64,000 nt of DNA from Desulfocarbo indianensis. GTDB taxonomy: Bacteria > Desulfobacterota > Desulfarculia > Desulfarculales > Desulfarculaceae. The position numbers were made by a program, and so were the translations under genes. Positions 1-64,000 of this stretch are shown here, one piece after another. The notes under the pieces were generated by a model. That model ran no database searches and was not told the origin of the DNA. It saw nothing but the letters and a program-made list of their open reading frames with translations. Position 1 is the first letter of the stretch. Each line of letters opens with the position of its first letter. The stretch is from assembly GCA_001184205.1 (NCBI GenBank), contig LBMP01000005.1:62001-126000 (forward strand), read 5' to 3'.

Positions 1-2959
1 GCAGCATGCCGAAAAAAGTGGTGAGGGTGGTCATCAGCACCGGCCGCAGGCGGTCGCGGCCGGCCTGCACGATGGCCTCGCGCCTTGGCTTGCCCCGCGC
101 CTGCAACAGCTTGGTGTAGTCCAGGAGCACGATGGCGTTGTTCACCACTATGCCCATGAGCATGATCAGGCCCATGAAGGAGACCAGGCCCAAGGTCAGG
201 CCGGTGAAGCGGAAGGCGTAGATCACCCCCACGAAGGCGAAGGGCACCGAGAACATGATTATGAAGGGATCGCGCAAATTGCCGAACAGAGCCGCCATGA
301 CCATGTAGGTCAGAACGATGCCCATGGCCAGAAGGATGGTGAGGTCCTCGAAGGCCTTTCTTTGCTCCTCCACGTCGCCGCCGAAAGCCAGAGTGACTCC
401 CAAGGGCAGTTCCAGCCCCTGCATGGCCTCCTGCGCGGCATCCTTGCCCTCTCCCAGCGAGATGCCCGCCAGGTCGGCCTCCACCTTGACCACCTTTTGC
501 AGGTTCTTGCGTTCGATCTCGATGGGCCCCCGGCGCTCCACCACCCTGGCCAGGTCCTTGAGCCTGAGCTTGCGGCCGTCGGGGGTGAACACGGGCACCT
601 GGGGCAGCAGGTCCAGGCGGTCCTTGTCCACGTCCGTAAAACGCGTGAAGATGTCGTAGTTGTCGCCGCCGTCGCGGTATTCGCTGGCCTTGAACCCGTA
701 GAGATAGTTGCGCACCTGCTGGGCCACCTGGCCGGCGGTGAGCCCCAGGAGCGAGGCCTTGTCGCGGTCCACCTCCACCCAAAGCTCGGGCCGGTGGTCC
801 TTTTGGCTGACGGAGACGTCGGTCAGGCCCTGCTTTTTCTTCAAGCGCCGGGCGAGCTCCCGGGCCACGGCCAGGTTGTTGTCCAAATCCGGGCCCTGCA
901 CCTCCAGGACCAGCGGCTTGGCTTGGCTGCCCGCCAAAACGGCCGAGGCTGGGTCAACCACCATCACCTTGAAGCGGGTGATGCCGGGAATATCCGCCAG
1001 ACGCTGGCGCAATACCTGGGCCACCTCCTTGGCCGAACGGTCGCGCTCTTCGCGGTCCACCAGTTTGAAGCCGATGGAGGCCGAGTTGGGCGCCTCGTCG
1101 AACCCCACGGCCACGCCGATGCCCATTTCCGTCTGCCCGGCCCAGCCGTACAGGGTCCTGAACTCCTCGGCCTTCACCACGCTCAGGATATCGGCGATGA
1201 CCCTTTCCACCACCTCGCCCGTCTTTTCAATGCTGGTGCCCTCTTCCAGGCGGAAATCCACGCTCACGTCGCCCGAGTCCACCTCCGGCATGAAGGAGGT
1301 GGAAAGAAAGGGAATCATGGTCATGGCGGACAAGAAAAAGGCCCCCACCAGAAACAGCACCACTTTCTTGTGGTCCAGGCTCCATTCCACCGCCCGCGAA
1401 TAGGCCTCGTCCAGGCGCGCGAAGCCGCGCTCCGACCAGTGATAAAGCCGCCGGCTCCATCCGTCGCGCTTCTCGTCCGCCCGGCTGTCCTGCTTGAGCC
1501 ACTGGGATGCCAGCATGGGCGTCATGCTGAGGGCGGTGAACAGGCTGGCCGCCAGGGTGACGGTGACCACGAAGGCCAGCTGCTTGAACATCACGCCCAC
1601 CAGGCCGCTCAAGAACATCATGGGTAAAAAGATGACCACCGTGGTGGCGGTGGAGGCGGTGATGGCCAGGCCCATCTCGCTGGCCCCGAACATGGCCGCG
1701 GTGCTGGGCCGCCCGCCGCGCTCCAGGTGGCGCACGATGTTCTCCAAAACCACGATGGCGTTGTCCACCACCATGCCCGAGGCGATGGCCAGGGACATCA
1801 GGGACACCATGTTCATGGAGTACCCGTTGAAATACATCATTATGAAGCTGATGATGAGCGAAAAGGGGATGGCCATGGCCACGATGATGGCGCTGCGCGG
1901 CTGGCGCAGAAAAACCAGGGTCACCAACACCACCAGGCAGATGCCTATGATGAGGCTCATGCGGAGGTTCTCGATGTTGGTGAGGATGTTGGCCGCGTTG
2001 TCCATCATGACCTTGATGGATACGTCGGAGGGCAATTGCGGCAGCAGCTCCGCGATGCGCTTCTTGACCCCCTCCACCACCGCCACCGTGTTCCTTCCGG
2101 TCTGCTTCTGGACCATGAAGACGATGGCCTGGCGCTTGCTGTCCCAGGCCGCCAGGTCTTCCGGCTTGTAGCCGTCCCGCACCTGGGCCACGTCCTCCAG
2201 GCGCACCGGCCGCCCCTGGAAACTGCCGATCACCGTGCGCCGCAACTCCTCGATGGAGGTGTAGCGTCCGGGGATGCGCACGAAATATTCCAGAGGCCCC
2301 TGCTTGGCCGACCCCGCCGGCAGATCCAGGTTTTGCCCGGCCAATACCTGATTCACCTGCTGGAGCGAGAGGCCGTAGCCTTCCAGCCTGGCCGAATCAA
2401 AATACACGTTGATGCGCCGGCGCAGGCCGCCGTAGATGATCAGGGCCCCCACCCCGGGAACCCGCCGCAGCTCGTCGGCGATGCGCTTGTCGGTGATGTG
2501 ATACAGCCGGGGCCAATTGGCCTCGGCCGACACGCTCACCACCATGACGGGCGAGGTGGCGCTGGAAAACTTGTAGAGCACCGGCGTTTCCGCGTCGTCC
2601 GGCAGGTCGCGCCGGGCCAGCTCCAGCCGGTCGCGCAGATCATTGGTGGCGGCGTCCAGGTCGGTGCCCCAATCGAACTTGCAGGCCACCGCCGAGAGAT
2701 TGTCCACGCTCTTGGAAGTAAGGGTATCCAGGTTGTTCACGCCGTTGACCTGGTCCTCGATGCGCTTGGTGACCTCGCTTTCCACGTCCGAGGCGCTGGC
2801 CCCCGGCCAGGTGGTCAGGATGGACACCACCGGCGGCTCCAATTCGGGAAACATGTCCACCGGCAAAAGACGCAGCGAAAACAGGCCCAGCACTATCACC
2901 CCCAGGAAAAGCATGAGGGTGGCCACCGGCTGTTTGACCGAAAACTCGGGAAGGCGCAT
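1..2959 (-). CDS. RND efflux pump inner-membrane subunit (AcrB/HAE1 type), 3' end outside window
   Basis: Proton-driven inner-membrane exporter that would act with the adaptor encoded just upstream and an outer-membrane channel not seen here. The protein starts MRLPEFSVKQPVATLM, the usual RND N-terminus with the first membrane helix, followed by a large periplasmic porter domain. The central membrane block carries SLAIASGMVVDNAIVVLENI, which contains the proton-relay acidic residue typical of the family. The second half repeats the pattern, with a later GIVVNNAIVLLDY segment. About 986 codons lie in the window; relatives have about 1020-1050, so only the last helices are missing. The start ATG at 2959 shares one base with the adaptor stop (TAATG), indicating translational coupling. 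Substrate cannot be deduced. Confidence 0.95.
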   Translation of the reverse strand, partial: MRLPEFSVKQPVATLMLFLGVIVLGLFSLRLLPVDMFPELEPPVVSILTTWPGASASDVESEVTKRIEDQVNGVNNLDTLTSKSVDNLSAVACKFDWGTDLDAATNDLRDRLELARRDLPDDAETPVLYKFSSATSPVMVVSVSAEANWPRLYHITDKRIADELRRVPGVGALIIYGGLRRRINVYFDSARLEGYGLSLQQVNQVLAGQNLDLPAGSAKQGPLEYFVRIPGRYTSIEELRRTVIGSFQGRPVRLEDVAQVRDGYKPEDLAAWDSKRQAIVFMVQKQTGRNTVAVVEGVKKRIAELLPQLPSDVSIKVMMDNAANILTNIENLRMSLIIGICLVVLVTLVFLRQPRSAIIVAMAIPFSLIISFIMMYFNGYSMNMVSLMSLAIASGMVVDNAIVVLENIVRHLERGGRPSTAAMFGASEMGLAITASTATTVVIFLPMMFLSGLVGVMFKQLAFVVTVTLAASLFTALSMTPMLASQWLKQDSRADEKRDGWSRRLYHWSERGFARLDEAYSRAVEWSLDHKKVVLFLVGAFFLSAMTMIPFLSTSFMPEVDSGDVSVDFRLEEGTSIEKTGEVVERVIADILSVVKAEEFRTLYGWAGQTEMGIGVAVGFDEAPNSASIGFKLVDREERDRSAKEVAQVLRQRLADIPGITRFKVMVVDPASAVLAGSQAKPLVLEVQGPDLDNNLAVARELARRLKKKQGLTDVSVSQKDHRPELWVEVDRDKASLLGLTAGQVAQQVRNYLYGFKASEYRDGGDNYDIFTRFTDVDKDRLDLLPQVPVFTPDGRKLRLKDLARVVERRGPIEIERKNLQKVVKVEADLAGISLGEGKDAAQEAMQGLELPLGVTLAFGGDVEEQRKAFEDLTILLAMGIVLTYMVMAALFGNLRDPFIIMFSVPFAFVGVIYAFRFTGLTLGLVSFMGLIMLMGIVVNNAIVLLDYTKLLQARGKPRREAIVQAGRDRLRPVLMTTLTTFFGML

Positions 2960-4149
2960 TATTCCGCCTCTCCTTTTTGGACCTGCTTCACCGGAGTGCC
3001 GTCCTGCAGGTTGGCAACGCCCCGTATCACCACTTCCTGGCCGGGTTTAAGCCCCTTTTTGATCTCGCGCTTGTCGCCAAAGGCCGGGCCGGCCTCCACG
3101 TTGACCTGCCGGGCCTTGCCGTCTTCCATGGTGAAGACGAACCAATTGCCCGTGCCCTGGGCGCGGCTCACCGCCTGGCGGGGCACCAGGAGCGCCTGGC
3201 GCCGGTCCAAGAGCACCGTGACCTGGGCGTACATGCCCGCGCGCAACAGCCGCTGGGGATTGGGCAGCACCACCTCCAGCTCGGCCGAGCGGGTGGCGGG
3301 GTTCAGGATGGGGCTGACCAGCTCCACCTGGCCCTTGAAAACCCGGCCGGGATAGGCGTCCACCGTTATTTCGGCGGCTTGGCCCGGCGTGGCCAGGGGA
3401 TAGTCGGGCTCGGCCACGCTGGTGATGACCTTGACCTTGCTTTCATTGGTGATTTGAAATAAGGGGTCCTTGTCAGAGGACAAGGCCCCCGGATCGAAAA
3501 ACCGCGCCGAAACATAGCCGTCCATGGGCGCGCGGATGACGTGATCGCCCAGGGCGATATCCACGCTTTGCAGCGCGGCCCGGGCCGCGGCGATCTGGGC
3601 CTGGGCCAGCTTGGCCTGGGCCTCGGCGGCCTGGTGCTCGGCGTGAATATGGTCCAGCCTCTGCTGGGGCGCGGCCTTTTTCTTTATCAAGGAAACGTAG
3701 CGCTCCTTGTCCTTGACCAGCACCGCAAGCTTGGCCTCCGCCGCCGCCTTGGCGGCCCTGGCCTGCTGCAGATTGGCCAGGATCTCCTGCCGCTTGGCCT
3801 GGTAGGTGGCCTGATCCAGGCGGGCCAGGACCTGCCCTTTTTCCACCCGGTCGCCGCGCTCCGCCAGAATCTCCTCTATGTGCTGGCCCTTCACCTTGGA
3901 GATGATCAACACCTGCCGCCAGGGCTGGATGTCGGCGGCCTGCTCCATGAGCACCTCGACCTGCGCCAGGCCGGCCGCCGCGAGCGTCACCGGCACCGCC
4001 TGCAGTTCGGCTTCGCGCTCATCCCCGCCCCAAAAGTAGGCCACCAGATTGAAGGCCATAATCAGGCCCAACCCGGCCAGCACGCCCATTACCCAGAGGC
4101 GGCCGCGGCCCTTTGCTTGCTTGCTTCCGGTTTCCTGGTCAGGGCTCAT
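2959..4149 (-). CDS. RND/HlyD-family periplasmic adaptor (membrane-fusion protein)
   Basis: Periplasmic adaptor linking the RND pump to an outer-membrane channel. The 396-aa protein has a short cytoplasmic N-terminus, one membrane anchor (WVMGVLAGLGLIMAFNLVAY), a lipoyl/barrel-sandwich half-motif (QHIEEILAERGDRVEKGQVL), an alpha-helical hairpin rich in Ala/Gln/Lys, the second lipoyl half (DHVIRAPMDGYVSARF) and beta-barrel plus membrane-proximal domains ending VANLQDGTPVK. The ATG at 4149 is chosen because GGGGAAGG lies just upstream and it overlaps the tetR stop by 11 bases; an upstream in-frame extension would run deep into tetR. Second gene of a tetR-adaptor-pump operon. Confidence 0.93.
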   Translation of the reverse strand: MSPDQETGSKQAKGRGRLWVMGVLAGLGLIMAFNLVAYFWGGDEREAELQAVPVTLAAAGLAQVEVLMEQAADIQPWRQVLIISKVKGQHIEEILAERGDRVEKGQVLARLDQATYQAKRQEILANLQQARAAKAAAEAKLAVLVKDKERYVSLIKKKAAPQQRLDHIHAEHQAAEAQAKLAQAQIAAARAALQSVDIALGDHVIRAPMDGYVSARFFDPGALSSDKDPLFQITNESKVKVITSVAEPDYPLATPGQAAEITVDAYPGRVFKGQVELVSPILNPATRSAELEVVLPNPQRLLRAGMYAQVTVLLDRRQALLVPRQAVSRAQGTGNWFVFTMEDGKARQVNVEAGPAFGDKREIKKGLKPGQEVVIRGVANLQDGTPVKQVQKGEAE

Positions 4150-4789
4150 AGCTAACCTTCCCCCGCAGGCCATCCAAAAAAATCCCGCAAAGACCCTGGG
4201 CGACCTCTCTGAGGTCAAAGGACTTGGGATCCGACGCGTACTGCAGATAGATTCCCACCCACATGGCCACCGCCCCGGCGGCGCTCACCTCCGGCTGCGC
4301 GCGCGGACTGAAAAAGCCCTCCCGCACGCCCTGCTCGATGGTCGCGCTCATGAAACAGCGCACCCTTTGGTATATCTTGCGGATTTCTCCCTTGGTGAAC
4401 ATCATGCGGTGGCCTTCAAAAAACATCTCCAACGCGCCGGGGTAGCTGTCCTGGCTCTGGTCCTGGAAATCGCCCGCCAACTCCTGGATCATGGCCGAGA
4501 AAAACTCGCTCAGTTTGCTTTCCGGGTCCAAATCCCGCGAATTTGATTCGAGAATGATTCGGTCGATTTTTGCGATGCAATCCAGCACCACCGCCTCGAA
4601 AAGCGAACGTTTGTCCTTGAAATGAAAATAGAGGCCGCCCTTGGTGAGACCGGCCTCAGCGGCCAGGTCTTCCATGCGCGCTTGCTGATAGCCGCGCTGA
4701 TTGAACAATTTGTGGGCGGCCTCCAATATGGCGGCGCGGCGCACCGGTTCGGGCAGCTTCTGCCGTTTGGGTTTCCTGGTTTCCTTCAT
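4139..4789 (-). CDS. TetR-family repressor of the efflux operon
   Basis: DNA-binding repressor, probably released by a pump substrate. In the 216-aa product the HTH lies at about residues 38-57 (RMEDLAAEAGLTKGGLYFHF), with the usual family pattern AAEAGLTKGGLYFHFKDK; the rest is the helical ligand/dimerisation domain. The start is ATG 4789, five bases after AGGAGG; a GTG two codons upstream overlaps that ribosome site and is less likely. It is the first gene of the operon and has an 18-bp perfect palindromic operator within its own promoter, so autoregulation is likely. The inducing ligand is unknown. Confidence 0.92.
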   Translation of the reverse strand: MKETRKPKRQKLPEPVRRAAILEAAHKLFNQRGYQQARMEDLAAEAGLTKGGLYFHFKDKRSLFEAVVLDCIAKIDRIILESNSRDLDPESKLSEFFSAMIQELAGDFQDQSQDSYPGALEMFFEGHRMMFTKGEIRKIYQRVRCFMSATIEQGVREGFFSPRAQPEVSAAGAVAMWVGIYLQYASDPKSFDLREVAQGLCGIFLDGLRGKVSYEP

Positions 4790-4806
4790 CACCACCTCCT
4801 GGCAGG

Positions 4807-4836
4807 AGGATACCGACCAGTCGGTATTATTGTCAA
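4807..4836 (-). promoter_or_regulatory. Promoter of tetR-efflux operon with embedded TetR operator
   Basis: Reading the minus strand, TTGACA (4836-4831) is separated by 18 bp from TATCCT (4812-4807). The spacer and the first bases of the -10 box carry the palindrome ATACCGAC-CA-GTCGGTAT (4810-4827, 8+2+8, perfect). This is the common TetR-family operator form, so repressor binding would block RNA polymerase directly. The ribosome site of tetR begins about 6 bp downstream of the -10 box, giving a very short leader. Confidence 0.75.
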
Positions 4837-4934
4837 TACGGCCAATGCCCGCCCTGGGGTGAAATGCATAACCATTTTGTTTTACTTATTATTTACCAGA
4901 CGGCCTGATGCGGCTCCGGAACCAGCCAAGGCCC

Positions 4935-6491
4935 CTAGGCGGTTGATCGCAGATTGCCGAGCTGAATCACCGGCTTGCTCTGGCCGGTTTGCTTGTCTTT
5001 CAGCATCACTTCCCGGGCGGAAAACGGCCCTTCCTGCTGAGTCAAGGTAAGGTTGGCCCGGGGGCCTCTGATCTCGGTGGTGGCGCCGGCCGCGGTGCGC
5101 ACGTTGAGCCATACGTGGCCGCTGGGCATGGCGGCCTCCATCTTGATGAGCTTGTCGCTCAGGCGCTCCAGCTCGTAGTCCAGCTCCTCCAGGCGGGCCC
5201 GGCCCGCCGCCACGCCCTCCTTGAGGGTTTCCCGCATGGGTTTGATCATGTTCACCTGGCCCAAGAGGTTTTCCCGGTTGGCCTGTTGGGCGGGGTCTTT
5301 CAAAGCGGCCAGCAGGCCCCTGAGGTCATTTTCCGTGGTGACCAGCTCCTCAGACTGGGCCTCCACGGCCTCCGCCAGGGCCCTGGTCTCTTTTTCCATG
5401 TCCTTAAGGGTGGTACGCACGGAGTACACCGCCTGCTCGAACTCGGGCCGCACTCCTAGCTGGATCACGGAGCCGCCCTTGCCGGTGCTGACTATCTCGC
5501 TTAAGGTCACGCCCCTTACCGCGAAGATCTTGCTGTTGACCACCCGGCCCACGCTGGAGGTCACGGTGACCTTGCCTTCCGCCTCGATGATGCTCTGCAC
5601 GATCTCATTTTCCACCACCACGTCCCCCTTGCAGGAGATGTGGGTGTCGCGGATGAAGCGGGCCACCACCTTGCCGCCCACTTTTACCTGGGAGCCCATT
5701 ATGCCGCCGCGCACCACCAGATTGTCGCGCACTTCCACCTGGCTGCGGGGCTCCAGTTCGCCCACTTCCAGATCATAGCAGCGGACCTTGAAATCGGAAA
5801 GCACGGCTCCGTCGACCTTGACCACGCCGGGAAAGTCCACGTGCCCGCTGGCGAAATCAACGTCGCCCTTAACTTCGAACACTTCCCTTATCTCGAAATG
5901 ATCGTCGTCCCGGCGAATGACCATACCCTGGGCCGCCGCCACCAGCACCCTGCCGTCCTGTTCGATATTGACGCCGTGGCCCTTGCGGAACTTGAGCGTG
6001 TGCGGCTTGGGAGGTTCGATGCGCTCCCCGCGCACCGTGATTCCGGGCTGCCCCGGCGCCTCCGGGGTCAGCACCGCCAGGGGGGTGCCCGCCTCCACCA
6101 CCGGCAGGGGGCCCTTGTCGCGAAAATCGATGTGGCCGCTGGCCGTCTGGCGCCCCACCCGCACCGATTCCAGGCTTACCTTGACCTCGATGGAAGCGTC
6201 CCGGCCTTCCTGGGGCCGCTTGCCCACCGCCACGATCTGGCCGTCTACGTCCTCGCCCTTGAGCAGCTTCTCCACCGCCTCGCGCAGGGCCTGCGGCTGG
6301 ATGCCGTGTTTGATGCCTTCGTCCCGTAACAGTTTGACGATGACGCGCTGCAGGGTGGTTTGATTCTGGCCCTCCATGGAGCGGCCGTACAGGCGCGCGG
6401 CAAGGCCGTCGCCGGTGACTTCCACCCGCAACGGGATAGTCTTGCTTGGAACTGGGGCGCCTTCCGTTGATTCAGCTGTCATGGTCCCCAT
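4935..6491 (-). CDS. FapA/DUF342-family protein
   Basis: The 518-aa protein belongs to the DUF342/FapA family, whose members are linked to polar flagellum assembly or surface polymers. An N-terminal domain of about 90 residues precedes the DUF342 region. A run of short beta-helix-like repeats (GDVDFASGHVDFPGVVKVDG, then GSQVKVGGKVVARFI, then VVVENEIVQSIIEAEGKVTV) is followed by a coiled coil at about 365-460 and a small C-terminal beta domain. No flagellar genes are adjacent, so the role is uncertain. Start is either ATG 6491 or ATG 6482; neither has a strong Shine-Dalgarno. It lies upstream of, and on the same strand as, the efflux operon but is separated from it by about 100 bp containing that operon's promoter. 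Confidence 0.85.
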   Translation of the reverse strand: MGTMTAESTEGAPVPSKTIPLRVEVTGDGLAARLYGRSMEGQNQTTLQRVIVKLLRDEGIKHGIQPQALREAVEKLLKGEDVDGQIVAVGKRPQEGRDASIEVKVSLESVRVGRQTASGHIDFRDKGPLPVVEAGTPLAVLTPEAPGQPGITVRGERIEPPKPHTLKFRKGHGVNIEQDGRVLVAAAQGMVIRRDDDHFEIREVFEVKGDVDFASGHVDFPGVVKVDGAVLSDFKVRCYDLEVGELEPRSQVEVRDNLVVRGGIMGSQVKVGGKVVARFIRDTHISCKGDVVVENEIVQSIIEAEGKVTVTSSVGRVVNSKIFAVRGVTLSEIVSTGKGGSVIQLGVRPEFEQAVYSVRTTLKDMEKETRALAEAVEAQSEELVTTENDLRGLLAALKDPAQQANRENLLGQVNMIKPMRETLKEGVAAGRARLEELDYELERLSDKLIKMEAAMPSGHVWLNVRTAAGATTEIRGPRANLTLTQQEGPFSAREVMLKDKQTGQSKPVIQLGNLRSTA

Positions 6492-6574
6492 GCCATGTGT
6501 GGTTCTGGGCGGTACTGTGCGGCTTACCGGCTAACCTTACCAAAATTGTAAGCTGCTTGTCGAGCCTTCCGGCT

Positions 6575-7945
6575 CTAAGAAGAAAATCCCAGCAACATAT
6601 TGCCCCCACTGGCAAAAATCCCAGCCACGCAACCGGTGACCAGGGTGGCCAGGGTGGCCGCCCAGAGGGCCTTCAAGCCCAGCCGGGACAACTCCCCCAG
6701 GCGCGTGGGAGCCAAGGCACCGTAACCACCAACGAAAATCGCCACTGACCCCACATGGGTGAAGCCGCACAGGGCATAGGAAGCCACCAGGGCGCTGCGC
6801 GAATATTGCAGGCCGCCTTGGTTGAGTATTTCCGACAAGTGCACATAGGCGGGAATTTCGGTGACCAGAATCCTCTCTCCCAGCAGGCCGGCCACTTGGC
6901 CCGCGTCCGCGGGAGGCACGCCCATGGCCACCGCCAGGGGCCAGGCCAGCCGGCTCAGCAGGCCCTCCAGGCTCAAGCCGGGAAAGCCCAGGCCTTCGCC
7001 CGCCCAGCCCAAAAGCCCATTGGCCAGGGAAACCAGGCTCAAAAAACTGATGAGCAGGGCCACGATGCCCACCAAAAGCTTGACCCCGTCCATGGAGCCC
7101 TGGGTGATCGCCTCCATGTAGCCGCCGTAGCGGCCCACTTCGGGATCGACCGTGCGGCCGGCGGTCACGGGCTCGCCGGTTTCCGGCTCCATCAATTTGG
7201 CCACCAGGATGGCCGCCGGCGCGCTGATAATGGAAGCGCTTACCAAATGGCCCGCGATGTTGGGAAACACCTCGCGGAGCGTGGAAACATAGACCCCCAG
7301 GGTGGTGGACGCCACCGTGGCCATGCAGGAAGTCAGCAGGCAGAAAAACTCGGAGCGGGTGAGTTGGGGCAGAAAGGGGCGCACCATGCCGGCTGATTCC
7401 ACCCCCACGAAAATATTGGAGGCCACGCCCAGGGACTCGGCCCCGCTGGCGCCCAGGGTCCGCACGAAAAGCCGGGCGAAAAGGCGCACCACCCATTGCA
7501 TGATGCCGGCCTGGTACAGCACCGCGCTCAAGGCCATGAAGAAGATCACCGTGGGCAGGGCCTGCACCCCCAGGATAAAGCCCAGGGAGCCTTCCTGGCC
7601 CGGCCCCAGGGCCAAGGGCCCGAATACGAACTTGATGCCGGCCTGGGCATGATCCAACAGGGCCACCACCGCCCGGTTGAGCCATAAGAGGACCGTGCGG
7701 CCCATGGGCAGGGTGAAAACCAGGGCGCCCATGGCCAGCATGATGCCCAAGCCCCAGAAAAAGCCGGGCCAATAGACCCGGCGGCGGTTGCGGCCCGTGA
7801 GCCAGGCCAGGGCGCAAATGAGCAAGAGGCCGGCGACGCTTACCAGGTTGTAATACCAGGGGGCGGACTGCAATTGATACTCCCGGAAAAACGGCAGGGG
7901 GGGGATAATAACACGGCTGGCGCGGGCGGGATAGTCCTGGCTCAT
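6575..7945 (-). CDS. CNT-family (NupC-like) nucleoside transporter
   Basis: Predicted cation-coupled nucleoside importer of 456 aa with about ten membrane segments. The gating domain (LPTVIFFMALSAVLYQAGIM), the region NIFVGVESAGMVRPFLPQL and the C-terminal CGFTHVGSVAIFVGGYGALAP correspond to CNT core segments; the last matches the family CGFANFSSIGIQIGG region. Where classical CNTs read GQTEAP in the substrate site this protein reads GVESAG, so substrate preference may be altered or not a nucleoside. A 60-70 residue N-terminal extension contains an extra helix. It is transcribed away from the ABC-F gene from a promoter with an extended -10 box. Confidence 0.85.
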   Translation of the reverse strand: MSQDYPARASRVIIPPLPFFREYQLQSAPWYYNLVSVAGLLLICALAWLTGRNRRRVYWPGFFWGLGIMLAMGALVFTLPMGRTVLLWLNRAVVALLDHAQAGIKFVFGPLALGPGQEGSLGFILGVQALPTVIFFMALSAVLYQAGIMQWVVRLFARLFVRTLGASGAESLGVASNIFVGVESAGMVRPFLPQLTRSEFFCLLTSCMATVASTTLGVYVSTLREVFPNIAGHLVSASIISAPAAILVAKLMEPETGEPVTAGRTVDPEVGRYGGYMEAITQGSMDGVKLLVGIVALLISFLSLVSLANGLLGWAGEGLGFPGLSLEGLLSRLAWPLAVAMGVPPADAGQVAGLLGERILVTEIPAYVHLSEILNQGGLQYSRSALVASYALCGFTHVGSVAIFVGGYGALAPTRLGELSRLGLKALWAATLATLVTGCVAGIFASGGNMLLGFSS

Positions 7946-7979
7946 TAGCGGCCGCCGCTTCCCAAGGCAGGATCAAGGC

Positions 7980-7988
7980 ATTATAGCA
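7980..7988 (-). promoter_or_regulatory. Extended -10 promoter for the CNT transporter
   Basis: The minus strand reads TGCTATAAT (7988-7980), a perfect TATAAT with the TGn extension. The -35 region 17 bp upstream is poor, as usual for extended -10 promoters. It lies 35 bp before the transporter start at 7945. Confidence 0.55.
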
Positions 7989-8066
7989 AAAAAGAATCTC
8001 CGCGTTCGCCGCCCCCCTAAGGCCGGCGTCTTGCCAGAGCGCCCGGCTGATGGTATCACCAGGCCC

Positions 8067-10070
8067 ATGATTGCGTTGCACCAGATAAAAAAGACCTATG
8101 GCCGCCAGGAGGTTCTCAAAGGGGTGAGCCTGCAGGTGGGGCCCGGCGACCGCCTGGGCCTGGTGGGCCCCAACGGCGCGGGCAAGTCCACCTTGCTGGG
8201 CCTGCTCCTGGGCCGGGTGGAGCCGGACCAGGGCGAGGTGTTCAGGGCCCGGGGCCTGCGCATGGGCTATCTGCCCCAGGAGCTGCTCTCCCTCACCGGC
8301 CAGACCGTGCTGGGCCTGGCCATGGACACCGGCGACCGCCTGGGCGAGTTGGAGGCCGAGCTGAAAGACGTTCATCGGGAATTGGCCGCCAACCCCGGCG
8401 AGCAGCAAACCGCCGAGCTTCTGGCCCGCCAAGGCCAGCTTATGACCCTGTTCGAGGGCCTGGGCGGTTACGACCTGGAGGCCCGCGCCTCCAAGGTGCT
8501 GGCCGGCCTGGGCTTCCGCCAGGACCAGTTCCACCAGGACGTGGGCACCCTGTCCGGCGGCTGGCTCATGCGCGCGGCCCTGGCCCGGATCCTGCTCTCC
8601 GCGCCGGACATCATCCTCCTGGACGAGCCCACCAACCACCTGGATCTGGAATCCCTGCTCTGGCTGGAGGGGCAGCTCACCGCCAGCCCGGCCTCCCTGA
8701 TCCTGGTGAGCCACGACCGGGTTTTCCTGGACAAGGTGGTCAACCGCATCGTGGAGCTGGACAAGGGCCAGCTCTACGTTTACGGCGGCAATTATTCCGA
8801 ATATGAAGCCCAGCGCGAGTCGCGGCGCAAAGCCCAGGAAAAGGCCTATTACGCCCAGCAGGAGCGCATCCGCGACATGCAGAACTTCATCGACCGCAAC
8901 CGCTCGCGCAAGGACCGGGCCAAGCAGGTGCAGGCCAGGCTCAAGGCCCTGGACAACATGGAGAAACTGACCCTGCCCGAAAGCGACCAGGAGATACGCT
9001 TCGAGCTGCCCCAGACCGACCGCTCGGCCCAGGTGGTGGTGGAACTCCTGGACGTGGACATGGCCTATGACGACAACCCGGTTTATCAGGGCCTGAATTT
9101 CACGGTGCAGCGCGGCGACCGCCTGGCGCTCCTGGGCCGCAACGGCCAGGGCAAATCCACCCTGCTCAAGCTGCTGGCCGGCCTGGTCCGGCCCCAAGGC
9201 GGCCGCCGTTTGGTGGGCGGCCGGGTGAAGCTGGGGGTTTTCAGCCAGCATTCGCTGGAGGATTTGCACCCGGACAACACGGTGCTGGAGGAACTGGGCA
9301 CGGTCTGCGGCCTGATGCCGCTTTCCCGCCAGCGCTCGCTCTTGGGCACCTTTCTTTTCAAGGGCGACGACGTGTTCAAAAAGGTGCGGGTGCTTTCCGG
9401 CGGCGAGCGCTCGCGCCTGGTCATCGCCAAGCTCCTGGTCACCGCGCCCAATTTCCTGCTCCTGGACGAGCCCACCAACCACCTGGACATAAGCTCCCGC
9501 CGCATCCTGGAAAAAGCCCTGCAAGAATACCAGGGCACCATCGTGCTCATCAGCCACGACCGCCACCTGATAAACGTGGTGGCCAACAAGGTGGCCTACG
9601 TGGCCGGCGGCCAGGTCACCCTCTGCCCCGGCAACTACGACGATTTCTTCCGCCTGTGGCGCAAGAAGCCCCTGGCCGAGGGCCAGGAGGAGCCCGCGCC
9701 GGTGGAATGCCCCGCCCCCGCCCAGCCGGCGCCCCTGGCCGTGGTGAACGATAAAAACGAGGCCGCCGCCGGGGGGCGCAAGACCGCCGATCAGAAACGG
9801 GCCGAGGCCGAGACGCGCAACGCGCTATACAAAAAGATCAAGCCGCTCAAGGACAAGCTGGCCAAGGTGGAGGCCGAGGTGGAGCAAGCCACCGCCGAGC
9901 TGGACGCCCTGGTGGCCCAGATGGTGGAGCCGGAGGCTTACAACGATCCGGAGCGCTGGACCGCCCTGTCCAAGGACCACGACGCGGCCAAGGCGCGCTT
10001 GCAAAAGGTCACCGAGCGCTGGGAAGAACTGGCGCTGAAGCTGGAGGAAGCGCAGGACCAGGCAAGCTAG
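8067..10070 (+). CDS. ABC-F family ATPase (Uup/EttA-like translation factor)
   Basis: Cytosolic twin-ATPase protein of the ABC-F group, which acts on the ribosome rather than in transport (no membrane domain). The 667-aa protein has Walker A GPNGAGKST at 34-42, signature LSGGW and Walker B LLDEPTNHLD in the first domain. Next comes the helical linker rich in Arg/Lys (RNRSRKDRAKQVQARLKALD) that contacts tRNA. The second domain has GRNGQGKST, LSGGERSR and LLLDEPTNHLD, and a C-terminal coiled coil of about 80 residues like Uup follows. ATG 8067 begins directly at the ABC domain (MIALHQIKKTYG); a TTG start 12 codons upstream is possible. A strong terminator follows. Confidence 0.94.
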   Translation: MIALHQIKKTYGRQEVLKGVSLQVGPGDRLGLVGPNGAGKSTLLGLLLGRVEPDQGEVFRARGLRMGYLPQELLSLTGQTVLGLAMDTGDRLGELEAELKDVHRELAANPGEQQTAELLARQGQLMTLFEGLGGYDLEARASKVLAGLGFRQDQFHQDVGTLSGGWLMRAALARILLSAPDIILLDEPTNHLDLESLLWLEGQLTASPASLILVSHDRVFLDKVVNRIVELDKGQLYVYGGNYSEYEAQRESRRKAQEKAYYAQQERIRDMQNFIDRNRSRKDRAKQVQARLKALDNMEKLTLPESDQEIRFELPQTDRSAQVVVELLDVDMAYDDNPVYQGLNFTVQRGDRLALLGRNGQGKSTLLKLLAGLVRPQGGRRLVGGRVKLGVFSQHSLEDLHPDNTVLEELGTVCGLMPLSRQRSLLGTFLFKGDDVFKKVRVLSGGERSRLVIAKLLVTAPNFLLLDEPTNHLDISSRRILEKALQEYQGTIVLISHDRHLINVVANKVAYVAGGQVTLCPGNYDDFFRLWRKKPLAEGQEEPAPVECPAPAQPAPLAVVNDKNEAAAGGRKTADQKRAEAETRNALYKKIKPLKDKLAKVEAEVEQATAELDALVAQMVEPEAYNDPERWTALSKDHDAAKARLQKVTERWEELALKLEEAQDQAS

Positions 10071-10096
10071 GGATGGCGAAAAAAACGGTGGCGGCG

Positions 10097-10120
10097 ACCG
10101 GGCAACGCGCCCGGTTTTTT
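10097..10120 (+). terminator. Rho-independent terminator after ABC-F gene
   Basis: Stem ACCGGGC / GCCCGGT with a 5-nt loop (AACGC), followed by a six-T tract. The T tract overlaps the stop codon of the convergent DUF2238 gene. Confidence 0.85.
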
Positions 10121-10748
10121 ACGAGGAGATTCTAGCCAACTGCCGGTCGTGCAGCCGGTTCAGAAAGGCCTGGGCCAGCACCGCGCCGATGAGCGCCAGG
10201 CCCATGTCGCTCTGGGTGTCCCAGGCATAGCCCTGGGTGCCCAGGAAGGCCTCCGCCGCCTCGCCGGTCATCACCGCCGCGGCCCATTCTATTAGCTCAT
10301 AAACGGCGCTGAAGGCCAGGCACACGCAGCACACCAGGAAGAACAGCCAGCCCCGGCCGTTGATCACCCGCAGACGCGCCAGGATTTCCCGGCTCAGCAC
10401 GGCCGGCACAAAGCCCTGGGCGAAATGGCCCAGCTTGTCGTAGTTGTTGCGTTCCATGCCCAAGAGATCGCTCACCCAACGCCCGGCCGGCACTTCGGCG
10501 TAGGTGTAATGCCCGCCCACCACCAAGATGGCCATGTGCAGCCAGATAAGCGTGTAAACCAGGGTGGTCAGGCGGAAACGCCGATAGGTGAGCGCCAGGG
10601 CCAGGAGGCCCATGATGGCCGGCGCGACTTCCAGCACCCAGGTGAAGCGGTCGTGGGGATTGACGGCCGACCAGGTGAACAGAGCCAGAAAGCTGACGAA
10701 ATACAAAAGGACCAAACGCCCGTTGCCCGCCCGCCCGGTGGTCGCCAT
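10119..10748 (-). CDS. DUF2238 (YjdF-like) integral membrane protein
   Basis: 209-aa polytopic inner-membrane protein with about six helices. It carries the conserved DUF2238 features HYTYAEVP (about 89-96), NNYDKLGHFAQGFVPA (about 109-124), the YELIEWAAA segment and the C-terminal GYAWDTQSDM motif. Biochemical function of the family is not established. The ATG at 10748 lies 3 bp after the stop of a small upstream gene, so the two are cotranscribed. Convergent with the ABC-F gene. Confidence 0.88.
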   Translation of the reverse strand: MATTGRAGNGRLVLLYFVSFLALFTWSAVNPHDRFTWVLEVAPAIMGLLALALTYRRFRLTTLVYTLIWLHMAILVVGGHYTYAEVPAGRWVSDLLGMERNNYDKLGHFAQGFVPAVLSREILARLRVINGRGWLFFLVCCVCLAFSAVYELIEWAAAVMTGEAAEAFLGTQGYAWDTQSDMGLALIGAVLAQAFLNRLHDRQLARISS

Positions 10749-10751
10749 TGC

Positions 10752-10910
10752 CTAATCCATGCCCAGCGCGCGCTCAAGCTGGGCGGCTTCGGCCTCCAGT
10801 TCGGCCCGGCGCTGCTCATCCAAACCAGGGTCGGCCAGCTCCCGGCGCAGGGCTTCCAGACGGCGCTCGGCCCGATAATCGGCGCAGGTCACGTTGGGCG
10901 TGTAGTTCAT
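10752..10910 (-). CDS. 52-aa charged helical protein cotranscribed with DUF2238
   Basis: Small gene with a strong ribosome site (AAGGAGGACGAC then ATG at 10910) and GC-rich third positions. The product begins MNYTPNVTCADYRAERRLEA and is almost wholly charged helix, rich in Glu, Arg, Leu and Ala, likely a short coiled coil. No family is recognised. Its stop is 3 bp before the DUF2238 start, so it is the first gene of that pair. Confidence 0.7.
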   Translation of the reverse strand: MNYTPNVTCADYRAERRLEALRRELADPGLDEQRRAELEAEAAQLERALGMD

Positions 10911-10979
10911 GTCGTCCTCCTTGCCGGTCCTGGTTTATTTACCACCTCGGGCTTTCCCCGCCAAGCTTTTGGCCCGCCC

Positions 10980-11009
10980 TTGACAGCCCCGCGCCGGCCC
11001 GGCCATATT
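10980..11009 (+). promoter_or_regulatory. Candidate promoter of the ADP-ribosylglycohydrolase gene
   Basis: TTGACA (10980-10985), an 18-bp spacer and CATATT (11004-11009). The expected transcription start falls at about 11016, the A of the start codon, and no Shine-Dalgarno is visible, so the mRNA may be leaderless. Confidence 0.45.
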
Positions 11010-11015
11010 TTTAAC

Positions 11016-11984
11016 ATGTCCTCCTCAGACCAAATAAACCCAGCCTTCAGCTACCAGCGCCTGGCCGGCGCCGCCCTGGGAGGCATGTGCGGCGACGCCC
11101 TGGGCATGCCGGTGGAGGGGTGGCAGTCCCAGGAGATAAGCCGGCGCTATGGCCGCCTGGACAGCATGCAGGCGGGCCGGCTGCCCGCCGGTTCCTATAC
11201 CGACGACAGCCAGATGATGATCGCCATTCTGAAAACCCTGGCCGACCAGGGCCGCTTGGACGGCCCCCATTTGTCCCAGGAGTTCCTGCGGACCTTCGAG
11301 CCCCGGCGGGGCTATGGCACCCGCATTTTCGGGGTCATGCAGCGCCTGGCCGCCGGGGCGGCCTGGGATGGGGCGGGCACGGATTCCCTTGGCAACGGCG
11401 GCGCCATGCGGGTGGGGGTGCTGGGCGCTTATTACGCCGACGACCTGGAGGCCTGCCAACGGGCGGCCTATGACCAGTGCCGCATAACCCACCAGCATCC
11501 CCAGGGTCTGGCCGGGGCCGTGGCCCAGTCTTTAGCGGTGGGCATGGCCTGCCGAATGGGCGCTTCCGGCGAGATACCCGCGCCCCACGACTTTCTATCT
11601 GAAATAGCCGGCCGGGTGGAGGCCATGGACGCCCACACCGCCGCCAGGCTTAAGGCCATGCCTTCCCTGCCGCGCGGCGACGAGGCCGCGGCCAGGCAAG
11701 CCCTCACCCAGGCCTATGCCTGCGACGTCACCGCGGCCGAGGCGGTGCCGCCGGCCCTGGGCGCTTTCCTGGCCGCTGAAAACGCCGAACAGGCAATCGT
11801 ACTGGCCGTGAGCCTGGGGGGAGACACCGACACCATAGGCGCCATGGCCGGGGCCCTGGCCGGGGCCTATTGGGGGCTGGACGCCCTGCCCGCCGCTTGG
11901 CTAAACGGCCTGGAAAACGGCGATCAGGGGCGGGATTACGTGCTATCGCTTTGCCCGCGGGCCATATCCGTAAAAAGCGGTTGA
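11016..11984 (+). CDS. ADP-ribosylglycohydrolase (DraG/ARH family)
   Basis: Magnesium-dependent hydrolase expected to remove ADP-ribose from proteins or small molecules. The 322-aa protein shows the N-terminal metal-site region GGMCGDALGMPVEGW (about 22-36), the YTDDSQ motif at 61-66 (two metal-binding Asp) and the C-terminal SLGGDTDTIGAMAGALAGAY with Asp 270 and 272, all diagnostic of ARH/DraG. No ADP-ribosyltransferase partner and no nitrogenase genes lie nearby, so the substrate is unknown. ATG 11016 begins the conserved domain, whereas the open frame extends upstream without one. Confidence 0.92.
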   Translation: MSSSDQINPAFSYQRLAGAALGGMCGDALGMPVEGWQSQEISRRYGRLDSMQAGRLPAGSYTDDSQMMIAILKTLADQGRLDGPHLSQEFLRTFEPRRGYGTRIFGVMQRLAAGAAWDGAGTDSLGNGGAMRVGVLGAYYADDLEACQRAAYDQCRITHQHPQGLAGAVAQSLAVGMACRMGASGEIPAPHDFLSEIAGRVEAMDAHTAARLKAMPSLPRGDEAAARQALTQAYACDVTAAEAVPPALGAFLAAENAEQAIVLAVSLGGDTDTIGAMAGALAGAYWGLDALPAAWLNGLENGDQGRDYVLSLCPRAISVKSG

Positions 11985-12028
11985 CGAAAATGCCTCCCAC
12001 TGATAAACAAACGCTTGCGCGAACAAAC

Positions 12029-12104
12029 GGGCTGCTAGCTCAACTGGCAGAGCAACGGACTCTTAATCCGTAGGTTCAGTGTTCGATCCACTGGCAGCCC
12101 ACCA
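12029..12104 (+). tRNA. tRNA-Lys (anticodon CTT)
   Basis: Acceptor stem GGGCTGC/GCAGCCC, anticodon stem ACGGA/TCCGT with loop CTCTTAA giving anticodon CTT (Lys, AAG codons), T stem CAGTG/CACTG with loop TTCGATC, and an encoded CCA tail. The 3' side opens onto a stretch of foreign-looking DNA, so this may be an integration site. Confidence 0.95.
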
Positions 12105-12131
12105 AAAATAAAAGGTTTTTAGCCTTTTACA

Positions 12132-12175
12132 CTCAATCCGGCAGCCTGGCCCAGGCAGCCGGATTGAGCCGTTTT
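12132..12175 (+). terminator. Terminator-like hairpin after tRNA-Lys
   Basis: CTCAATCCGGC pairs perfectly with GCCGGATTGAG (11 bp). The loop holds an inner CCTGG/CCAGG pairing, and TTTT follows after CCG. Good candidate for the end of the tRNA transcript. Confidence 0.65.
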
Positions 12176-12735
12176 GGGGCATTTTTCGGCCTGTTTTGGA
12201 ACAAGCCTGGAACAGACTCGGAACAACTGGACTCCGTTTTTTGGGTGTATCTGTGTATGCACGTGACTTAATAAAGGAAGGCGAAGGCGGGGCGGTCACA
12301 CAAAGCAGCTACCCCCTGTCGGGAGCGCCGGCAAATACGTTTTTCGGCTTTCTAAGGCTTTTTTTGCCCATGGATTTCTATGATCACCGAGACGGCTTCC
12401 AGGATTTCCTACAGTCGCCGCAGATGGTGGGTGCACACGGCCTCGGCCTTTCCCTTGGCTCACCATTGCAGGTCGGTGCGGGGCATGGTCTGAAGGCTTG
12501 AAGCGTTGATTGACCCGGAAATCGCATTTGTGATAGCGTTCCTCCAAATAACCGGGAACTGATTTGCTCAGGCATCATGCAGGGAAACCCGCTTGGCCGC
12601 GAGTTCAGGGCCATTGTAGAGACCGATGGCTGGGGTTATGGGATTCACTGGCATGGCCGGGTGGCTACCAAAGGAAAGTAACGCGGCATCTGCCGCATAA
12701 CACCGGGTAGACAGCATACCTCAAACGAGAAAAAC
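12176..12735. other. Intergenic stretch without a recognisable gene
   Basis: No convincing gene is visible. A 34-codon open frame starting at an ATG near position 12577 (MQGNPLGREFRAIVETDGWG...) ends in TAA near 12681 but has no obvious ribosome site. Base composition is lower in GC than the flanking core genes. It may contain remnants of whatever inserted at the tRNA. Confidence 0.5.
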
Positions 12736-14826
12736 ATGAAAAATGAAGACAGCCTGCAGGGACATGAGAAGAAGCAATGCGTTAAGCTTACACGAAGGGT
12801 TTTTCTCAAATACACAGCTGCGACAGCAGCCAGCTTTTCCCTGGATACGTTGACCTTCGGATACAGTAGCAGTAGTGCCGGCTCGATTACCGGCTACCCG
12901 ATCGACTCCATCGTGGTTAAAACCACCGAGCGGATGATCTCGTTTCCCTATACTCCGGCTTCCAATCCTCCCCCTCCGGGCCAGATGCCTCCACAGCCAG
13001 ACCCGCCAGACAGCCCCAACGGCGGGCCCGCTCTCAACTGGAATCAGCTGTGCCAGATTCAGGACTATGACCGATTGGGCTACGGCGCATGGACCTACGT
13101 TAACTCGCGCCTTCCTGTCGTGCAGCGGACCGATATCATGCCAAACGGCTACAATGCCGCAGCCGTCTTAAAGCAGACGCGTTTGTTGAATTTCTTTGCC
13201 ATGACCGACATCCACCTGACTGACAAGGAAGCGCCCAATCAGTTGATCTTCCTCCAGCAAAATCTTCCTGGCTATGCCGGACAGAACAGCTCGATCTACT
13301 CGGGGGTCATGCTATACACCCCCCAGGTTTTTGACGCCGCCATTCAGACGGCCAACGCCCTGCACCGGAATGACCCCTTTGATTTCATGATTTCCCTGGG
13401 GGACTGTGCCAACACAAGCATGTACAACGAACTCAGGTGGTATATCGACATCATTGACGGTAAGGTGATCACTCCCAGTTCCGGCGCCCATCTTGGCGCC
13501 GACGCCATCGACTACCAAAGGCCGTTCCAGGCAGCAGGCCTGGATAGGACAATCCCGTTCTACCAGGCCCTCGGAAATCATGACCATTTTATGATCGGTT
13601 CATTCCCTGTCTATGAAAACGACCTTGATCAATCATACATCAGCGATACGGTGTGGGCCGTGCCGAATGCACTGCTCACCCCCAACACCAGCACCACAAA
13701 CCCCACCTTCCCGGCCAATATCAACATACGCAACCTGAATCAGAATCCTAAATTATACCAGGGGGTTATTGACGGAAATACCCCCTTGGGAGCCATTCGG
13801 CACGCGGGAACTTACCCAACGCCGCCCAAGGTGGTTGCCGATCCCGATCGACGCTCCCTGCATAAAACGGAATGGATCCAGGAGTTTTTCAACACCGCCA
13901 CCGGCCCGGTGGGTCATGGGTTTAACCTGGTTGACTCCAACCCCAACTTCAACCTGATCCCTGCCGCCGATAGAGCCGGTTTTGCCTGCTACAGCTTTGT
14001 GCCCAAGGTGGATCTGCCGTTGAAGGTGATCGTGCTGGACGATACCCAGCGCGAAGATGACGGCTCTGTTGATATCCACGGCCACGGGTTCCTAGATCCT
14101 CCGCGCTGGGCCTGGCTTAAACAGGAATTGGCGGACGGTCAGGCCGCCAATCAGCTGATGATCATTGCCTGCCATATCCCGATCTGTGTCGCCAATATCG
14201 GCACCGAACTGGAATGGTGGCTTGGCGACTGGTCCACCACCACCAGGAATGCTTGCACCATCACGGAACTCGTTGACACCCTTCAGAACAGCACGAATCT
14301 TCTGATGTGGATTTCCGGGCATCGTCATGTCAATGCAGTGAAGGCATTTGTTTCACCTGATCCGGAGAATGCCCCGGAAAAAGGGTTCTGGCAGGTCGAA
14401 AGCTCCTCCTTGCGTGATTTTCCGCAACAGTTCAGAACCTTTGAGATATTTATCAACAGTGACTATTCCGTTTCAATCGAGGCGGTCAACGTTGATATCG
14501 CGGTGCAAGAGGGGACGCCTGCGGCGACCTCGAGGAAATATGCCATTGCAACCCAACAGATCCTGCAGAACCAGTTAAAAGGGAATCCGCCAAACTATGC
14601 GACCTACTACGGCGAGGATTTCGGCCCCACGGACCCAACCCGCAAAAGGGGGGGCGATAGCGCCGTAAAGGGCTCGGGAGCCGACTATACCGACCCCTCT
14701 ATCCAATTCGTGGACCTGACGTCACAAGGGGTACCCTACAATGCCTCGTACAATGCCCGGTTGTTTAAACAGCTCAGCCCGGCTATGAAGGCGGAGTTGC
14801 AGAAGCTTTATCCAGGGCCAAGGTGA
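12736..14826 (+). CDS. Tat-exported calcineurin-like metallophosphoesterase
   Basis: Predicted periplasmic phosphoesterase of 696 aa. A twin-arginine-like signal TRRVFLK (19-25) and a hydrophobic stretch (YTAATAASFSLDTLTFG) open the protein. All dinuclear metal motifs are visible: TDIHL (Asp158, His160), GDCAN, ALGNHDHF, ACHIP and SGHRHVN. The length and the long inserts between motifs resemble the RPA4764-type family of Tat phosphoesterases. Codon use is less GC-biased than the core genes, and the gene stands alone just after the tRNA-Lys, consistent with horizontal arrival. Substrate unknown. Confidence 0.85.
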   Translation: MKNEDSLQGHEKKQCVKLTRRVFLKYTAATAASFSLDTLTFGYSSSSAGSITGYPIDSIVVKTTERMISFPYTPASNPPPPGQMPPQPDPPDSPNGGPALNWNQLCQIQDYDRLGYGAWTYVNSRLPVVQRTDIMPNGYNAAAVLKQTRLLNFFAMTDIHLTDKEAPNQLIFLQQNLPGYAGQNSSIYSGVMLYTPQVFDAAIQTANALHRNDPFDFMISLGDCANTSMYNELRWYIDIIDGKVITPSSGAHLGADAIDYQRPFQAAGLDRTIPFYQALGNHDHFMIGSFPVYENDLDQSYISDTVWAVPNALLTPNTSTTNPTFPANINIRNLNQNPKLYQGVIDGNTPLGAIRHAGTYPTPPKVVADPDRRSLHKTEWIQEFFNTATGPVGHGFNLVDSNPNFNLIPAADRAGFACYSFVPKVDLPLKVIVLDDTQREDDGSVDIHGHGFLDPPRWAWLKQELADGQAANQLMIIACHIPICVANIGTELEWWLGDWSTTTRNACTITELVDTLQNSTNLLMWISGHRHVNAVKAFVSPDPENAPEKGFWQVESSSLRDFPQQFRTFEIFINSDYSVSIEAVNVDIAVQEGTPAATSRKYAIATQQILQNQLKGNPPNYATYYGEDFGPTDPTRKRGGDSAVKGSGADYTDPSIQFVDLTSQGVPYNASYNARLFKQLSPAMKAELQKLYPGPR

Positions 14827-15017
14827 TAGCCAGCGGGTATGCCGCCAACGGCAGCGTCAAGGCGGCCTCGCGGGCCGGGGCGGTGGGGTAGGTGGCGAAA
14901 CCTTACCGGATAGCAGAGTTGTTGACTGAAGTTAGCAATGTGCTGGACAAAAACCAGCATCGCCTCTATTGGTTTTCGGCTGACGGAGGCGGGTCAATGT
15001 ATTCGGCTACTCCCCCC

Positions 15018-15575
15018 TCACCCCCAAATCGGGCTTACGTTCAAGCCCTGTGGGCTTCGCCAGCTTGGGTGCACCAGCTTCCAGGCCTTGGGCAGGGCCA
15101 CGGTGCGCAGATGCTCGGTTGCCCGTAATAAGAGGTCCACGCCCTCCGAGCAAAAGTGCTTGGCCGGGTCTTCCAGGCGGTTGGCGGACTGGCCGTTGTC
15201 GTCCTTATCGCTCAAGGTGAAACCCAGCACGCCCCAGGCGTCATATTCCACCCCTTCCAACTCGCGGGCCCGGCGGCACAGCTCTTCTGCGCTTTCCCGG
15301 GTCTGCCCGGCCGGCGTCTTGAGCCAGACTAGAGGCTCGCGCTTTTCCAGGCGCTCGTGCAGAGCGACCACCCGGAAGCGCGGATACCAGGCCTCGGCCA
15401 CGTAGCCATCCTCCAACACTATGCCGCAATGGGTGGGCACCAGGAGCCCGGCCTGGTAAGGCTCCTGGCCGGTCTCCATAGCTATATTATGGGAGAGATA
15501 CCCCTCCCCCAGGGAAAAGAAAACCTGGCCCGGCTCCAGGAGGGCCGCGCTTTGGGGGAGGGGCAATACCAGCAT
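15018..15575 (-). CDS. Permuted papain-fold (YiiX/NlpC-P60-like) cysteine hydrolase
   Basis: 185-aa protein with the order of catalytic motifs typical of permuted NlpC/P60 enzymes: an N-terminal His in VPTHCGIVLEDGYVAEA (about 47-63), a central EGVEYDAWGVLGF, and a late Cys in FCSEGVDLL (about 141). Members hydrolyse amide or ester bonds in peptidoglycan or lipids; the true substrate here is unknown. It starts 3 bp after the lipoprotein gene stop. Together with the lipoprotein and the small membrane protein upstream it forms a cassette that resembles phage lysis modules. Confidence 0.65.
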   Translation of the reverse strand: MLVLPLPQSAALLEPGQVFFSLGEGYLSHNIAMETGQEPYQAGLLVPTHCGIVLEDGYVAEAWYPRFRVVALHERLEKREPLVWLKTPAGQTRESAEELCRRARELEGVEYDAWGVLGFTLSDKDDNGQSANRLEDPAKHFCSEGVDLLLRATEHLRTVALPKAWKLVHPSWRSPQGLNVSPIWG

Positions 15576-15578
15576 GAT

Positions 15579-16172
15579 TTACTCCGAAGCGGTGGGTTCG
15601 GGGTTGGTGGTGGTGGCCGTGGTGGTGGTGTTGTGGGAGTTCCAGCTTCCATCGCGGCCGACGTAGGTTGATCCCCCGTCAAGCTGGGTATTGGTGCCGC
15701 CGGTGGTGTAATTGCCGCCCACGTTGATGCGGGGGCCGGCGCTGTTGGCAAGCGCATTGAACCCGGCGACCGCCACCTCTTTGCTTTTCTCCGCGTTCCA
15801 GGCGCCCAGCGCGGCGGTGACTATCATGCCGCCCCAATCGGCGTACCAGGGCCGGTATTGCCGCAACTGATGCCCGCCGCCGTTGCCGCCCCTGACGATA
15901 AGCTCGGTGCCGCCGGGCAGACTGAGCGTCTGACCAGACGGCACCCGCAGCTCGAAAACCGGCTGGGTATTGGCCTTGGCCAGGGACTCTTGGGCTTGGT
16001 AGTTGGCGACCTCGTCCGTGACCTCGTGGGTTAGGATTACGATTTTGCCGTCGGCGCCGATGATCGGCTCGCCGTCCGGCCCCAGGGCCACGGTTTGCAG
16101 CGCGCTCTTGGTGCAGCCGCCGGCCAGGGCCAGCGCCAAGAGCAAGGCCAGGATTAAAGCCGCGCGTTTCAC
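15579..16172 (-). CDS. Lipoprotein of a phage-like cassette
   Basis: 197-aa protein with a lipoprotein signal (ALILALLLALALAGGC, acylated Cys at about 20). The mature part has a Gly/Thr/Asn-rich, low-complexity C-terminus. No enzymatic motif is recognised. The ATG overlaps the stop of the small membrane protein by 4 nt, so the genes are coupled. Context suggests an envelope component of a lysis or tail region, but that is inference. Confidence 0.6.
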   Translation of the reverse strand: MKRAALILALLLALALAGGCTKSALQTVALGPDGEPIIGADGKIVILTHEVTDEVANYQAQESLAKANTQPVFELRVPSGQTLSLPGGTELIVRGGNGGGHQLRQYRPWYADWGGMIVTAALGAWNAEKSKEVAVAGFNALANSAGPRINVGGNYTTGGTNTQLDGGSTYVGRDGSWNSHNTTTTATTTNPEPTASE

Positions 16173-16321
16173 TGCCCGCCTCCGATCTCGGTCTTCACGC
16201 CCAAGCGCAGGGTGGCCAGGCCCAGGCCGCTAAAGCACGGCACCACGGCTTCCCGCAAGGTGGCGTCGCCGGAGAGGAACCCGCCCGCCGCCGCCAGATA
16301 AGTCTTGTTTCCCTTCAACAT
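16169..16321 (-). CDS. 50-aa holin-like small membrane protein
   Basis: Starts at ATG 16321 after AAAGGAGC. The product begins MLKGNKTYLAAAGGFLSG and ends LGLATLRLGVKTEIGGGQ, a pattern I recognise from small phage-associated membrane proteins that precede lysis genes. One hydrophobic helix is present. It overlaps the lipoprotein gene by 4 nt. A holin role is inferred from size and context only. Confidence 0.6.
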   Translation of the reverse strand: MLKGNKTYLAAAGGFLSGDATLREAVVPCFSGLGLATLRLGVKTEIGGGQ

Positions 16322-16335
16322 GGTCAAAGCTCCTT

Positions 16336-16569
16336 TCATTGTTTTAAGCCGCCAAAGCGCCGGGCCCAGCCCAGCAAAAGTTCTGGATACTCTTTGCAAG
16401 CGCCCCCGTTCCAGCGGAGAAGCCCCTCAAATTCGTCTCCGCCCCGCCTGGCCAGGCACCAGGCCAAGCGCCGCCAATCTCGCGACAGAGGAATTCCGCC
16501 AGTCGGCCTTGCAGGGGCGGGGATTGGCGATGCCCGTCCATCACCCGCTCTTTGGGCTCTGGTGGGCAT
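16336..16569 (-). CDS. Hypothetical protein upstream of the lysis-like cassette
   Basis: Open frame of up to 77 codons ending 15 bp before the holin-like gene. The C-terminal part (SRDWRRLAWCLARRGGDEFE) looks coding, with GC-leaning third positions and a helical Arg/Trp-rich composition. The N-terminal part looks less coding, so this may be the 3' remnant of a longer phage gene. No function is assigned. Confidence 0.35.
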   Translation of the reverse strand: MPTRAQRAGDGRASPIPAPARPTGGIPLSRDWRRLAWCLARRGGDEFEGLLRWNGGACKEYPELLLGWARRFGGLKQ

Positions 16570-17345
16570 ACATCCAAGATTGACCGCGCCAAGTTGGCTA
16601 GGCTAGACTGTGTGGCGTATGCGGCTGACTGCGCCATTTTGCTGTACCCGTGTAACGGCGCGCCGAAGGCGTAGGCTGCTTGGACATGGCTTGGCGCTCC
16701 AGCCCGATGCCTGCCCGCCGGCCAAGGCCTGGCGGTTACGCTCAAGCGCCGCTCTTGGGACTTTTCTCGCAGGGCATTTGGGGACCTTTACGGCTTCGGT
16801 GAAAGGTCGCTTTTGCGGTATGAGTCAGGCGATATAGCCGACGGCGCGCGCCGGCTGATAAATGATATGGAGGACAAGCGCCTGCCCCGCGCGGCTCCGC
16901 AAACCGACCTGGGGGACAAGGCGGCAAGCTGATATACATCTCGGCTTGGCTGCGCTCGCGCGTATAGAAGCGAGGGGGGGGTCAACTTGACGCGCACCTA
17001 CCGTGCAATTCCCATACATTGCATCGAGAGGGCAATTCCGCCCGATTGGTATGCTTGAGCTAAAGTTTGCGAAATATGTTGCCTTTAAATATTGTCTTAA
17101 AGTGCAACTATGTAAGGAGAGGACGGTGCTTGTGATTTTAGGCCATCATACGTTTTTGCTTGTTCCTATATGAACATATGGTGTAAAATAATTAATTAGG
17201 ACTGATTACTATAACGTAAAGGTTCAACCCCAACACAAGCTAGAGGGTATCAGGCACAGCGATTTCTATAATTGCGATTGTTGCTATTCAATAGGCTCCG
17301 CATATCATATGGTGCCTTCTATGCCGAAACCTTTCGGGGGATATC
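16570..17345. other. Gene-poor stretch across a sharp GC drop
   Basis: No convincing gene is seen. Up to about 17040 the DNA is GC-rich; beyond that it becomes strongly AT-rich and stays so through the next two genes. A TAAAAT -10-like box (17184-17189) and a small GTTC-N6-GAAC inverted repeat (17162-17175) may belong to the promoter of the downstream AT-rich gene pair. Confidence 0.5.
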
Positions 17346-17747
17346 ATGCAAGCAAACGGAACGATATCATTAGTACAGAACCAATCCATTAGTGATCCGT
17401 TTGAGTTTATAAGCCAAATTATGTCTTTTTTTGAGAAAGATACTATATTAAAAATATCTGAACTCGATGTGCATAAGTTTTTTCTTGATTGCAAAAGGAA
17501 ACACCCAGCTTTATTTGAAAATATATTATTTGATGATGACCCAGATATACCTTATTCGGAAGATATTGCGGAGGCAATGTTGCGAATAGAAGATGCGGGA
17601 TTCATTTCTAGACCCAACCCTTCTTTGAATGAATATTATTTAAAAGTAGAGTTAAGAAATACCAATGACCAAATTGTAAGCGAACAAAGAAATCTAATTG
17701 AGTCAATTTCAAGTCAGTTCAAGGATGCCTTTGCCAGCACTGATTAA
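17346..17747 (+). CDS. 133-aa protein of unknown function paired with HD hydrolase
   Basis: AT-rich gene unlike its surroundings. The protein is soluble, acidic and mostly helical (ISELDVHKFFLDCKRKHPAL; DDDPDIPYSEDIAEAMLRI) and may contain a winged-helix-like fold in the EDIAEAMLRIEDAGFI stretch. No family is recognised. It ends 2 bp before the HD-domain gene, so the two are surely cotranscribed and probably work together. The setting (AT-rich pair on a tRNA-adjacent island) is typical of accessory or defence genes, which is inference only. Confidence 0.7.
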   Translation: MQANGTISLVQNQSISDPFEFISQIMSFFEKDTILKISELDVHKFFLDCKRKHPALFENILFDDDPDIPYSEDIAEAMLRIEDAGFISRPNPSLNEYYLKVELRNTNDQIVSEQRNLIESISSQFKDAFASTD

Positions 17748-17749
17748 TT

Positions 17750-19285
17750 ATGTCAGACATCGCCGATAATGGGGGGTATAGAGGAAGATTAGAGAAAATT
17801 GTAGAGAGTCTCCTGCCTTTAACTCCTCCCACTACAAAAAGGTCTAAAGTAATACACGATGCCCTTTGGGGGTCGCGTCTTTTTTATCCCTGGGAAGTAG
17901 CCCTCCTTGACACTCCGCTTTTACAGCGACTACGGCAAATATCTCAGCTGGGTACCGCTTTTTTAACGTATCCATCTGCTGTTCATAATAGATTTTCTCA
18001 TTCACTTGGGGTAGCTATACTTGCCGGAAGGCTCATTACCAGACTGAAGGAAAAAGCCGAAATTGATAGACAAGAAACCTTAATTACACAGCGTGATGTA
18101 TACACTGTTAGACTAGCTGGCATTTTGCATGATATTGGCCACTGTTTTTTTTCTCACTGTAGCGAAGCCTTGCTATACGACTTTAGGGATCAATGTTATG
18201 AAGATACTAGAACAAAAGAAAATTTCATTAAAAAGCCAAAACCTCATGAAATTATCGGCTACTTAATTCTTAACACTAATCATTTTCGTACATATTGGGA
18301 AAAATTCATAGCACCGCAATTTGCCGCTGAACATTGCCCGGACCCTCACGAAATATCTCAATTAATTATTGGGGTTAAGCCTAGTAACGATAAAAGGTTT
18401 CTTCAAGAAATTATCGCGGGTCCATATGATGTTGATAAGTTAGAATATCTTTATAGAGATGCCAAGATGGCAGGGCTTAGCATTTCATATGATATTGAGA
18501 GATTTTTTTATAAAATTAAGATTTCTAACCGCGATGATGGCACAAGGCGATTAGTCATGGAGGAGGGAGGTGTTAGAGCAGTAGAGCAATTGATATTTAG
18601 CAAAATGATGCTTTTTTCTTTTGTTTATCATCACCAAAAGATTTTGGCTTCCGATGCGGTAATTATTAATATGCTAGAAGAGTTATTGTTAAATGGCGGC
18701 AATGGCCACATAAAAGTGGAACACTATCTCGATTTTCTAAACTATACCGATTACGATATTTTGTCTACCGCTGCAGAGGGTCCAAGTGATCGGTTTAAGT
18801 TGCTAAGAGATAGAATATTAACTAGAGACCTACCTAAAAGATGTTTCTCAATGAATAGAGAGTTTATAAAAGATATTGGAGGTGACGAGATAGTTGGAAA
18901 GGCTTGGGTAAAACTACAAAAAGATGCCTTGACTAGTGAAGGGAGGCGCAAACTGCGCGAACGCATTATCAATAAAATATTCGAAATTTCAAGCAAAAAA
19001 ATATCTGAGGATAAAATTTTCATTAATATTCCCAAGTTGCCAAAATTGGAAGAATCTATTAAGGCTCCTATAGAAATGGCCAACGGTGAAATCAAGGGCA
19101 TGGGCGACTTCCAACAAATTGAAGGTTGGCAAAAAACTTATGACAAAAAAAAGTTTCGTGGTTACTTTTTTGGCGATGAAGATGTCCGCGGAGAAGCTTC
19201 ATCGGCCATCCAAGTAGTGCTTCAAGAAGACTACAATTTGGTTTTCGATGAACGTGCTATTACGGAAGCCAAAATCCATAGTTAG
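17750..19285 (+). CDS. SAMHD1/dGTPase-like HD-domain phosphohydrolase
   Basis: 511-aa metal-dependent phosphohydrolase. The HD ligands are clear: His84 in HNRFSHSLGVA, His127-Asp128 in LAGILHDIGHCFFSH, and the late Asp in GPYDVDKLEYLYRDA (Asp227/229), in the order and context seen in SAMHD1 (H-HD-D). Enzymes of this group hydrolyse dNTPs or related nucleotides; some deplete nucleotides during phage infection. The C-terminal 200 residues are not recognised. The gene is strongly AT-rich against a GC-rich genome and is coupled to the 133-aa gene upstream, indicating recent transfer of a two-gene unit. Confidence 0.85.
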   Translation: MSDIADNGGYRGRLEKIVESLLPLTPPTTKRSKVIHDALWGSRLFYPWEVALLDTPLLQRLRQISQLGTAFLTYPSAVHNRFSHSLGVAILAGRLITRLKEKAEIDRQETLITQRDVYTVRLAGILHDIGHCFFSHCSEALLYDFRDQCYEDTRTKENFIKKPKPHEIIGYLILNTNHFRTYWEKFIAPQFAAEHCPDPHEISQLIIGVKPSNDKRFLQEIIAGPYDVDKLEYLYRDAKMAGLSISYDIERFFYKIKISNRDDGTRRLVMEEGGVRAVEQLIFSKMMLFSFVYHHQKILASDAVIINMLEELLLNGGNGHIKVEHYLDFLNYTDYDILSTAAEGPSDRFKLLRDRILTRDLPKRCFSMNREFIKDIGGDEIVGKAWVKLQKDALTSEGRRKLRERIINKIFEISSKKISEDKIFINIPKLPKLEESIKAPIEMANGEIKGMGDFQQIEGWQKTYDKKKFRGYFFGDEDVRGEASSAIQVVLQEDYNLVFDERAITEAKIHS

Positions 19286-19575
19286 TAACACAAGATATAT
19301 CCTAAGACATTTAATATAATCTTGAACCATTCTAAAATATTCTTTTTCATAGCCAATGATTACACTTTAAGTTTTTAGAATAACGATTTTAGGTTTTATG
19401 CGCCATCTTGCTACGTGTTGCCTTAAATTGAGCCAAGGGGTTAGGCCTCATTACGCTATGTCAAGGGCTCCGAAGCTTTGCTATTAGTATAACTCCATTA
19501 GGCTTGTCTGGATTCAGCGCTCTACTTCGCCACTTGAGCACTGCAAGTAGAACTACTTAATACCTGGGGGAAATC

Positions 19576-21273
19576 ATGTCTGGTGGCGTCTCTGGTTTTA
19601 TAATCGTTTTATTATTCATCGCTGTCGTGCTGCTTTATGTTAAGCGCCGCAAGACAAAAGAAGAACTCAATAAAGCCAAACAACAGCTTGAGCAGGCCCA
19701 ACAGGTTCTTGCCCAGTGGCAAGAAGCCCACGGCCAACTCCAACAATTATTGGAAGAATCCAAACAGGACCTGGAACAACTCCGCCAGGAAACCAATCCT
19801 TTACGCAAATATCAAAAAATAGTGGATGCTGACGCCGAAGCCGAGAAAGTTCTGCTGCGAGCACAAGAACAAGCCGCTGAAATATTGGATAAAGCCAAGG
19901 CCAAGCTTTCAGACGCAGGGGAAACAGCCACAGGAATAAGGGACCGCGCTAAGGAAGTGCTTGAAGAAGCTGTGCGCCAAGCCAAGGCCGAGCTTTCAGA
20001 GGCGAGGCAAAAGGCCAAGGAAATAAGGGACCGCGCGCAACAGACCCTGGATGAGTCAGCGGCGCAGTCCAACCAAATAATAGAAAGCGCCAAGGCGCGC
20101 GCCGAGGAAGTCGCCGGCGACGCTCTCAAGGCCAAGGGCAAGGCCGACCAATACGAAAGCGCGGCGCGGGCCATGAAAAACATCATCGATGGCTATGGCG
20201 ATGAATACATCATACCCAGCCGCAGCATTTTGGATGAGCTGGCCGAGGACTTCGATCACAAGCAAGCCGGTCAGGAGCTTAAGAAGGCTAGGCAGTATGT
20301 AAAAACCATGATCAAAAATGGCCTGGCCGCCGAGTGCGATTATGTGGAAGCCAACCGCAAAACCTATGCCATCCATTTTGTCTTGGACGCCTTTAATGGC
20401 AAGGTGGATACCGCCTTGGCCAAGGTCCGCCATGATAATTACGGCAAGTTGCGCCAGGAAATTCTGGACGCCTTTGACCTGGTGAATCACAACGGCGCGG
20501 CTTTCCGCAACGCCCGCATAAGAAAGCAATACCTGGAGGCCCGCTTGGATGAGCTGCGCTGGGCCGTGGCCACCTACAAACTATTGGTGGAAGAAAGGGA
20601 AGAACAGCGACGCATCCAGCAAGAAATGAGGGAAGAGGAAAAGGCGCGCCGCGAATACGAAAAGGCTATCCGCGAAGCCGAAAAGGAGGAGCGTCTGCTG
20701 CAACAGGCCATGGAAAAGGCCAGGTCGGAACTGGCCGCCGCCAGCGATGAGGAACGCCAACAGCTTGAGCAGAAAATAGCCGACCTGCAAACCAAGCTGG
20801 AAGAAGCCGAAGCCAAGGAAGAACGCGCGATTTCCATGGCTCAGCAAACCAAGCGCGGCCATGTCTATGTAATATCAAACATCGGCTCCTTTGGCGAAAA
20901 CGTCTACAAGGTGGGTCTTACCCGCCGCCTGGAGCCGGAAATCCGCATACGCGAGCTTGGCGACGCCAGCGTGCCGTTCCCGTTCGATATCCATGCCATG
21001 ATCTTCAGCGAAGATTCACCCGCCCTGGAAACCGAGCTACACCGCAAATTCCAAGACAACCAGCTTAACAAGGTCAACCCGCGCAAGGAATTTTTCAGTT
21101 TCGGCATAAAGGATATCCGGCAGGTGGTCGAGGAAATGGGAATCGAAGCCCATTGGACCATGGCCGCCGAAGCCCAAGAATATAGAGAAAGCCTCGCCTT
21201 GGATAAAAAGGCCCGAACCATCGCCCAACAAGAAGATGAAGACGAAACCGACCCTATGCAAGCAAAGGCTTAG
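19576..21273 (+). CDS. Membrane-anchored DUF4041 / T5orf172 (GIY-YIG-like) protein
   Basis: 565-aa protein with an N-terminal membrane helix (FIIVLLFIAVVLLYV, about 8-22) and long coiled coils rich in Ala/Glu/Lys (about 25-200). A DUF4041-like middle domain follows (SILDELAEDFDHKQAGQELK), then another coiled coil and a C-terminal T5orf172/GIY-YIG-like domain starting RGHVYVISNIGSFGENVYK and ending LETELHRKF. Proteins of this architecture occur in phages and islands; the GIY-YIG-like domain suggests nucleic-acid binding or cleavage, but activity is unproven. GGGGGA precedes the ATG. Base composition is intermediate, differing from the AT-rich pair upstream. Confidence 0.8.
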   Translation: MSGGVSGFIIVLLFIAVVLLYVKRRKTKEELNKAKQQLEQAQQVLAQWQEAHGQLQQLLEESKQDLEQLRQETNPLRKYQKIVDADAEAEKVLLRAQEQAAEILDKAKAKLSDAGETATGIRDRAKEVLEEAVRQAKAELSEARQKAKEIRDRAQQTLDESAAQSNQIIESAKARAEEVAGDALKAKGKADQYESAARAMKNIIDGYGDEYIIPSRSILDELAEDFDHKQAGQELKKARQYVKTMIKNGLAAECDYVEANRKTYAIHFVLDAFNGKVDTALAKVRHDNYGKLRQEILDAFDLVNHNGAAFRNARIRKQYLEARLDELRWAVATYKLLVEEREEQRRIQQEMREEEKARREYEKAIREAEKEERLLQQAMEKARSELAAASDEERQQLEQKIADLQTKLEEAEAKEERAISMAQQTKRGHVYVISNIGSFGENVYKVGLTRRLEPEIRIRELGDASVPFPFDIHAMIFSEDSPALETELHRKFQDNQLNKVNPRKEFFSFGIKDIRQVVEEMGIEAHWTMAAEAQEYRESLALDKKARTIAQQEDEDETDPMQAKA

Positions 21274-21275
21274 TT

Positions 21276-21353
21276 CAGCCATCACTCTGGGAAATCCGCG
21301 TCTACGGCGTTGACTGCCCCGAATACAATCAGCCGCGGTGCCAGGCAGATTGA
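21276..21353 (+). pseudogene. Fragment of a thermonuclease (SNase-like) gene
   Basis: In one frame the bases after the T5orf172 gene read WEIRVYGVDCPEYNQPRC and then stop. That matches the family core where a strand is followed by R-x-Y-G-[IV]-D-x-P-E. Nothing of the rest of the nuclease domain is present on either side, so this is a decayed scrap, possibly the far border of the inserted island. Confidence 0.55.
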
Positions 21354-21478
21354 CTCGGCCGAAGCAAGCGGACTATGATTCCCCCGTCCCGTTCTTACGG
21401 TTCCTTCATGGCGTTCAATCACAAATCGTTTGGCAGGCTGTTTGGCGACGGCCAGCTTGGGCTCAAGGGAGAGATGGC

Positions 21479-23470
21479 ATGAGGCGTTCGCTGTTTTTCA
21501 TGGTGGCTTTTCCCTTGCTGCTCCTTTTGCTCGCGGCTTGCGGCGATGAGCCGCCGGGCCCCGCCCCAGGCGCGGACCAAGAGGGGCACACCGCGCCGAC
21601 CAAGGCCACGGCCAAGGCCAACGCCGAATTCGGCAGGGACCTGGACTACGGCGACCAGACCGACTTCCAAAACGCTAACCGGGGCCTCATCGCCGGAGCC
21701 TCGGAGCTTCCGGTCAAGGACGCCGGGGGCAAGGTCATTTGGAACCCCGAGGAATACGCGTTCATCAAGGGCCAGGCCCCGGCCAGCGTTAACCCCAGCC
21801 TGTGGCGGCAGGAGCGGCTGAACAACCTGGCGGGCCTGTTCAAGGTGACCGAGGGCGTGTTTCAGGTGCGGGGCCTTGACCTGGCCAACATGAGCCTGAT
21901 CCGGGGCGAAACCGGCTGGATAGTCGTGGACCCTTTGACCACCTCGGAGACCGCAGGGGCGGCCATGGCCCTGGTTAAAAAGCACCTGGGAGACGCGCCC
22001 ATCCGGGCCGTCATCTTCACCCACAGCCACATCGACCACTTCGGCGGGGCGTTGGGCGTCATTTCCCGGCAAAAGGCCAAGGCCGACAAGGTGCGGATAA
22101 TCGCGCCTCTGGGCTTCCTTGAAGAAGCCACCAGCGAGAACATCATCGCCGGCGTCGCCATGGGCCGCCGGGCCATGTACTCCTACGGCAGGCGCCTGGC
22201 CAAGTCCGAGCGGGGCCACGTGGGGGCCGGGTTGGGCAAGGGAGTGCCCTTCGGGAGCTTCGGCATCCTCGAGCCCACCGAAACCGTGGCGCGCAGCGGG
22301 GAGGAAAAGACCATCGACGGGGTGCGCTTCGTATTCCAGTACGCGCCGGACAGCGAGGCACCGGTGGAGCTGACCTTTTACCTGCCGGCCCGGAAAGCCT
22401 TTTGCGGGGCGGATATCGTCTCCCACAGCATGCACAACCTGTACACCCTGCGGGGGGCCAAGGTGCGGGACGCCCTCAAGTGGAGCGGGATCATCAACCA
22501 GGCCCTGGAACTCTTCCCGGAGGCGGAAGTCTATTTCGGCGGCCACCACTGGCCCATGTGGGGCCGGGAGAACATCCGCGCTTTCCTCGAAAAACAGCGC
22601 GACCTGTACAAGTACATCCACGACCAGACCGTGCGGTTCATCAACCAAGGTCTGACCCCGCTGGAAATCTGCCAGGAGCTGCGCCTGCCCGCCAGCCTGG
22701 CGCGGGTCTTCGCCAACCGGGGGTATTACGGCAGCCTGAAGCACAACGTGAGGGCGGTGTATCAATTTTACCTGGGCTGGTACGACGCCAACCCGGCCCA
22801 CCTGGACCCCCTGCCGCCGGCGGAGGCCGGCAAGCGCTATGTAGCGATGATGGGCGGGCCCGACCAGGTGCTCGAAAAAGCGCGAGAATACTTCGATCGG
22901 GGCGAATACCGCTGGGTGGCCCAGGTCCTCAACCACCTGGTCTTCGCGGAGCCGGGCAACCAAAAGGCCAAGGCCCTTCTGGCCCGCGCCTGCGATCAAC
23001 TCGGCTATCAGGCCGAGTCGGCCACCTGGCGGGACATCTATCTCGCCGGGGCCTATGAGCTGCGCCACGGAGCGCCGGACCAAAAGAACAAACTCTCCGG
23101 CATGAAGGCGCTGTTGGAAAGCACTCCGGTCTCCTATCTGTTCGACTCCATGGCCGTGCGCCTGAACGGCCCCAAGGCCGAGGGCGAACAAATCACGGTG
23201 CGGATCGTTTTCAAGGACCTGGGGGAAACCCACGAACTCAAGCTGGAGAACTCAGTGCTCCACCACCGCCGACTCAAGGGCCCGGCCCAGGCGGACGTGA
23301 CCCTGACCATCAGCCACGCCCTGTTCCTGCGCCTGGCCATGGGTCAGGCCGGTCTCAAGGAAATGGTCTTCTCCGACGACCTGGCGGTGGAAGGCAGCCG
23401 GCTGGACCTTTTGCGCTTTCTGCTGTTGTTCGAAAAACCGGAGATGAACTTCAACATCGTGACCCCGTAG
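21479..23470 (+). CDS. Alkyl sulfatase (SdsA/YjcS-type metallo-beta-lactamase fold lipoprotein)
   Basis: Predicted to hydrolyse long-chain alkyl sulfate esters such as SDS, releasing sulfate and alcohol. 663 aa, close to E. coli YjcS. A lipoprotein signal (PLLLLLLAAC, Cys21) is followed by a metallo-beta-lactamase domain with THSHIDH (His182, His184, Asp186, His187), the metal-site regions GADIVSH and FGGHHWPMWG, a helical dimerisation domain and a C-terminal SCP2-like hydrophobic pocket. ATG 21479 follows AAGGGAGAG; the open frame upstream lacks a signal peptide. Freestanding and convergent with the GNAT gene. Confidence 0.92.
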   Translation: MRRSLFFMVAFPLLLLLLAACGDEPPGPAPGADQEGHTAPTKATAKANAEFGRDLDYGDQTDFQNANRGLIAGASELPVKDAGGKVIWNPEEYAFIKGQAPASVNPSLWRQERLNNLAGLFKVTEGVFQVRGLDLANMSLIRGETGWIVVDPLTTSETAGAAMALVKKHLGDAPIRAVIFTHSHIDHFGGALGVISRQKAKADKVRIIAPLGFLEEATSENIIAGVAMGRRAMYSYGRRLAKSERGHVGAGLGKGVPFGSFGILEPTETVARSGEEKTIDGVRFVFQYAPDSEAPVELTFYLPARKAFCGADIVSHSMHNLYTLRGAKVRDALKWSGIINQALELFPEAEVYFGGHHWPMWGRENIRAFLEKQRDLYKYIHDQTVRFINQGLTPLEICQELRLPASLARVFANRGYYGSLKHNVRAVYQFYLGWYDANPAHLDPLPPAEAGKRYVAMMGGPDQVLEKAREYFDRGEYRWVAQVLNHLVFAEPGNQKAKALLARACDQLGYQAESATWRDIYLAGAYELRHGAPDQKNKLSGMKALLESTPVSYLFDSMAVRLNGPKAEGEQITVRIVFKDLGETHELKLENSVLHHRRLKGPAQADVTLTISHALFLRLAMGQAGLKEMVFSDDLAVEGSRLDLLRFLLLFEKPEMNFNIVTP

Positions 23471-23486
23471 GGGCCGGCGGCTGCGG

Positions 23487-23978
23487 CTAGACCAAATCCT
23501 TGACCAGGATCAGCTTGTCGTCGCCGGGGGCGTAAAAATCCCGCAGTTCGGCTTCCAAGCCGTATCCCTTGCTCAGGTAGAACCTCCTGGTGGGCGAGTA
23601 TTGCTCGCGGCTGGAGGTCTCCACGTAGAGCCGGGCCGCTCCGCCCTCCCTGGCCAGCCGCTCGGTCTCCGCCAGGATACGGCCGCCCACCCCCTGGCCG
23701 CGCAGGCCGCGCTCCACCACGATCCAATATAAATCCCAACTGGCCTGGGTGCCGGCGATGGGGCCGTAGCAGGCGTAGCCCAGGAGCTTGCCTTGCTCCT
23801 CAGCGAAAACGAACAGGTAACCGCTGGCCAAGCCCTTGGCCAGGCGCTCCTCCACCAGCTCCCTGGCCACGGCCACTTCCTCGGCGTTGAAAAAGCCCGA
23901 TTCCGCGGCCAGGCGCTCCACCGCGGGCGCGTCTTGGGCGCGCGGCTCGGTGCGCCATTGCAGTGCCGCCCGGTTCAT
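23487..23978 (-). CDS. GNAT-family N-acetyltransferase
   Basis: 163-aa acetyl-CoA-dependent acyltransferase. The acetyl-CoA loop is visible as VVERGLRGQGVGGRIL (R/Q-x-x-G-x-G/A), followed by the fourth-strand region ARLYVETSSREQYSPTRRFY and the RFYLSKGY motif. ATG 23978 overlaps the stop of the deacetylase fusion (ATGA), making it the last gene of the aminomutase operon. In that context it could acetylate lysine, beta-lysine or a ligase product; this is inference. Confidence 0.88.
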   Translation of the reverse strand: MNRAALQWRTEPRAQDAPAVERLAAESGFFNAEEVAVARELVEERLAKGLASGYLFVFAEEQGKLLGYACYGPIAGTQASWDLYWIVVERGLRGQGVGGRILAETERLAREGGAARLYVETSSREQYSPTRRFYLSKGYGLEAELRDFYAPGDDKLILVKDLV

Positions 23979-25720
23979 TTGCCAGCCAACCCCGCGCCCT
24001 GCCAAAGCCCCAGGAAAAAGTGGCGCGCGTTTAGTCCCAAGGATTTAATGCGGTAGCCGCCTTCCTGCACCACCAGGGTGGGCACGCCCAGGGAGCCCAC
24101 CATGCGTCCGTTGTCCTCGAAATCCTTGAAATCCAGGCTCCAGGAACCGGTGGGATCGCCCTTGGCCGGGTCCAAACCCAGGGCCACCACCACGTGCAAG
24201 GGCTTGAAGCGCCTCACCCTGGCCAGGACCTCGCCCAGGGCGCGGCGATAGCCCTTGCCGTCCAGTTCCTCGGGCTGGGGCAGGTTCAGGTTGCAGCCCT
24301 TGCCCTCGCCCTCGCCGGTTTCCTCGCGGAAGCCGCTGAAATAAGGATAGGCGAAGCTGGGCCGGCCGTGAATGGAGCAGGTGAGCACGTCGCTCCTTTG
24401 ATAAAAAATATCCTGGGTGCCGTTGCCGTGATGGTAATCCAGGTCGATCACCGCCACCGGGCCCTGGGCGGAGAGGTAATGGGCGGCCACCGCCGCTGAA
24501 TTGAAATAGCAAAAGCCCCCGAAGGCCTTGCGCTCGGCGTGATGGCCCGGCGGGCGCACCAGGGCGTAGGCCAGGCGGAAGCCCTGGGCCAGGGCCTCGG
24601 CGGCGGTGAGGGCGCAGTCCACCGCCCCGCGCGCGGCCTCGAAGGCGTTGGAATTGAGCGGCGTGAAGGTGTCTATGCAATAGTAGCCCGCCCGCACCGG
24701 CAGGTCCTTGGGGGGCCGGGCTCCGTTGCGCAGGGGGAACACGTAGGGATACACCGACTTGCCCGGCTCGATGCGGGCGCAGACCTTTTGCAGGTAATCC
24801 ACGAAGCGGTGATCGTGCACCGCCTTGATGAGGGCCAGGGAGGCGCGGCGGGGCTTCAGCTCCTCGAAGATGCCCAGCTTGCCTATCTCCCGTGAGATGG
24901 CCCGCATCCTCACCGGTGCTTCCACATAGCCCCGCTCGTGCACGTGGTGCATCTGGTGGCGCTGGTTTATCACCAGGGCGATGCGGCGGTCGCGGGAAAT
25001 CTGGCGCGGCTTGGCCTGGCTCTCGGCCTTGGCGTAGCGCGGCGGGCGCAGGCGCACGGGATCGTCGCGAAAGGATTTTACCACCATATCCACGTAGCCG
25101 GGCGGGCAAAGCCGGCTGTACTTGCGCTCCAAAATGGCGCGCACCACCTTTTTGGCGTCGGCCCTCTTAAGTTCCTTGGCCCCCAGGCCGTCGTAGACCA
25201 GATAAGGCGGGCAGTCGGGGTCTGCCGGGTCCACCGGGGTTTCATAGGCGGTGCCCTGCACCGGCCGGGCGCCCCAGCGCTCGTAGAACCGCAAGCGGGC
25301 TCGGTTCTGCTTGAGCACCGCCGGATCAGCGCACAGGGCGGGATCGTCCGGCAGGCACTCCATGAACAGGCCCAGCACCCCCAGGCGGAAAGCTTCTTCC
25401 CGCGTCCTTTCGTAAAGCGCCCCGCCGATGCCGCCGCCGGTGAGCGGGCTGGCCGTGGAGATGTAATCCAGGTAGCAGAAATTCAAATCCGGCGCGTGGG
25501 CCATGAGGGCGAAGCCGCGCACCGCGGCGCGCTGGTCCTCGGCCACGATGAGCACCCAGCGGAATCTATCGGCCAGGGGATCGCGCAGCCGGCGCGGCAG
25601 GCCGGACACGTCCTTGGCCGGCGCCTGGGGAAACTGGGCGCGCAGGATGGCCTGCACCTGGCCGACCGCCTCCCGGTCAATGGGGCGCAGGTCGTCGTAT
25701 ACTCTTCTCAGTTTGAACAT
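23975..25720 (-). CDS. GNAT - histone-deacetylase-family (acetylpolyamine amidohydrolase) fusion
   Basis: 581-aa two-domain enzyme. Residues 1 to about 180 form a GNAT acetyltransferase (GGGIGGALYERT acetyl-CoA loop, ARLRFYERWGARP). Residues about 245-581 form a class II-like zinc deacetylase: PPGHHAE (His393/394), DLDYHHGNGT (Asp428 and His430 zinc ligands), VALGLDPAKGDPTG (Asp517) and the GGY tyrosine (556). One chain thus could both add and remove an acetyl group on an amine. The start ATG 25720 has no clear Shine-Dalgarno, but the gene follows the ATP-grasp gene by 17 bp, consistent with coupling. Likely substrates are diamines or (beta-)lysine derivatives. Confidence 0.9.
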   Translation of the reverse strand: MFKLRRVYDDLRPIDREAVGQVQAILRAQFPQAPAKDVSGLPRRLRDPLADRFRWVLIVAEDQRAAVRGFALMAHAPDLNFCYLDYISTASPLTGGGIGGALYERTREEAFRLGVLGLFMECLPDDPALCADPAVLKQNRARLRFYERWGARPVQGTAYETPVDPADPDCPPYLVYDGLGAKELKRADAKKVVRAILERKYSRLCPPGYVDMVVKSFRDDPVRLRPPRYAKAESQAKPRQISRDRRIALVINQRHQMHHVHERGYVEAPVRMRAISREIGKLGIFEELKPRRASLALIKAVHDHRFVDYLQKVCARIEPGKSVYPYVFPLRNGARPPKDLPVRAGYYCIDTFTPLNSNAFEAARGAVDCALTAAEALAQGFRLAYALVRPPGHHAERKAFGGFCYFNSAAVAAHYLSAQGPVAVIDLDYHHGNGTQDIFYQRSDVLTCSIHGRPSFAYPYFSGFREETGEGEGKGCNLNLPQPEELDGKGYRRALGEVLARVRRFKPLHVVVALGLDPAKGDPTGSWSLDFKDFEDNGRMVGSLGVPTLVVQEGGYRIKSLGLNARHFFLGLWQGAGLAGK

Positions 25721-25737
25721 GTTATTGCGCCGATTTG

Positions 25738-26742
25738 TTAGGCGGCCTCGCGGCCGTGGCCGCCGGGGCCGCTGGCGTCGGCCATGATGCGGGCCACCAC
25801 CTGGCCGGCGTCCAGATGAGCCTGGTCCGCGGCGGCCATGAAGCCCGCGTCGGCGGCCAGGCAGGGATTGGCGTTCACTTCCAGAATCCAAGGCCCGCCC
25901 CGGCGGTCCACCCTGAAATCCACCCGCGCCCAGCCGCGCAAGCCGAACACGCGCCAGGCCCGCAGGCTGAGGGCCGTGAGCTCCTGCAACAGGAGCCGGT
26001 CCTTGGGCGGGAAATCGTAATTGCGCGGGGTGTGGTGATACTCGTAGGACCCCTCGTCCCACTTGGCCTTGTAGCCCACCACCTTGGGCTTGCCCGCGGC
26101 GTAGCCCTCGAAGATGATCTCCGCCGGCGGCAAAACCTGCACGCCCCTGTCATAGGCCAATAGAGCCAGGTTGAATTCCCGGCCCTCTATGAAGCGCTCG
26201 GCAAAGCAGTCGCCCCCCAGGGAGGGCTGGCGGCGCTCCATTTCCTGGCGCAGGGCCCGCGCGGCTTGGTATTCCCGCACGGAATCCTCGTCCAGGCCCA
26301 CCGAGGCGTGCTCCCACACGGATTTGATTATCCAGCGTCCGGCCTGAAAGTCCTCGCCGGCCTCGCGCGCGGCCAGCCAGGGCGGCGTGGGCAGGCCGTG
26401 CCTTTGCATCAGGCGCTTGGCCATCAGCTTGTTGGACGATAGCAGCATGGCCCTGGTTCCCGCCCCGGTGAATCTCAAGCCCATGCGCTCCAGGAGAAGC
26501 GGGGCCAGGTGGATGAGTCTCCCCTGGCCCAGGGGAGACTCCACCAAGTTGAAAACCAGCTCCGGGCTAAGGCCGCGCAGCCTTTCTTCGGTTTCCTGGG
26601 GCCTGCCGGCAAAAGACACGGGCAGGGCCTCATGGCCCAAGCGGGCCAGGTGGCCGGCCACTTGCGTGGCCTGGATCAGGCTGTCGGCCTGGTCCGGGGG
26701 AGCCCCGGCCGGCACCTGGTCATGCAGCACCACCACTTTCAA
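25738..26742 (-). CDS. ATP-grasp ligase 2 (D-Ala-D-Ala-ligase-like)
   Basis: 334-aa carboxylate-amine ligase fold. The start is taken as TTG 26742 after AGGAGC, 2 bp past the stop of the previous gene; the product then opens with the usual beta strand (KVVVLHDQV). Visible family features: FNLVES near the N-terminus, the hinge FTGAGTRAMLLSSNKLMAK, WIIKSVWEHAS phosphate-loop region, and the metal-binding C-terminal ARVDFRVDRRGGPWILEVNA. It is too divergent from Ddl to be cell-wall ligase, and the genome context (aminomutase, deacetylase) suggests peptide-bond formation on a lysine-derived amine. Confidence 0.85.
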   Translation of the reverse strand: MKVVVLHDQVPAGAPPDQADSLIQATQVAGHLARLGHEALPVSFAGRPQETEERLRGLSPELVFNLVESPLGQGRLIHLAPLLLERMGLRFTGAGTRAMLLSSNKLMAKRLMQRHGLPTPPWLAAREAGEDFQAGRWIIKSVWEHASVGLDEDSVREYQAARALRQEMERRQPSLGGDCFAERFIEGREFNLALLAYDRGVQVLPPAEIIFEGYAAGKPKVVGYKAKWDEGSYEYHHTPRNYDFPPKDRLLLQELTALSLRAWRVFGLRGWARVDFRVDRRGGPWILEVNANPCLAADAGFMAAADQAHLDAGQVVARIMADASGPGGHGREAA

Positions 26743-26744
26743 GC

Positions 26745-27773
26745 CTAGCTCCTGGCCGGCTGGCGCTGGGCCCAAGGGCCGCCGGCAAGGCCGGAAGCCG
26801 GGGGCAAGCGCCGGCAGGCGGAATCGACCACTCCCTCTATCAGCTCCCGGAAGGTGACCCCGGCCAAGGAGCACAGGATGGGCAAATCCGAGTGCTCGGG
26901 ATGCAGCCCGGCCAGGGGGTTCACTTCCAGGAAATGCGGCAACCCCTTGGCGTCACAACGCAGGTCCACCCGGCCGGCGTCGCGGCAGCCCAGGGCGCGG
27001 TAGGCTTGCAAAGCCACCTCCGCGGCCCGGCGGGCCTGGGCGTCGTCGGCCAAGAAATAGCGCACCCGGCTTTCGCATTCCTCCTTGTTCACATAAGAAT
27101 AGACCCCGGCCTCGGCCTGGGCCAGCAGCTCCACCTCCATTACGCCCAAGGCCCTGGCCTCGGGCCCGGTGCCCAGCACGCCCACCGTGAACTCGCGGCC
27201 CGGCAGAAAGGTCTCCACCAGCACCGGCTGCTGATAGCGGGCCAAAAGCTCGCGGCACACCGCCACCAGGCGGGCCCGGTCTTCCACCTTGCTCAAGGGG
27301 GTGACCCCGCGGCCCGTGCCCTCGGCCACCGGCTTGGCGAAAAGGGGAAACGGCAAATCCACCGCCGCGGCCTGGGCCTCGTTTTCCACCACCGCGAAAC
27401 CGGGAGTGGGCAAGCCCTGGTCGCGCACCACCCGCTTGGCCATGCCCTTGTGCAGGGTCAGGGCCAGGGTCAAAGGATCGGCAAAGGTGTAGGGCACGCT
27501 GAAATAGTCCAACAGCGCCGGCACCTGGGATTCGCGGCCGAAGCCGTTCAGGCCCTCGGCGATGTTGAACACCAGATCCCAGCGCGCGCCCTGGGCCAGG
27601 CGCTCCACCAGGCTTTTCAGGTTGCCGATCCTGTCGGTCCGGTAGCCCAAGCCGCGCAGGGCCTGTTCAATGGCGTCCACCGTGGCCGGGCTGTCGAACT
27701 CGGCCACTTCCTCCTCGCTGAAGCCCATGGCCAGATAGTCGCGCCTCAGGTCGTAAGTCAAGCCCACCAGCAT
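26745..27773 (-). CDS. ATP-grasp ligase 1 (D-Ala-D-Ala-ligase-like)
   Basis: 342-aa ATP-grasp protein, paralogous in fold to the next gene. Features: DLVFNIAEGLNG, VPYTFADPLTLALTLHKGMA (substrate/ATP hinge), LFAKPVAEGTGRGV (ATP lysine and loop), and GRVDLRCDAKGLPHFLEVNP (Mg-binding Asp/Glu/Asn) followed by LAGLHPEHSDLP as in Ddl enzymes. ATG 27773 is preferred because GAGG lies 8 bp upstream; a GTG three codons earlier is possible. Tightly placed between the aminomutase and the second ligase. Confidence 0.86.
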   Translation of the reverse strand: MLVGLTYDLRRDYLAMGFSEEEVAEFDSPATVDAIEQALRGLGYRTDRIGNLKSLVERLAQGARWDLVFNIAEGLNGFGRESQVPALLDYFSVPYTFADPLTLALTLHKGMAKRVVRDQGLPTPGFAVVENEAQAAAVDLPFPLFAKPVAEGTGRGVTPLSKVEDRARLVAVCRELLARYQQPVLVETFLPGREFTVGVLGTGPEARALGVMEVELLAQAEAGVYSYVNKEECESRVRYFLADDAQARRAAEVALQAYRALGCRDAGRVDLRCDAKGLPHFLEVNPLAGLHPEHSDLPILCSLAGVTFRELIEGVVDSACRRLPPASGLAGGPWAQRQPARS

Positions 27774-27783
27774 GGCGCCCACC

Positions 27784-29073
27784 TCAGCACAGGGCGGGGC
27801 CCAAGCCCCCGCCGCAATCAGGGTAGCGGAAGGTTTCCCCCTGATAGTTGCGCAGCACCAGATCGCCGCCGTCGTGCCCCATCACGGACTCGGGATACAG
27901 GGCGATCTTGCCGCCGCCTCCCGGCGCGTCCACCACGAAGGTGGGCACGCCGTAACCCGTGGTGTGGCCCCGCAGGCCCTGGATGATCTCCAGGCCCTTT
28001 TTCACCGGCGTGCGGAAGTGGGAGGAGCCCACGATGGGGTCGCACTGGTAAAGGTAATAGGGCCGCACCCGCACCCGCAAGAGGCCTTGGCAAAGCTCGC
28101 GCATGGTTTCCACCGAATCGTTGATGCCGGCCAAGAGCACGGTCTGGCTGCCCAGGGGGATGCCGGCGTCGGCCAGGCGTTCGCAAGCCCGGGCGGTCTC
28201 CGGCGTCAGTTCGGCCGGGTGGCAAAAATGCAGGCTCATGAACAAAGGATGATACTTGCGCAGCATTTTCACCAGGGCCGGGGTGATGCGCTGGGGCAGC
28301 ACCGCCGGGGTCTTGGTGCCCAGGCGCACCATCTCCACGTGGGGTATGCGCCGCAGGCGGCTCAAAATCCACTCCAGGCGCTCGTCGCTCATGGTCAGCG
28401 GGTCGCCGCCGGAGATCAGCACGTCGCGCACCTCGGGCGTGGCCTCGATGTAGGCCAGGGCCCTTTCCAGATTGGGCCGGGCGTGGCTGCGCTCATGGCC
28501 GTGGCCGCCCACCATGCGGCTGCGGGTGCAATAGCGGCAATAGGTGGAGCAAAACCCGGTGGAAAGGAACAGCACCCGGTCCGGGTAGCGGTGCACCAAA
28601 TTGGGCGCGGCGGTGTCGCCGTCTTCGTTGAGCGGGTCCGCGCTTTCGCCGGGGCCCTGCACCGCCTCATGCCAAGTGGGCACCACCGAACGCCGCAGGG
28701 GATGCGAGGCGTCCACCGGGTCCAAGAGGCTCAGGTAATAAGGCGTGATGGCCACGGGCAGCTTGCCGGCGGCGCCGGCAAAGGCGGCGCGCTCCTCCTG
28801 GGAAAGCATGAGCATCCGGCTGAGGCCGGCCAGGCTGCTCACCCGGTTGCGCACCTGCCAATGCCAATCGTTCCACTGCGCCGCGCTCACGCCGGGATAA
28901 TAGCGCCGGCGGAAGGCACTGTCTTGGTTTTTCTTGTGGGCCGCGGGCTCCACGAGGGCGCCGGCGGGGACGATAGTCAGGTGCGGCTGAAAGTCCCCGC
29001 CCTCGCAATGAGGGGGAGGTTCCAGCTCCTCGGCCGGCGGTTCGGCCGTAAGTCGCAGTCGGCCCTGCTCCAT
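27784..29073 (-). CDS. kamA: Lysine 2,3-aminomutase (KamA family, radical SAM)
   Basis: Converts L-lysine to beta-lysine using S-adenosylmethionine, a [4Fe-4S] cluster and PLP. The radical SAM triad is CSTYCRYC (Cys175, 179, 182), the SAM-binding GGDP lies in VLISGGDPL, and the PLP lysine is Lys389 in DAPGGGGK. The two aspartates that hold the substrate epsilon-amino group in the clostridial enzyme (D293 and D330) align, at identical spacing, with Asp345 and Asp382. Glutamate 2,3-aminomutases lack them, so lysine is the likely substrate. 429 aa with an N-terminal extension of about 50 residues. GAGGAG precedes ATG 29073. First enzyme gene of a five-gene cluster. Confidence 0.9.
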   Translation of the reverse strand: MEQGRLRLTAEPPAEELEPPPHCEGGDFQPHLTIVPAGALVEPAAHKKNQDSAFRRRYYPGVSAAQWNDWHWQVRNRVSSLAGLSRMLMLSQEERAAFAGAAGKLPVAITPYYLSLLDPVDASHPLRRSVVPTWHEAVQGPGESADPLNEDGDTAAPNLVHRYPDRVLFLSTGFCSTYCRYCTRSRMVGGHGHERSHARPNLERALAYIEATPEVRDVLISGGDPLTMSDERLEWILSRLRRIPHVEMVRLGTKTPAVLPQRITPALVKMLRKYHPLFMSLHFCHPAELTPETARACERLADAGIPLGSQTVLLAGINDSVETMRELCQGLLRVRVRPYYLYQCDPIVGSSHFRTPVKKGLEIIQGLRGHTTGYGVPTFVVDAPGGGGKIALYPESVMGHDGGDLVLRNYQGETFRYPDCGGGLGPALC

Positions 29074-29239
29074 TGTTTAATGCTCTCCTCTTTTGGCGCC
29101 GGCTTTGGCGGCCGGCGGAATCCGCACAAAAATCGTCACGGGCTTGGCCGGCGGCCGGGGCGGGATTGGCGCTCTTGGCCGCCGGCTTATTCCCCGTGAA
29201 AGACCAGCCTCTATAACAGGTCCATCAAAAAAGGCGCGC

Positions 29240-29911
29240 CTACAGATTCAAGGCCTTCTTGGTGGCCTCGTCCAGCTTGCCGGTGACCTTGAGTCCGTTC
29301 TTCTTCTGGAAAGCCTTGATGGCCTTCTTGGTGCTCTTGCCCATCATGCCATCGGCCTTGACCTTGGCGTAGCCCGCGGCGATCAGGGCTTCCTGCGCGG
29401 TCTTGACTTCGGGGTTGGCCTTCACGGCTTTCTTGGCGCCGGCCTTCTTGGTCTTTTTGGCGCTCTTCTTTACGGCCTTCTTGGGGGCTTTGGCATCCGG
29501 TTCGGCCATTTTCGGAGCGGGTTTGGCGGCCTGGTCTTCCTGCATGGCCGGAGCGGGGGCCTTTTCATCGGCGGCCAAAACCGGGCTGACGGCCGCCAGT
29601 CCGAAGAAGCCCGCCACCGCCAGGGTCAACAGGGTTTTGCCCAAGCCAGGGCCTTTTTCCATCGTGTAACTCTGGACCTCGATCATCTTCCTTCCTCCTT
29701 GGATCACTCTTACCTTGCCAATGACACTAACCACTTGATGAAGTTTGCCAAAGAGTTCCCGCGCCAAGCCGCCGTCCTCCAGGAGGTACTCGGTCTCGTC
29801 AAAGGTGGAGATGCTCACCGCGAGCACCTCGCCGTCCCGTCCCCATTGGGCAGGCACCACCAGGCCTTTGATGGTAACCGTCGCGTCCTGAGGCGGTTGG
29901 CTTTGTTGCAT
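29240..29911 (-). CDS. OB-like domain + membrane segment + peptidoglycan-binding domain protein
   Basis: 223-aa protein of mixed architecture. Residues 1 to about 75 are a small beta domain (DATVTIKGLVVPAQWG ... GGRKMIEVQSYTM). A signal-peptide-like segment (LGKTLLTLAVAGFFGLAAVS, then VLA-ADE) follows, then a Lys/Ala/Pro-rich linker and a C-terminal PG_binding_1 domain (AQEALIAAGYAKVKADGMMG ... AIKAFQKKNGL). A signal peptide normally stands at the N-terminus, so either the protein is a single-pass membrane protein with a cytoplasmic beta domain, or an internal start at the MEKGPGLGK methionine makes a second, secreted product. GGGAGAG precedes ATG 29911, which lies 2 bp after a 24-codon leader ORF. 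Confidence 0.7.
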   Translation of the reverse strand: MQQSQPPQDATVTIKGLVVPAQWGRDGEVLAVSISTFDETEYLLEDGGLARELFGKLHQVVSVIGKVRVIQGGRKMIEVQSYTMEKGPGLGKTLLTLAVAGFFGLAAVSPVLAADEKAPAPAMQEDQAAKPAPKMAEPDAKAPKKAVKKSAKKTKKAGAKKAVKANPEVKTAQEALIAAGYAKVKADGMMGKSTKKAIKAFQKKNGLKVTGKLDEATKKALNL

Positions 29912-29913
29912 GG

Positions 29914-29988
29914 TCACTCTCCCAAACCGTGGCGAAACGCTACCGGCCATGCCGGTTGTTGGAAGTGCTTACTCAATATGCATGCCAT
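29914..29988 (-). CDS. 24-aa leader ORF coupled to the OB/PG-binding gene
   Basis: A near-perfect ribosome site (AAGGAGGTAACTA) precedes ATG 29988. The frame reads MACILSKHFQQPAWPVAFRH and four more residues, then TGA two bases before the next start. It lacks the hydrophobic or repeated-codon character of known regulatory peptides. It could serve to load ribosomes for the downstream gene by coupling. Confidence 0.5.
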   Translation of the reverse strand: MACILSKHFQQPAWPVAFRHGLGE

Positions 29989-30200
29989 TAGTTACCTCCT
30001 TGTTATTATTAGTTATTTATCCGGGAGGCTTAAGGGGAGCGGAAATCATGCTTCCACTGGGCTGGAGGCCAGCCAGGAGCAAAGCGGAGCCTGGTTTGGT
30101 TGGGGAAGGATAAACCGCTGATAAATATAGGATTACCGATACAGGAAGTTCGGCTTCCTATGATGGGGCCAGGGTGAAGGCAACGTTCTCCAAGCGCGGC

Positions 30201-31601
30201 TTATTTGAACTCTTCCTTGTGAATTCCGTGCTTGGTCAACAAATTGTGCAATTGGCGGGTGGTTACGCCGGCCATGGCCGCGCTCTGGTCCACCCTGCCC
30301 TTGTTGAGGGCCAGAACCTCCCGCAAATAGCGCACCTCGGCCAGATCCACCGCGCGCGAACGCACCTGGGTCAGGGTGGGGATTTTGCCCATGGGGGTGG
30401 GGCCGGCGAAGCTTTCCAGGGTGAACAACTCGCCGGGAAAACCGCCGGGCGACAGCAGCGCGCCCTTTTCCAGGAGATAGGCCCGCTCCAACACGTTCTC
30501 CAGCTCACGGATGTTGCCGGGCCAGGAGTAGCGGTTGAGCGCCTCCATGATCTCGGGCTGCACTCCCTTGATGTCCTTGCCATGGGTGCGGTTGAAGCGC
30601 TCCAAAAAGGTTTCCACCAAAAGGGGGATGTCTTCCAGCCGCTCCCTAAGGGGCGGCAGCTCGATGGGAAACACGTTCAGCCGGTAAAAGAGGTCCTTGC
30701 GGAAACTGCCCTGATCGCAGCGGGCTTTCAGGTCTTCGTTGCTGGCCGCCACCACCCGCACGTCCACATGGATGGGCGCCTCGCCGCCCACCCTGGTGAA
30801 GGTCATTTCCTGCAAAACCTCCAAAAGCTTGATTTGGGCGGCCGGGGTGATGGTGCCTATCTCATCCAGGAAGATGGTGCCGCTGTCGGCTATCTGGAAT
30901 TTGCCCAGCTTGCGCTTCACCGCGCCGGTGAAGGCCCCTTTTTCATGCCCGAAAAGCTCGCTCTCCAAAAGAGTGTCCGGTATGGCCCCGCAATGCACCG
31001 CGATGAAGGGGCCGTCCGCCCGGTTGCTTTGGGCGTGGATGGCCCTGGCCAGGAGGCTCTTGCCGGTGCCGGTTTCGCCGGTCAAGAGCACGTTGGTGCG
31101 GGTGGGGGCCACGGAGCGCACCTTGTCCAGCACCTCGATCATGGCCCGCGAATTGGTGCGCACCCCCTCGATGTTTTCCGGGCGCAGGATGCTGTTGCGC
31201 AGATAACTCAGCTCGGACTCGAACTGAGTCATCTGGGAGAGGCTCTCGATGGCGTAGGATATTTCGTGGGCGTCCAGGGGATAGGTGAGATAATTGCTGG
31301 CCCCGGCCTTCACCGCCGAAACCGCCTCGCGGATTCGCTCCTGAGCGGTGAGCGCGATGATATGGGCGCTGGGGAAGACCTGCCAAAAGGGCCGCAAAGT
31401 CTGCTTGAAGTCCACCCGGCCCTGGCAATCGCCTATCAGGAAATCAATGTCTATGAAGGTGAACTCATAGCGTTTGCGCCGAAACATCTCCAGGCAACCG
31501 GCCGCATCGTAGGCAAGGTCGATTTTGAAATCCTTGCCCAGGGCCAGGCCGATCTCCTGACCGGCCGTCGCTTGGTTCGTGGCCACCAGAACATAGCGCA
31601 T
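30201..31601 (-). CDS. Sigma-54-dependent transcriptional activator with receiver-like domain
   Basis: 466-aa NtrC-type enhancer-binding protein. A receiver-like N-terminal domain (acceptor candidate Asp51 or Asp53 in FTFIDIDF) is followed by the AAA+ core: Walker A GETGTGKS (175-182), the sigma-54 contact loop GAFTGA (222-227), Walker B TIFLDEIG, and NRYSWPGNIRELENVLERAY. A C-terminal Fis-type HTH ends the protein (GRVDQSAAMAGVTTRQLHNL). The classical DD/K receiver pattern is degenerate, so phosphorylation is uncertain. AGGAGT precedes the ATG. No histidine kinase is adjacent. The divergent glycosyltransferase is a likely target. Confidence 0.9.
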   Translation of the reverse strand: MRYVLVATNQATAGQEIGLALGKDFKIDLAYDAAGCLEMFRRKRYEFTFIDIDFLIGDCQGRVDFKQTLRPFWQVFPSAHIIALTAQERIREAVSAVKAGASNYLTYPLDAHEISYAIESLSQMTQFESELSYLRNSILRPENIEGVRTNSRAMIEVLDKVRSVAPTRTNVLLTGETGTGKSLLARAIHAQSNRADGPFIAVHCGAIPDTLLESELFGHEKGAFTGAVKRKLGKFQIADSGTIFLDEIGTITPAAQIKLLEVLQEMTFTRVGGEAPIHVDVRVVAASNEDLKARCDQGSFRKDLFYRLNVFPIELPPLRERLEDIPLLVETFLERFNRTHGKDIKGVQPEIMEALNRYSWPGNIRELENVLERAYLLEKGALLSPGGFPGELFTLESFAGPTPMGKIPTLTQVRSRAVDLAEVRYLREVLALNKGRVDQSAAMAGVTTRQLHNLLTKHGIHKEEFK

Positions 31602-31943
31602 GGCTTATCTACTCCTGAAATCTTGGAGCAAACCTTGCTAGCCGGCCCAATTTTACTGCTCTTATTGTAAAAAGCTTCAACATTTTTTTGCCGCTTAGGA
31701 AACCGGAAGCCCAAATCGTACCTTCCCAGGCAGGCGGAAGCCTGGGTTCTGATCATATACTTATTAATCATTGTAACCAGTTAAACATAACAAACCTCGC
31801 CCGCCAACCTCCCCTCCGCCCGGTTCCGCGGCCAAGCGGAAACCGCGCTTCCTGTCCGCGTAAGGGGTTAAGCTATTTTTATTTATTTAATACAGCTAGT
31901 TAGCATTATGGCAAGCCTGTTGCTTATGGCCCGGCGCATAAGA

Positions 31944-31991
31944 CACAAATCACCCCAAACAAATCGGGTGAATTGGTGTGTCCTTTGTGTG
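31944..31991 (+). promoter_or_regulatory. Nested inverted repeat and sigma-54-like promoter before the glycosyltransferase
   Basis: ACACAAA (31944-31950) and TTTGTGT (31985-31991) flank an inner TCACCC/GGGTGA pair (31951-31956, 31967-31972). Overlapping its right side, TGGTGTG-N4-TTTGT (from 31975) resembles the sigma-54 consensus TGGCACG-N4-TTGC, with the -24 GG intact and the -12 C replaced by T. A start near 32001 would leave a short leader to ATG 32017. The divergent sigma-54 activator makes this plausible. The rest of the 31602-32016 intergenic region holds no gene. Confidence 0.35.
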
Positions 31992-32016
31992 TACTGAGAA
32001 AAGGCGCGGGAGCATC

Positions 32017-33486
32017 ATGAAAACGGGCGAAAAAAGCGGCGTCAAACGCGGCTTTGACAGTCAGGTTTCCTATAAGGAAGAGTCAACCAGCTGGAACTTT
32101 TGGGACCGCCTGGGCAAGCCGGGCGTGTTCATGGCCCTGGCCATGGTGTTCTCCTTTGTGGTGCTGGTTCGCACCGGCCATATCGAGCTGGCGGGCGATC
32201 TCTGGTTCCCGGAGGAGTTGGGCTACCTTTTGTGGCTGCTGGGCTCTCTGGGCAGCTTCAGCCTGCTGATTTTCCTCTGGCGGGCGTATTTGGTCCTCAC
32301 CTACCGCCCGGTGGCTTGCTGCTCCAAGCGGGACCTGCCCAAGGTGACCGTGGTGGTGCCGGCTTACAACGAAGGCCGCCTGGTCATGGAAACCCTGTTC
32401 AGCGTGGCGGCCAGCTATTATCCCCGCCACAAGCTGCAAATCATCGCGGTGGACGACGGCAGCAAGGACGACACCTGGCGCTGGATGCAGGAAGCCGCCG
32501 CCCGGCTTAAAAACCGGGTGGAGCTGGTGCGCCTGCCGGCCAACAAAGGCAAGCGCCGCGCCCTGTACGAGGGCTTTCAGCGCGCCACCGGGCAGGTATT
32601 GGTGACCATAGACAGCGATTCCATTATCGAACGCCACACCCTGCGCCAGTTGGTGGCGCCCTTCGCCCATGACGGGCGCTGCGGCGGCGTGGCGGGCAAC
32701 GTGCGGGTGCTCAACCGCAAGGAGGGCCTGATTCCCCGCATGCTGGAGGTCACCTTCACCTACAGCTTCGATTTCATGCGGGCCAGCCAAAGCCGGGTGA
32801 ACGCCGTGTTCTGCACCCCGGGCGCGCTTTCGGCCTATCGCCGGGATCTGGTCATGAACGTCCTGGACCAGTGGCTGGGGCAGAGATTCCTGGGCGAGCC
32901 CGCCGGCATCGGCGAGGACCGCGCCATGACCAATATGATACTCAAGCAGGGCTATCACGTGCTCTTTCAGCGCGACGCGGTGGTCTACACCAAGGTGCCC
33001 ACCGCCTACAAGGGCCTGTGCAAGATGTACCTGCGCTGGGCGCGCAGCAACATCCGCGAAAACCTGGCCATGGCCGCCTATGCTTTCCGGCGCTTCCGCA
33101 GCACCCCGGCCCTGGGCGCGCGCATAACCCTGGTGCAGGCGCTGGTGGACATGACCTTTGGCGAGATAGCCAAGGTGCTGGGCATGGTGGTGCTGTTGGG
33201 AAACCTGGATATCCTGCTCCCCGGCTTCGTGGTGGCCCTGTGCTGCTCGGCCCTGGTGCCGGCCGGTTTTTACTGGCTGCGCCACAAGGATAGCGACCTG
33301 TTGTGGGCTTTCACCTACGCGCCCTTCAACGCCCTGGCGCTTTCCTGGATAAGCCTCTACGCGCTTTGCACCGTGAAGCGCTCCGGCTGGCTGACCAGGG
33401 AGCTGCCCGCCCAGTCCGCGCCCGTGTCGGCGGCCCAGGCCCTGGCCCAGGCCATGGCGGGGACCAAGGCCAAGGTCGCGCCCTAA
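32017..33486 (+). CDS. Processive family 2 glycosyltransferase (hyaluronan/chitin-synthase-like)
   Basis: 489-aa inner-membrane polysaccharide synthase. Two N-terminal membrane helices (about 36-52, 68-92) precede the GT-A catalytic domain: VVVPAYNE, DDGS (146-149), DSDS (199-202), the acceptor-base region GED (299-301) and a YLRWARS motif (338-344) in place of Q/RxxRW, which marks processive synthases. Three or more C-terminal helices follow. The closest recognisable group is NodC/hyaluronan-synthase-like. It is a single-gene unit ending in a strong terminator and may be controlled by the divergent sigma-54 activator. Polymer type is unknown. Confidence 0.88.
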   Translation: MKTGEKSGVKRGFDSQVSYKEESTSWNFWDRLGKPGVFMALAMVFSFVVLVRTGHIELAGDLWFPEELGYLLWLLGSLGSFSLLIFLWRAYLVLTYRPVACCSKRDLPKVTVVVPAYNEGRLVMETLFSVAASYYPRHKLQIIAVDDGSKDDTWRWMQEAAARLKNRVELVRLPANKGKRRALYEGFQRATGQVLVTIDSDSIIERHTLRQLVAPFAHDGRCGGVAGNVRVLNRKEGLIPRMLEVTFTYSFDFMRASQSRVNAVFCTPGALSAYRRDLVMNVLDQWLGQRFLGEPAGIGEDRAMTNMILKQGYHVLFQRDAVVYTKVPTAYKGLCKMYLRWARSNIRENLAMAAYAFRRFRSTPALGARITLVQALVDMTFGEIAKVLGMVVLLGNLDILLPGFVVALCCSALVPAGFYWLRHKDSDLLWAFTYAPFNALALSWISLYALCTVKRSGWLTRELPAQSAPVSAAQALAQAMAGTKAKVAP

Positions 33487-33518
33487 TACGCTCCATCCTT
33501 TATCCGTGTGGAAACGAT

Positions 33519-33551
33519 CCGTGCCGGGCTTAAAACCCGGCACGGTTTTTT
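33519..33551 (+). terminator. Strong rho-independent terminator
   Basis: Perfect 10-bp stem CCGTGCCGGG/CCCGGCACGG with a 7-nt loop, followed by six T. It ends the glycosyltransferase transcript, 14 bp before the convergent alanine dehydrogenase stop. Confidence 0.92.
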
Positions 33552-33564
33552 ATGGCGCCGGCGG

Positions 33565-34680
33565 TCAGCCCAATAGTTGCATGGCGTCGCGGCTCTCGCC
33601 GCCCAGGGCGGCGGCCACCGCCGGGTGGGTTATGTGGCCGGCCATGATATTCAGGCCCTTGGCCAGGGCCGGGTCCTTGCGCACCGCCCGGGCCAGGCCC
33701 TGGCCCGCTATGGCCAGGGCGTAGGGCAGGGTGACGTTGGTCAGGGCGAAGGTGGAGGTGCGCGCCACGTTGCCGGGGATGTTGGCCACGCAGTAATGGG
33801 TAACCCCATCCACCAGGTAGACCGGGTCCTGGTGGGTGGTGGGCTTGCTGGTCTCGAAGCAGCCGCCCTGATCGATGGCCACGTCCACCACCACCGAGCC
33901 GGGCTGCATGGAGGCTATCATGGGCCGGGTTACCAGATAGGGCGCCTTGGCCCCCGGTATGAGAACCGAGCCGATCACCACGTCCGAGCGGGCCACCAGC
34001 TTGGCGATGTTTTCCGGGGTGGACATGACCGTGGTGAGGGCGCTGCCGAAGATGTCGTCCAGATAGGCCAGGCGCTGCTGGTTGATGTCCAGCAGAAAGA
34101 CCTGGGCGCCGAGGCCCAGCGCGATCTTGGCGGCGTTGGCGCCCACCACGCCCGCGCCGATGATGGTCACCGTGCCGCGCTCCACCCCCGGCACCCCGCC
34201 CAATAGTATGCCCCGCCCCCCGTGGCTTTTGGTCAGATAGGACGCGCCGATCTGGGGGGCCAGGCGGCCGGCCACCTCGCTCATGGGGGTCAACAGCGGC
34301 AAGGCGCCGTCGGGCAGTTGGATGGTCTCGTAGGCCAGGCCGATGCAGCCCGAGGCCAGCATGGCCTTGGTAAGCTCCGGAGCCGGGGCCAGATGCAGGT
34401 AGGTGAACACCAACAGGCCCTCCCGCAGATGGCCGTACTCGGCGGGCAGGGGCTCCTTGACCTTCATTATCATCTGGGCCCGCTGCCATACCTCGGCCGC
34501 GCTATCCAGCAACGCGGCCCCGGCGGCGGCGTATTCTGCGTCCGGCAGGCCGCTGCCCAGGCCGGCGTCCCGCTCCACCAAAACCTCATGCCCGCCGGCG
34601 ACCAGCCGGGCCACCCCGGCCGGCACCAAGGCCACGCGGTATTCGTTGTTTTTTATTTCCTTGGGCACTCCGATAATCAT
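33565..34680 (-). CDS. ald: Alanine dehydrogenase
   Basis: NAD-dependent conversion of L-alanine to pyruvate and ammonia, a hexameric cytosolic enzyme. The 371-aa product begins [18 protein letters not shown], the family signature including the substrate-binding Arg and Lys. The catalytic His lies in VFTYLHLAP, and the NAD fold is [20 protein letters not shown]. The C-terminal half ends [10 protein letters not shown] as usual. ATG 34680 follows AAGGAGCGGCC. Monocistronic. Confidence 0.95.
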
Positions 34681-34792
34681 GGCCGCTCCTTGGCATCGGT
34701 TAAAGGCGGTTTCGCTTGGGCTCGCCAATAATTGTAGCCCAAGACGGGCGTCCGCGGCGCGGGCAAGTTGCCTTGGCGAGCCCGCGGCCATG

Positions 34793-34819
34793 AAAAACGC
34801 CCCGGCCGGAGCCGGGGCG
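34793..34819 (-). terminator. Terminator after acyl-CoA ligase gene
   Basis: On the minus strand CGCCCCGGC/GCCGGGGCG (9 bp) with a four-base loop, then TTTTT; 22 bp beyond the ligase stop. Confidence 0.9.
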
Positions 34820-34840
34820 CTGGCGACGCTTGGCCGGGTC

Positions 34841-36487
34841 TCAAACCACGGAGCGAATGCGCCTCTTGTCCAGCTTGCCCACGCTGGTCTTGGGCAACTC
34901 GTCGGCCAGCAGCACTTTTTCAGGCACCGCCCATTTTGGGATGGTGCCGTCGGCCACGAACTTGTTCAGGAACTGGATCACCGAGTCCGGGTTCAGGTCG
35001 CGGCCCTTTTTGGGCACCACCATGGCCAGGGGCCGCTCCCCCCATTTCTCGTCGGGCACGCCGATCACCGCCACCTCGCTGACCTCCGGGTGCCGGCTGA
35101 TGAGGCTTTCCAATTCCAGGGAGCTTATCCACTCGCCGCCGGTCTTGATCACGTCCTTGAGGCGGTCGGTTATACGCACGTAGCCCTCGGCGTTCTGCAC
35201 GGCCACGTCGCCGGTGTGCAGATAGCCCCCCCGCCACAGCTCCTCGCTCTTTTCCGGCGATTTGAAATAGCCCTGGGTGAGCCAGGGCGAACGCACGCAA
35301 ATCTCGCCGGCCGTCTTGCCGTCGGCCGGCACCGGCTTCATCTCCGGGTCCATGACCTTGAGGTCCACCATGGGGCAAGGCAGGCCGGTCATGGTGCGCA
35401 CGTCCAACTGGTAATCCAGGTCCGCGTCCATCTTGTCCGGCTTGAGGTTGGCCACGGTGAGCAGGGGGCAAGTCTCGCTCATGCCGTAGGCCGCGTAAAC
35501 GTCTATGCCCAAATCCAGGCTGGCCTTGGCCAGGCCCCTGGGCAGGGAGGCGCCGCCGATGATCACCTTCCATTTGGACATATCCACTTTGGAGGCCATC
35601 GGGCTGGAGAGCAGCATGTGCAAAATGGTGGGCACGCAATGGCTGAAGGTCACTCCCTGGCTCGCCACCAGTTTGAGGATCATCTCCGGCTCGTAGCGGC
35701 CGGGGTATACCTGCTTCACCCCCATGAGGGTGGCCAGATAGGGAATGCCCCAGGCGTGCACGTGGAACATGGGCGTGAGCGGCATGTACACGTCGTTGGA
35801 GCGGAAACGGCCCTGGGCCTCCATGGTGGACACGCCCAAGGCCATGCCGAAGGTGTGCAGCACCAGTTGGCGATGGCTGAAATACACGCCCTTGGGGTCG
35901 CCGGTGGTGCCGGTGGTGTAGCTCAAGGTGGCCTGGCTGTTCTCGTCGAAGTCGGGGAACACGTAGTCCGGATCGCCCTGGGCCAGCACGTCTTCGTATT
36001 CCGCGTCAAAGGTCAGCGTGGTCTGCGGCTCCGGCGCGCCCGGCTCGCGGATCAATATCCATTTCTTCACGCTGGGCAGTTGACCGCGAATGGTCTCGGC
36101 CAGTTGCACGAAATCCTGGTGCACGAAAACCACCGCGTCCTGGGCGTGGTTCATGGTGAACTGGACCTGGTCCGGGCTCAGGCGCACGTTGACCGTGTGC
36201 AGCACGGCTCCGATGCCGGGAATGGCGAAATAGGCCTCCAGGTAGCGGTAGGAATCCCAATCCAAAAAAGCCACGATGTCGCCCGGCTTGGCTCCCATTT
36301 TCAGGAGGCCGGAGCCCAGGCGGGAAATGCGCCGGTAAAGCTCGCGATAGGTGAACCGCTTGGTGTCCCGGTGAATTATCTCCTGGTCCGGGGCGTAGAC
36401 GATCGGCGTGTGCAGGAGCTGCTTGATGAGCAGCGGATAGGAGTAGGCAGACTGGGTCTGCTCAATGATTCTGGTGCCCGTAATCAT
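34841..36487 (-). CDS. Acyl-CoA ligase (long-chain type, AMP-forming)
   Basis: 548-aa ATP-dependent fatty acyl-CoA synthetase. Motifs: P-loop-like [12 protein letters not shown], the acyl-AMP core [18 protein letters not shown], and [15 protein letters not shown] with the hinge and C-terminal catalytic Lys ([10 protein letters not shown]). The form [11 protein letters not shown] is typical of medium/long-chain ligases of the FadD-related group that lack a membrane anchor. GGAGG precedes ATG 36487 by 8 bp. A palindrome about 110 bp upstream suggests fatty-acid-responsive control. Monocistronic. Confidence 0.9.
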
Positions 36488-36597
36488 TTTCGGATCCTCC
36501 GTCCGTTATTTAGGATTTGTAGTGTGAGCCGGATCAATGCTTGGCTGGTTCGCACCTCCTTAGCGGGGGGAGAATCGCACGGGCGCATTAATATTGC

Positions 36598-36613
36598 CTG
36601 AATCTTCATTCAG
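36598..36613 (-). promoter_or_regulatory. Palindromic operator upstream of acyl-CoA ligase
   Basis: CTGAAT-N4-ATTCAG perfect inverted repeat, positioned between a TTGAAA -35-like box (36619-36614) and an AATATT -10-like box on the minus strand. It resembles operators of TetR-type fatty-acid regulators (TGAATgnnATTCA style). Confidence 0.45.
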
Positions 36614-36669
36614 TTTTCAAGCGCCTTTTGGCCGAAACCATTTCCCACACAGTCTCCGGGCAGTTAAAT

Positions 36670-36702
36670 AAAAAGACGGGTGGGGAAAAACTCCCCAACC
36701 CG
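36670..36702 (-). terminator. Terminator after AhpD-like gene
   Basis: Minus strand: CGGGT-T-GGGGA pairs with TCCCC-ACCCG with one bulged base, then TCTTTTT. Confidence 0.75.
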
Positions 36703-36730
36703 CCCGCTCACGCGTACTATCCAGTGCTGC

Positions 36731-37045
36731 TTAGCCAAGCACCTCCTCTATCCAGCTCAAGGCGGCGCTGACCTGGGGGAATCCCAAGGTGCTGGTGAGG
36801 AGAATCACCGCGTGCCGGATTTCCTCCGGCGTGGCGCCGGCCTCTTGGGCCCGCCGGGTGTGGCTGTGCACCGCGCCCTGGGAGCCATAAGCCGCGGCCG
36901 CGGCCAACTGGATGAGATTGACGGTCTTGCCCTGCAGCGGGCCCTGTTTGGCGGCCAGTTCGCCCACCTGGTTAACGGCCTGCATGTATTCCGGGTAATC
37001 CTGCATCAGTTTCTTGTAGTGGCTGGGAATTTCCTTGTGGCTCAT
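36731..37045 (-). CDS. Carboxymuconolactone decarboxylase / AhpD-like protein without CxxC
   Basis: 104-aa helical protein of the AhpD/CMD superfamily, recognisable from LIQLAAAAAYGSQGAVHSHTRRAQEAGATPEEI. AhpD peroxidase-type members carry E..CxxC..H in this place. Here the cysteines are absent (GSQGAVHSH) but the His remains, so disulfide chemistry is unlikely and the reaction is unknown. It may be cotranscribed with the cytochrome gene 66 bp upstream. Confidence 0.85.
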   Translation of the reverse strand: MSHKEIPSHYKKLMQDYPEYMQAVNQVGELAAKQGPLQGKTVNLIQLAAAAAYGSQGAVHSHTRRAQEAGATPEEIRHAVILLTSTLGFPQVSAALSWIEEVLG

Positions 37046-37111
37046 GGCAACCTCCGGTTCGATCGTTTGCGAAAGCCCTTAAGCTCAGGGCGTCATTGAT
37101 TATGAAGCACT

Positions 37112-37606
37112 CTACTTGGTGAACACCCAGTCCGTGGACTTTACCGCCTCGTGACACCTGAGGCAGCCCTTCAGCTTGCCCTCGGCCAGCACCTTGCCCT
37201 GGGGGCCCAGCTTGGTCCAATACCAGTCGCCGCCCGCCGGGTTGTACCCCTTTACTTTGTACATGGGGGTGAGGGCGACCAGGTTTTTCTCGTCGTCGTA
37301 GTTCTCCTTAATAATTATAGCGCCGGGCGGCATGGGCTTGCCCGCTTTGGCCGCCTCCAGGGCCAATTGGTTCACAAAAATCTGAACGTACTTGCCGTGG
37401 GGGCTCTTGCCCTGGTACATGCCCTTCATGCCCGGCCACAGGGGCCATTTGGCGTAGGGATCGGTTTTAAAGATGTAGTCGGAAAAAGCCTGGCCCCCGG
37501 CCGGCGGCAGCTTGTCCTGCCGGGCCAAGGCCGGGCCCGCCGCCATGACCAGGCTCAGGGCCGGGACCAGGGCCAGCCAATGGACGGCTTTGATCTTACA
37601 CTTCAT
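37112..37606 (-). CDS. Cytochrome P460-family periplasmic c-type haem protein
   Basis: 164-aa exported protein. A signal peptide (WLALVPALSLVMAAGPALA, cut after about 28) is followed by a P460-type beta domain with YVQIFVNQLAL and PPGAIIIKENYD, then a single haem site CLRCH (148-152) near the C-terminus, as in cytochrome P460/c'-beta. Such proteins oxidise hydroxylamine or bind NO, or have electron-transfer roles; the role is not decidable here. GGGAGGG precedes ATG 37606. Confidence 0.82.
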   Translation of the reverse strand: MKCKIKAVHWLALVPALSLVMAAGPALARQDKLPPAGGQAFSDYIFKTDPYAKWPLWPGMKGMYQGKSPHGKYVQIFVNQLALEAAKAGKPMPPGAIIIKENYDDEKNLVALTPMYKVKGYNPAGGDWYWTKLGPQGKVLAEGKLKGCLRCHEAVKSTDWVFTK

Positions 37607-37705
37607 GGGGACACCCTCCCTTGTTCGGCGTTTTGGCAATCACTCTTAAAATTGTAACCAATCCGGCGGCCGCCGCAAAGCGGGCACTCCCCGGCCCCAG
37701 GCCCT

Positions 37706-37740
37706 AAAAAATGAGACGGCCGGGGATCGCCCCGGCCGTC
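37706..37740 (-). terminator. Terminator of the trp operon
   Basis: Minus strand: perfect 11-bp stem GACGGCCGGGG/CCCCGGCCGTC with a CGAT loop, followed by TCATTTTTT; 37 bp after the trpA stop. Confidence 0.92.
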
Positions 37741-37776
37741 AGCCCGCCCATACGGCAGCCCTGGCTCAGCCCGCGC

Positions 37777-38577
37777 TCAAGCGGCCAGGCTCCCGCTCAG
37801 GGACAGGGCCAGGTCCGAGGCCGCGGCCAAGCCCTGCTCCGCGCTTTCCGCCTCCAGCATGCGCTTGACCAGGGCGCTGCCCACGATGACCCCGTCGGCC
37901 ACGCCGGCCAAGGCGGCGGCCTGCTCGGGCGCGGCCACCCCGAAGCCCACCGCCACCGGCAGGCCCGCGGCGGCCTGGCGCACCCGCTGCACGGCGGCCA
38001 GGCTCTTGGCGTCCATGCGCAAGGCGCCGCCGGTCACCCCGTACATGGAAACGTAATAGAGGAATCCGCTGCACGCCCGCAGAACCGTCTGCAGCCGCTC
38101 CCGGCTGGTGCCGGGGGTGACCAGGAATATGGTGTCCAGGCCATGCTCGCGGGCCGCCTGCAGCCAGGGCCCGGCTTCCTCCGGGGGCAAATCCGGCACT
38201 ATCACCCCGGCCACGCCCGCCTGGGCCGAGCGGGCGGCGAAGCTATCCAGGCCCATGGCCAGCATGGGGTTGTAATAGGTCATGAGCACCAGGGGCGCGC
38301 TCACCTGGTCGCGCAAGCCGGCTGCCAGCTCGATGATGCCGGCGGGGGTGGCGCCCCCGTCCAGGGCGATCTTGCCCGCGGTCTGGATCACCGGGCCGTC
38401 GGCCACGGGGTCGCTGAAAGGCACGCCGATCTCGATGATGTCCGCGCCGGATTTATCCAGCGCCGCGATGAGCCGGGCGCAGGTAGCCATGTCGGGGTGG
38501 CCGCCGGTTACATAGGGTATGAAGGCGGCGCGGCCCTGGGACTTGGCCCGGGCAAAGGCCTCTTGGATGGTTCTCAT
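37777..38577 (-). CDS. trpA: Tryptophan synthase alpha subunit
   Basis: Cleaves indole-3-glycerol phosphate to indole and G3P and passes indole to TrpB. The 266-aa TIM barrel shows YVTGGHPD, the catalytic Glu and Asp in [16 protein letters not shown], the Asp in VPDLPPEE, and phosphate-binding GFGVAAPEQ and [12 protein letters not shown] 38577 overlaps the trpB stop (ATGA). Last gene of trpDCFBA, followed by a strong terminator. Confidence 0.97.
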
Positions 38578-39803
38578 GCGTTGTCCTCCAGATAGCTTTC
38601 CACGTGAGCCACGTCCTTGTCGCCCCGGCCGGAGAGGCACACCAGTATCATGTCTTCCGGCGAGAGCTTGGGGGCCAGCTCTCGCAGATAGGCGATGGCG
38701 TGGGAGCTTTCCAAAGCGGGGATGATGCCCTCGGTGCGGCACAGCAGGCGGAAGGCCTCCACCGCCTGCCGGTCGGTCACCGCGGCGTAGCTCACCCGGC
38801 CCAGCTCCTTGAGGAAGCTGTGCTCCGGCCCCACGCCGGGATAGTCCAGGCCGGCGGCGATGGAATGGGCCTCGATTATCTGGCCGTGGGCGTCCTGCAA
38901 AAGGTGCATGTAGGCGCCGTGCAGCACCCCCGGCCTGCCCGCGCTCAGGCTGGCCGCGTGCTTGCCGGTTTCCAGGCCGTGGCCGGCGGCCTCCACCCCG
39001 ATCAGCTCCACCGGGTCATCGCGGAAGGCGTGGAACAGGCCCATGGCGTTGGAGCCGGCCCCCACGCAGGCCATGGCCACCCGGGGCAGGCGGCCTTCCT
39101 TGGCCAGGATCTGCTCCCTGGCTTCGCGGCCGATCACGGCCTGGAATTCGCGCACCATGATCGGATAGGGATGGGGGCCGATCACCGAGCCCATGATGTA
39201 GTGGGTGGTCTCCACGTTGGTCACCCAATCGCGGATGCCTTCGTTCACCGCGTCCTTCAGGGAGCGGCTGCCCGATTCCACCGGTACCACCTGGGCGCCC
39301 AGCATGCGCATGCGGGTGACGTTGGGGGCCTGGCGCTGGATGTCCAGGGTCCCCATGTACACCTCGCATTCCAGGCCCATGAGCGCGGCGGCGGTGGCGG
39401 TGGCCACTCCGTGCTGGCCGGCCCCGGTTTCGGCGATGATGCGCCGCTTGCCCATGCGCTTGGCCAAAAGCACCTGGCCCAGGGCATTGTTGATCTTGTG
39501 GGCCCCGGTGTGGGTCAGGTCCTCGCGCTTGAGGAACACGCGCGCGCCGCCCAGCTCCCGGCTGAGCCGTTTGGCCTCGTAGAGCGGCGTGGCCCGGCCG
39601 GCGTAGTCCACCAGGAGGCCGTTAAGCTCCTCCTGAAAGGCCTGGTCGCTCCGGGCTTGCCTGAAGGCCGCCTCCAGCTCCTCCAGCGCCGGCATCAGGG
39701 TTTCGGGCACGAAACGCCCGCCAAAGGCGCCGAAGCGGCCTTGCTCAGATGGCAGCGTCAAGGGCGCTTCGGGCGCTATGGATAAAATCCGCGATTTTGC
39801 CAT
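38574..39803 (-). CDS. trpB: Tryptophan synthase beta subunit
   Basis: PLP enzyme joining indole and L-serine. The 409-aa product has the PLP lysine in [10 protein letters not shown] (Lys103), [14 protein letters not shown], the phosphate loop GAGSNAMG and the C-terminal [12 protein letters not shown] 39803 is preceded by GGGAGA and overlaps trpF by 59 bp. A TTG 14 codons further in would give a shorter start nearer the conserved domain, so the exact start is open. Confidence 0.96.
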
Positions 39804-40353
39804 GGTCTTTTCTCCCTGGTTCCATTTCCACACCGCTGGATACGTCCACGGCGTATGGTTTCACTTGCTTGATCGCCTCGGCCACGTTCTCCGGCCCCAG
39901 GCCGCCGGCCAGTATCAAAAGCCGTTCCCTGGCCAAGCGGCTGGCCAATTGCCAATCGCATTTCTTGCCGGTGCCGCCCCGCATTTTGGGATCATAGGCG
40001 TCCAGCAGGACGGCGGCCCGGGGCAGGCGCGGCAAGCTCCCGCCCTTTACCCGCACGGCTTTTATGACGCCGGGGCCCAGGGCCCGGATGTATTCGTCAT
40101 CCTCATCGCCGTGCAGCTGCACCAGATCCAGCCCGCAATAATCGCGCACCTTGCGCAGATGCGAGAGGGGCGCGTTCACGAACACGCCGACCTTGAACAC
40201 GAAGGGCGGCAAATGACCCGCGATTTCCCGCACGGTCTCGGCGCTCACCCGCCGGGGGCTGTCGGCCATGACGAACCCCAGGGCGTCCGCCCCCAGGCGC
40301 ACCGCGGCCTGGGCGTCGGCCCGGTTGGTTATGCCGCAAATCTTAATCTTCAC
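39745..40353 (-). CDS. trpF: Phosphoribosylanthranilate isomerase
   Basis: Amadori isomerase converting PRA to CdRP. The 202-aa barrel begins [14 protein letters not shown] with the catalytic Cys, carries VQLHGDED, and ends with the catalytic Asp and phosphate loop AVDVSSGVE. Overlaps trpC by 4 nt. Confidence 0.96.
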
Positions 40354-41150
40354 GGTTTGCCTCCGTTCGAGTTGAGCAAGGCCCGCACGGCCTGTTCCGG
40401 GTCTTCCGCGCGCATGAGGCTGGTGCCCACCAAGAAGGCGTCCAGACCGCCGGCGCGGAGCCTGGCGACGTCTTGCGGCGCGCTGACGCCGCTCTCGGCC
40501 ACCACGGTCACGCCGGGGGGGATCAGGGGCCGCAAGCGCAGGCAGGTATTGAGATCGATGCGCAGGGTTTTCAGGTCCCGGTTGTTTATACCCACCAGCT
40601 CCGGCCGCAGATCCAGCACCGGCCGCAGCTCGCCCTGGTTATGCACCTCGATCAAGGCCGTCATGCCCAACTCCCGCGCCAGGTCCCGCAGTTCGGAGAG
40701 AGCGCCTTTACTGAGCGCGGCGGCGATCAAAAGAACCGCGTCGGCCCCGGCGGCGCGGGCCTGGTAGACCTGGCTGGGCCGGATGATGAAATCCTTGCGC
40801 AGCACGGGCAGCCCGCAGGAAGCCCGCGCCTCAACCAGGTCCTGCAGGGAGCCGCCGAAAAATTTTTCATCGGTGAGCACCGATAACGCCGCCGCGCCGC
40901 CGCGCTCATAAGCCCCGGCCCGCTGGTTCACCTTCACTTCCCTGGCCAGGCTGCCCGCCGACGGCGAGGAGCGCTTGATCTCGGCGATGAGCGCCGCGCC
41001 GTGGTTGCTGCGCAAGGCGGCTAGGAAATCCCTGGGCGGCGGCCCCTCCCCGGCCATGAGCCGCAACTCGCTGAGGGGATGCCTGGCTTCGAGCCGCATT
41101 ACATCCTCGCGCTTGTTCTCCAGTATCTTTTGCAATATGTCGCCCGCCAC
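40350..41150 (-). CDS. trpC: Indole-3-glycerol phosphate synthase
   Basis: Closes the indole ring from CdRP. 266-aa barrel with ALIAEIKRSSPSAG (catalytic Glu/Lys), LTDEKFFGGSLQDL, PVLRKDFII (catalytic Lys), IEVHNQGEL, GINNRDLKT and AESGVSAPQDV. Single-function, not fused to TrpF. It starts 10 bp after trpD ends. Confidence 0.97.
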   Translation of the reverse strand: MAGDILQKILENKREDVMRLEARHPLSELRLMAGEGPPPRDFLAALRSNHGAALIAEIKRSSPSAGSLAREVKVNQRAGAYERGGAAALSVLTDEKFFGGSLQDLVEARASCGLPVLRKDFIIRPSQVYQARAAGADAVLLIAAALSKGALSELRDLARELGMTALIEVHNQGELRPVLDLRPELVGINNRDLKTLRIDLNTCLRLRPLIPPGVTVVAESGVSAPQDVARLRAGGLDAFLVGTSLMRAEDPEQAVRALLNSNGGKP

Positions 41151-41160
41151 TTGCCGCCTC

Positions 41161-42207
41161 CTAGGCTTGAGCCGCCTGCAGGGCGGGTTGGTTGGCCGCG
41201 GCCACCAGCTCGTTAAGGCGGGCCATGGCCGCTCCCGAATCGATGGAGCGGGCCGCCTGGCCCACTCCCTCGCGGAAGCTTTCGGCTCTCCCGGCGGCCA
41301 GCAAGGCGCCGGCCGCGTTCATCAACACCATGTCGCGGCGGGGGCCCGTCTGGCCGTTGAGAATCGCCATGGTTTGTTCGCGGGATACTTGAGCGTCGCC
41401 GCCTTTGATTTCCCCTAAGCTGGCCCGCTGCAAGCCGGCCTCCTCGGGCGTGACGCTGAACTCGCTCACCTCGCCGCCCGCCAAGCGGGCGATGCTGGTG
41501 CGGCCGGTTATGGTTATCTCGTCCAGCCCGCCCTCGCCGTGCACCACCAGGGCGCTGTCGGCGCCCAGGCGGGCCAGCACCTCGGCCAGGGGACGCACCA
41601 TGCGGGGATCGTACACCCCCACCAGAAGCACCGTGGCCCCGGCCGGGTTGGTCAGCGGCCCCAGCAGGTTGAAGATGGTGCGCAGGCCGATTTCCCGGCG
41701 GGGACCCATGGCGTGGCGCATGGCCCCATGCAAAAGTGGCGCGAAAAGGAAGCCTATGCCGGCCTGGTCCACGCATTGGCCGATGCGCTCGGGGGGGAGA
41801 TCAAGGGGGATGCCCAGGGCTTCGATCAAATCGGCGCTGCCGCAGGAACTGCTCACCGCCCGGTTGCCGTGCTTGGCCACCTTGAGGCCGCAGCCGGCCA
41901 CCACAAACGCGGTGGTGGTGGAAACGTTGAAGGTGCCGGCGCCGTCGCCGCCCGTGCCCACCGTATCCACCAGCATCTCGCCCGACGATCTGGCCAGGGT
42001 GGGCACCTGACTCACCTTGGCCCGCATCACCTTGGCGGCGCCGGAGATTTCCTCCACGCACTCGCCTTTCATGCGCAGGGCGATCAAGAGCGCCGCGATC
42101 TGGGCCGGGGTGGCGCGGCCCTCCATTATGTGGTCCATGGCGTCGATCATCTCGTTCTCTTCCAGGTGTTTTCCCCCCACCGCCTTGGCTATGGCTTGGC
42201 AAATCAT
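41161..42207 (-). CDS. trpD: Anthranilate phosphoribosyltransferase
   Basis: Transfers phosphoribose from PRPP to anthranilate. 348 aa with the helical N-terminal domain, the PRPP glycine loop DTVGTGGDGAGTFNVSTTTA, KHGNRAVSSSCGSADLIEAL and the second metal motif VVHGEGGLDEI. AGGGAGG precedes ATG 42207. First gene of the trpDCFBA block, separated from tyrA by 380 bp containing two tandem Trp leader peptides and two attenuators. Confidence 0.97.
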   Translation of the reverse strand: MICQAIAKAVGGKHLEENEMIDAMDHIMEGRATPAQIAALLIALRMKGECVEEISGAAKVMRAKVSQVPTLARSSGEMLVDTVGTGGDGAGTFNVSTTTAFVVAGCGLKVAKHGNRAVSSSCGSADLIEALGIPLDLPPERIGQCVDQAGIGFLFAPLLHGAMRHAMGPRREIGLRTIFNLLGPLTNPAGATVLLVGVYDPRMVRPLAEVLARLGADSALVVHGEGGLDEITITGRTSIARLAGGEVSEFSVTPEEAGLQRASLGEIKGGDAQVSREQTMAILNGQTGPRRDMVLMNAAGALLAAGRAESFREGVGQAARSIDSGAAMARLNELVAAANQPALQAAQA

Positions 42208-42231
42208 GTGAACCTCCCTTTGGGCTGAGCT

Positions 42232-42275
42232 AAAAAAAGTTAGCCGCGGGCCGACTCTCTGGTCTGCCCGCGGCT
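42232..42275 (-). terminator. Second attenuator terminator before trpD
   Basis: Minus strand: perfect 10-bp stem AGCCGCGGGC/GCCCGCGGCT, 14-nt loop, then AAC and seven T. The loop-side GGGCAGACC (complement at 42261-42269) can instead pair perfectly, over 9 bp, with GGTCTGCCC at the end of leader peptide 2 (complement at 42306-42314). This is the alternative antiterminator expected for Trp attenuation. Confidence 0.88.
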
Positions 42276-42298
42276 TTTAGTTTTGATCTTGCTTGGGT

Positions 42299-42388
42299 CT
42301 ATCTAGGGCAGACCTCTCCAGCGGCGCTGCGCCACCACCAGCCCCAAACTCCCCGCAAGGAAACGATCGTGATTATCTGTTTTCTCAT
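42299..42388 (-). CDS. trpL: Trp leader peptide 2 (tandem trp attenuator)
   Basis: 29-codon ORF after the first attenuator. It begins MRKQIITIVSLRGV and continues WGWWWRS, i.e. four Trp codons within five, then stops just before the second terminator. An in-frame ATG three codons upstream is an alternative start. Ribosome stalling on the TGG run would free the antiterminator pairing described for the second attenuator. Confidence 0.85.
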   Translation of the reverse strand: MRKQIITIVSLRGVWGWWWRSAAGEVCPR

Positions 42389-42414
42389 GGTCCCCATACC
42401 CGGCTATCAAATAT

Positions 42415-42449
42415 AAAAAGGGCCGTGGTCCCCTTGAGGTCCACGGCCC
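42415..42449 (-). terminator. First attenuator terminator before trpD
   Basis: Minus strand: 9-bp perfect stem GGGCCGTGG/CCACGGCCC, 12-nt loop, then TTTTT. AGACCA just before the stem (complement at 42450-42455) can pair with TGGTCT at the end of leader 1 (complement at 42476-42481), a weaker 6-bp candidate antiterminator. Confidence 0.85.
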
Positions 42450-42473
42450 TGGTCTCGCTATCTTATGCTTCGC

Positions 42474-42548
42474 TTAGACCACTCCGGCGCGCGGCACCTC
42501 CGCGTTCTTACGCCACCACCAGTTGCGCCAAGCGGCCATTGCTATCAT
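42474..42548 (-). CDS. trpL: Trp leader peptide 1 (tandem trp attenuator)
   Basis: 24-aa ORF starting MIAMAAWRNWWWRKNAEV, with Trp codons at residues 7, 10, 11 and 12. AAGGGA lies about 10 bp upstream of the ATG at 42548. The ORF ends 25 bp before the first attenuator stem, and the promoter lies about 30 bp upstream of the start codon. This is the standard arrangement of a trp leader. Confidence 0.88.
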   Translation of the reverse strand: MIAMAAWRNWWWRKNAEVPRAGVV

Positions 42549-42584
42549 GGTCAAACTATCCCTTACGGCTATCAATTGGATTTC

Positions 42585-42613
42585 ATCTTACCCCAAGCAG
42601 ATAGCGTGGTCAA
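42585..42613 (-). promoter_or_regulatory. Promoter of the trpDCFBA block
   Basis: Minus strand: TTGACC (42613-42608), 17-bp spacer, TAAGAT (42590-42585). It sits over the last codons of tyrA and would start transcripts near 42578, giving a 30-nt leader before leader peptide 1. Confidence 0.7.
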
Positions 42614-43418
42614 TATAATGATTTTTAGCCTGGGGCAGGGCCAAGGCCGCCCCGCGGTCCAACAAGCCGGCCAAGCCCTCCTGGTCATGGGCTTCCAGTT
42701 TGCTCCCCAGTTCGCTCACCGCGCGGGAGAGGGCCTCAACGGCTTCCGCGGAATGGGGATTGGCCAGGGCCAAGTCGGCGTACAAGCCGGCCGGCTGGGC
42801 GGCCTGGTTCTCCAGGAGCGACCACAAGGACGCGAACCAGGGGCCGGCCAGGGGCAGGTCTTCTTCCGGCTCGAAGCCCATCTCCTTTAGGACCAGGCCC
42901 AAGGAGCCCACCATGAGGTGACGCAAGGTTTGCACCTGGGCCATGAGGCGATCGTGACGGGAGGGCGAAATCTCCGTCACCCGCGCCCCGGCCCTTTTCC
43001 AAAGAGAGCGCCACCAGGAGGCCCATACCTTGCCCCGGCCGGGGCAGAGGAACACGGTCTGCCCCTCCGGTTCGCCAGATGGCCCGAAAAGGGGATGGCT
43101 GGCCACCACCTCTCCCCGGGCGTATCGCAGCATTATCTCAAGGGGAGCTTCCTTGAGGGAGGCTATGTCTATCACCGCGCCGTCGCGCCTGGTATAGGGC
43201 CCCACCGCCCGCATTACCTCCTCGAAGGCCGGCACCGGCACGGCCAGGATCAGCACCAGGCATTGCGCCGCGGTTTCGGGCGCGAAGGACCCGTCGCAGA
43301 CGTCCATGATCTGGGGCCGCAGTCCCGCCTCCTTGAGGAGCCGGACCAACAGGCCGCCCATGCGTCCCTTGCCTCCGATCACGCCCACGGTGATGGGCTG
43401 AAAGCCTCCCTCCTTCAT
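42588..43418 (-). CDS. tyrA: Prephenate dehydrogenase
   Basis: Oxidative decarboxylation of prephenate (or arogenate) toward tyrosine. The 276-aa protein has the nucleotide-binding VGVIGGKGRMGGLLV, the catalytic His in ASHPLFGPSG and a helical C-terminal domain with RHDRLMAQVQTLRHL. No ACT domain follows. ATG 43418 is chosen because GGGAGG stands 7 bp upstream. It follows pheA by 15 bp. Confidence 0.92.
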   Translation of the reverse strand: MKEGGFQPITVGVIGGKGRMGGLLVRLLKEAGLRPQIMDVCDGSFAPETAAQCLVLILAVPVPAFEEVMRAVGPYTRRDGAVIDIASLKEAPLEIMLRYARGEVVASHPLFGPSGEPEGQTVFLCPGRGKVWASWWRSLWKRAGARVTEISPSRHDRLMAQVQTLRHLMVGSLGLVLKEMGFEPEEDLPLAGPWFASLWSLLENQAAQPAGLYADLALANPHSAEAVEALSRAVSELGSKLEAHDQEGLAGLLDRGAALALPQAKNHYIDHAICLG

Positions 43419-43433
43419 GATCAAGCCTCCCGG

Positions 43434-44591
43434 TCAGCGTCCACTGCCAGCGGATTCCAAAACGCCGCCGCCGCCGGCCGGATAGGAACCGAGCACCTTT
43501 ATCAGGTCCAGTTCCCCTGCCAGGACGGCCAAGGCCTCGCGCAAGGGTTCGTCGTCCTGGTGGCCCATGAGGTCCACGAAGAAGGCGTATTCCCAGGGCC
43601 GGTCCTTGGTGGGGCGCGATTCGATGCGGCAAAGATTCAACCCGCGCGAGGCGAAATGGCTCAACGCGCCGTAGAGGGAGCCCGGACGATGGCTGGCCAG
43701 GAAAACCAGCGAGGTTTTGTCCTCGCCCGTGGGGGGGCAGGCTTCATGGCCCAGAACCAGGAAGCGGGTGAGGTTGGGCGAGGCGTCCTGGATATCCGAG
43801 GCCAGGATGCCCAGGCCGTAATGCCGCGCGGCCAGCTCGGGCCCCACCGCGGCGGCCCCGGCCTCGGTGGCCACCCGGCGCGCCGCGGCGGCGGTGGATT
43901 CGGATTCCACCAGCACCGCGCCCGGCACATGGCGCGACAGCCAATTCCGGCATTGGTTCAGGCCCTGGGGGTGCGAATACACCTTGGAGATGGCGGTGAG
44001 GTCCCGTTCCTTGGACATGAGGGCGTGGGCTACCGGAGCGAAGAGCTCGCCGCACACCTTGAGGTCCGAGCCCAAGAGGCAATCCATGGTGGCCCCCACG
44101 CCTCCCTCGCTGGAGTTTTCCACCGGTACCAAGCCCACCTGGCACTGGCCGCGCTCCACCATGGCGAACACGTCGGCGATGGTGGCCTGCCCGCTGAGAT
44201 CGGCCCCGCCGCCGAAGCGGGAAAGCGCCGCCTGGTGGCTGAAGGTGTATTCCGGTCCCAGATAGGCCACCTTGAGCGGCCTTTGCAGCTCGCGGCAGGA
44301 GGATATGATCTCGTTGTAGATGCGCCGCAAATCGCCCTGGGGCAGCGGCCCCGGATTGGCCCGGCAGACCTGGTCGATGACCTGCTCCTCGCGCTCGGGC
44401 GCGAACACGGGTATGCCGGCGGCCCGCTTGCAACGGGCGATATCCAGGGCGGCCCTGGCCCGCTTGTTGAGCAGCTCCAGCAGGCGGCGGTCCAGGTCGT
44501 CGATCTCCTGGCGGCGCGCCTCCAGCTCTTTCAGCGCGAGGCGTTCCTCGTCGCTCAGGCGGTTTTGGGCAAGGTGGCTATTGGTCGACAT
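43434..44591 (-). CDS. pheA: Bifunctional chorismate mutase / prephenate dehydratase (P-protein)
   Basis: 385 aa in three parts. Residues about 18-105 are AroQ-type chorismate mutase (RRQEIDDLDRRLLELLNKRA ... IARCKRAAGIPVF). About 107-290 is prephenate dehydratase (VAYLGPEYTFSHQAALSRFG, VPVENSSEGGVG, and DIQDASPNLTRFLVLG). The remainder is an ACT regulatory domain with the feedback motif ESRPTKDRPWEYAFFVD. It makes phenylpyruvate and is expected to be inhibited by phenylalanine. Start ATG 44591 with AAGAGG upstream. Confidence 0.96.
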   Translation of the reverse strand: MSTNSHLAQNRLSDEERLALKELEARRQEIDDLDRRLLELLNKRARAALDIARCKRAAGIPVFAPEREEQVIDQVCRANPGPLPQGDLRRIYNEIISSCRELQRPLKVAYLGPEYTFSHQAALSRFGGGADLSGQATIADVFAMVERGQCQVGLVPVENSSEGGVGATMDCLLGSDLKVCGELFAPVAHALMSKERDLTAISKVYSHPQGLNQCRNWLSRHVPGAVLVESESTAAAARRVATEAGAAAVGPELAARHYGLGILASDIQDASPNLTRFLVLGHEACPPTGEDKTSLVFLASHRPGSLYGALSHFASRGLNLCRIESRPTKDRPWEYAFFVDLMGHQDDEPLREALAVLAGELDLIKVLGSYPAGGGGVLESAGSGR

Positions 44592-44628
44592 GCATGGCCT
44601 CTTTCGCCGTCATGGTGGTTAGGGCGCC

Positions 44629-45543
44629 TTAGCTCAACAACACCGGGCGGCCCAGGGCGCTGGCCACGTGCCGCAACTCGTCCATCATAGTCGAGAACTG
44701 GCCCGGAGTGAGCGATTGATCGCCGTCGCACAGGGCCGAATCGGGCGCGCAATGCACTTCCACCATGATGCCGTCGGCGCCCACCGCCAGGGCGGCCCGC
44801 GCCAGGGGGCTGACGAAGCGGCGATGGCCCACCGCGTGGCTGGGGTCCACCACCACCGGCAGATGGCTGCGTTCTTTTATGACGCACACCGCGCTCAGGT
44901 CCAGGGTGTTGCGGGTGGCGGTCTCGAAGGTGCGAATGCCGCGCTCGCAAAGGATCACCCGCTCGTTGCCGCCGGCCATGATGTATTCCGCCGAAAGCAG
45001 GAATTCCTTGACCCTGGTCATGAGGCCGCGCTTGAGCAGCACCGGCTTGTTGATCTTGCCCAGCTTGCGCAGGAGCGAGAAGTTCTGCACGTTGCGCGCG
45101 CCCACCTGCAGGATGTCGGCGTAGTCTTCCACCAGGTGAATGTCTTCGCTGTCCATCACCTCGGTGACGATGGGCAGACCGGTGAGTTCGCGGGCCCTGG
45201 CCAGAAGCTTGAGGCCCTCCTCGCCCATGCCCTGGAAGCTGTAGGGGGAGGTGCGCGGCTTGAAGGCGCCGCCGCGCAGGATCACCGCGCCGGCGTCCCG
45301 CACTTCCTGAGCGGTCAGCATCATCTGCTCGGCGCTTTCCACCGAGCAGGGCCCCGCGATGACCGCGAAGCTGGACCCGCCGATGACGGCGCCGCCTACA
45401 TGGATCACGGTGTCTTCGGCCTTGGTTTCGCGGCTGACCAGGAAACCACGGCCTTCCTTCTTGCAAGTGGCCGCGTCTTCCGGCGCCGCGATGGGTTTTG
45501 CCGGTTCGACCACCGCCTCTCTGTTCATATCCACTGCCAACAT
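44629..45543 (-). CDS. aroF: DAHP synthase (short, AroA-Ibeta type)
   Basis: First shikimate-pathway step (PEP + erythrose-4-phosphate). 304 aa: a poorly conserved first 60 residues, then the KDO8P-synthase-like barrel with [52 protein letters not shown] and [10 protein letters not shown]. It lacks the ferredoxin-like regulatory domain that the second copy (51047-52087) retains, so its activity may depend mainly on expression control. AAGGAGGG precedes ATG 45543. It heads the aroF-pheA-tyrA block behind a Phe/Tyr leader peptide. Confidence 0.93.
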
Positions 45544-45607
45544 TTTCGCCCTCCTTAAATCCTTGCGGCCCAGGCTCTGTTTCCGCCGCCGGCCCTCCCA
45601 ACGCAGA

Positions 45608-45642
45608 AAGGCCATGGGCGGTTTTCGTCCGCCCATGGCCTT
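45608..45642 (-). terminator. Phe/Tyr attenuator hairpin before aroF
   Basis: Minus strand: perfect 14-bp stem AAGGCCATGGGCGG/CCGCCCATGGCCTT with a 7-nt loop. The following T tract is short (TTTCTG), so termination may be partial. GGGCGGACG at the stem-loop junction (complement at 45626-45634) pairs perfectly over 9 bp with CGTCCGCCC inside the leader ORF (complement at 45694-45702), giving the antiterminator. Confidence 0.75.
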
Positions 45643-45674
45643 GGTTGGTTTCGGCTCTTAGCTAGTCTTTGGCC

Positions 45675-45773
45675 TTACACCTCCACAGCCTGCGGGCGGA
45701 CGGCGGTAAAATAAAAATAATAATAGTTAAAGAAGAACAGACCTGCGCCGGGAGACTCCGTCCCCTGGCTCAT
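45675..45773 (-). CDS. Phe/Tyr leader peptide of aroF-pheA-tyrA
   Basis: 32-aa ORF from ATG 45773 with AAGGA upstream. It contains LFFFNYYYFYFT: five Phe and four Tyr codons in ten positions. It ends 33 bp before the attenuator hairpin. Ribosome stalling at Phe or Tyr codons should favour the antiterminator and transcription of the DAHP synthase, P-protein and prephenate dehydrogenase genes, all steps toward these two amino acids. Confidence 0.88.
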   Translation of the reverse strand: MSQGTESPGAGLFFFNYYYFYFTAVRPQAVEV

Positions 45774-45863
45774 GCTGATCCTTCTTTCCGCCCGTTCCGT
45801 CATGGCTGTCATCCGGCCTTTCGTTACTTGTGCCGGCCTATCCACCGGCCCACTTATGAAGAC

Positions 45864-45892
45864 AGTTAACACCCAAATTCCTGGGAAGTCAA
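45864..45892 (-). promoter_or_regulatory. Candidate promoter of the aroF block
   Basis: Minus strand TTGACT (45892-45887), 17-bp spacer, TTAACT (45869-45864). The -35 box is good and the -10 box weak. It lies between aroQ and the Phe/Tyr leader. Confidence 0.4.
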
Positions 45893-45925
45893 CCCACAAA
45901 ATATGTGACATTACAATTTGGCTGA

Positions 45926-46360
45926 TTATTTTTCCCGCCGCCGGGCGAACCATTGCAAGGCCAAGGCATAGGATTCCCAGCCGAATCCGGCCACCAGCCC
46001 CGCGCAGACTCCCGAAAGCAATGACACCTGGCGAAAGGATTCCCTGGCGTGGGGATTGGTGAGATGCACCTCCACGGTGACCGCCCGGCTGCCGGCCACG
46101 GCGTCCCGCAGGGCCACGCTGGTGTGGGTGTAGGCCCCGGCGTTCAAGATTATGCCCACGCCCTGCTCGCCAGCCTCCTGGATGGCGTCCACCAGCTCGC
46201 CCTCGTGGTTGGACTGGCGGCAGTCCACTTCCAGGCCCAGTTCGCGGCCCAGGGTTTTCAGGCGTTCCTCGATCTGGGCCAGGCTCAGGCTGCCGTAAAG
46301 CTCGGGCTCGCGGCGGCCCAAAAGATTCAGGTTGGGGCCGTTCAAAACCAGGACCTTCAT
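45926..46360 (-). CDS. aroQ: Type II 3-dehydroquinate dehydratase
   Basis: Dehydrates 3-dehydroquinate to 3-dehydroshikimate. The 144-aa protein starts MKVLVLNGPNLNLLGRREP with the loop Arg/Tyr (ELYG), and has QSNHEGELVDAI, LNAGAYTHTSVALRDA and VEVHLTNPHARE, the full set for the dodecameric type II enzyme. ATG 46360 overlaps the aroC stop (ATGA). Confidence 0.96.
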   Translation of the reverse strand: MKVLVLNGPNLNLLGRREPELYGSLSLAQIEERLKTLGRELGLEVDCRQSNHEGELVDAIQEAGEQGVGIILNAGAYTHTSVALRDAVAGSRAVTVEVHLTNPHARESFRQVSLLSGVCAGLVAGFGWESYALALQWFARRREK

Positions 46361-47418
46361 GGCCGGCTCCTTTCCAGGGCCCTCTGCACCAGCCAGGCGT
46401 CGGCGATCACCAGGGCCGCCATGGCCTCGGCCACCGGGGCCACGCGCGGGCAGAGGCAGGGATCGTGGCGTCCCTTGATGCTTATGGTCACGGCGCGGCC
46501 CTCCAGGTCCTGGGTGGCCTGCTCCCGGCTGATGGAGGGGGTGGGCTTGACGGCCAGGCGCAGCACGATGGGCTCTCCGGTGGAGACGCCGCCCAGGATG
46601 CCGCCGGCGTGGTTGCTGAGGAAACCTTGCTCCCCCATCTGATCGTTGTTCTGCGAGCCCCGGCGGCCGGCCACGGCAAAGCCCGCGCCGATCTCCACGC
46701 CCTTGACGCCGCCGATGGAAAACATGGCCCCGCCCAGGAGGGCGTCCAGCTTGCCGAACACGGGATCGCCCAAGCCGGCCGGCGGGTTGTCCACCGCCAG
46801 CTCCACCAGGCCGCCCACCGAATCGCCCTCCAGACGCGCGGTCTGTATTTCCTCGGCCATGGCCGCGGCCAGGTCGGGATCGGCCGCGCGCAGGGGATCG
46901 CCCAGGGCAAAGGCGCGGTCCACCCGCCGGGCCGCCACTTGGCCCACCGCCACGGTATAGGCGGCGAAGCCCACCTCCAGGGGTTCCATGAGGGCGCGGG
47001 CCACGGCGCCGGCCGCCACCCGAGCCAGGGTCTCCCTGCCCGAGGAGCGGCCCCCGCCGGGCTGCGGCGGCAGGCCGTATTTGCGCCAATAGGCGTAGTC
47101 GGCGTGGCCGGGGCGGAAGCTCCTGGCCAGCTCGGCGTAATCGCCGGAGCGGGCGTCCTGGTTGCGCACCAGCATGGCGATGGGTGAGCCCAGGGTGCGG
47201 CCGGCGCTCACGCCGGAAAGAATCTCCACCTTGTCCGGTTCGCGGCGGGCCGAGGCATGGGGCGAACGGCCGGGGCGGCGCTTGTCCAATTCGATCTGCA
47301 CCCGGGACTCGTCCAGGGCCAGGCCGGCCGGCGCGCCTTCCACCACCACGCCCAAGCCGGGGCCGTGGCTTTCGCCAAAAGTGGCCGCCTTTAATATGCG
47401 CCCCATGAAGCTGGACAT
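46357..47418 (-). CDS. aroC: Chorismate synthase
   Basis: Flavin-dependent final step to chorismate. 353 aa with GESHGPGLGVVVEGAPAGL, the Arg-rich RRPGRSPHASARREPD, RPGHADYAYWRKYG, GRSSGRETLARVAAGA and the C-terminal RHDPCLCPRVAPV. Start ATG 47418 abuts the aroKB stop. Confidence 0.97.
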   Translation of the reverse strand: MSSFMGRILKAATFGESHGPGLGVVVEGAPAGLALDESRVQIELDKRRPGRSPHASARREPDKVEILSGVSAGRTLGSPIAMLVRNQDARSGDYAELARSFRPGHADYAYWRKYGLPPQPGGGRSSGRETLARVAAGAVARALMEPLEVGFAAYTVAVGQVAARRVDRAFALGDPLRAADPDLAAAMAEEIQTARLEGDSVGGLVELAVDNPPAGLGDPVFGKLDALLGGAMFSIGGVKGVEIGAGFAVAGRRGSQNNDQMGEQGFLSNHAGGILGGVSTGEPIVLRLAVKPTPSISREQATQDLEGRAVTISIKGRHDPCLCPRVAPVAEAMAALVIADAWLVQRALERSRP

Positions 47419-47419
47419 G

Positions 47420-48988
47420 TTAGCCGCCCTCCTTGCCGGCCATCTGCCGGAGCGCCCGCGCCAGCTCGTCCTGGGTCAGGTCGTCCACCACCAAAGGCGA
47501 ACCCGCTCCGGCCAGCAATACAAAAACCACCTTGCCGCCCTGGTTCTTCTTGTCGTTCAGCATCAGGGGCCAAGCCTCGCCAGCGGAAGGCCAGATCAGC
47601 TTGCCCTTGACCAAGGGTTTTAGCACGGTTCGCATGCGCTCCGCATCCTCGGCCTTCAACAGGCCCCGCGCCAGCGACAATTGCACGGCCACCAGCATGC
47701 CCGCCGCCACGGCCTTGCCGTGGCCCACCCGGTAGCGGTTGTGGCTTTCCAGGGCGTGGCCATAGGTATGGCCCAGGTTAAGGATGCGCCGGCGGCCGCT
47801 CTCGCGAAAATCCTCGCTCACCACCCCGGCCTTGGCCTTGGCCGCCAGCTTCACCACCTGGGCCAGGCCCAGGACCTCGCCGCCCAGCAGATGGGGCAGG
47901 CATTTTTCCATGAGCCGGGCCAGGGCGGGGTCGGCCACCAGGCCGGTCTTGTAGGCCTCCACCAGGCCCTCCACCAGGCCCCGCCGGGGCAGGGTGGCCA
48001 GGGCCGGCAAATCCAGGAGCACCGCCAGGGGACGGGTGAAGCAGCCCACCTGGTTCTTGGCGCCCGCCAGGTTCACCGCCGCCTTGCCGCCGATGGCCGC
48101 GTCCACGCAGCCCACCAGGGAGGTGGCGCACAGCACGAAATCCATGCCGCGCTTATAGGTGGCGGCCACGAAAGCGCCCAGGTCGGTCACCACGCCGCCG
48201 CCGATGGCGGCCAGGACCTCGCCGCGCTCCATTCTCTCACCGAGCAGGGCCTGATACACCCGCTCGGCCGAGCGCAGGCTCTTGGAGCCCTCGCCCGGAG
48301 CCACCACCACCCGCGGCGAGGCGGGCAGGGCCTGTTCATAGCGGCCCAACTGGGCGGCGGCCACGTTCTTGTCGCTCAGGAGCGCGGTGCGGCGGCCCTC
48401 CACCAGGCGGGCCAGCAGTTCCGGCGCGCGGCTGGTGGCGATGATGGGGCACTCGCGGCCGTCCAGCACCGCGGTGCAGCGTTCCTCGCCCAGGAGTCCG
48501 GCCAGGGCCTCGGCGGCCACGGTCGTAAGATCGCGGCCGTCCGCCGTGGTCGCCAGGTCGCAGTCGGCGTAAGCCTGGCGGCGGCCGGCGTAGCGCCGGG
48601 CCAGGGACTCATCGTCCCGCCACAGGGGACGCCCGGCGGTCTGGGCCGGGTCCAGGTGGGCCCGGCAGGTTTCCAGGCTGGCGTCCAGGTGCAGGACCTT
48701 GCCCGTGGCGCGCATGAGCATCCGGTTGGCGGGGCTTTCCACCACGCCGCCGCCGGTGGCCACCACCAGGCCGGTTTTCTTGCTGAGGCGGAGCAGCTCG
48801 GCGGATTCCGCCTGGCGGAAGGCGGCCTCGCCCAGGCCCTCGAAGGCCTGGGGTATGCTCATGCCCAGGCGCTTGGTCAATACCTCATCCAAATCCACCA
48901 TGCGCCGCCGCAAGCTGCCGGCCAATTGGCGGGCCAGGCTGGTCTTGCCCGCGCCCATGAAGCCCGTGATGTAGATGTTGCCGCTCAA
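47420..48988 (-). CDS. aroKB: Fused shikimate kinase - 3-dehydroquinate synthase
   Basis: 522-aa bifunctional protein. Residues 1 to about 165 are shikimate kinase: Walker A GFMGAGKTS, the shikimate-binding VDLDEVLTKRLGM and ATGGGVVE, and the lid Arg in AQTAGRPLW. Residues about 175-522 are DHQ synthase: NAD region APGEGSKSL, GGGVVTDLGAFVAATYKRG, EAYKTGL (metal Glu) and LNLGHTYGHALE (metal His). In most bacteria these are separate genes. The start is TTG 48988, overlapping the aroE stop as TTGA; the shikimate kinase core begins immediately after it. Confidence 0.93.
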   Translation of the reverse strand: MSGNIYITGFMGAGKTSLARQLAGSLRRRMVDLDEVLTKRLGMSIPQAFEGLGEAAFRQAESAELLRLSKKTGLVVATGGGVVESPANRMLMRATGKVLHLDASLETCRAHLDPAQTAGRPLWRDDESLARRYAGRRQAYADCDLATTADGRDLTTVAAEALAGLLGEERCTAVLDGRECPIIATSRAPELLARLVEGRRTALLSDKNVAAAQLGRYEQALPASPRVVVAPGEGSKSLRSAERVYQALLGERMERGEVLAAIGGGVVTDLGAFVAATYKRGMDFVLCATSLVGCVDAAIGGKAAVNLAGAKNQVGCFTRPLAVLLDLPALATLPRRGLVEGLVEAYKTGLVADPALARLMEKCLPHLLGGEVLGLAQVVKLAAKAKAGVVSEDFRESGRRRILNLGHTYGHALESHNRYRVGHGKAVAAGMLVAVQLSLARGLLKAEDAERMRTVLKPLVKGKLIWPSAGEAWPLMLNDKKNQGGKVVFVLLAGAGSPLVVDDLTQDELARALRQMAGKEGG

Positions 48989-49803
48989 GATGCCCGCTCC
49001 AAGGCCGCCTTGAAATCCTGCACCGGCGCGTCCAGGCCGGTCCAGATGTGAAAACTCAGCCTGGCCTGGTGGGCCAGCATGCCCAGGCCGTCGGCGAAAC
49101 CGGCTCCGTGCAGGTGCGCCAGCCCGGCCCACATGTTATCGCGCCGGCCATAGTTGATGTCCACCACCAATTCCAGGCTTTCGGCGCGGGGCAGGGATTG
49201 AATCCACTGCAGCATGCCCGGCGATTCCTCGGGCGACGACACGCTGGTGGCGTTGACCAATAGCTGAGCCCGCGGCCAAACCGCGGCGGCCCGCGCCAGG
49301 TCCACACCCTGCCCCCCCAGCTGCGAGCACAGCGCCTCGGCCTGCTCCGGCCGGCGCGCGGCCACCGTCACCTGGGCTCCGCCGCGCAAAAGGGCCAAGA
49401 CCACGGCCCTGGCCGCCCCGCCGGCCCCCAGGACCAGGGCCGAGGCTCCCCCGGCGTCGAAGCCCTCGTCGGCCAGGGAGCTGGCGAAGCCTTGCAGATC
49501 GGTGTTGTAGCCCAATAGCAAGTGGTCCTGCACCTTGATGGTGTTCACCGCCTCCAAGGCGGCGGCCTCCTCGGACAGCCGGCTCATGAAAGGCAGCACC
49601 GCCCGCTTGTGGGGCACGGTCACGTTCACCCCGGCCAGGCCCAAGGCCCGCAGGCCGGCCAGGGCCGGGGCCATGTTCTCCGACTCCACCGCGAACCTGG
49701 CGTAGAAGCCGTCCAGGCCGTGCTTGGCCAACACCGCGTTGTGCATGCGGGGCGAAAGCGAGCGCGCCACCCGGCCGTCACCTATGATGCCCAGGGCCAT
49801 CAT
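48985..49803 (-). CDS. aroE: Shikimate 5-dehydrogenase
   Basis: NADPH-dependent reduction of 3-dehydroshikimate. 272 aa with SLSPRMHNAVL (substrate Ser pair), NVTVPHKRAVLPF (catalytic Lys), YNTDLQGF (catalytic Asp), the nucleotide loop LVLGAGGAARAVV and the NATSV region. Two adjacent ATG codons (49803 and 49800) overlap the aroA stop; either could start. Confidence 0.95.
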   Translation of the reverse strand: MMALGIIGDGRVARSLSPRMHNAVLAKHGLDGFYARFAVESENMAPALAGLRALGLAGVNVTVPHKRAVLPFMSRLSEEAAALEAVNTIKVQDHLLLGYNTDLQGFASSLADEGFDAGGASALVLGAGGAARAVVLALLRGGAQVTVAARRPEQAEALCSQLGGQGVDLARAAAVWPRAQLLVNATSVSSPEESPGMLQWIQSLPRAESLELVVDINYGRRDNMWAGLAHLHGAGFADGLGMLAHQARLSFHIWTGLDAPVQDFKAALERAS

Positions 49804-51050
49804 GCCTTGAGCCGTTGCCAATCCCGGGCAAAGCCGGGATAGGAGATGGCCGCGCAATCGGCGTCCTTGATCCGCGGCGCTTGGCCGGCCGCCTCGCCGG
49901 CCATGGCCAGGGTCATGGCGATGCGGTGATCGCCAAAGGAATCCAGCTCATGGTCCGGCGCGCTGAGCTTGGCCGGGCCGTGGATCAGGAGGTCCTCGCC
50001 GCGCTCCTCCAGCTTGGCCCCCATGGCGCCCAACTGGGAGACGATGGCCCCCAGGCGGTCCGATTCCTTTATGCGCAGCTCGCCCACCTGCTTGAAGACG
50101 GTCACGCCTCGGGCCTGGGTGGCGGCCAGGGCCAGGATGGGCACCTCGTCCACCAAGAGCGGTATTTCCCAGGCCTCCACCTGGCAGGCGCGCAGGTCCG
50201 GGCTATAGGCGGCGCTGACCAGGCCCCAAGGCTCGGGGTCGCGGCCCTGCTCCTGGATATCAATGCGCGCGCCCATGCGTTGCAGCACCTTGAGGAAGCC
50301 GGCGCGGGTGGGATTGAGCAGCACGTCATGGGCCTCCACCCGGCTGCCGGGGGTGACGACCGCCCCGCAAATGAAAAAGGCCGCCGAGGAGGCGTCGCCG
50401 GGAACCCGCAAGGTAGGGGGCAGGGTCAGCCCGGAGCGGCTCACCCGCCAAAGGCCATCCTGGCGGCTGATGTCGGCGCCGCAGGCCTTGAGCAGGAGCT
50501 CGGTGTGGTCGCGGCTGGGAGCCGGCTCGGCCACCAGGGTTTGGCCCTCGGCCTGGATGCCGGCCAGCAAGAGGGCGCTCTTGAGCTGGGCGCTGGCCAC
50601 CGGCAACTTGTGCTCCACGCCGTGCAGCGGGGCTCCGCTGATGGCGATGGGGGGCTTGCCTTCCCGGCAGCGCACCTGGGCCCCCATGGCGTTCAGGGGA
50701 TCGGCCACCCTTTGCATGGGCCGGCGGGACAAGGACTCGTCGCCACTCAAGGTGAAGCTGCCGGGCCGGCCGGCCAGGATTCCCATCAAGAGGCGCATGG
50801 TGGTGCCGGAGTTGCCGCAATCCACCTCCGCCGAGGTCAGCTCGCCCGCCGCGCCGGTCAGGGCCACCCTGTCCCCGCTTTGCTCCACGCCCACGCCCAA
50901 AAGCCGGGCGGCGGCCAGGGTGGAGGCGCAATCCGCGCACGGCGAAAAATTGGCCACCTGGCAGCGCCCCTTGGCCAAAAGCGATAAAAGCCCCAGCCGG
51001 TGGGAAATGGATTTATCCCCCGGCGGATTGACGGCGCCCTTGAGACTCAT
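49800..51050 (-). CDS. aroA: 5-enolpyruvylshikimate-3-phosphate synthase
   Basis: Transfers the enolpyruvyl group of PEP to shikimate-3-phosphate. The 416-aa product has [34 protein letters not shown] (active-site loop), [18 protein letters not shown] and the C-terminal [16 protein letters not shown] and SFGDHRIAM. It overlaps the DAHP synthase stop by 4 nt. Confidence 0.97.
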
Positions 51051-52087
51051 GGGGTCGCCTCCCGGACCGTGCGGCCCACGGCGCTGGCCACGCCGGCCAG
51101 ATTCCGCATCATGCCGGCGAAACCGGGCAGGTCCAGGCTCTGCCTGCCGTCGGACAAGGCCTGGTCCGGGTTGGGATGGACTTCGATCAGGAGCCCGTCC
51201 GCCCCGGCGGCCACCGCCGCCGCGGCCAGGGCCGGCACCAGTTCGCGCTTGCCCGCCGCGTGGCTGGGGTCCACCACCACCGGCAAATGGGAGTATTGCT
51301 TCAAAAGCGGCACGGCGGAGAGGTCCAGGGTGTTCCTGGTCTCGGTCTCGAAGGTGCGGATGCCGCGCTCGCAGAGCATCACCTGCCAGTTGCCCCTGGC
51401 CAGGATGTATTCGGCGGAGAGCAGCAGCTCCTTGATGGTGGCCATCATGCCCCGTTTGAGCAGCACCGGCCGGTCGGTTTCGCCCGCCGCCTCCAGCAGG
51501 GCGAAGTTCTGCATGTTGCGGGTGCCGATCTGCAGGACGTCGGCGTAGCGCGCCACCAACTCCACCTCGTTGGCGGTAAGCACCTCGGTCATGATGGGCA
51601 GGCCGGTGATCTCGCGGGCCTCGGCCATGATCTTGAGCCCCTCCTCGCCCAGGCCCCGGAAGGAGTACGGGCTGGTGCGCGGCTTGAAGGCCCCGCCCCG
51701 CAGGCCGCCGGCCCCGGCCTTGGCCACGGCGCGGGCCGTCTCCTGGAAATTCTCCCGATTCTCCACCGCGCAGGGCCCGGCGAAAACCGCCACCTCGGGA
51801 CCGCCCACGCGCAGCCCGCCGATTTCGATGACGGTGGGCTCGCCGCGGAAATACCTGCCCACCAGTTTCCAGGATTGATCGAAGCTGGAGATTTCCTCCA
51901 CCCCCGCCATGTCCCGCAGAGAGTCGGCGATTTCCTCGGCCCGGGCGCGGCTCATGTTCTCCACCACCGCCAGCACGGTGCGGGGGTCGGAGGAAATTAT
52001 CCGCGGCTCCAAGCCAAACTCCCGGATGGCCGCCAGAACCTTGGCCACCTGGGATTTGGGGCAGCCTTTTCGCATGGCTATGACCAT
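51047..52087 (-). CDS. DAHP synthase with N-terminal ferredoxin-like regulatory domain
   Basis: 346-aa second copy of the first-step enzyme. Residues 1 to about 70 form the ferredoxin-like domain known from the Thermotoga enzyme, where Tyr/Phe bind ([20 protein letters not shown] ... [10 protein letters not shown]). The catalytic barrel follows with [56 protein letters not shown] and [10 protein letters not shown]. It is thus likely feedback-regulated, unlike the short copy at 44629-45543. Situated between trpG and aroA with a 4-nt overlap to aroA. Confidence 0.94.
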
Positions 52088-52100
52088 GACCCTGCCTTTC

Positions 52101-52739
52101 CTACATCAGCCCCGCCGCATCGCGGCGCGGTTCCGAGGTCTTGAGCTGCGCGGCGTGGGCCGCTCCGGGCCGCACGTGATGGCTCAAGAAATTCTCTATG
52201 ATATGCATGCCCTGCGCCGTGCCGATGGATTCGGGGTGGAACTGCACGCCTTCCACCGGCAGGCCCTCCACCCGGAGGCCCATCACCTCGCCCTCCAGGG
52301 TGTAAGCCGAAACCTTGAGCGGCGGCTTGATGGTCTCCTCCGGCAATATCAGAGAATGATAGCGTACCGCCAGAAAAGGATTGCGCAAGCCCGTGAGCAC
52401 GCCCTTGCCGTCATGATACACCTGCGACAACTTGCCGTGCATGGGCTTGGCCGCGCGCACCAGTTCGGCTCCCAGAACCATGCCAATGGCCTGATGACCC
52501 AGGCAGACCCCCAGAATGGGCACCCGCTCGAAAAAATGCTCGATCACTTTTAGAGTGATGCCCGATTCCTCCGGTCTGCCCGGCCCAGGGGAGATGACGA
52601 TGGCCTGGGGCTCCAGCGCCTTGGCCTGGGCCAGGGTGATGGCGTCGTTGCGCGCCACCTGGACATCCTCGCCCAGGGAGCCCAGGCACTGCACAATGTT
52701 GTAGGTGAAGGAATCGTAATTGTCCACCACCAGAATCAT
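52101..52739 (-). CDS. trpG: Anthranilate synthase glutaminase component
   Basis: Class I glutamine amidotransferase supplying ammonia to TrpE. 212 aa: [18 protein letters not shown], the oxyanion-hole [10 protein letters not shown], the nucleophile Cys in [12 protein letters not shown], and [11 protein letters not shown] with the His/Glu of the triad. It overlaps trpE by 4 nt. Some members also serve p-aminobenzoate synthesis. Confidence 0.96.
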
Positions 52740-54124
52740 GACAAACCCTCCGCCGCAGCGCGCAGGGCCGCCAAGCCCTGGGCCGCTTTATGGTTGATCT
52801 CCGCGTATTCCATTTCCGGGTCCGAATCCGCCACGATGCCCGCCCCGCATTGCAGGGTGTAGCGGTCGCCCTCGAACACGATCATGCGAATGGCTATGCA
52901 GGTATCCATGTGCTGCCCCGGACCGAAGGAGCCCACCGCGCCGGCGTAGGGCCCCCTGGGGCCGGCTTCCAGCTCGGAGATGATCTCCATGGCCCGCACC
53001 TTGGGCGCGCCGGATACGGTGCCGGCCGGGAAGGCGGCCCGGAAGGCGTGCCATACGTCCATTTCCGGCCGCATGGCGCCGCTCACCGCGGAGACGATAT
53101 GCATCACGTGGCTGAAGCGCTCCACGGTCATGAAGGGCTCCACCCGCACCGTGCCGTACTGGCAGACCCGGCCCGCGTCGTTGCGCGCCAGATCCACCAG
53201 CATGAGATGCTCGGCCCTCTCTTTTTCGGAGGCCATCATTTCCTGCTCCAGCTCCAGGTCGCGGGCGGCGTCGTGGGAGCGGCCCCTGGTGCCGGCGATG
53301 GGCCGCAGTTGCATGACGCCCTTTTCCATCTTGACCAGGGTCTCGGGCGAGGCGCCCACCATGCGGCAATCGGGAAAGCTCAAATAGAACATGTAGGGCG
53401 AGGGGCTTTTCACCCTCAGCCAGCGGTAGACGCTCAAGGGGTCCACTTGCGCCTGGCCGCTGAACACGTCGGAGAGCACCACCTGGAAGATGTCGCCGGC
53501 CAGGATGTATTCCTTGGCCTTGCGCACCGCCCGGCAAAAGCGCTCCTTGTCCGGGGCCTGGAAGGTCACCCGGCCGGGTTTGGCCCTTAAGGGCAGGGCC
53601 GTGCTCAGCCGCGCCTCGCTCTCCTCCAGCTTGGCGCGGGCGGCGGCCTCGTCGCCCGCGATGGCCACCAGGGTCATCATGCGGGCCAGGTGATCGAAGA
53701 CCACGAAGCGGGAGGGATACACCAGCCGGGACACGGGCAGGTGATGGGGCGGCCCCTCGGGCAGGCGCTCTATCAGCTTCACCGCCTCATAGCCCACGTA
53801 GCCGATCAGGGCCCCCACGAAGGGCAGGTCCGGCAGCCCGTCGCATTCCAGTTCGTCCAAGGCCCGGGGAGCCAGATCGAAAAACTTCGCGGCCTGATGC
53901 GAGCTGGTCCGCCCGTTCAGCTCCAGCGTCGCCTGATCGCTTGCCAGGCGCAACTCGGCCAAGGGGTCCCAAGCCACGATGGAGTAGCGCCCCACGCTTT
54001 CCATGCCCTCGCCGCTCTCGAAGAGGAACGAATTATCCGCTCCGCCGCACAGCTTCAGATAGGCCGACACCGGGGTGTCCGCGTCCGCCAGAATTTCCTT
54101 GGTAACCGCCCGCAACCTGCTCAT
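52736..54124 (-). CDS. trpE: Anthranilate synthase component I
   Basis: Converts chorismate plus ammonia to anthranilate. 462 aa with the N-terminal Trp feedback site region (SFLFESGEGMESVGRYS, corresponding to LLES), and the catalytic domain: PSPYMFYL, ASPETLVK, RPIAGTRGR, DLARNDAGRVCQ, GTVSGAPKVRAMEII and IRMIVFEGD. ATG 54124 lies about 29 bp after the attenuator terminator. First gene of the eight-gene trpE-trpG-DAHPS-aroA-aroE-aroKB-aroC-aroQ block. Confidence 0.97.
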   Translation of the reverse strand: MSRLRAVTKEILADADTPVSAYLKLCGGADNSFLFESGEGMESVGRYSIVAWDPLAELRLASDQATLELNGRTSSHQAAKFFDLAPRALDELECDGLPDLPFVGALIGYVGYEAVKLIERLPEGPPHHLPVSRLVYPSRFVVFDHLARMMTLVAIAGDEAAARAKLEESEARLSTALPLRAKPGRVTFQAPDKERFCRAVRKAKEYILAGDIFQVVLSDVFSGQAQVDPLSVYRWLRVKSPSPYMFYLSFPDCRMVGASPETLVKMEKGVMQLRPIAGTRGRSHDAARDLELEQEMMASEKERAEHLMLVDLARNDAGRVCQYGTVRVEPFMTVERFSHVMHIVSAVSGAMRPEMDVWHAFRAAFPAGTVSGAPKVRAMEIISELEAGPRGPYAGAVGSFGPGQHMDTCIAIRMIVFEGDRYTLQCGAGIVADSDPEMEYAEINHKAAQGLAALRAAAEGLS

Positions 54125-54152
54125 GGCTTCGGCTCCCTGGTTTGAACAAATG

Positions 54153-54182
54153 AAAAGCCCACCGTCACTAAGACGGTGGGCT
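54153..54182 (-). terminator. Attenuator terminator before trpE
   Basis: Minus strand: perfect 11-bp stem AGCCCACCGTC/GACGGTGGGCT with a 5-nt loop, then TTTTC. CACCGTCTT in its 5' arm (complement at 54170-54178) pairs perfectly over 9 bp with AAGACGGTG in the leader ORF (complement at 54234-54242), forming the competing antiterminator a few codons after the Trp run. Confidence 0.9.
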
Positions 54183-54206
54183 TGCTCACTTGGCGTTGGC
54201 TCTGGT

Positions 54207-54344
54207 TTAGCTGGGGCGATCCAGGGCGAAGCTCACCGTCTTGGGCGAGCGCCACCACCAGTAAAAGCCAAAGCCCTGCCCCGCCGTCAGCGACGGAGCG
54301 GCCGGAGCGCTTGGCTTATGGTCTAAACCCTGAGACATATGCAT
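54207..54344 (-). CDS. trpL: Aromatic leader peptide of the trpE block
   Basis: 45-codon ORF (43 if the second ATG at 54338 is used); GAGGA precedes the first ATG by about 5 bp. The centre reads GFGFYWWWRSPKTVS: two Phe, one Tyr and three Trp codons in eight positions, followed by the KTV codons whose RNA forms the antiterminator arm. The block it controls holds anthranilate synthase and most common-pathway enzymes, so reading three aromatic amino acids would fit. Confidence 0.88.
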   Translation of the reverse strand: MHMSQGLDHKPSAPAAPSLTAGQGFGFYWWWRSPKTVSFALDRPS

Positions 54345-54375
54345 TCAGTCCTCTTTGGGGCATCTTCAGGATTCA

Positions 54376-54406
54376 AGTATTTGCGCCACAACAGGCGTTT
54401 TGTCAA
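54376..54406 (-). promoter_or_regulatory. Candidate promoter of the trpE block
   Basis: Minus strand TTGACA (54406-54401) and AATACT (54381-54376) with a 19-bp spacer. The -35 box is perfect and the spacer slightly long. It sits about 30 bp upstream of the leader start. Confidence 0.5.
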
Positions 54407-54493
54407 GCCCCTTGCAGAGCCCCGGCCAGGCTCGCGGCCGGGTTGTCCTTGCAAATCGCCCAGATAGCCTAGAAACTTTTTCCGGGGCGGGGC

Positions 54494-54859
54494 TCAAACC
54501 GTGATCAGATATTCGCGGCTTTTCAATATGCCGGTCAAGGGCTCGCCCATGTATTTCACCTCCACCCCCATGCCGCGCAATTGCCCGCTCAGGCCGTACA
54601 TGTCCGCGCAGGCCTGGCAGGCCTGCACCTCCACGCCGGCCTGCAAAAGGTCGTCCAGCCGCTCTTGCAGGCCTTGATCGCGGCAAAGCAACTGCACCGA
54701 GGCTCCCCACACGATGAGCAGCACCCTGTCCCACCAGCCGCGCAGGCGCGAGTTAAGGGCGTACATGAGCGCCATCTTTTCGGCCACCTCGCGGTCGCCG
54801 CTGGTCCAAAGCACCACCAGCCTTTCCCCATCCCGCCCCTGATTTTCTTCCTGGCCCAT
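54494..54859 (-). CDS. DsrE-like protein
   Basis: 121-aa cytosolic protein of the DsrE/DsrF-like fold: an N-terminal strand RLVVLWTSGDREVAEKMALM, a middle strand VLLIVWGASVQLLC, and VEVQACQACADMYGLSGQL with a Cys81-x-x-Cys84 pair, ending in a YMGEPLTGILKS segment. Family members relay sulfur or persulfide; the CxxC could be the acceptor. It follows the aldolase gene by 13 bp. AAGGGAGG precedes ATG 54859. Confidence 0.8.
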   Translation of the reverse strand: MGQEENQGRDGERLVVLWTSGDREVAEKMALMYALNSRLRGWWDRVLLIVWGASVQLLCRDQGLQERLDDLLQAGVEVQACQACADMYGLSGQLRGMGVEVKYMGEPLTGILKSREYLITV

Positions 54860-54872
54860 CTTCGCACCTCCC

Positions 54873-55760
54873 TTAGTAACCCAGCCGCCGCAGTTCCTCT
54901 TTAATGGCGGAGCCGGCCGCCTCATCGGGCATGGCCAAAGGCGAGCGCACCACGCCGGGCTGATAGCCGTTCATGGCCATGGCCGCCTTGAGGCCCCCCA
55001 CCCCATGGGTGACGGTGACCATCACCGCCAGGCTAACCAGCCGCCATTGCAGGTCCCTGGCCTGGGTCAGGTCGCCGGCCTGGAAGGCTTGTTGCAATTC
55101 CACGCAGCGCTCCGGGATCACGTTGGCCGCGGCCAGGATGCCGCCGGCCGCGCCCAGGCAGAGCGCGGGGAAAAACACGGCGGCGTTTCCCACGAACACC
55201 GCGAAATCTTTGGGGCAGAGCCTCAGCAGCTCGCTCAATTGGGCGATGTTGCCGGAGCTGTCCTTGATGCCCGCCACGTTGGGGTGCTCCGCCATGCGGG
55301 CAACCGCCTCGGCCGCCAGGTTCAGGCCCGTGGCCTGGGGGAAGTTGTAGACCAGGATGGGCAGGGGCGAATCATCGGCCACCCGGCGGTAATGATCGGC
55401 CAGGCGGGCCGGCGTCATCTGGCCCTTGAAATAATGGGGGGTGATGACCAGGGCGCAATCCGCGCCCAGCTCGGCGGCGCGGCGGGTCTGCTGAATGGTG
55501 GCCCTGGTGCTTTCGGCGCCGGTGCCGGCCATTATGATCTTGTCCGGCGCGGCCGCCTCCCGGCTGGCGGCCAAGAGTTGGTCGCGCTCTTTCTCCGACA
55601 GGAAAACCGACTCGCCGTTGGAGCCCACCACCAGATAGCCGCTCAGGCCGGTGCGGTTCCAGCGCGCAAGATTGGCCTTGAAGGCCGCCAGGTCCAGGTC
55701 CTCGTTGTGATCAAAGGGCGTCACCACCGGGGGCAGCACGCCCTGGAGTTTTTTCTGCAT
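54873..55760 (-). CDS. DHDPS/NAL-family aldolase, probably 4-hydroxy-2-oxoglutarate aldolase-like
   Basis: 295-aa class I (Schiff-base) aldolase. The pyruvate-binding loop is GSNGES, as in 4-hydroxy-2-oxoglutarate aldolase, rather than the GTTGE of DapA. The catalytic Tyr is in LVYNFPQATG and the Schiff-base Lys in VAGIKDSSGN. The neighbouring gene encodes an alanine-glyoxylate-type aminotransferase, so an aldolase releasing glyoxylate plus pyruvate would fit. GGGAGC precedes ATG 55760. DapA or N-acetylneuraminate-lyase activity cannot be excluded. Confidence 0.8.
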   Translation of the reverse strand: MQKKLQGVLPPVVTPFDHNEDLDLAAFKANLARWNRTGLSGYLVVGSNGESVFLSEKERDQLLAASREAAAPDKIIMAGTGAESTRATIQQTRRAAELGADCALVITPHYFKGQMTPARLADHYRRVADDSPLPILVYNFPQATGLNLAAEAVARMAEHPNVAGIKDSSGNIAQLSELLRLCPKDFAVFVGNAAVFFPALCLGAAGGILAAANVIPERCVELQQAFQAGDLTQARDLQWRLVSLAVMVTVTHGVGGLKAAMAMNGYQPGVVRSPLAMPDEAAGSAIKEELRRLGY

Positions 55761-55772
55761 GGTCAATGCTCC

Positions 55773-56885
55773 CTAAGCGAAATCTTGCAAGGCGCGCAAC
55801 AAAACCGCCACCTTTTGCACGCAGGCGTTCTCGCCCATCAAACCGATGCGCCAAATCTTGCCCGCCGCCGGGCCCAGGCCGCCGCCCACCTCGATGTCGT
55901 AATCGCCGAGCAGCTGCTTGCGGATGCCCTCCACGTCCCAGCCCTGGGGCGGCTTGGCCGCGGTCAGGGGCGGCAACCGATAGCCTTCCTGGGACCACAG
56001 CTCGAAGCCCATCTCCCGCAATCCCTGGTACAGGTGCCCCGCCGCCGCGGCGTGGCGCTCCCAGCGGTGTGACAGGCCTTCCTCCTGAATGATGCGCAGG
56101 CCCTCGCGCAGGGCGTAGATCATGCTGATGGGCGCGGTGTGATGATACAGGCGCTGGCCCTCGCCGGCGGACCAATATTTTTGCAGCATGGTCACGTCCA
56201 GATACCAGGACTGCACCTTGCTCTTGCGCTTGGCGATGGCCGCCATGGCCTTGGGGCTGAAGCTTATGGGGGCCAGGCCGGGGGGCACGCACAGGCATTT
56301 TTGGGTGCCGCTGTAGCAGGCGTCGATGCCCCAGGCGTCCACCTCCAAGGGCGCGCCGCCCAGCGAGGTCACGGCGTCCGCCAGAAAGAGCGTGTCGCCG
56401 TCTTTCAGGAAGGCCCCCACTTCCTCCAGGGGCTGCAAGATGCCGGTGGAGGTTTCGCCGTGCACCAGGGCGCACAGCCTGGCGCCGGGATTTTGCCTCA
56501 CTGCTTCGATGATGCGCTCCGGCTCGATGATGCGGCCCCACTCTGCCTCCACCTTGACCACCCGCGCCCCGCAGCGCTCGGCCACGTCGCACATGCGGGC
56601 GCCGAACACGCCGTTCACCCCGATCACCGCAACGTCGCCCGGCTCCAGCAGGTTGACCAGGGCGGCCTCCATGCCGGCCGAACCGGTGCCGGAGACCGGG
56701 AAGGTCATCTGGTTTTGGGTGCGGAAGGTCTGGCGCAGGAGCTGGCACACCTCGTCCATGATCTCCATGAACTTGGGGTCCAGGTGTCCGATGACCGGGG
56801 TGGACATGGCCCGCAGCACCCGATAGGGCGCGTTGCTGGGGCCGGGGCCCAAAAGAAGCCTGGCGGGGGGGATCAGCTCCTGCAT
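55773..56885 (-). CDS. Class V aminotransferase, alanine-glyoxylate / serine-pyruvate type
   Basis: 370-aa PLP enzyme. It opens LLLGPGPSNAPYRVLRAM, the signature of AGT/SPT enzymes, followed by the cofactor-binding SGTGSAGMEAALVNL, LVHGETSTG, the PLP Asp in LFLADAVTSLGG and the Schiff-base Lys in YSGTQKCLCVPPG. It likely transaminates glyoxylate or hydroxypyruvate with alanine or serine. GGAGG precedes ATG 56885. It is followed within 12 bp by the aldolase gene. Confidence 0.88.
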   Translation of the reverse strand: MQELIPPARLLLGPGPSNAPYRVLRAMSTPVIGHLDPKFMEIMDEVCQLLRQTFRTQNQMTFPVSGTGSAGMEAALVNLLEPGDVAVIGVNGVFGARMCDVAERCGARVVKVEAEWGRIIEPERIIEAVRQNPGARLCALVHGETSTGILQPLEEVGAFLKDGDTLFLADAVTSLGGAPLEVDAWGIDACYSGTQKCLCVPPGLAPISFSPKAMAAIAKRKSKVQSWYLDVTMLQKYWSAGEGQRLYHHTAPISMIYALREGLRIIQEEGLSHRWERHAAAAGHLYQGLREMGFELWSQEGYRLPPLTAAKPPQGWDVEGIRKQLLGDYDIEVGGGLGPAAGKIWRIGLMGENACVQKVAVLLRALQDFA

Positions 56886-57030
56886 CAATTGCCTCCATTT
56901 CCTGATATGGCGCGCCCGCGGCGGCGACGCGCCGCCGGCGGTTGGGGTGAACAAGGCTTGTATCTAAAAAATATACCGCGCCTGGAGCCCAGCCCCAAGC
57001 GCGGATGCATGCCCGGCAAGCAGTGGGAGA

Positions 57031-58071
57031 TTAAGGCGGCCCGCCGTTTTGGCTGCGCTCCCAATCCTTGCGGGCCATGGCTCCCAGCTCCTTGGCGCGG
57101 TCGAAAACCAGGACCATGTGTTCCCAGTCCGGCCGTTGATACATCTTCTGCATCAAAAGACCGTCCTCGTCGAACCAGCGCGGCAGCAGTCCGCCGAAGA
57201 ACCAGCCCTCCCGCCGCAGCGCGTCCACCGAGGCCCCCACCCAGGGGGAGGCCAGCTTCAACCATATCTGAAAAACCCGGCAGCCCTGGCCGGCGGCCTC
57301 TTTCTCGGCCCGCCGGGCCTCTCGCGCCAGGTCCTCGCCGGCCTCATGCGCGGTGAGCCGCGCCACCTGGGCAAAGGGAAAGACCTGGGCCTCGATCCTG
57401 CTGCGGCTGCCCGCGGGCGGCAGCGCCTTGGAAGGCCGCTTTTGCCTTTCGTCCGGCGTGTTGGCGTACAGATACCCCAGCTCGGCCGCATAGGCCTGCG
57501 GGATATACACCGCGTGGGGCGAGGAGGTGATATGTATCATGTCCAGCAGCCCGGCCACCCTGCCCGGCGCGCTGCGTTCCTTGGCGTAGGCCGCGGCGGG
57601 CATCAGGTCCACCTCCAAGGCCATGGAGATGGCGCCACAGGCCGCGGTGGCTTTTTGCGAAAAGGGATGATTGCAAACCGCTTCGCCGTACACCATTTCT
57701 ATGCCGTTCAAGGGGGCCGCCACCTTGATGCCGTGCTCGATCATCTTTTCGAAAAGGCCGCCTCCCCGATAAGTGGACAGCACCACCCCGGCTCCGGATT
57801 CGCGTACCTTGGGGCAAGGCGAGGATTGGAACAGGGCGTTATGGCCCACCACCTGCCCGCCGGCCGTGCGGGCCACGCTGGAGATCACGCTTTTATCGGC
57901 GTTGGCCTTGGCCAGTTGCTCGGGGTCCAGATAAGTCTTGATGGGATATCCTTCGCCGTAGACCGTGCGGAAGCAAGAGGTCGCGCCCGCGGCGTCCTCC
58001 GGCCGGAAAAGATCGACCACCACCTCTTGGCCGGCCTCCACGTAGTAATCAGCCTTGCGCTCATCAGCCAT
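57031..58071 (-). CDS. GNAT-like acyltransferase of the HisC/MFS operon
   Basis: 346-aa protein with a GNAT-like core (FRPEDAAGATSCFRTVYGEG; VVLSTYRGGGLFEKMI as the acyl-CoA loop; EMVYGEAVCNHPFSQKATAA). The YGEAV-x-NH-x-FSQK pattern is shared with a group of large GNAT proteins often fused to RsbW-like ATPase domains. The last gene of this operon, it is distantly similar to the C-terminal half of the first gene (60412-61737). Substrate unknown. Confidence 0.7.
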   Translation of the reverse strand: MADERKADYYVEAGQEVVVDLFRPEDAAGATSCFRTVYGEGYPIKTYLDPEQLAKANADKSVISSVARTAGGQVVGHNALFQSSPCPKVRESGAGVVLSTYRGGGLFEKMIEHGIKVAAPLNGIEMVYGEAVCNHPFSQKATAACGAISMALEVDLMPAAAYAKERSAPGRVAGLLDMIHITSSPHAVYIPQAYAAELGYLYANTPDERQKRPSKALPPAGSRSRIEAQVFPFAQVARLTAHEAGEDLAREARRAEKEAAGQGCRVFQIWLKLASPWVGASVDALRREGWFFGGLLPRWFDEDGLLMQKMYQRPDWEHMVLVFDRAKELGAMARKDWERSQNGGPP

Positions 58072-58088
58072 GTCTCACCGTCCTTGTT

Positions 58089-59303
58089 TCAATTGGCCCC
58101 TTTGCGGAGCGCCAGCAGAGATATCAGGGCCGCGCCGGCCAGGCAGGCCGCCGCGCATATAATGAACAATCCGCCGTGCTTCATGTTCGGCAAGAGCCAG
58201 GCGCCCAAGAGGGGGCCCAGGAAAAAGCCGCCCTGAAACATCTGATAGCCCAGGTTGGTGTTGAGGGGGCGCAGGCGGGGCGTGGAAAAATCGAAAAGCA
58301 GGGCGGTGATCATGGGGAAGGCGACCCCCCAGCCCAAGCCGAAAACCAAGGCCAGCCCCAGGAAGCCGGCCAGGCTAGCCGCCTGGGTGAGCCCCAGGTA
58401 AGCGGCGGCCAGCACGAGCAAGGCCGCGCCCAACAGCGCGGTCTTGGACAGGCGGTCGAACAGGCGGCCCCCCACGATGCGGACCAAAATCTCCATCCCC
58501 GTGGCCAGGGTGAAGAACCAGCCTATATCAGCCACGCCCCGGCTATGGGCAAAGGAATTGACGAAATAGAAAATGACCGTGAACGCGGCATAGACCATCA
58601 AGGCGGCGCCCAGCAACGCCAGTATCCGCCGGTCCTTCAGGTTTTCCGCCACCTCGGACCAGGTCAGCCTGGCCTCGCGCCGGGCGCCCGCCTTTTTGGG
58701 CGACGGCACCAAGAGCGCCAGGGGGATCAGCAGTATCATGAGAAGCCCGGTGCCCGCTAAAAGTCGCGGATATTCCGCCATGGTGGCGTGAACGGCCTCG
58801 GCCAGGGGCGGCACCACGGCGTAAGGCAGGATGGTCACTATGGCCAAGAAGCCGAAGGCCTGCCCGCTGCGCTTTTCGGGTATGAAGGCCACCAAGGCCG
58901 CCACCTCGGAGGCGGCCAGGAGCACGTAGAACAGACCGTGCACCACCCGCACCGCCAGCATGCCGGCCACGCCGTCGACCAGGCCATAGAGAAAAAGCGA
59001 GACCACCACCCCCGCCGCGCCCACAATCATGCCGGCCTTGGCGTTGGAGGGATTGAGCACGATGCTGAGAAGGGGCCTGACGATAAGGGCCACCAGGGAA
59101 AACACCCCGATGATGATCCCCTGGCTGGCCGCGGGCAGCCGCAGGTATTTCAGATAATCATAGAACTCGAAGAACACGGCCATGTTGCAGAATACCAGAA
59201 ACACGGCCAGCACGATGAGGACCAGGCCGCGGTTAAAGAGCCTGAGCTCGCCTGCCTGGTTCGGCTGCGCCGCCGGCCCATCCGCTGAGGTATGGTTATT
59301 CAT
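58089..59303 (-). CDS. Major facilitator superfamily transporter
   Basis: 404-aa carrier with twelve predicted helices. It has the typical central cytoplasmic loop (SPKKAGARREARLTWSEVAE) and MFS loop motifs such as GGRLFDRLSKTALLG in the second half. It starts at ATG 59303, overlapping the aminotransferase stop (ATGA), so it is tightly coupled to that gene and may export or import its substrate or product. Drug-exporter-like in sequence flavour; the solute is not deducible. Confidence 0.86.
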   Translation of the reverse strand: MNNHTSADGPAAQPNQAGELRLFNRGLVLIVLAVFLVFCNMAVFFEFYDYLKYLRLPAASQGIIIGVFSLVALIVRPLLSIVLNPSNAKAGMIVGAAGVVVSLFLYGLVDGVAGMLAVRVVHGLFYVLLAASEVAALVAFIPEKRSGQAFGFLAIVTILPYAVVPPLAEAVHATMAEYPRLLAGTGLLMILLIPLALLVPSPKKAGARREARLTWSEVAENLKDRRILALLGAALMVYAAFTVIFYFVNSFAHSRGVADIGWFFTLATGMEILVRIVGGRLFDRLSKTALLGAALLVLAAAYLGLTQAASLAGFLGLALVFGLGWGVAFPMITALLFDFSTPRLRPLNTNLGYQMFQGGFFLGPLLGAWLLPNMKHGGLFIICAAACLAGAALISLLALRKGAN

Positions 59304-60412
59304 TTGGGTAGAATGTTCTCCAAAGCGGAGACAAAGGCCCGCATGGCTTCCGGCCTGCCGATGCTCACCCTTATCCAGTTGGGAAAACGGAAACCCGTCA
59401 TGGAACGGATCATCACCCCTTGGGCCATGAGCTTGCGGTAGGCCAGGGTGTCGCTCATGGGCAGGCGGATCATGACGTAGCAGCCCTGCCCTATTTGGGT
59501 GGTCAAGCCCAGGCGGGCGGTTTCCCGCGCCAGATAGCGCTTTTGCTCGGCCACCAGCGCGCGGGTGGCGGCTATGTGCTCCCCGCCGTTGCGCACCGCG
59601 GCCAGGGCGGCCTCTTGGGCCAACACGTTCACCGAATAGACCACGCAGGTGCGGCGGATGACGTCCACCACCTCCAGGGAGCCGGCCAGATAGCCTATGC
59701 GCAGGCCGGCCAGCCCGTACATCTTGGAAAAGGTGCGGAACACCACCAGATTGGGATATTCGCGCAAAAGGCGCATGCCGTCCGGGTAGCCGGGCTCGTC
59801 CACGAACTCGAAGTAGGCCTCGTCCGCCACCACGATCTGGCGGCCGTCAACCGCGTCCAGGAAGCGCCGCAGCCTGGCCTCGTCCCACCAGGAGCCGGTG
59901 GGGTTGTTGGGGTTGCACAGGAAGATGGCCTTGCTGCGCTCATCGCGGGCCGCCAGCATGGCCTCGTCGTCGAAGCCGAAATCCTTGAGCGGCACCAGCC
60001 TGGGCTCGAACCCGCTGAACTCGGCCACCCACTCGTATACCGCGAAGGTCTTGTCGGCGGTGATGATATTGTCGCCGGCCTGGCAAAAGGCCTTGATCAC
60101 GAAAGCGATGACCTCGTTGGCACCGTTGCCCACCAGGAATTGATCCGGCTCCAGTCCGAAGCGCTCGGCCAGGGCCTGCCGCAGGTAAAAGGCGTCGCCG
60201 CTGGGATAGAGGGCGGCCTGGGGGGGCCGGAAGGCGCTGATCACCTCCCGCGCCGCCTGGGGCGGCCCCAGCGGGTTTTCGTTGTTGTTCAGGCGGTGGA
60301 GATGATCCACGCCGTAGAGACGCATCAGTTCGGGGTCCGGCTTGCTGGGGATGTAAGCCTCGAACTCCTTGATGTAGTCCGGCACCAGCTTATGCAGGGC
60401 GACCGGTCGCAT
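59300..60412 (-). CDS. HisC-type class I/II aminotransferase
   Basis: 370-aa PLP enzyme resembling histidinol-phosphate aminotransferase: LNNNENPLGPP, LVGNGANEVI, FLCNPNNPTGSWW, VVADEAYFEF and the Schiff-base Lys in FRTFSKMYGLAGLRIGY. HisC-like enzymes often act on aromatic 2-oxo acids, and it sits 5 kb upstream of the aromatic pathway genes that otherwise lack a Phe/Tyr transaminase; that link is inference. The start ATG 60412 shares a base with the stop of the previous gene (TGATG). Confidence 0.87.
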   Translation of the reverse strand: MRPVALHKLVPDYIKEFEAYIPSKPDPELMRLYGVDHLHRLNNNENPLGPPQAAREVISAFRPPQAALYPSGDAFYLRQALAERFGLEPDQFLVGNGANEVIAFVIKAFCQAGDNIITADKTFAVYEWVAEFSGFEPRLVPLKDFGFDDEAMLAARDERSKAIFLCNPNNPTGSWWDEARLRRFLDAVDGRQIVVADEAYFEFVDEPGYPDGMRLLREYPNLVVFRTFSKMYGLAGLRIGYLAGSLEVVDVIRRTCVVYSVNVLAQEAALAAVRNGGEHIAATRALVAEQKRYLARETARLGLTTQIGQGCYVMIRLPMSDTLAYRKLMAQGVMIRSMTGFRFPNWIRVSIGRPEAMRAFVSALENILPK

Positions 60413-61737
60413 CAGGCTTGCCCGTCCAGGCATTGAAACAGGACCAGATCGCCCTTGCCGGCAAAAGGCACTATCAGCCGCGGCTGGAATCCTTCCTCCA
60501 TGAGGGGAGGCATCCAGTTGCTGTGCCAGGCCAGGCCCACGTCCAGATTGCAGAAGATGTTCGCGATGCCCTCGCCCCGCAGCACCTCCAGGTGGCGGGC
60601 CAGGTTTTCCCGCACGTCCCGGCCGTCCAGCATGGGCCGCAGGGTGGCGTGGCCCTGCGCCCGCTCCAAATGGGTGCCCAGCAGGGAATGGCGCGGCCGC
60701 CCCTCGCCTTCGTCCTGGGTTGCGTGGATGTCGCGCGCCAGGGCCAAGTCGGTGTATTTGCCCCGCAGGAAGTCGCTCAGGCGGGGATGGCTCCAAACCA
60801 CGGCGCCGGGGTCTTCCTTCAACTGCCGGAAATAATGGGGCCAGGGCCGCCGCTGGCCGTCGGGCTGGATAAAGGCCAAATCGCCCAGCGGCTCGAAATA
60901 CTCCGGCGGCAGCTCCGGCGTGGGATAGCGGCAGACAAAGGCCACGGCCTGGGTCTTGGCCACCTGGTTGAGGGCGGCCTCCACCAGGGCCTGGGCCATG
61001 GCGGCGGCCTCGGGCTGGCCGAATATGTAGGGCCCATAGGCCAGCACCGTGGAGCGGCTGGTTTGGCGCAGAAAAAACGCTCCCCCCAGGTTCAGGGCCT
61101 TATCCGCCGCGGCCAGGCAGCGCACTTCCCCCCCCGCGGCCATGTCGGCCAGCTTGGCGGGCAGCATGTAGGTTTCCGGGAAAAGCTCGGGGGGATAATA
61201 GGCCCTTATCAGGCGGGCCGTCTCCTTGATCTGGGCCGGCTCCGCCAACGCCACCTTGTATTGGGTGAGCGGCCGGGCCGAAGGGGTCTCCAGGGCGGCC
61301 GGCGAGGGATAGGCCTTCTCCTTGATCAGCTTGAGCTCCATGCCGCCTTCGGAGGATTCATCCAGGAAGAACCTGTCCACCGAGCGGGAGGCCAGAAGCA
61401 AACCCAATTGATTGAGGGATGATTCGTCATCCGGCGAAAAAGGGGCCGCCAGGTTGAAAAGCCGCAAATCTATTTCCATGGCCGGCAGGCCGAAGCGCAG
61501 TTCCACGCAATAACCCCTGCCCACCGCCTGCAAGGCGACCTGTTGCTCGTCTCCATCCTGCTGAACGGCCTCGGCCAGATAGCAGAACACTTCCTCGGCG
61601 GCCAGGGTGAGCTTAAGCGCTTCCGGCGGCTCCAGCCCCAGCGCCAGGGCCGCGCTCTCGGTGAAGGAAGTGGCCATGGACGAGAAACGCGGCCGCAAGG
61701 GCAGGCGCAGGAAAAGCGGCTGTGATTCCTGGGTCAT
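60412..61737 (-). CDS. RsbW-like ATPase domain fused to GNAT-like domain
   Basis: 441-aa protein. Residues about 1-130 look like a HATPase_c_2 (anti-sigma/RsbW-like) module: ALKLTLAAEEVFCYLAEAV as the N-box helix and NQLGLLLASRSVDRFFL as the later motif. Residues about 160-441 look GNAT-like (IKETARLIRAYYPPELFPET). The canonical G1/G2 ATP loops are hard to see, so kinase activity is doubtful. AAGGAG precedes ATG 61737. It heads an operon with a HisC-type aminotransferase, MFS carrier and second GNAT-like protein. Confidence 0.65.
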   Translation of the reverse strand: MTQESQPLFLRLPLRPRFSSMATSFTESAALALGLEPPEALKLTLAAEEVFCYLAEAVQQDGDEQQVALQAVGRGYCVELRFGLPAMEIDLRLFNLAAPFSPDDESSLNQLGLLLASRSVDRFFLDESSEGGMELKLIKEKAYPSPAALETPSARPLTQYKVALAEPAQIKETARLIRAYYPPELFPETYMLPAKLADMAAGGEVRCLAAADKALNLGGAFFLRQTSRSTVLAYGPYIFGQPEAAAMAQALVEAALNQVAKTQAVAFVCRYPTPELPPEYFEPLGDLAFIQPDGQRRPWPHYFRQLKEDPGAVVWSHPRLSDFLRGKYTDLALARDIHATQDEGEGRPRHSLLGTHLERAQGHATLRPMLDGRDVRENLARHLEVLRGEGIANIFCNLDVGLAWHSNWMPPLMEEGFQPRLIVPFAGKGDLVLFQCLDGQA

Positions 61738-61766
61738 TCTCTGCTCCTTGGCGAAGATGACATATT

Positions 61767-61800
61767 TATGGGGGGCCACCCGAGTCCGAGGCCCCCCATA
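61767..61800 (-). other. 5'-end hairpin in the leader of the ATPase/GNAT operon
   Basis: Perfect 11-bp stem TATGGGGGGCC/GGCCCCCCATA with a 12-nt loop. It begins about 6 nt from the predicted transcription start and ends 20 bp before the ribosome site. No T tract follows on either strand, so it looks like an mRNA-stabilising or protein-binding element rather than a terminator. Confidence 0.6.
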
Positions 61801-61812
61801 GCAGGCTCGTTA

Positions 61813-61841
61813 ATGTTATCCCATGCGGCCTTTTCAGCCAA
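61813..61841 (-). promoter_or_regulatory. Promoter of the ATPase/GNAT-HisC-MFS operon
   Basis: Minus strand TTGGCT (61841-61836), 17-bp spacer, TAACAT (61818-61813). Start expected near 61806, just before the hairpin leader. Confidence 0.5.
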
Positions 61842-61872
61842 GCCTTGTCTGGGGCGCCAAGGGAATTTCCCT

Positions 61873-61902
61873 TTGACAAAAACGCGGGTTTTGCCGGATT
61901 AT
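61873..61902 (+). promoter_or_regulatory. Promoter of the molybdenum hydroxylase gene
   Basis: TTGACA (61873-61878), 18-bp spacer, GATTAT (61897-61902); start expected near 61910, about 30 nt before the coding sequence. Divergent from the ATPase/GNAT operon promoter. Confidence 0.55.
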
Positions 61903-61943
61903 TACCCTGCTTGCGCCTTTGGCCGTTTGCCATGGAAATAAAA

Positions 61944-64000
61944 ATGTCTGACCACATCTCCGCTGGACACGCACCGGGTCGAACCTTCCCCCGCCAGGAT
62001 GCCCCTTCCAAAGCGCTGGGAGCCGAAAAGTACGCGGTGGACCATTACGGCGAGGGGCTCTTGTGGGCCGGCGTCAAGCGGGCCGGCGTGCCCCATGCCA
62101 AGTTGCGCTCGGTTCGGGTGGAGGCCGCCAGACGGGAGCCCGGCGTGTTGGCGGTGCTCACGGCCGGCGACGTGCCGGGCCCCAACCGGCAGGGCGTGGT
62201 CCGCGACGACCAGCCCGTGTTGGTGGAGGACAAGATTCGGCATTGCGGCGACGGGGTGGCCCTGGTGGTGGCCGAATCCCGGGAGGCCCTGGCCCGCGGA
62301 CTGGCCGCCATAAGCCTGGATATAACCGAGCTGCCGGGGGTCTTCGACCCCGAGGAGGCCCTGGCGCCCGGCGCGCCGCTTTTGCACGAGGACCACCCCG
62401 GCGGCAATCTGCTCCTGGAGGGCCGCCTGCAAAAAGGGCGCGGCGCGGCCGCCCTGGCCGATTGCCCTTTCGTGGCGGAAGCCGTCTGGGAACTGCCCCG
62501 CCAGGAACACGCCTATCTGGAGACGGAAAACGGCTGGGCCCGGCTGGATGAAAGCGGCGCGATTCAGGTGATCGTCTCCACCCAAACCCCCCATCGCGAC
62601 CGGCTGGAGGTGGCCCGGGCCCTGGCCCTGGACCCCGCCCGCATCCACCTGCGCGCGCCTTATTGCGGCGGCGCTTTCGGGGGCAAGGACGGGGTGACCG
62701 TGCAGAGCCTGCTGGTTCTGGCTGCCATGGCTTTTCCGGGTCGCCCCATCAAAATGTGGTGGAGCCGCGAGGAGAGCATGATAGCCGGGGCCAAGCGCCA
62801 CCCGGCCCGGCTGCATTACCGCCTGGGCGCGGACCGGGAGGGCAGGCTCAAGGCTCTCGCGGCCCGGCTGGTTTACGATACCGGCCCCTATGATCATCTG
62901 GGCGGGGTGGTGGCCGCCCTGGGCCTGGAGCACGCGGGCGGACCCTATCGCATCCCCCACGTTGAGCTGCTATCCCAGGCGGTCTACACCAACAACCCCA
63001 TCGGCGGCCCCTTCCGGGGATTCGGCGTGCCCCAGGCCCTGGCGGGCATGGAGCTCACCATGGACCTCCTGGCCGGCAAGTTGGGCATGGACCCCCTGGA
63101 GCTGCGGCAACGCAACCTGGCCGGGCCGGCGGACGCCTCGCCGGCCGGGGTGAAGCTCGCCGGGGTGGAGGGCCTGCGCGGCTGCCTGGACGCCCTGGCC
63201 GGGCACGACCTCTGGCGCAAGCGCGCGGCCTGGCAGAGCCAGGCGGGGCCCCACAAGCGCCGGGCCGTGGGCCTGTCCGCCCTCCTGCACGCCATGGGCT
63301 ATGGGCCGGTGATTCCCGACGAGGCCAGGGCCCGCCTGGTCATGCTGGCCGACGGCCGCTTCCGGGTCTATTCCGGGGTGGTGGACATGGGCCAGGGCAA
63401 CGCCAGCACCTTTGTGCAGATCGCGGCCGAGGTCCTGGAGCAGCCGGCCCATTGCTTTGAGCTGCGCCAGCCCGACACCGACGAAGTCATGTCCAGCGGC
63501 TCCTCCTCGGCCAGCCGCACCACCTACACCTATGGCAACGCGATTTTGGCCGCCGCCCAGATATTGCGCGCCCGCATATTGCGGGAGGCGGCCGCGATCC
63601 TGGGCCCCCGCGTCAAGCCCGGCGATCTGCGGCTGGCGCCCGGCGAGGCGGTCCATCCCGGTCTTGACGCCAAGGTGCCCCTGAGACAGGTGGCGGAGCG
63701 GCTTTCCGTGGAACGGCGCGAAGCCGAGTATCACTACGTGGCCCCCACCACCCAGGAGCCCAAAGCGCCCGATCAAACCCTGGCCCTGCACGGGTTTCCC
63801 CACGCGGTTTATTCCTATGCCGCCCACTTGGCCGCGGTGGAGGTGGACGAGCTGACCGGCAAGGTGGAGGTCCTGGGCTACGTGGCGGTTTCCGATTGCG
63901 GAAGGGTGCTCAACGCGCAGCTTTTGGAGCAGCAGATGCAGGGCGCCATCATCCAAGGCCTGGGCTACGCCTTGTTCGAGGATTTCGCCGCGCCGCGGGG
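61944..64000 (+). CDS. Xanthine dehydrogenase-type molybdenum-binding subunit, 3' end outside window
   Basis: Large subunit of a molybdenum hydroxylase (XDH/aldehyde oxidase/CoxL superfamily). An N-terminal a/b hammerhead domain (SKALGAEKYAVDHYGEGLLW ... VLAVLTAGDVPGPN) is followed by the Mo-cofactor domain with the Gly-rich CGGAFGGKD, the substrate Arg loop GGPFRGFGVPQAL and VDMGQGNASTF. The frame is open to the window edge; about 685 codons are present, and the catalytic Glu motif near the C-terminus is not reached. ATG 61944 follows GGAA; ATG 61932 in frame is an alternative. FAD and FeS subunits are not in the window, so substrate is undetermined. Confidence 0.88.
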   Translation, partial: MSDHISAGHAPGRTFPRQDAPSKALGAEKYAVDHYGEGLLWAGVKRAGVPHAKLRSVRVEAARREPGVLAVLTAGDVPGPNRQGVVRDDQPVLVEDKIRHCGDGVALVVAESREALARGLAAISLDITELPGVFDPEEALAPGAPLLHEDHPGGNLLLEGRLQKGRGAAALADCPFVAEAVWELPRQEHAYLETENGWARLDESGAIQVIVSTQTPHRDRLEVARALALDPARIHLRAPYCGGAFGGKDGVTVQSLLVLAAMAFPGRPIKMWWSREESMIAGAKRHPARLHYRLGADREGRLKALAARLVYDTGPYDHLGGVVAALGLEHAGGPYRIPHVELLSQAVYTNNPIGGPFRGFGVPQALAGMELTMDLLAGKLGMDPLELRQRNLAGPADASPAGVKLAGVEGLRGCLDALAGHDLWRKRAAWQSQAGPHKRRAVGLSALLHAMGYGPVIPDEARARLVMLADGRFRVYSGVVDMGQGNASTFVQIAAEVLEQPAHCFELRQPDTDEVMSSGSSSASRTTYTYGNAILAAAQILRARILREAAAILGPRVKPGDLRLAPGEAVHPGLDAKVPLRQVAERLSVERREAEYHYVAPTTQEPKAPDQTLALHGFPHAVYSYAAHLAAVEVDELTGKVEVLGYVAVSDCGRVLNAQLLEQQMQGAIIQGLGYALFEDFAAPR

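Follow-up and report, generated by a model that had tools for sequence, protein, structure and literature searches.

Does the spacer in front of trpD in D. indianensis hold one tryptophan attenuator or two, and if there are two in series, what would the second one be for? The window analysed here is a 64-kb stretch of D. indianensis DNA, and the leader region is the 380-nt spacer on its minus strand that runs from the tyrA stop (42588) to the trpD start (42207). The initial annotation described a promoter, two Trp-rich leader peptides and two terminators on the minus strand between tyrA and trpD, and all of these were present when the sequence was re-read. We propose that they make up two trp-type ribosome-mediated attenuators acting in series on one leader RNA, both sensing charged tRNA-Trp, a reading to which we give a probability of roughly 75%.

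Anatomy and competing pairings of the leader region

The features of the region, in the order in which they are transcribed, are as follows.

42588-43424, minus strand: tyrA, the upstream neighbour in the supraoperon (NCBIfam prephenate dehydrogenase, every match under the curated cut-offs)
42585-42613, minus strand: sigma-70-type promoter, TTGACC-17-TAAGAT, overlapping the end of tyrA
42474-42548, minus strand: leader peptide 1, MIAMAAWRNWWWRKNAEVPRAGVV, 24 aa, Trp codons at 7, 10, 11 and 12
42476-42501, minus strand: segment 2 of unit 1 (5' arm of the antiterminator), -28.4 kcal/mol with segment 3
42419-42450, minus strand: terminator 1 (segments 3:4), tail TTTTATATTT, -24.1 kcal/mol
42299-42388, minus strand: leader peptide 2, MRKQIITIVSLRGVWGWWWRSAAGEVCPR, 29 aa, with WGWWW and ...VWGWWWRSAAGEVCPR
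42306-42314, minus strand: segment 2 of unit 2, GGTCTGCCC, 9 bp with 42261-42269
42261-42269, minus strand: segment 3 of unit 2, GGGCAGACC, common to antiterminator 2 and terminator 2
42242-42275, minus strand: terminator 2, AAC then seven T, tail AACTTTTTTT, -26.2 kcal/mol
37777-42207, minus strand: the genes controlled, trpD, trpC, trpF, trpB and trpA (NCBIfam trpD, TrpC, phosphoribosylanthranilate isomerase, trpB and trpA)

The promoter is the sole promoter-like site on both strands of 42150-42700, where shuffles lead one to expect 0.2, and a CTTGAC-type -35 box is found at the equivalent place in the family members that were read. Each leader has four Trp codons in its run, with Phe and Tyr in neither, and leader 2 is preceded, in the window, by a weak Shine-Dalgarno sequence. 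Trp-rich reading frames of this kind (10-45 codons long, four or more Trp within a stretch of six) appeared in none of 5000 dinucleotide shuffles of the spacer, against two in the real spacer; across the whole window there is one other such frame (10-60 aa), which lies inside aroC. Searched with the covariance models of Rfam 15, the region gave no match at the gathering threshold, nor any leader family up to E = 5.

In both units the antiterminator and the terminator are mutually exclusive, since segment 3 is common to the two. The antiterminator of unit 1 is a long interrupted helix, GAGGT.CCGCG.GCC...GGTC with GACC.GGC.CGTGG.ACCTC, formed with the 5' arm of terminator 1, and its energy was matched by none of 300 shuffled segments (p ~0.003). 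In unit 2, segment 2 likewise pairs with the 5' arm of terminator 2, and the perfect 9-bp pairing described in the initial annotation, GGTCTGCCC/GGGCAGACC, was borne out. The antiterminator of unit 1 had been called the weaker of the two; this was wrong, as it reaches -28.4 kcal/mol and that of unit 2 -20.9 kcal/mol.

Segment 2 starts 25 nt before the stop codon in unit 1 and 14 nt before it in unit 2, close enough for a ribosome that terminates there to mask it. Models of the nascent RNA that place a ribosome on the Trp codons give the 2:3 pairing, at -30 to -35 kcal/mol for unit 1 and -17 to -22 kcal/mol for unit 2; once the ribosome is moved to the stop codon, this pairing is lost and the terminator alone remains. 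At equilibrium the full leader invariably folds with the terminators in place, so the mechanism would hinge on kinetics; a kinetic switch would be expected to behave in this way. Both units have the parts of a trp-type attenuator, that is, a leader reading frame with cognate codons, an intrinsic terminator, an exclusive antiterminator and a segment 2 near the stop codon, and the genes downstream, trpDCFBA, are those of the amino acid that would be sensed.

Conservation and covariation of the two units

A DNA search with the whole spacer gave no useful conservation. The leaders evolve too fast for such a search, and we therefore read the orthologous positions upstream of trpD and trpE. The family concerned is Desulfarculaceae-type, its named members being Desulfarculaceae and Dethiosulfatarculus, and 15 of its genomes with a readable trpD upstream region were counted. 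Two units precede trpD in nine of them (G000, G002, G005, G010, G012, G014, G015, G017 and G019) and one unit in six (G003, G004, G007, G008, G009 and G011). The automatic segment search misses the single unit of G003 and the trpE unit of G014, a late stray Trp codon having misplaced the start. The nine tandem genomes span five genera and both leaders recur there, so that the refuting outcome named with the initial annotation, no conservation of the second leader in close relatives, did not occur. An assembly duplication was rejected, as the units differ from each other and recur in other genomes.

A leader 1 of the (A/S/C)WR(Y/N)W type occurs in most of the family, and the terminator arm GGGCCGTGGAC is kept in most copies of unit 1. 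This arm is also present in the single units of five of the six single-unit genomes, the exception being G003, and these five are clearly of the unit 1 type. Unit 2 is similar across genera, with none of 300 shuffles as good in any comparison, and most of its copies have a GGTCTGTCC/GGACAGACC-type switch helix in common. On the TrpD tree, three to four changes between one and two units are needed. Because the similarity of unit 2 between genera goes beyond that of shuffles, and because of the common switch helix, we prefer an ancestral pair with later losses. The suggestion of a duplication that later diverged gains from the likeness of the units within a genome, since the score of unit 1 against unit 2 exceeds nearly all shuffles in seven of the eight tandem genomes tested; this likeness fits an old duplication and could partly reflect common function, so that the duplication is not proven.

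A covariation check of homologous regions had also been proposed, and it revealed compensatory changes across genera in the antiterminator helix of unit 2. MAFFT alignment of whole units loses the antiterminator register, and the unit 2 segments were therefore registered by hand on their pairing, a procedure that favours the structure and for which slid controls are the guard: 86% of cells pair, versus 22-44% in the slid versions. Both-sided changes were seen in 5 pairs, and the covariation score was higher than that of all 500 shuffles.

At locus L043, the ~165 nt before trpD contain one Trp leader, MKKIRIKSIQWWWLPRKG, and after it two hairpins in a row that resemble terminators and have T tracts. 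Outside the family, the region upstream of trpE was surveyed in 59 and about 23 other genomes of the phylum (~82), a survey of trpE and not of trpD; no convincing tandem was found there, and single Trp leaders were present in about half of the genomes. G146, which belongs to another family, has a single unit before trpD (L143, ~11500-11849). The Trp run of this unit, FWGWWR, is supplied by the C-terminal end of TyrA itself (FWGWWRDMGGDSRHPDV), and GATTCGCGGC is able to pair with GCCGTGAATC of the terminator. Since this Trp run is part of TyrA, internal units of this kind would act on read-through transcription.

The aromatic supraoperon and its candidate regulators

The trpDCFBA genes close a supraoperon encoded on the minus strand, which consists of trpE, trpG, aroF1, aroA, aroE, aroKB, aroC, aroQ, aroF2, pheA, tyrA, trpD, trpC, trpF, trpB and trpA, in which aroQ was assigned from its own sequence and from tblastn matches in relatives. 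They lie behind two further attenuators of like build, a context that was absent from the initial annotation.

54155-54338, minus strand: Phe/Tyr/Trp attenuator before trpE, leader 54338-54207 with GFGFYWWW, terminator 54183-54155
45609-45773, minus strand: Phe/Tyr attenuator before aroF2-pheA-tyrA, leader 45773-45675 (MSQGTESPGAGLFFFNYYYFYFTAVRPQAVEV), terminator 45641-45609

The trpE attenuator, which apparently senses Phe, Tyr and Trp, has an antiterminator of -22.6 kcal/mol and a terminator of -23.5 kcal/mol, and an FYWW-type leader precedes trpE in 11 of 12 family genomes, all but G003. The run of the aroF2 attenuator is FFFNYYYFYF, with an antiterminator of -31.9 kcal/mol and a terminator of -27.7 kcal/mol. 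A leader with a Phe/Tyr run was found in all 11 family supraoperon loci that were read and in G146; in G007 and G011 the automatic search gave no T-tailed terminator after this leader, yet a hairpin is present. Judging from the codon runs, specificity so appears to narrow along the transcript, from Phe/Tyr/Trp to Phe/Tyr and then to Trp twice. It seems rather probable to us that one supraoperon governs the family's aromatic pathway through successive attenuators, with no TrpR, and that each of these stages sets the reach of the polymerase according to which aromatic amino acid runs short; in some members the last stage is a single unit.

The supraoperon holds two DAHP synthase genes, one in the trpE section (51047-52087, minus strand) and one in the pheA-tyrA section (44629-45636, minus strand), the latter section having its own attenuator. 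In G003, where trpD is far from trpE, a reading frame at 9249-9467 of L203 ends in LYRYYYYYQPLGG and is possibly a Tyr leader.

A search of 26 genomes gave no TrpR homologue, with a positive control in E. coli, and control by TrpR was rejected on this ground. As TrpR was not found, a stronger attenuator may stand in for the repressor. Most family members have a palindrome, GTATAC or GTATAC(T/A/C)GTATAC, at their trpD and trpE promoters (for example L009 and L014 for trpD; L088 and L100 for trpE). It was not seen at the Phe/Tyr leaders, and it is missing from both trp promoters in the window, in G002 and in G005. An unknown trp regulator, not present in every member, may bind it.

Proposed serial attenuation, its alternatives and known systems

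Under the proposed serial mechanism, Trp scarcity would make a ribosome stall at the Trp codons of both leaders, the 2:3 pairing would form and RNA polymerase would pass. Since the polymerase would have to clear both units, read-through would multiply, which would bring basal expression down and the dynamic range up. Theory indicates that a single trp attenuator has high basal read-through, because ribosomes come off the stop codon while the terminator is still incomplete (PMC1183508), so a second unit would multiply the basal level down. The pair ends a supraoperon whose upstream attenuators would open on Phe/Tyr (and Phe/Tyr/Trp) shortage, and its likely role is thus an insulating one. A shortage of Phe or Tyr would send polymerases through tyrA to trpD, where a strict Trp gate would stop them; under ample Trp, the tandem would shut trpDCFBA off from this upstream read-through and equally from transcription that starts at its own promoter. 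The supraoperon context is a better rationale for a double gate than steeper repression alone. The second gate is dispensable in the six relatives with one unit.

These same relatives show that units can be lost, and together with the weak Shine-Dalgarno sequence of leader 2 in the window they could point to a locus where one unit alone is the Trp switch and the other is a decaying duplicate, left as a constitutive partial terminator. We consider this unlikely: both units in the window have a leader reading frame, a Trp run, a stop codon, a terminator and a strong antiterminator, compensatory changes hold the antiterminator of unit 2, and both units persist in several genera. A difference between the leaders in signal or threshold, such as Trp together with Tyr, after the manner of the two mgtCBR attenuators, is quite unlikely. 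Tyr or Phe codons do stand near the run in some relatives (WRYWW, FYWWRW) and the spacing of the Trp codons differs between the units, but the runs in the window are of four Trp each without Phe or Tyr, and a clear Phe/Tyr run is found elsewhere, at 45.7 kb.

The units might also belong to separate transcripts, unit 1 blocking read-through from tyrA and unit 2 serving a promoter between the units. Supraoperon read-through is plausible, and the single internal attenuator of G146 appears to need it, with the TyrA tail as its leader; however, the sole promoter-like site lies upstream of unit 1 and has a conserved -35 box, and leader 2 starts only ~30 nt after terminator 1 ends. The scan of 42150-42700 found no promoter-like site between the units, a promoter there was rejected for this reason, and we regard separate transcripts as very improbable. 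GC-rich DNA commonly holds short reading frames, and chance frames beside ordinary terminators, with no regulation, would need no further explanation; the result of the 5000 shuffles and the conservation of both leaders in nine genomes led us to reject chance frames, and such an origin is hardly credible.

The serial Trp attenuators proposed here resemble E. coli trpL in their short leader reading frames, tandem Trp codons, exclusive 2:3 and 3:4 pairings and position upstream of trp genes. In E. coli, however, one unit lies before trpE and works with TrpR, whereas here two lie in series before trpD, within a supraoperon, and TrpR was not found. The pheA, thr and ilv leaders of E. coli have runs for single or multiple amino acids and are comparable to the Phe/Tyr and Phe/Tyr/Trp leaders described here, but each is the sole attenuator of its own operon, while those of D. 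indianensis are stages of one supraoperon. The pyr operon of B. subtilis has several attenuators for one signal at different points of the operon; these are mediated by the PyrR protein and lie between different genes, whereas the present units are back to back. The trp T-boxes of Firmicutes include tandem examples. Tandem T-boxes are likewise serial RNA elements that sense uncharged tRNA, although they bind the tRNA directly and without a leader peptide, where the tandem described here uses leader peptides. Such tandem T-boxes exist, their mode of action being unknown (PMC7583486).

The nearest parallel is the mgtCBR leader of Salmonella, in which two leader reading frames (mgtM and mgtP) and two serial attenuators are found on one leader RNA, an arrangement that its authors called a "singular example" (PMC3641672). 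In mgtCBR the serial attenuators respond to different signals, ATP and proline, and their stem-loops are unlike intrinsic terminators (PMC3641672), whereas both runs in the window hold Trp only and both units have intrinsic terminators. A search of the accessible literature turned up no account of leader-peptide attenuators placed in series for a single amino acid, and none of a four-attenuator layout of an aromatic supraoperon. If our reading is true, attenuators can be used as composable stages, serial for stringency and sequential, with differing amino acid specificities, on one transcript, and they would offer a possible route to trp repression without TrpR. The locus would then be a natural test of what attenuation in series does to basal level, dynamic range and sensitivity, for which close relatives with one versus two units are ready-made comparison pairs.
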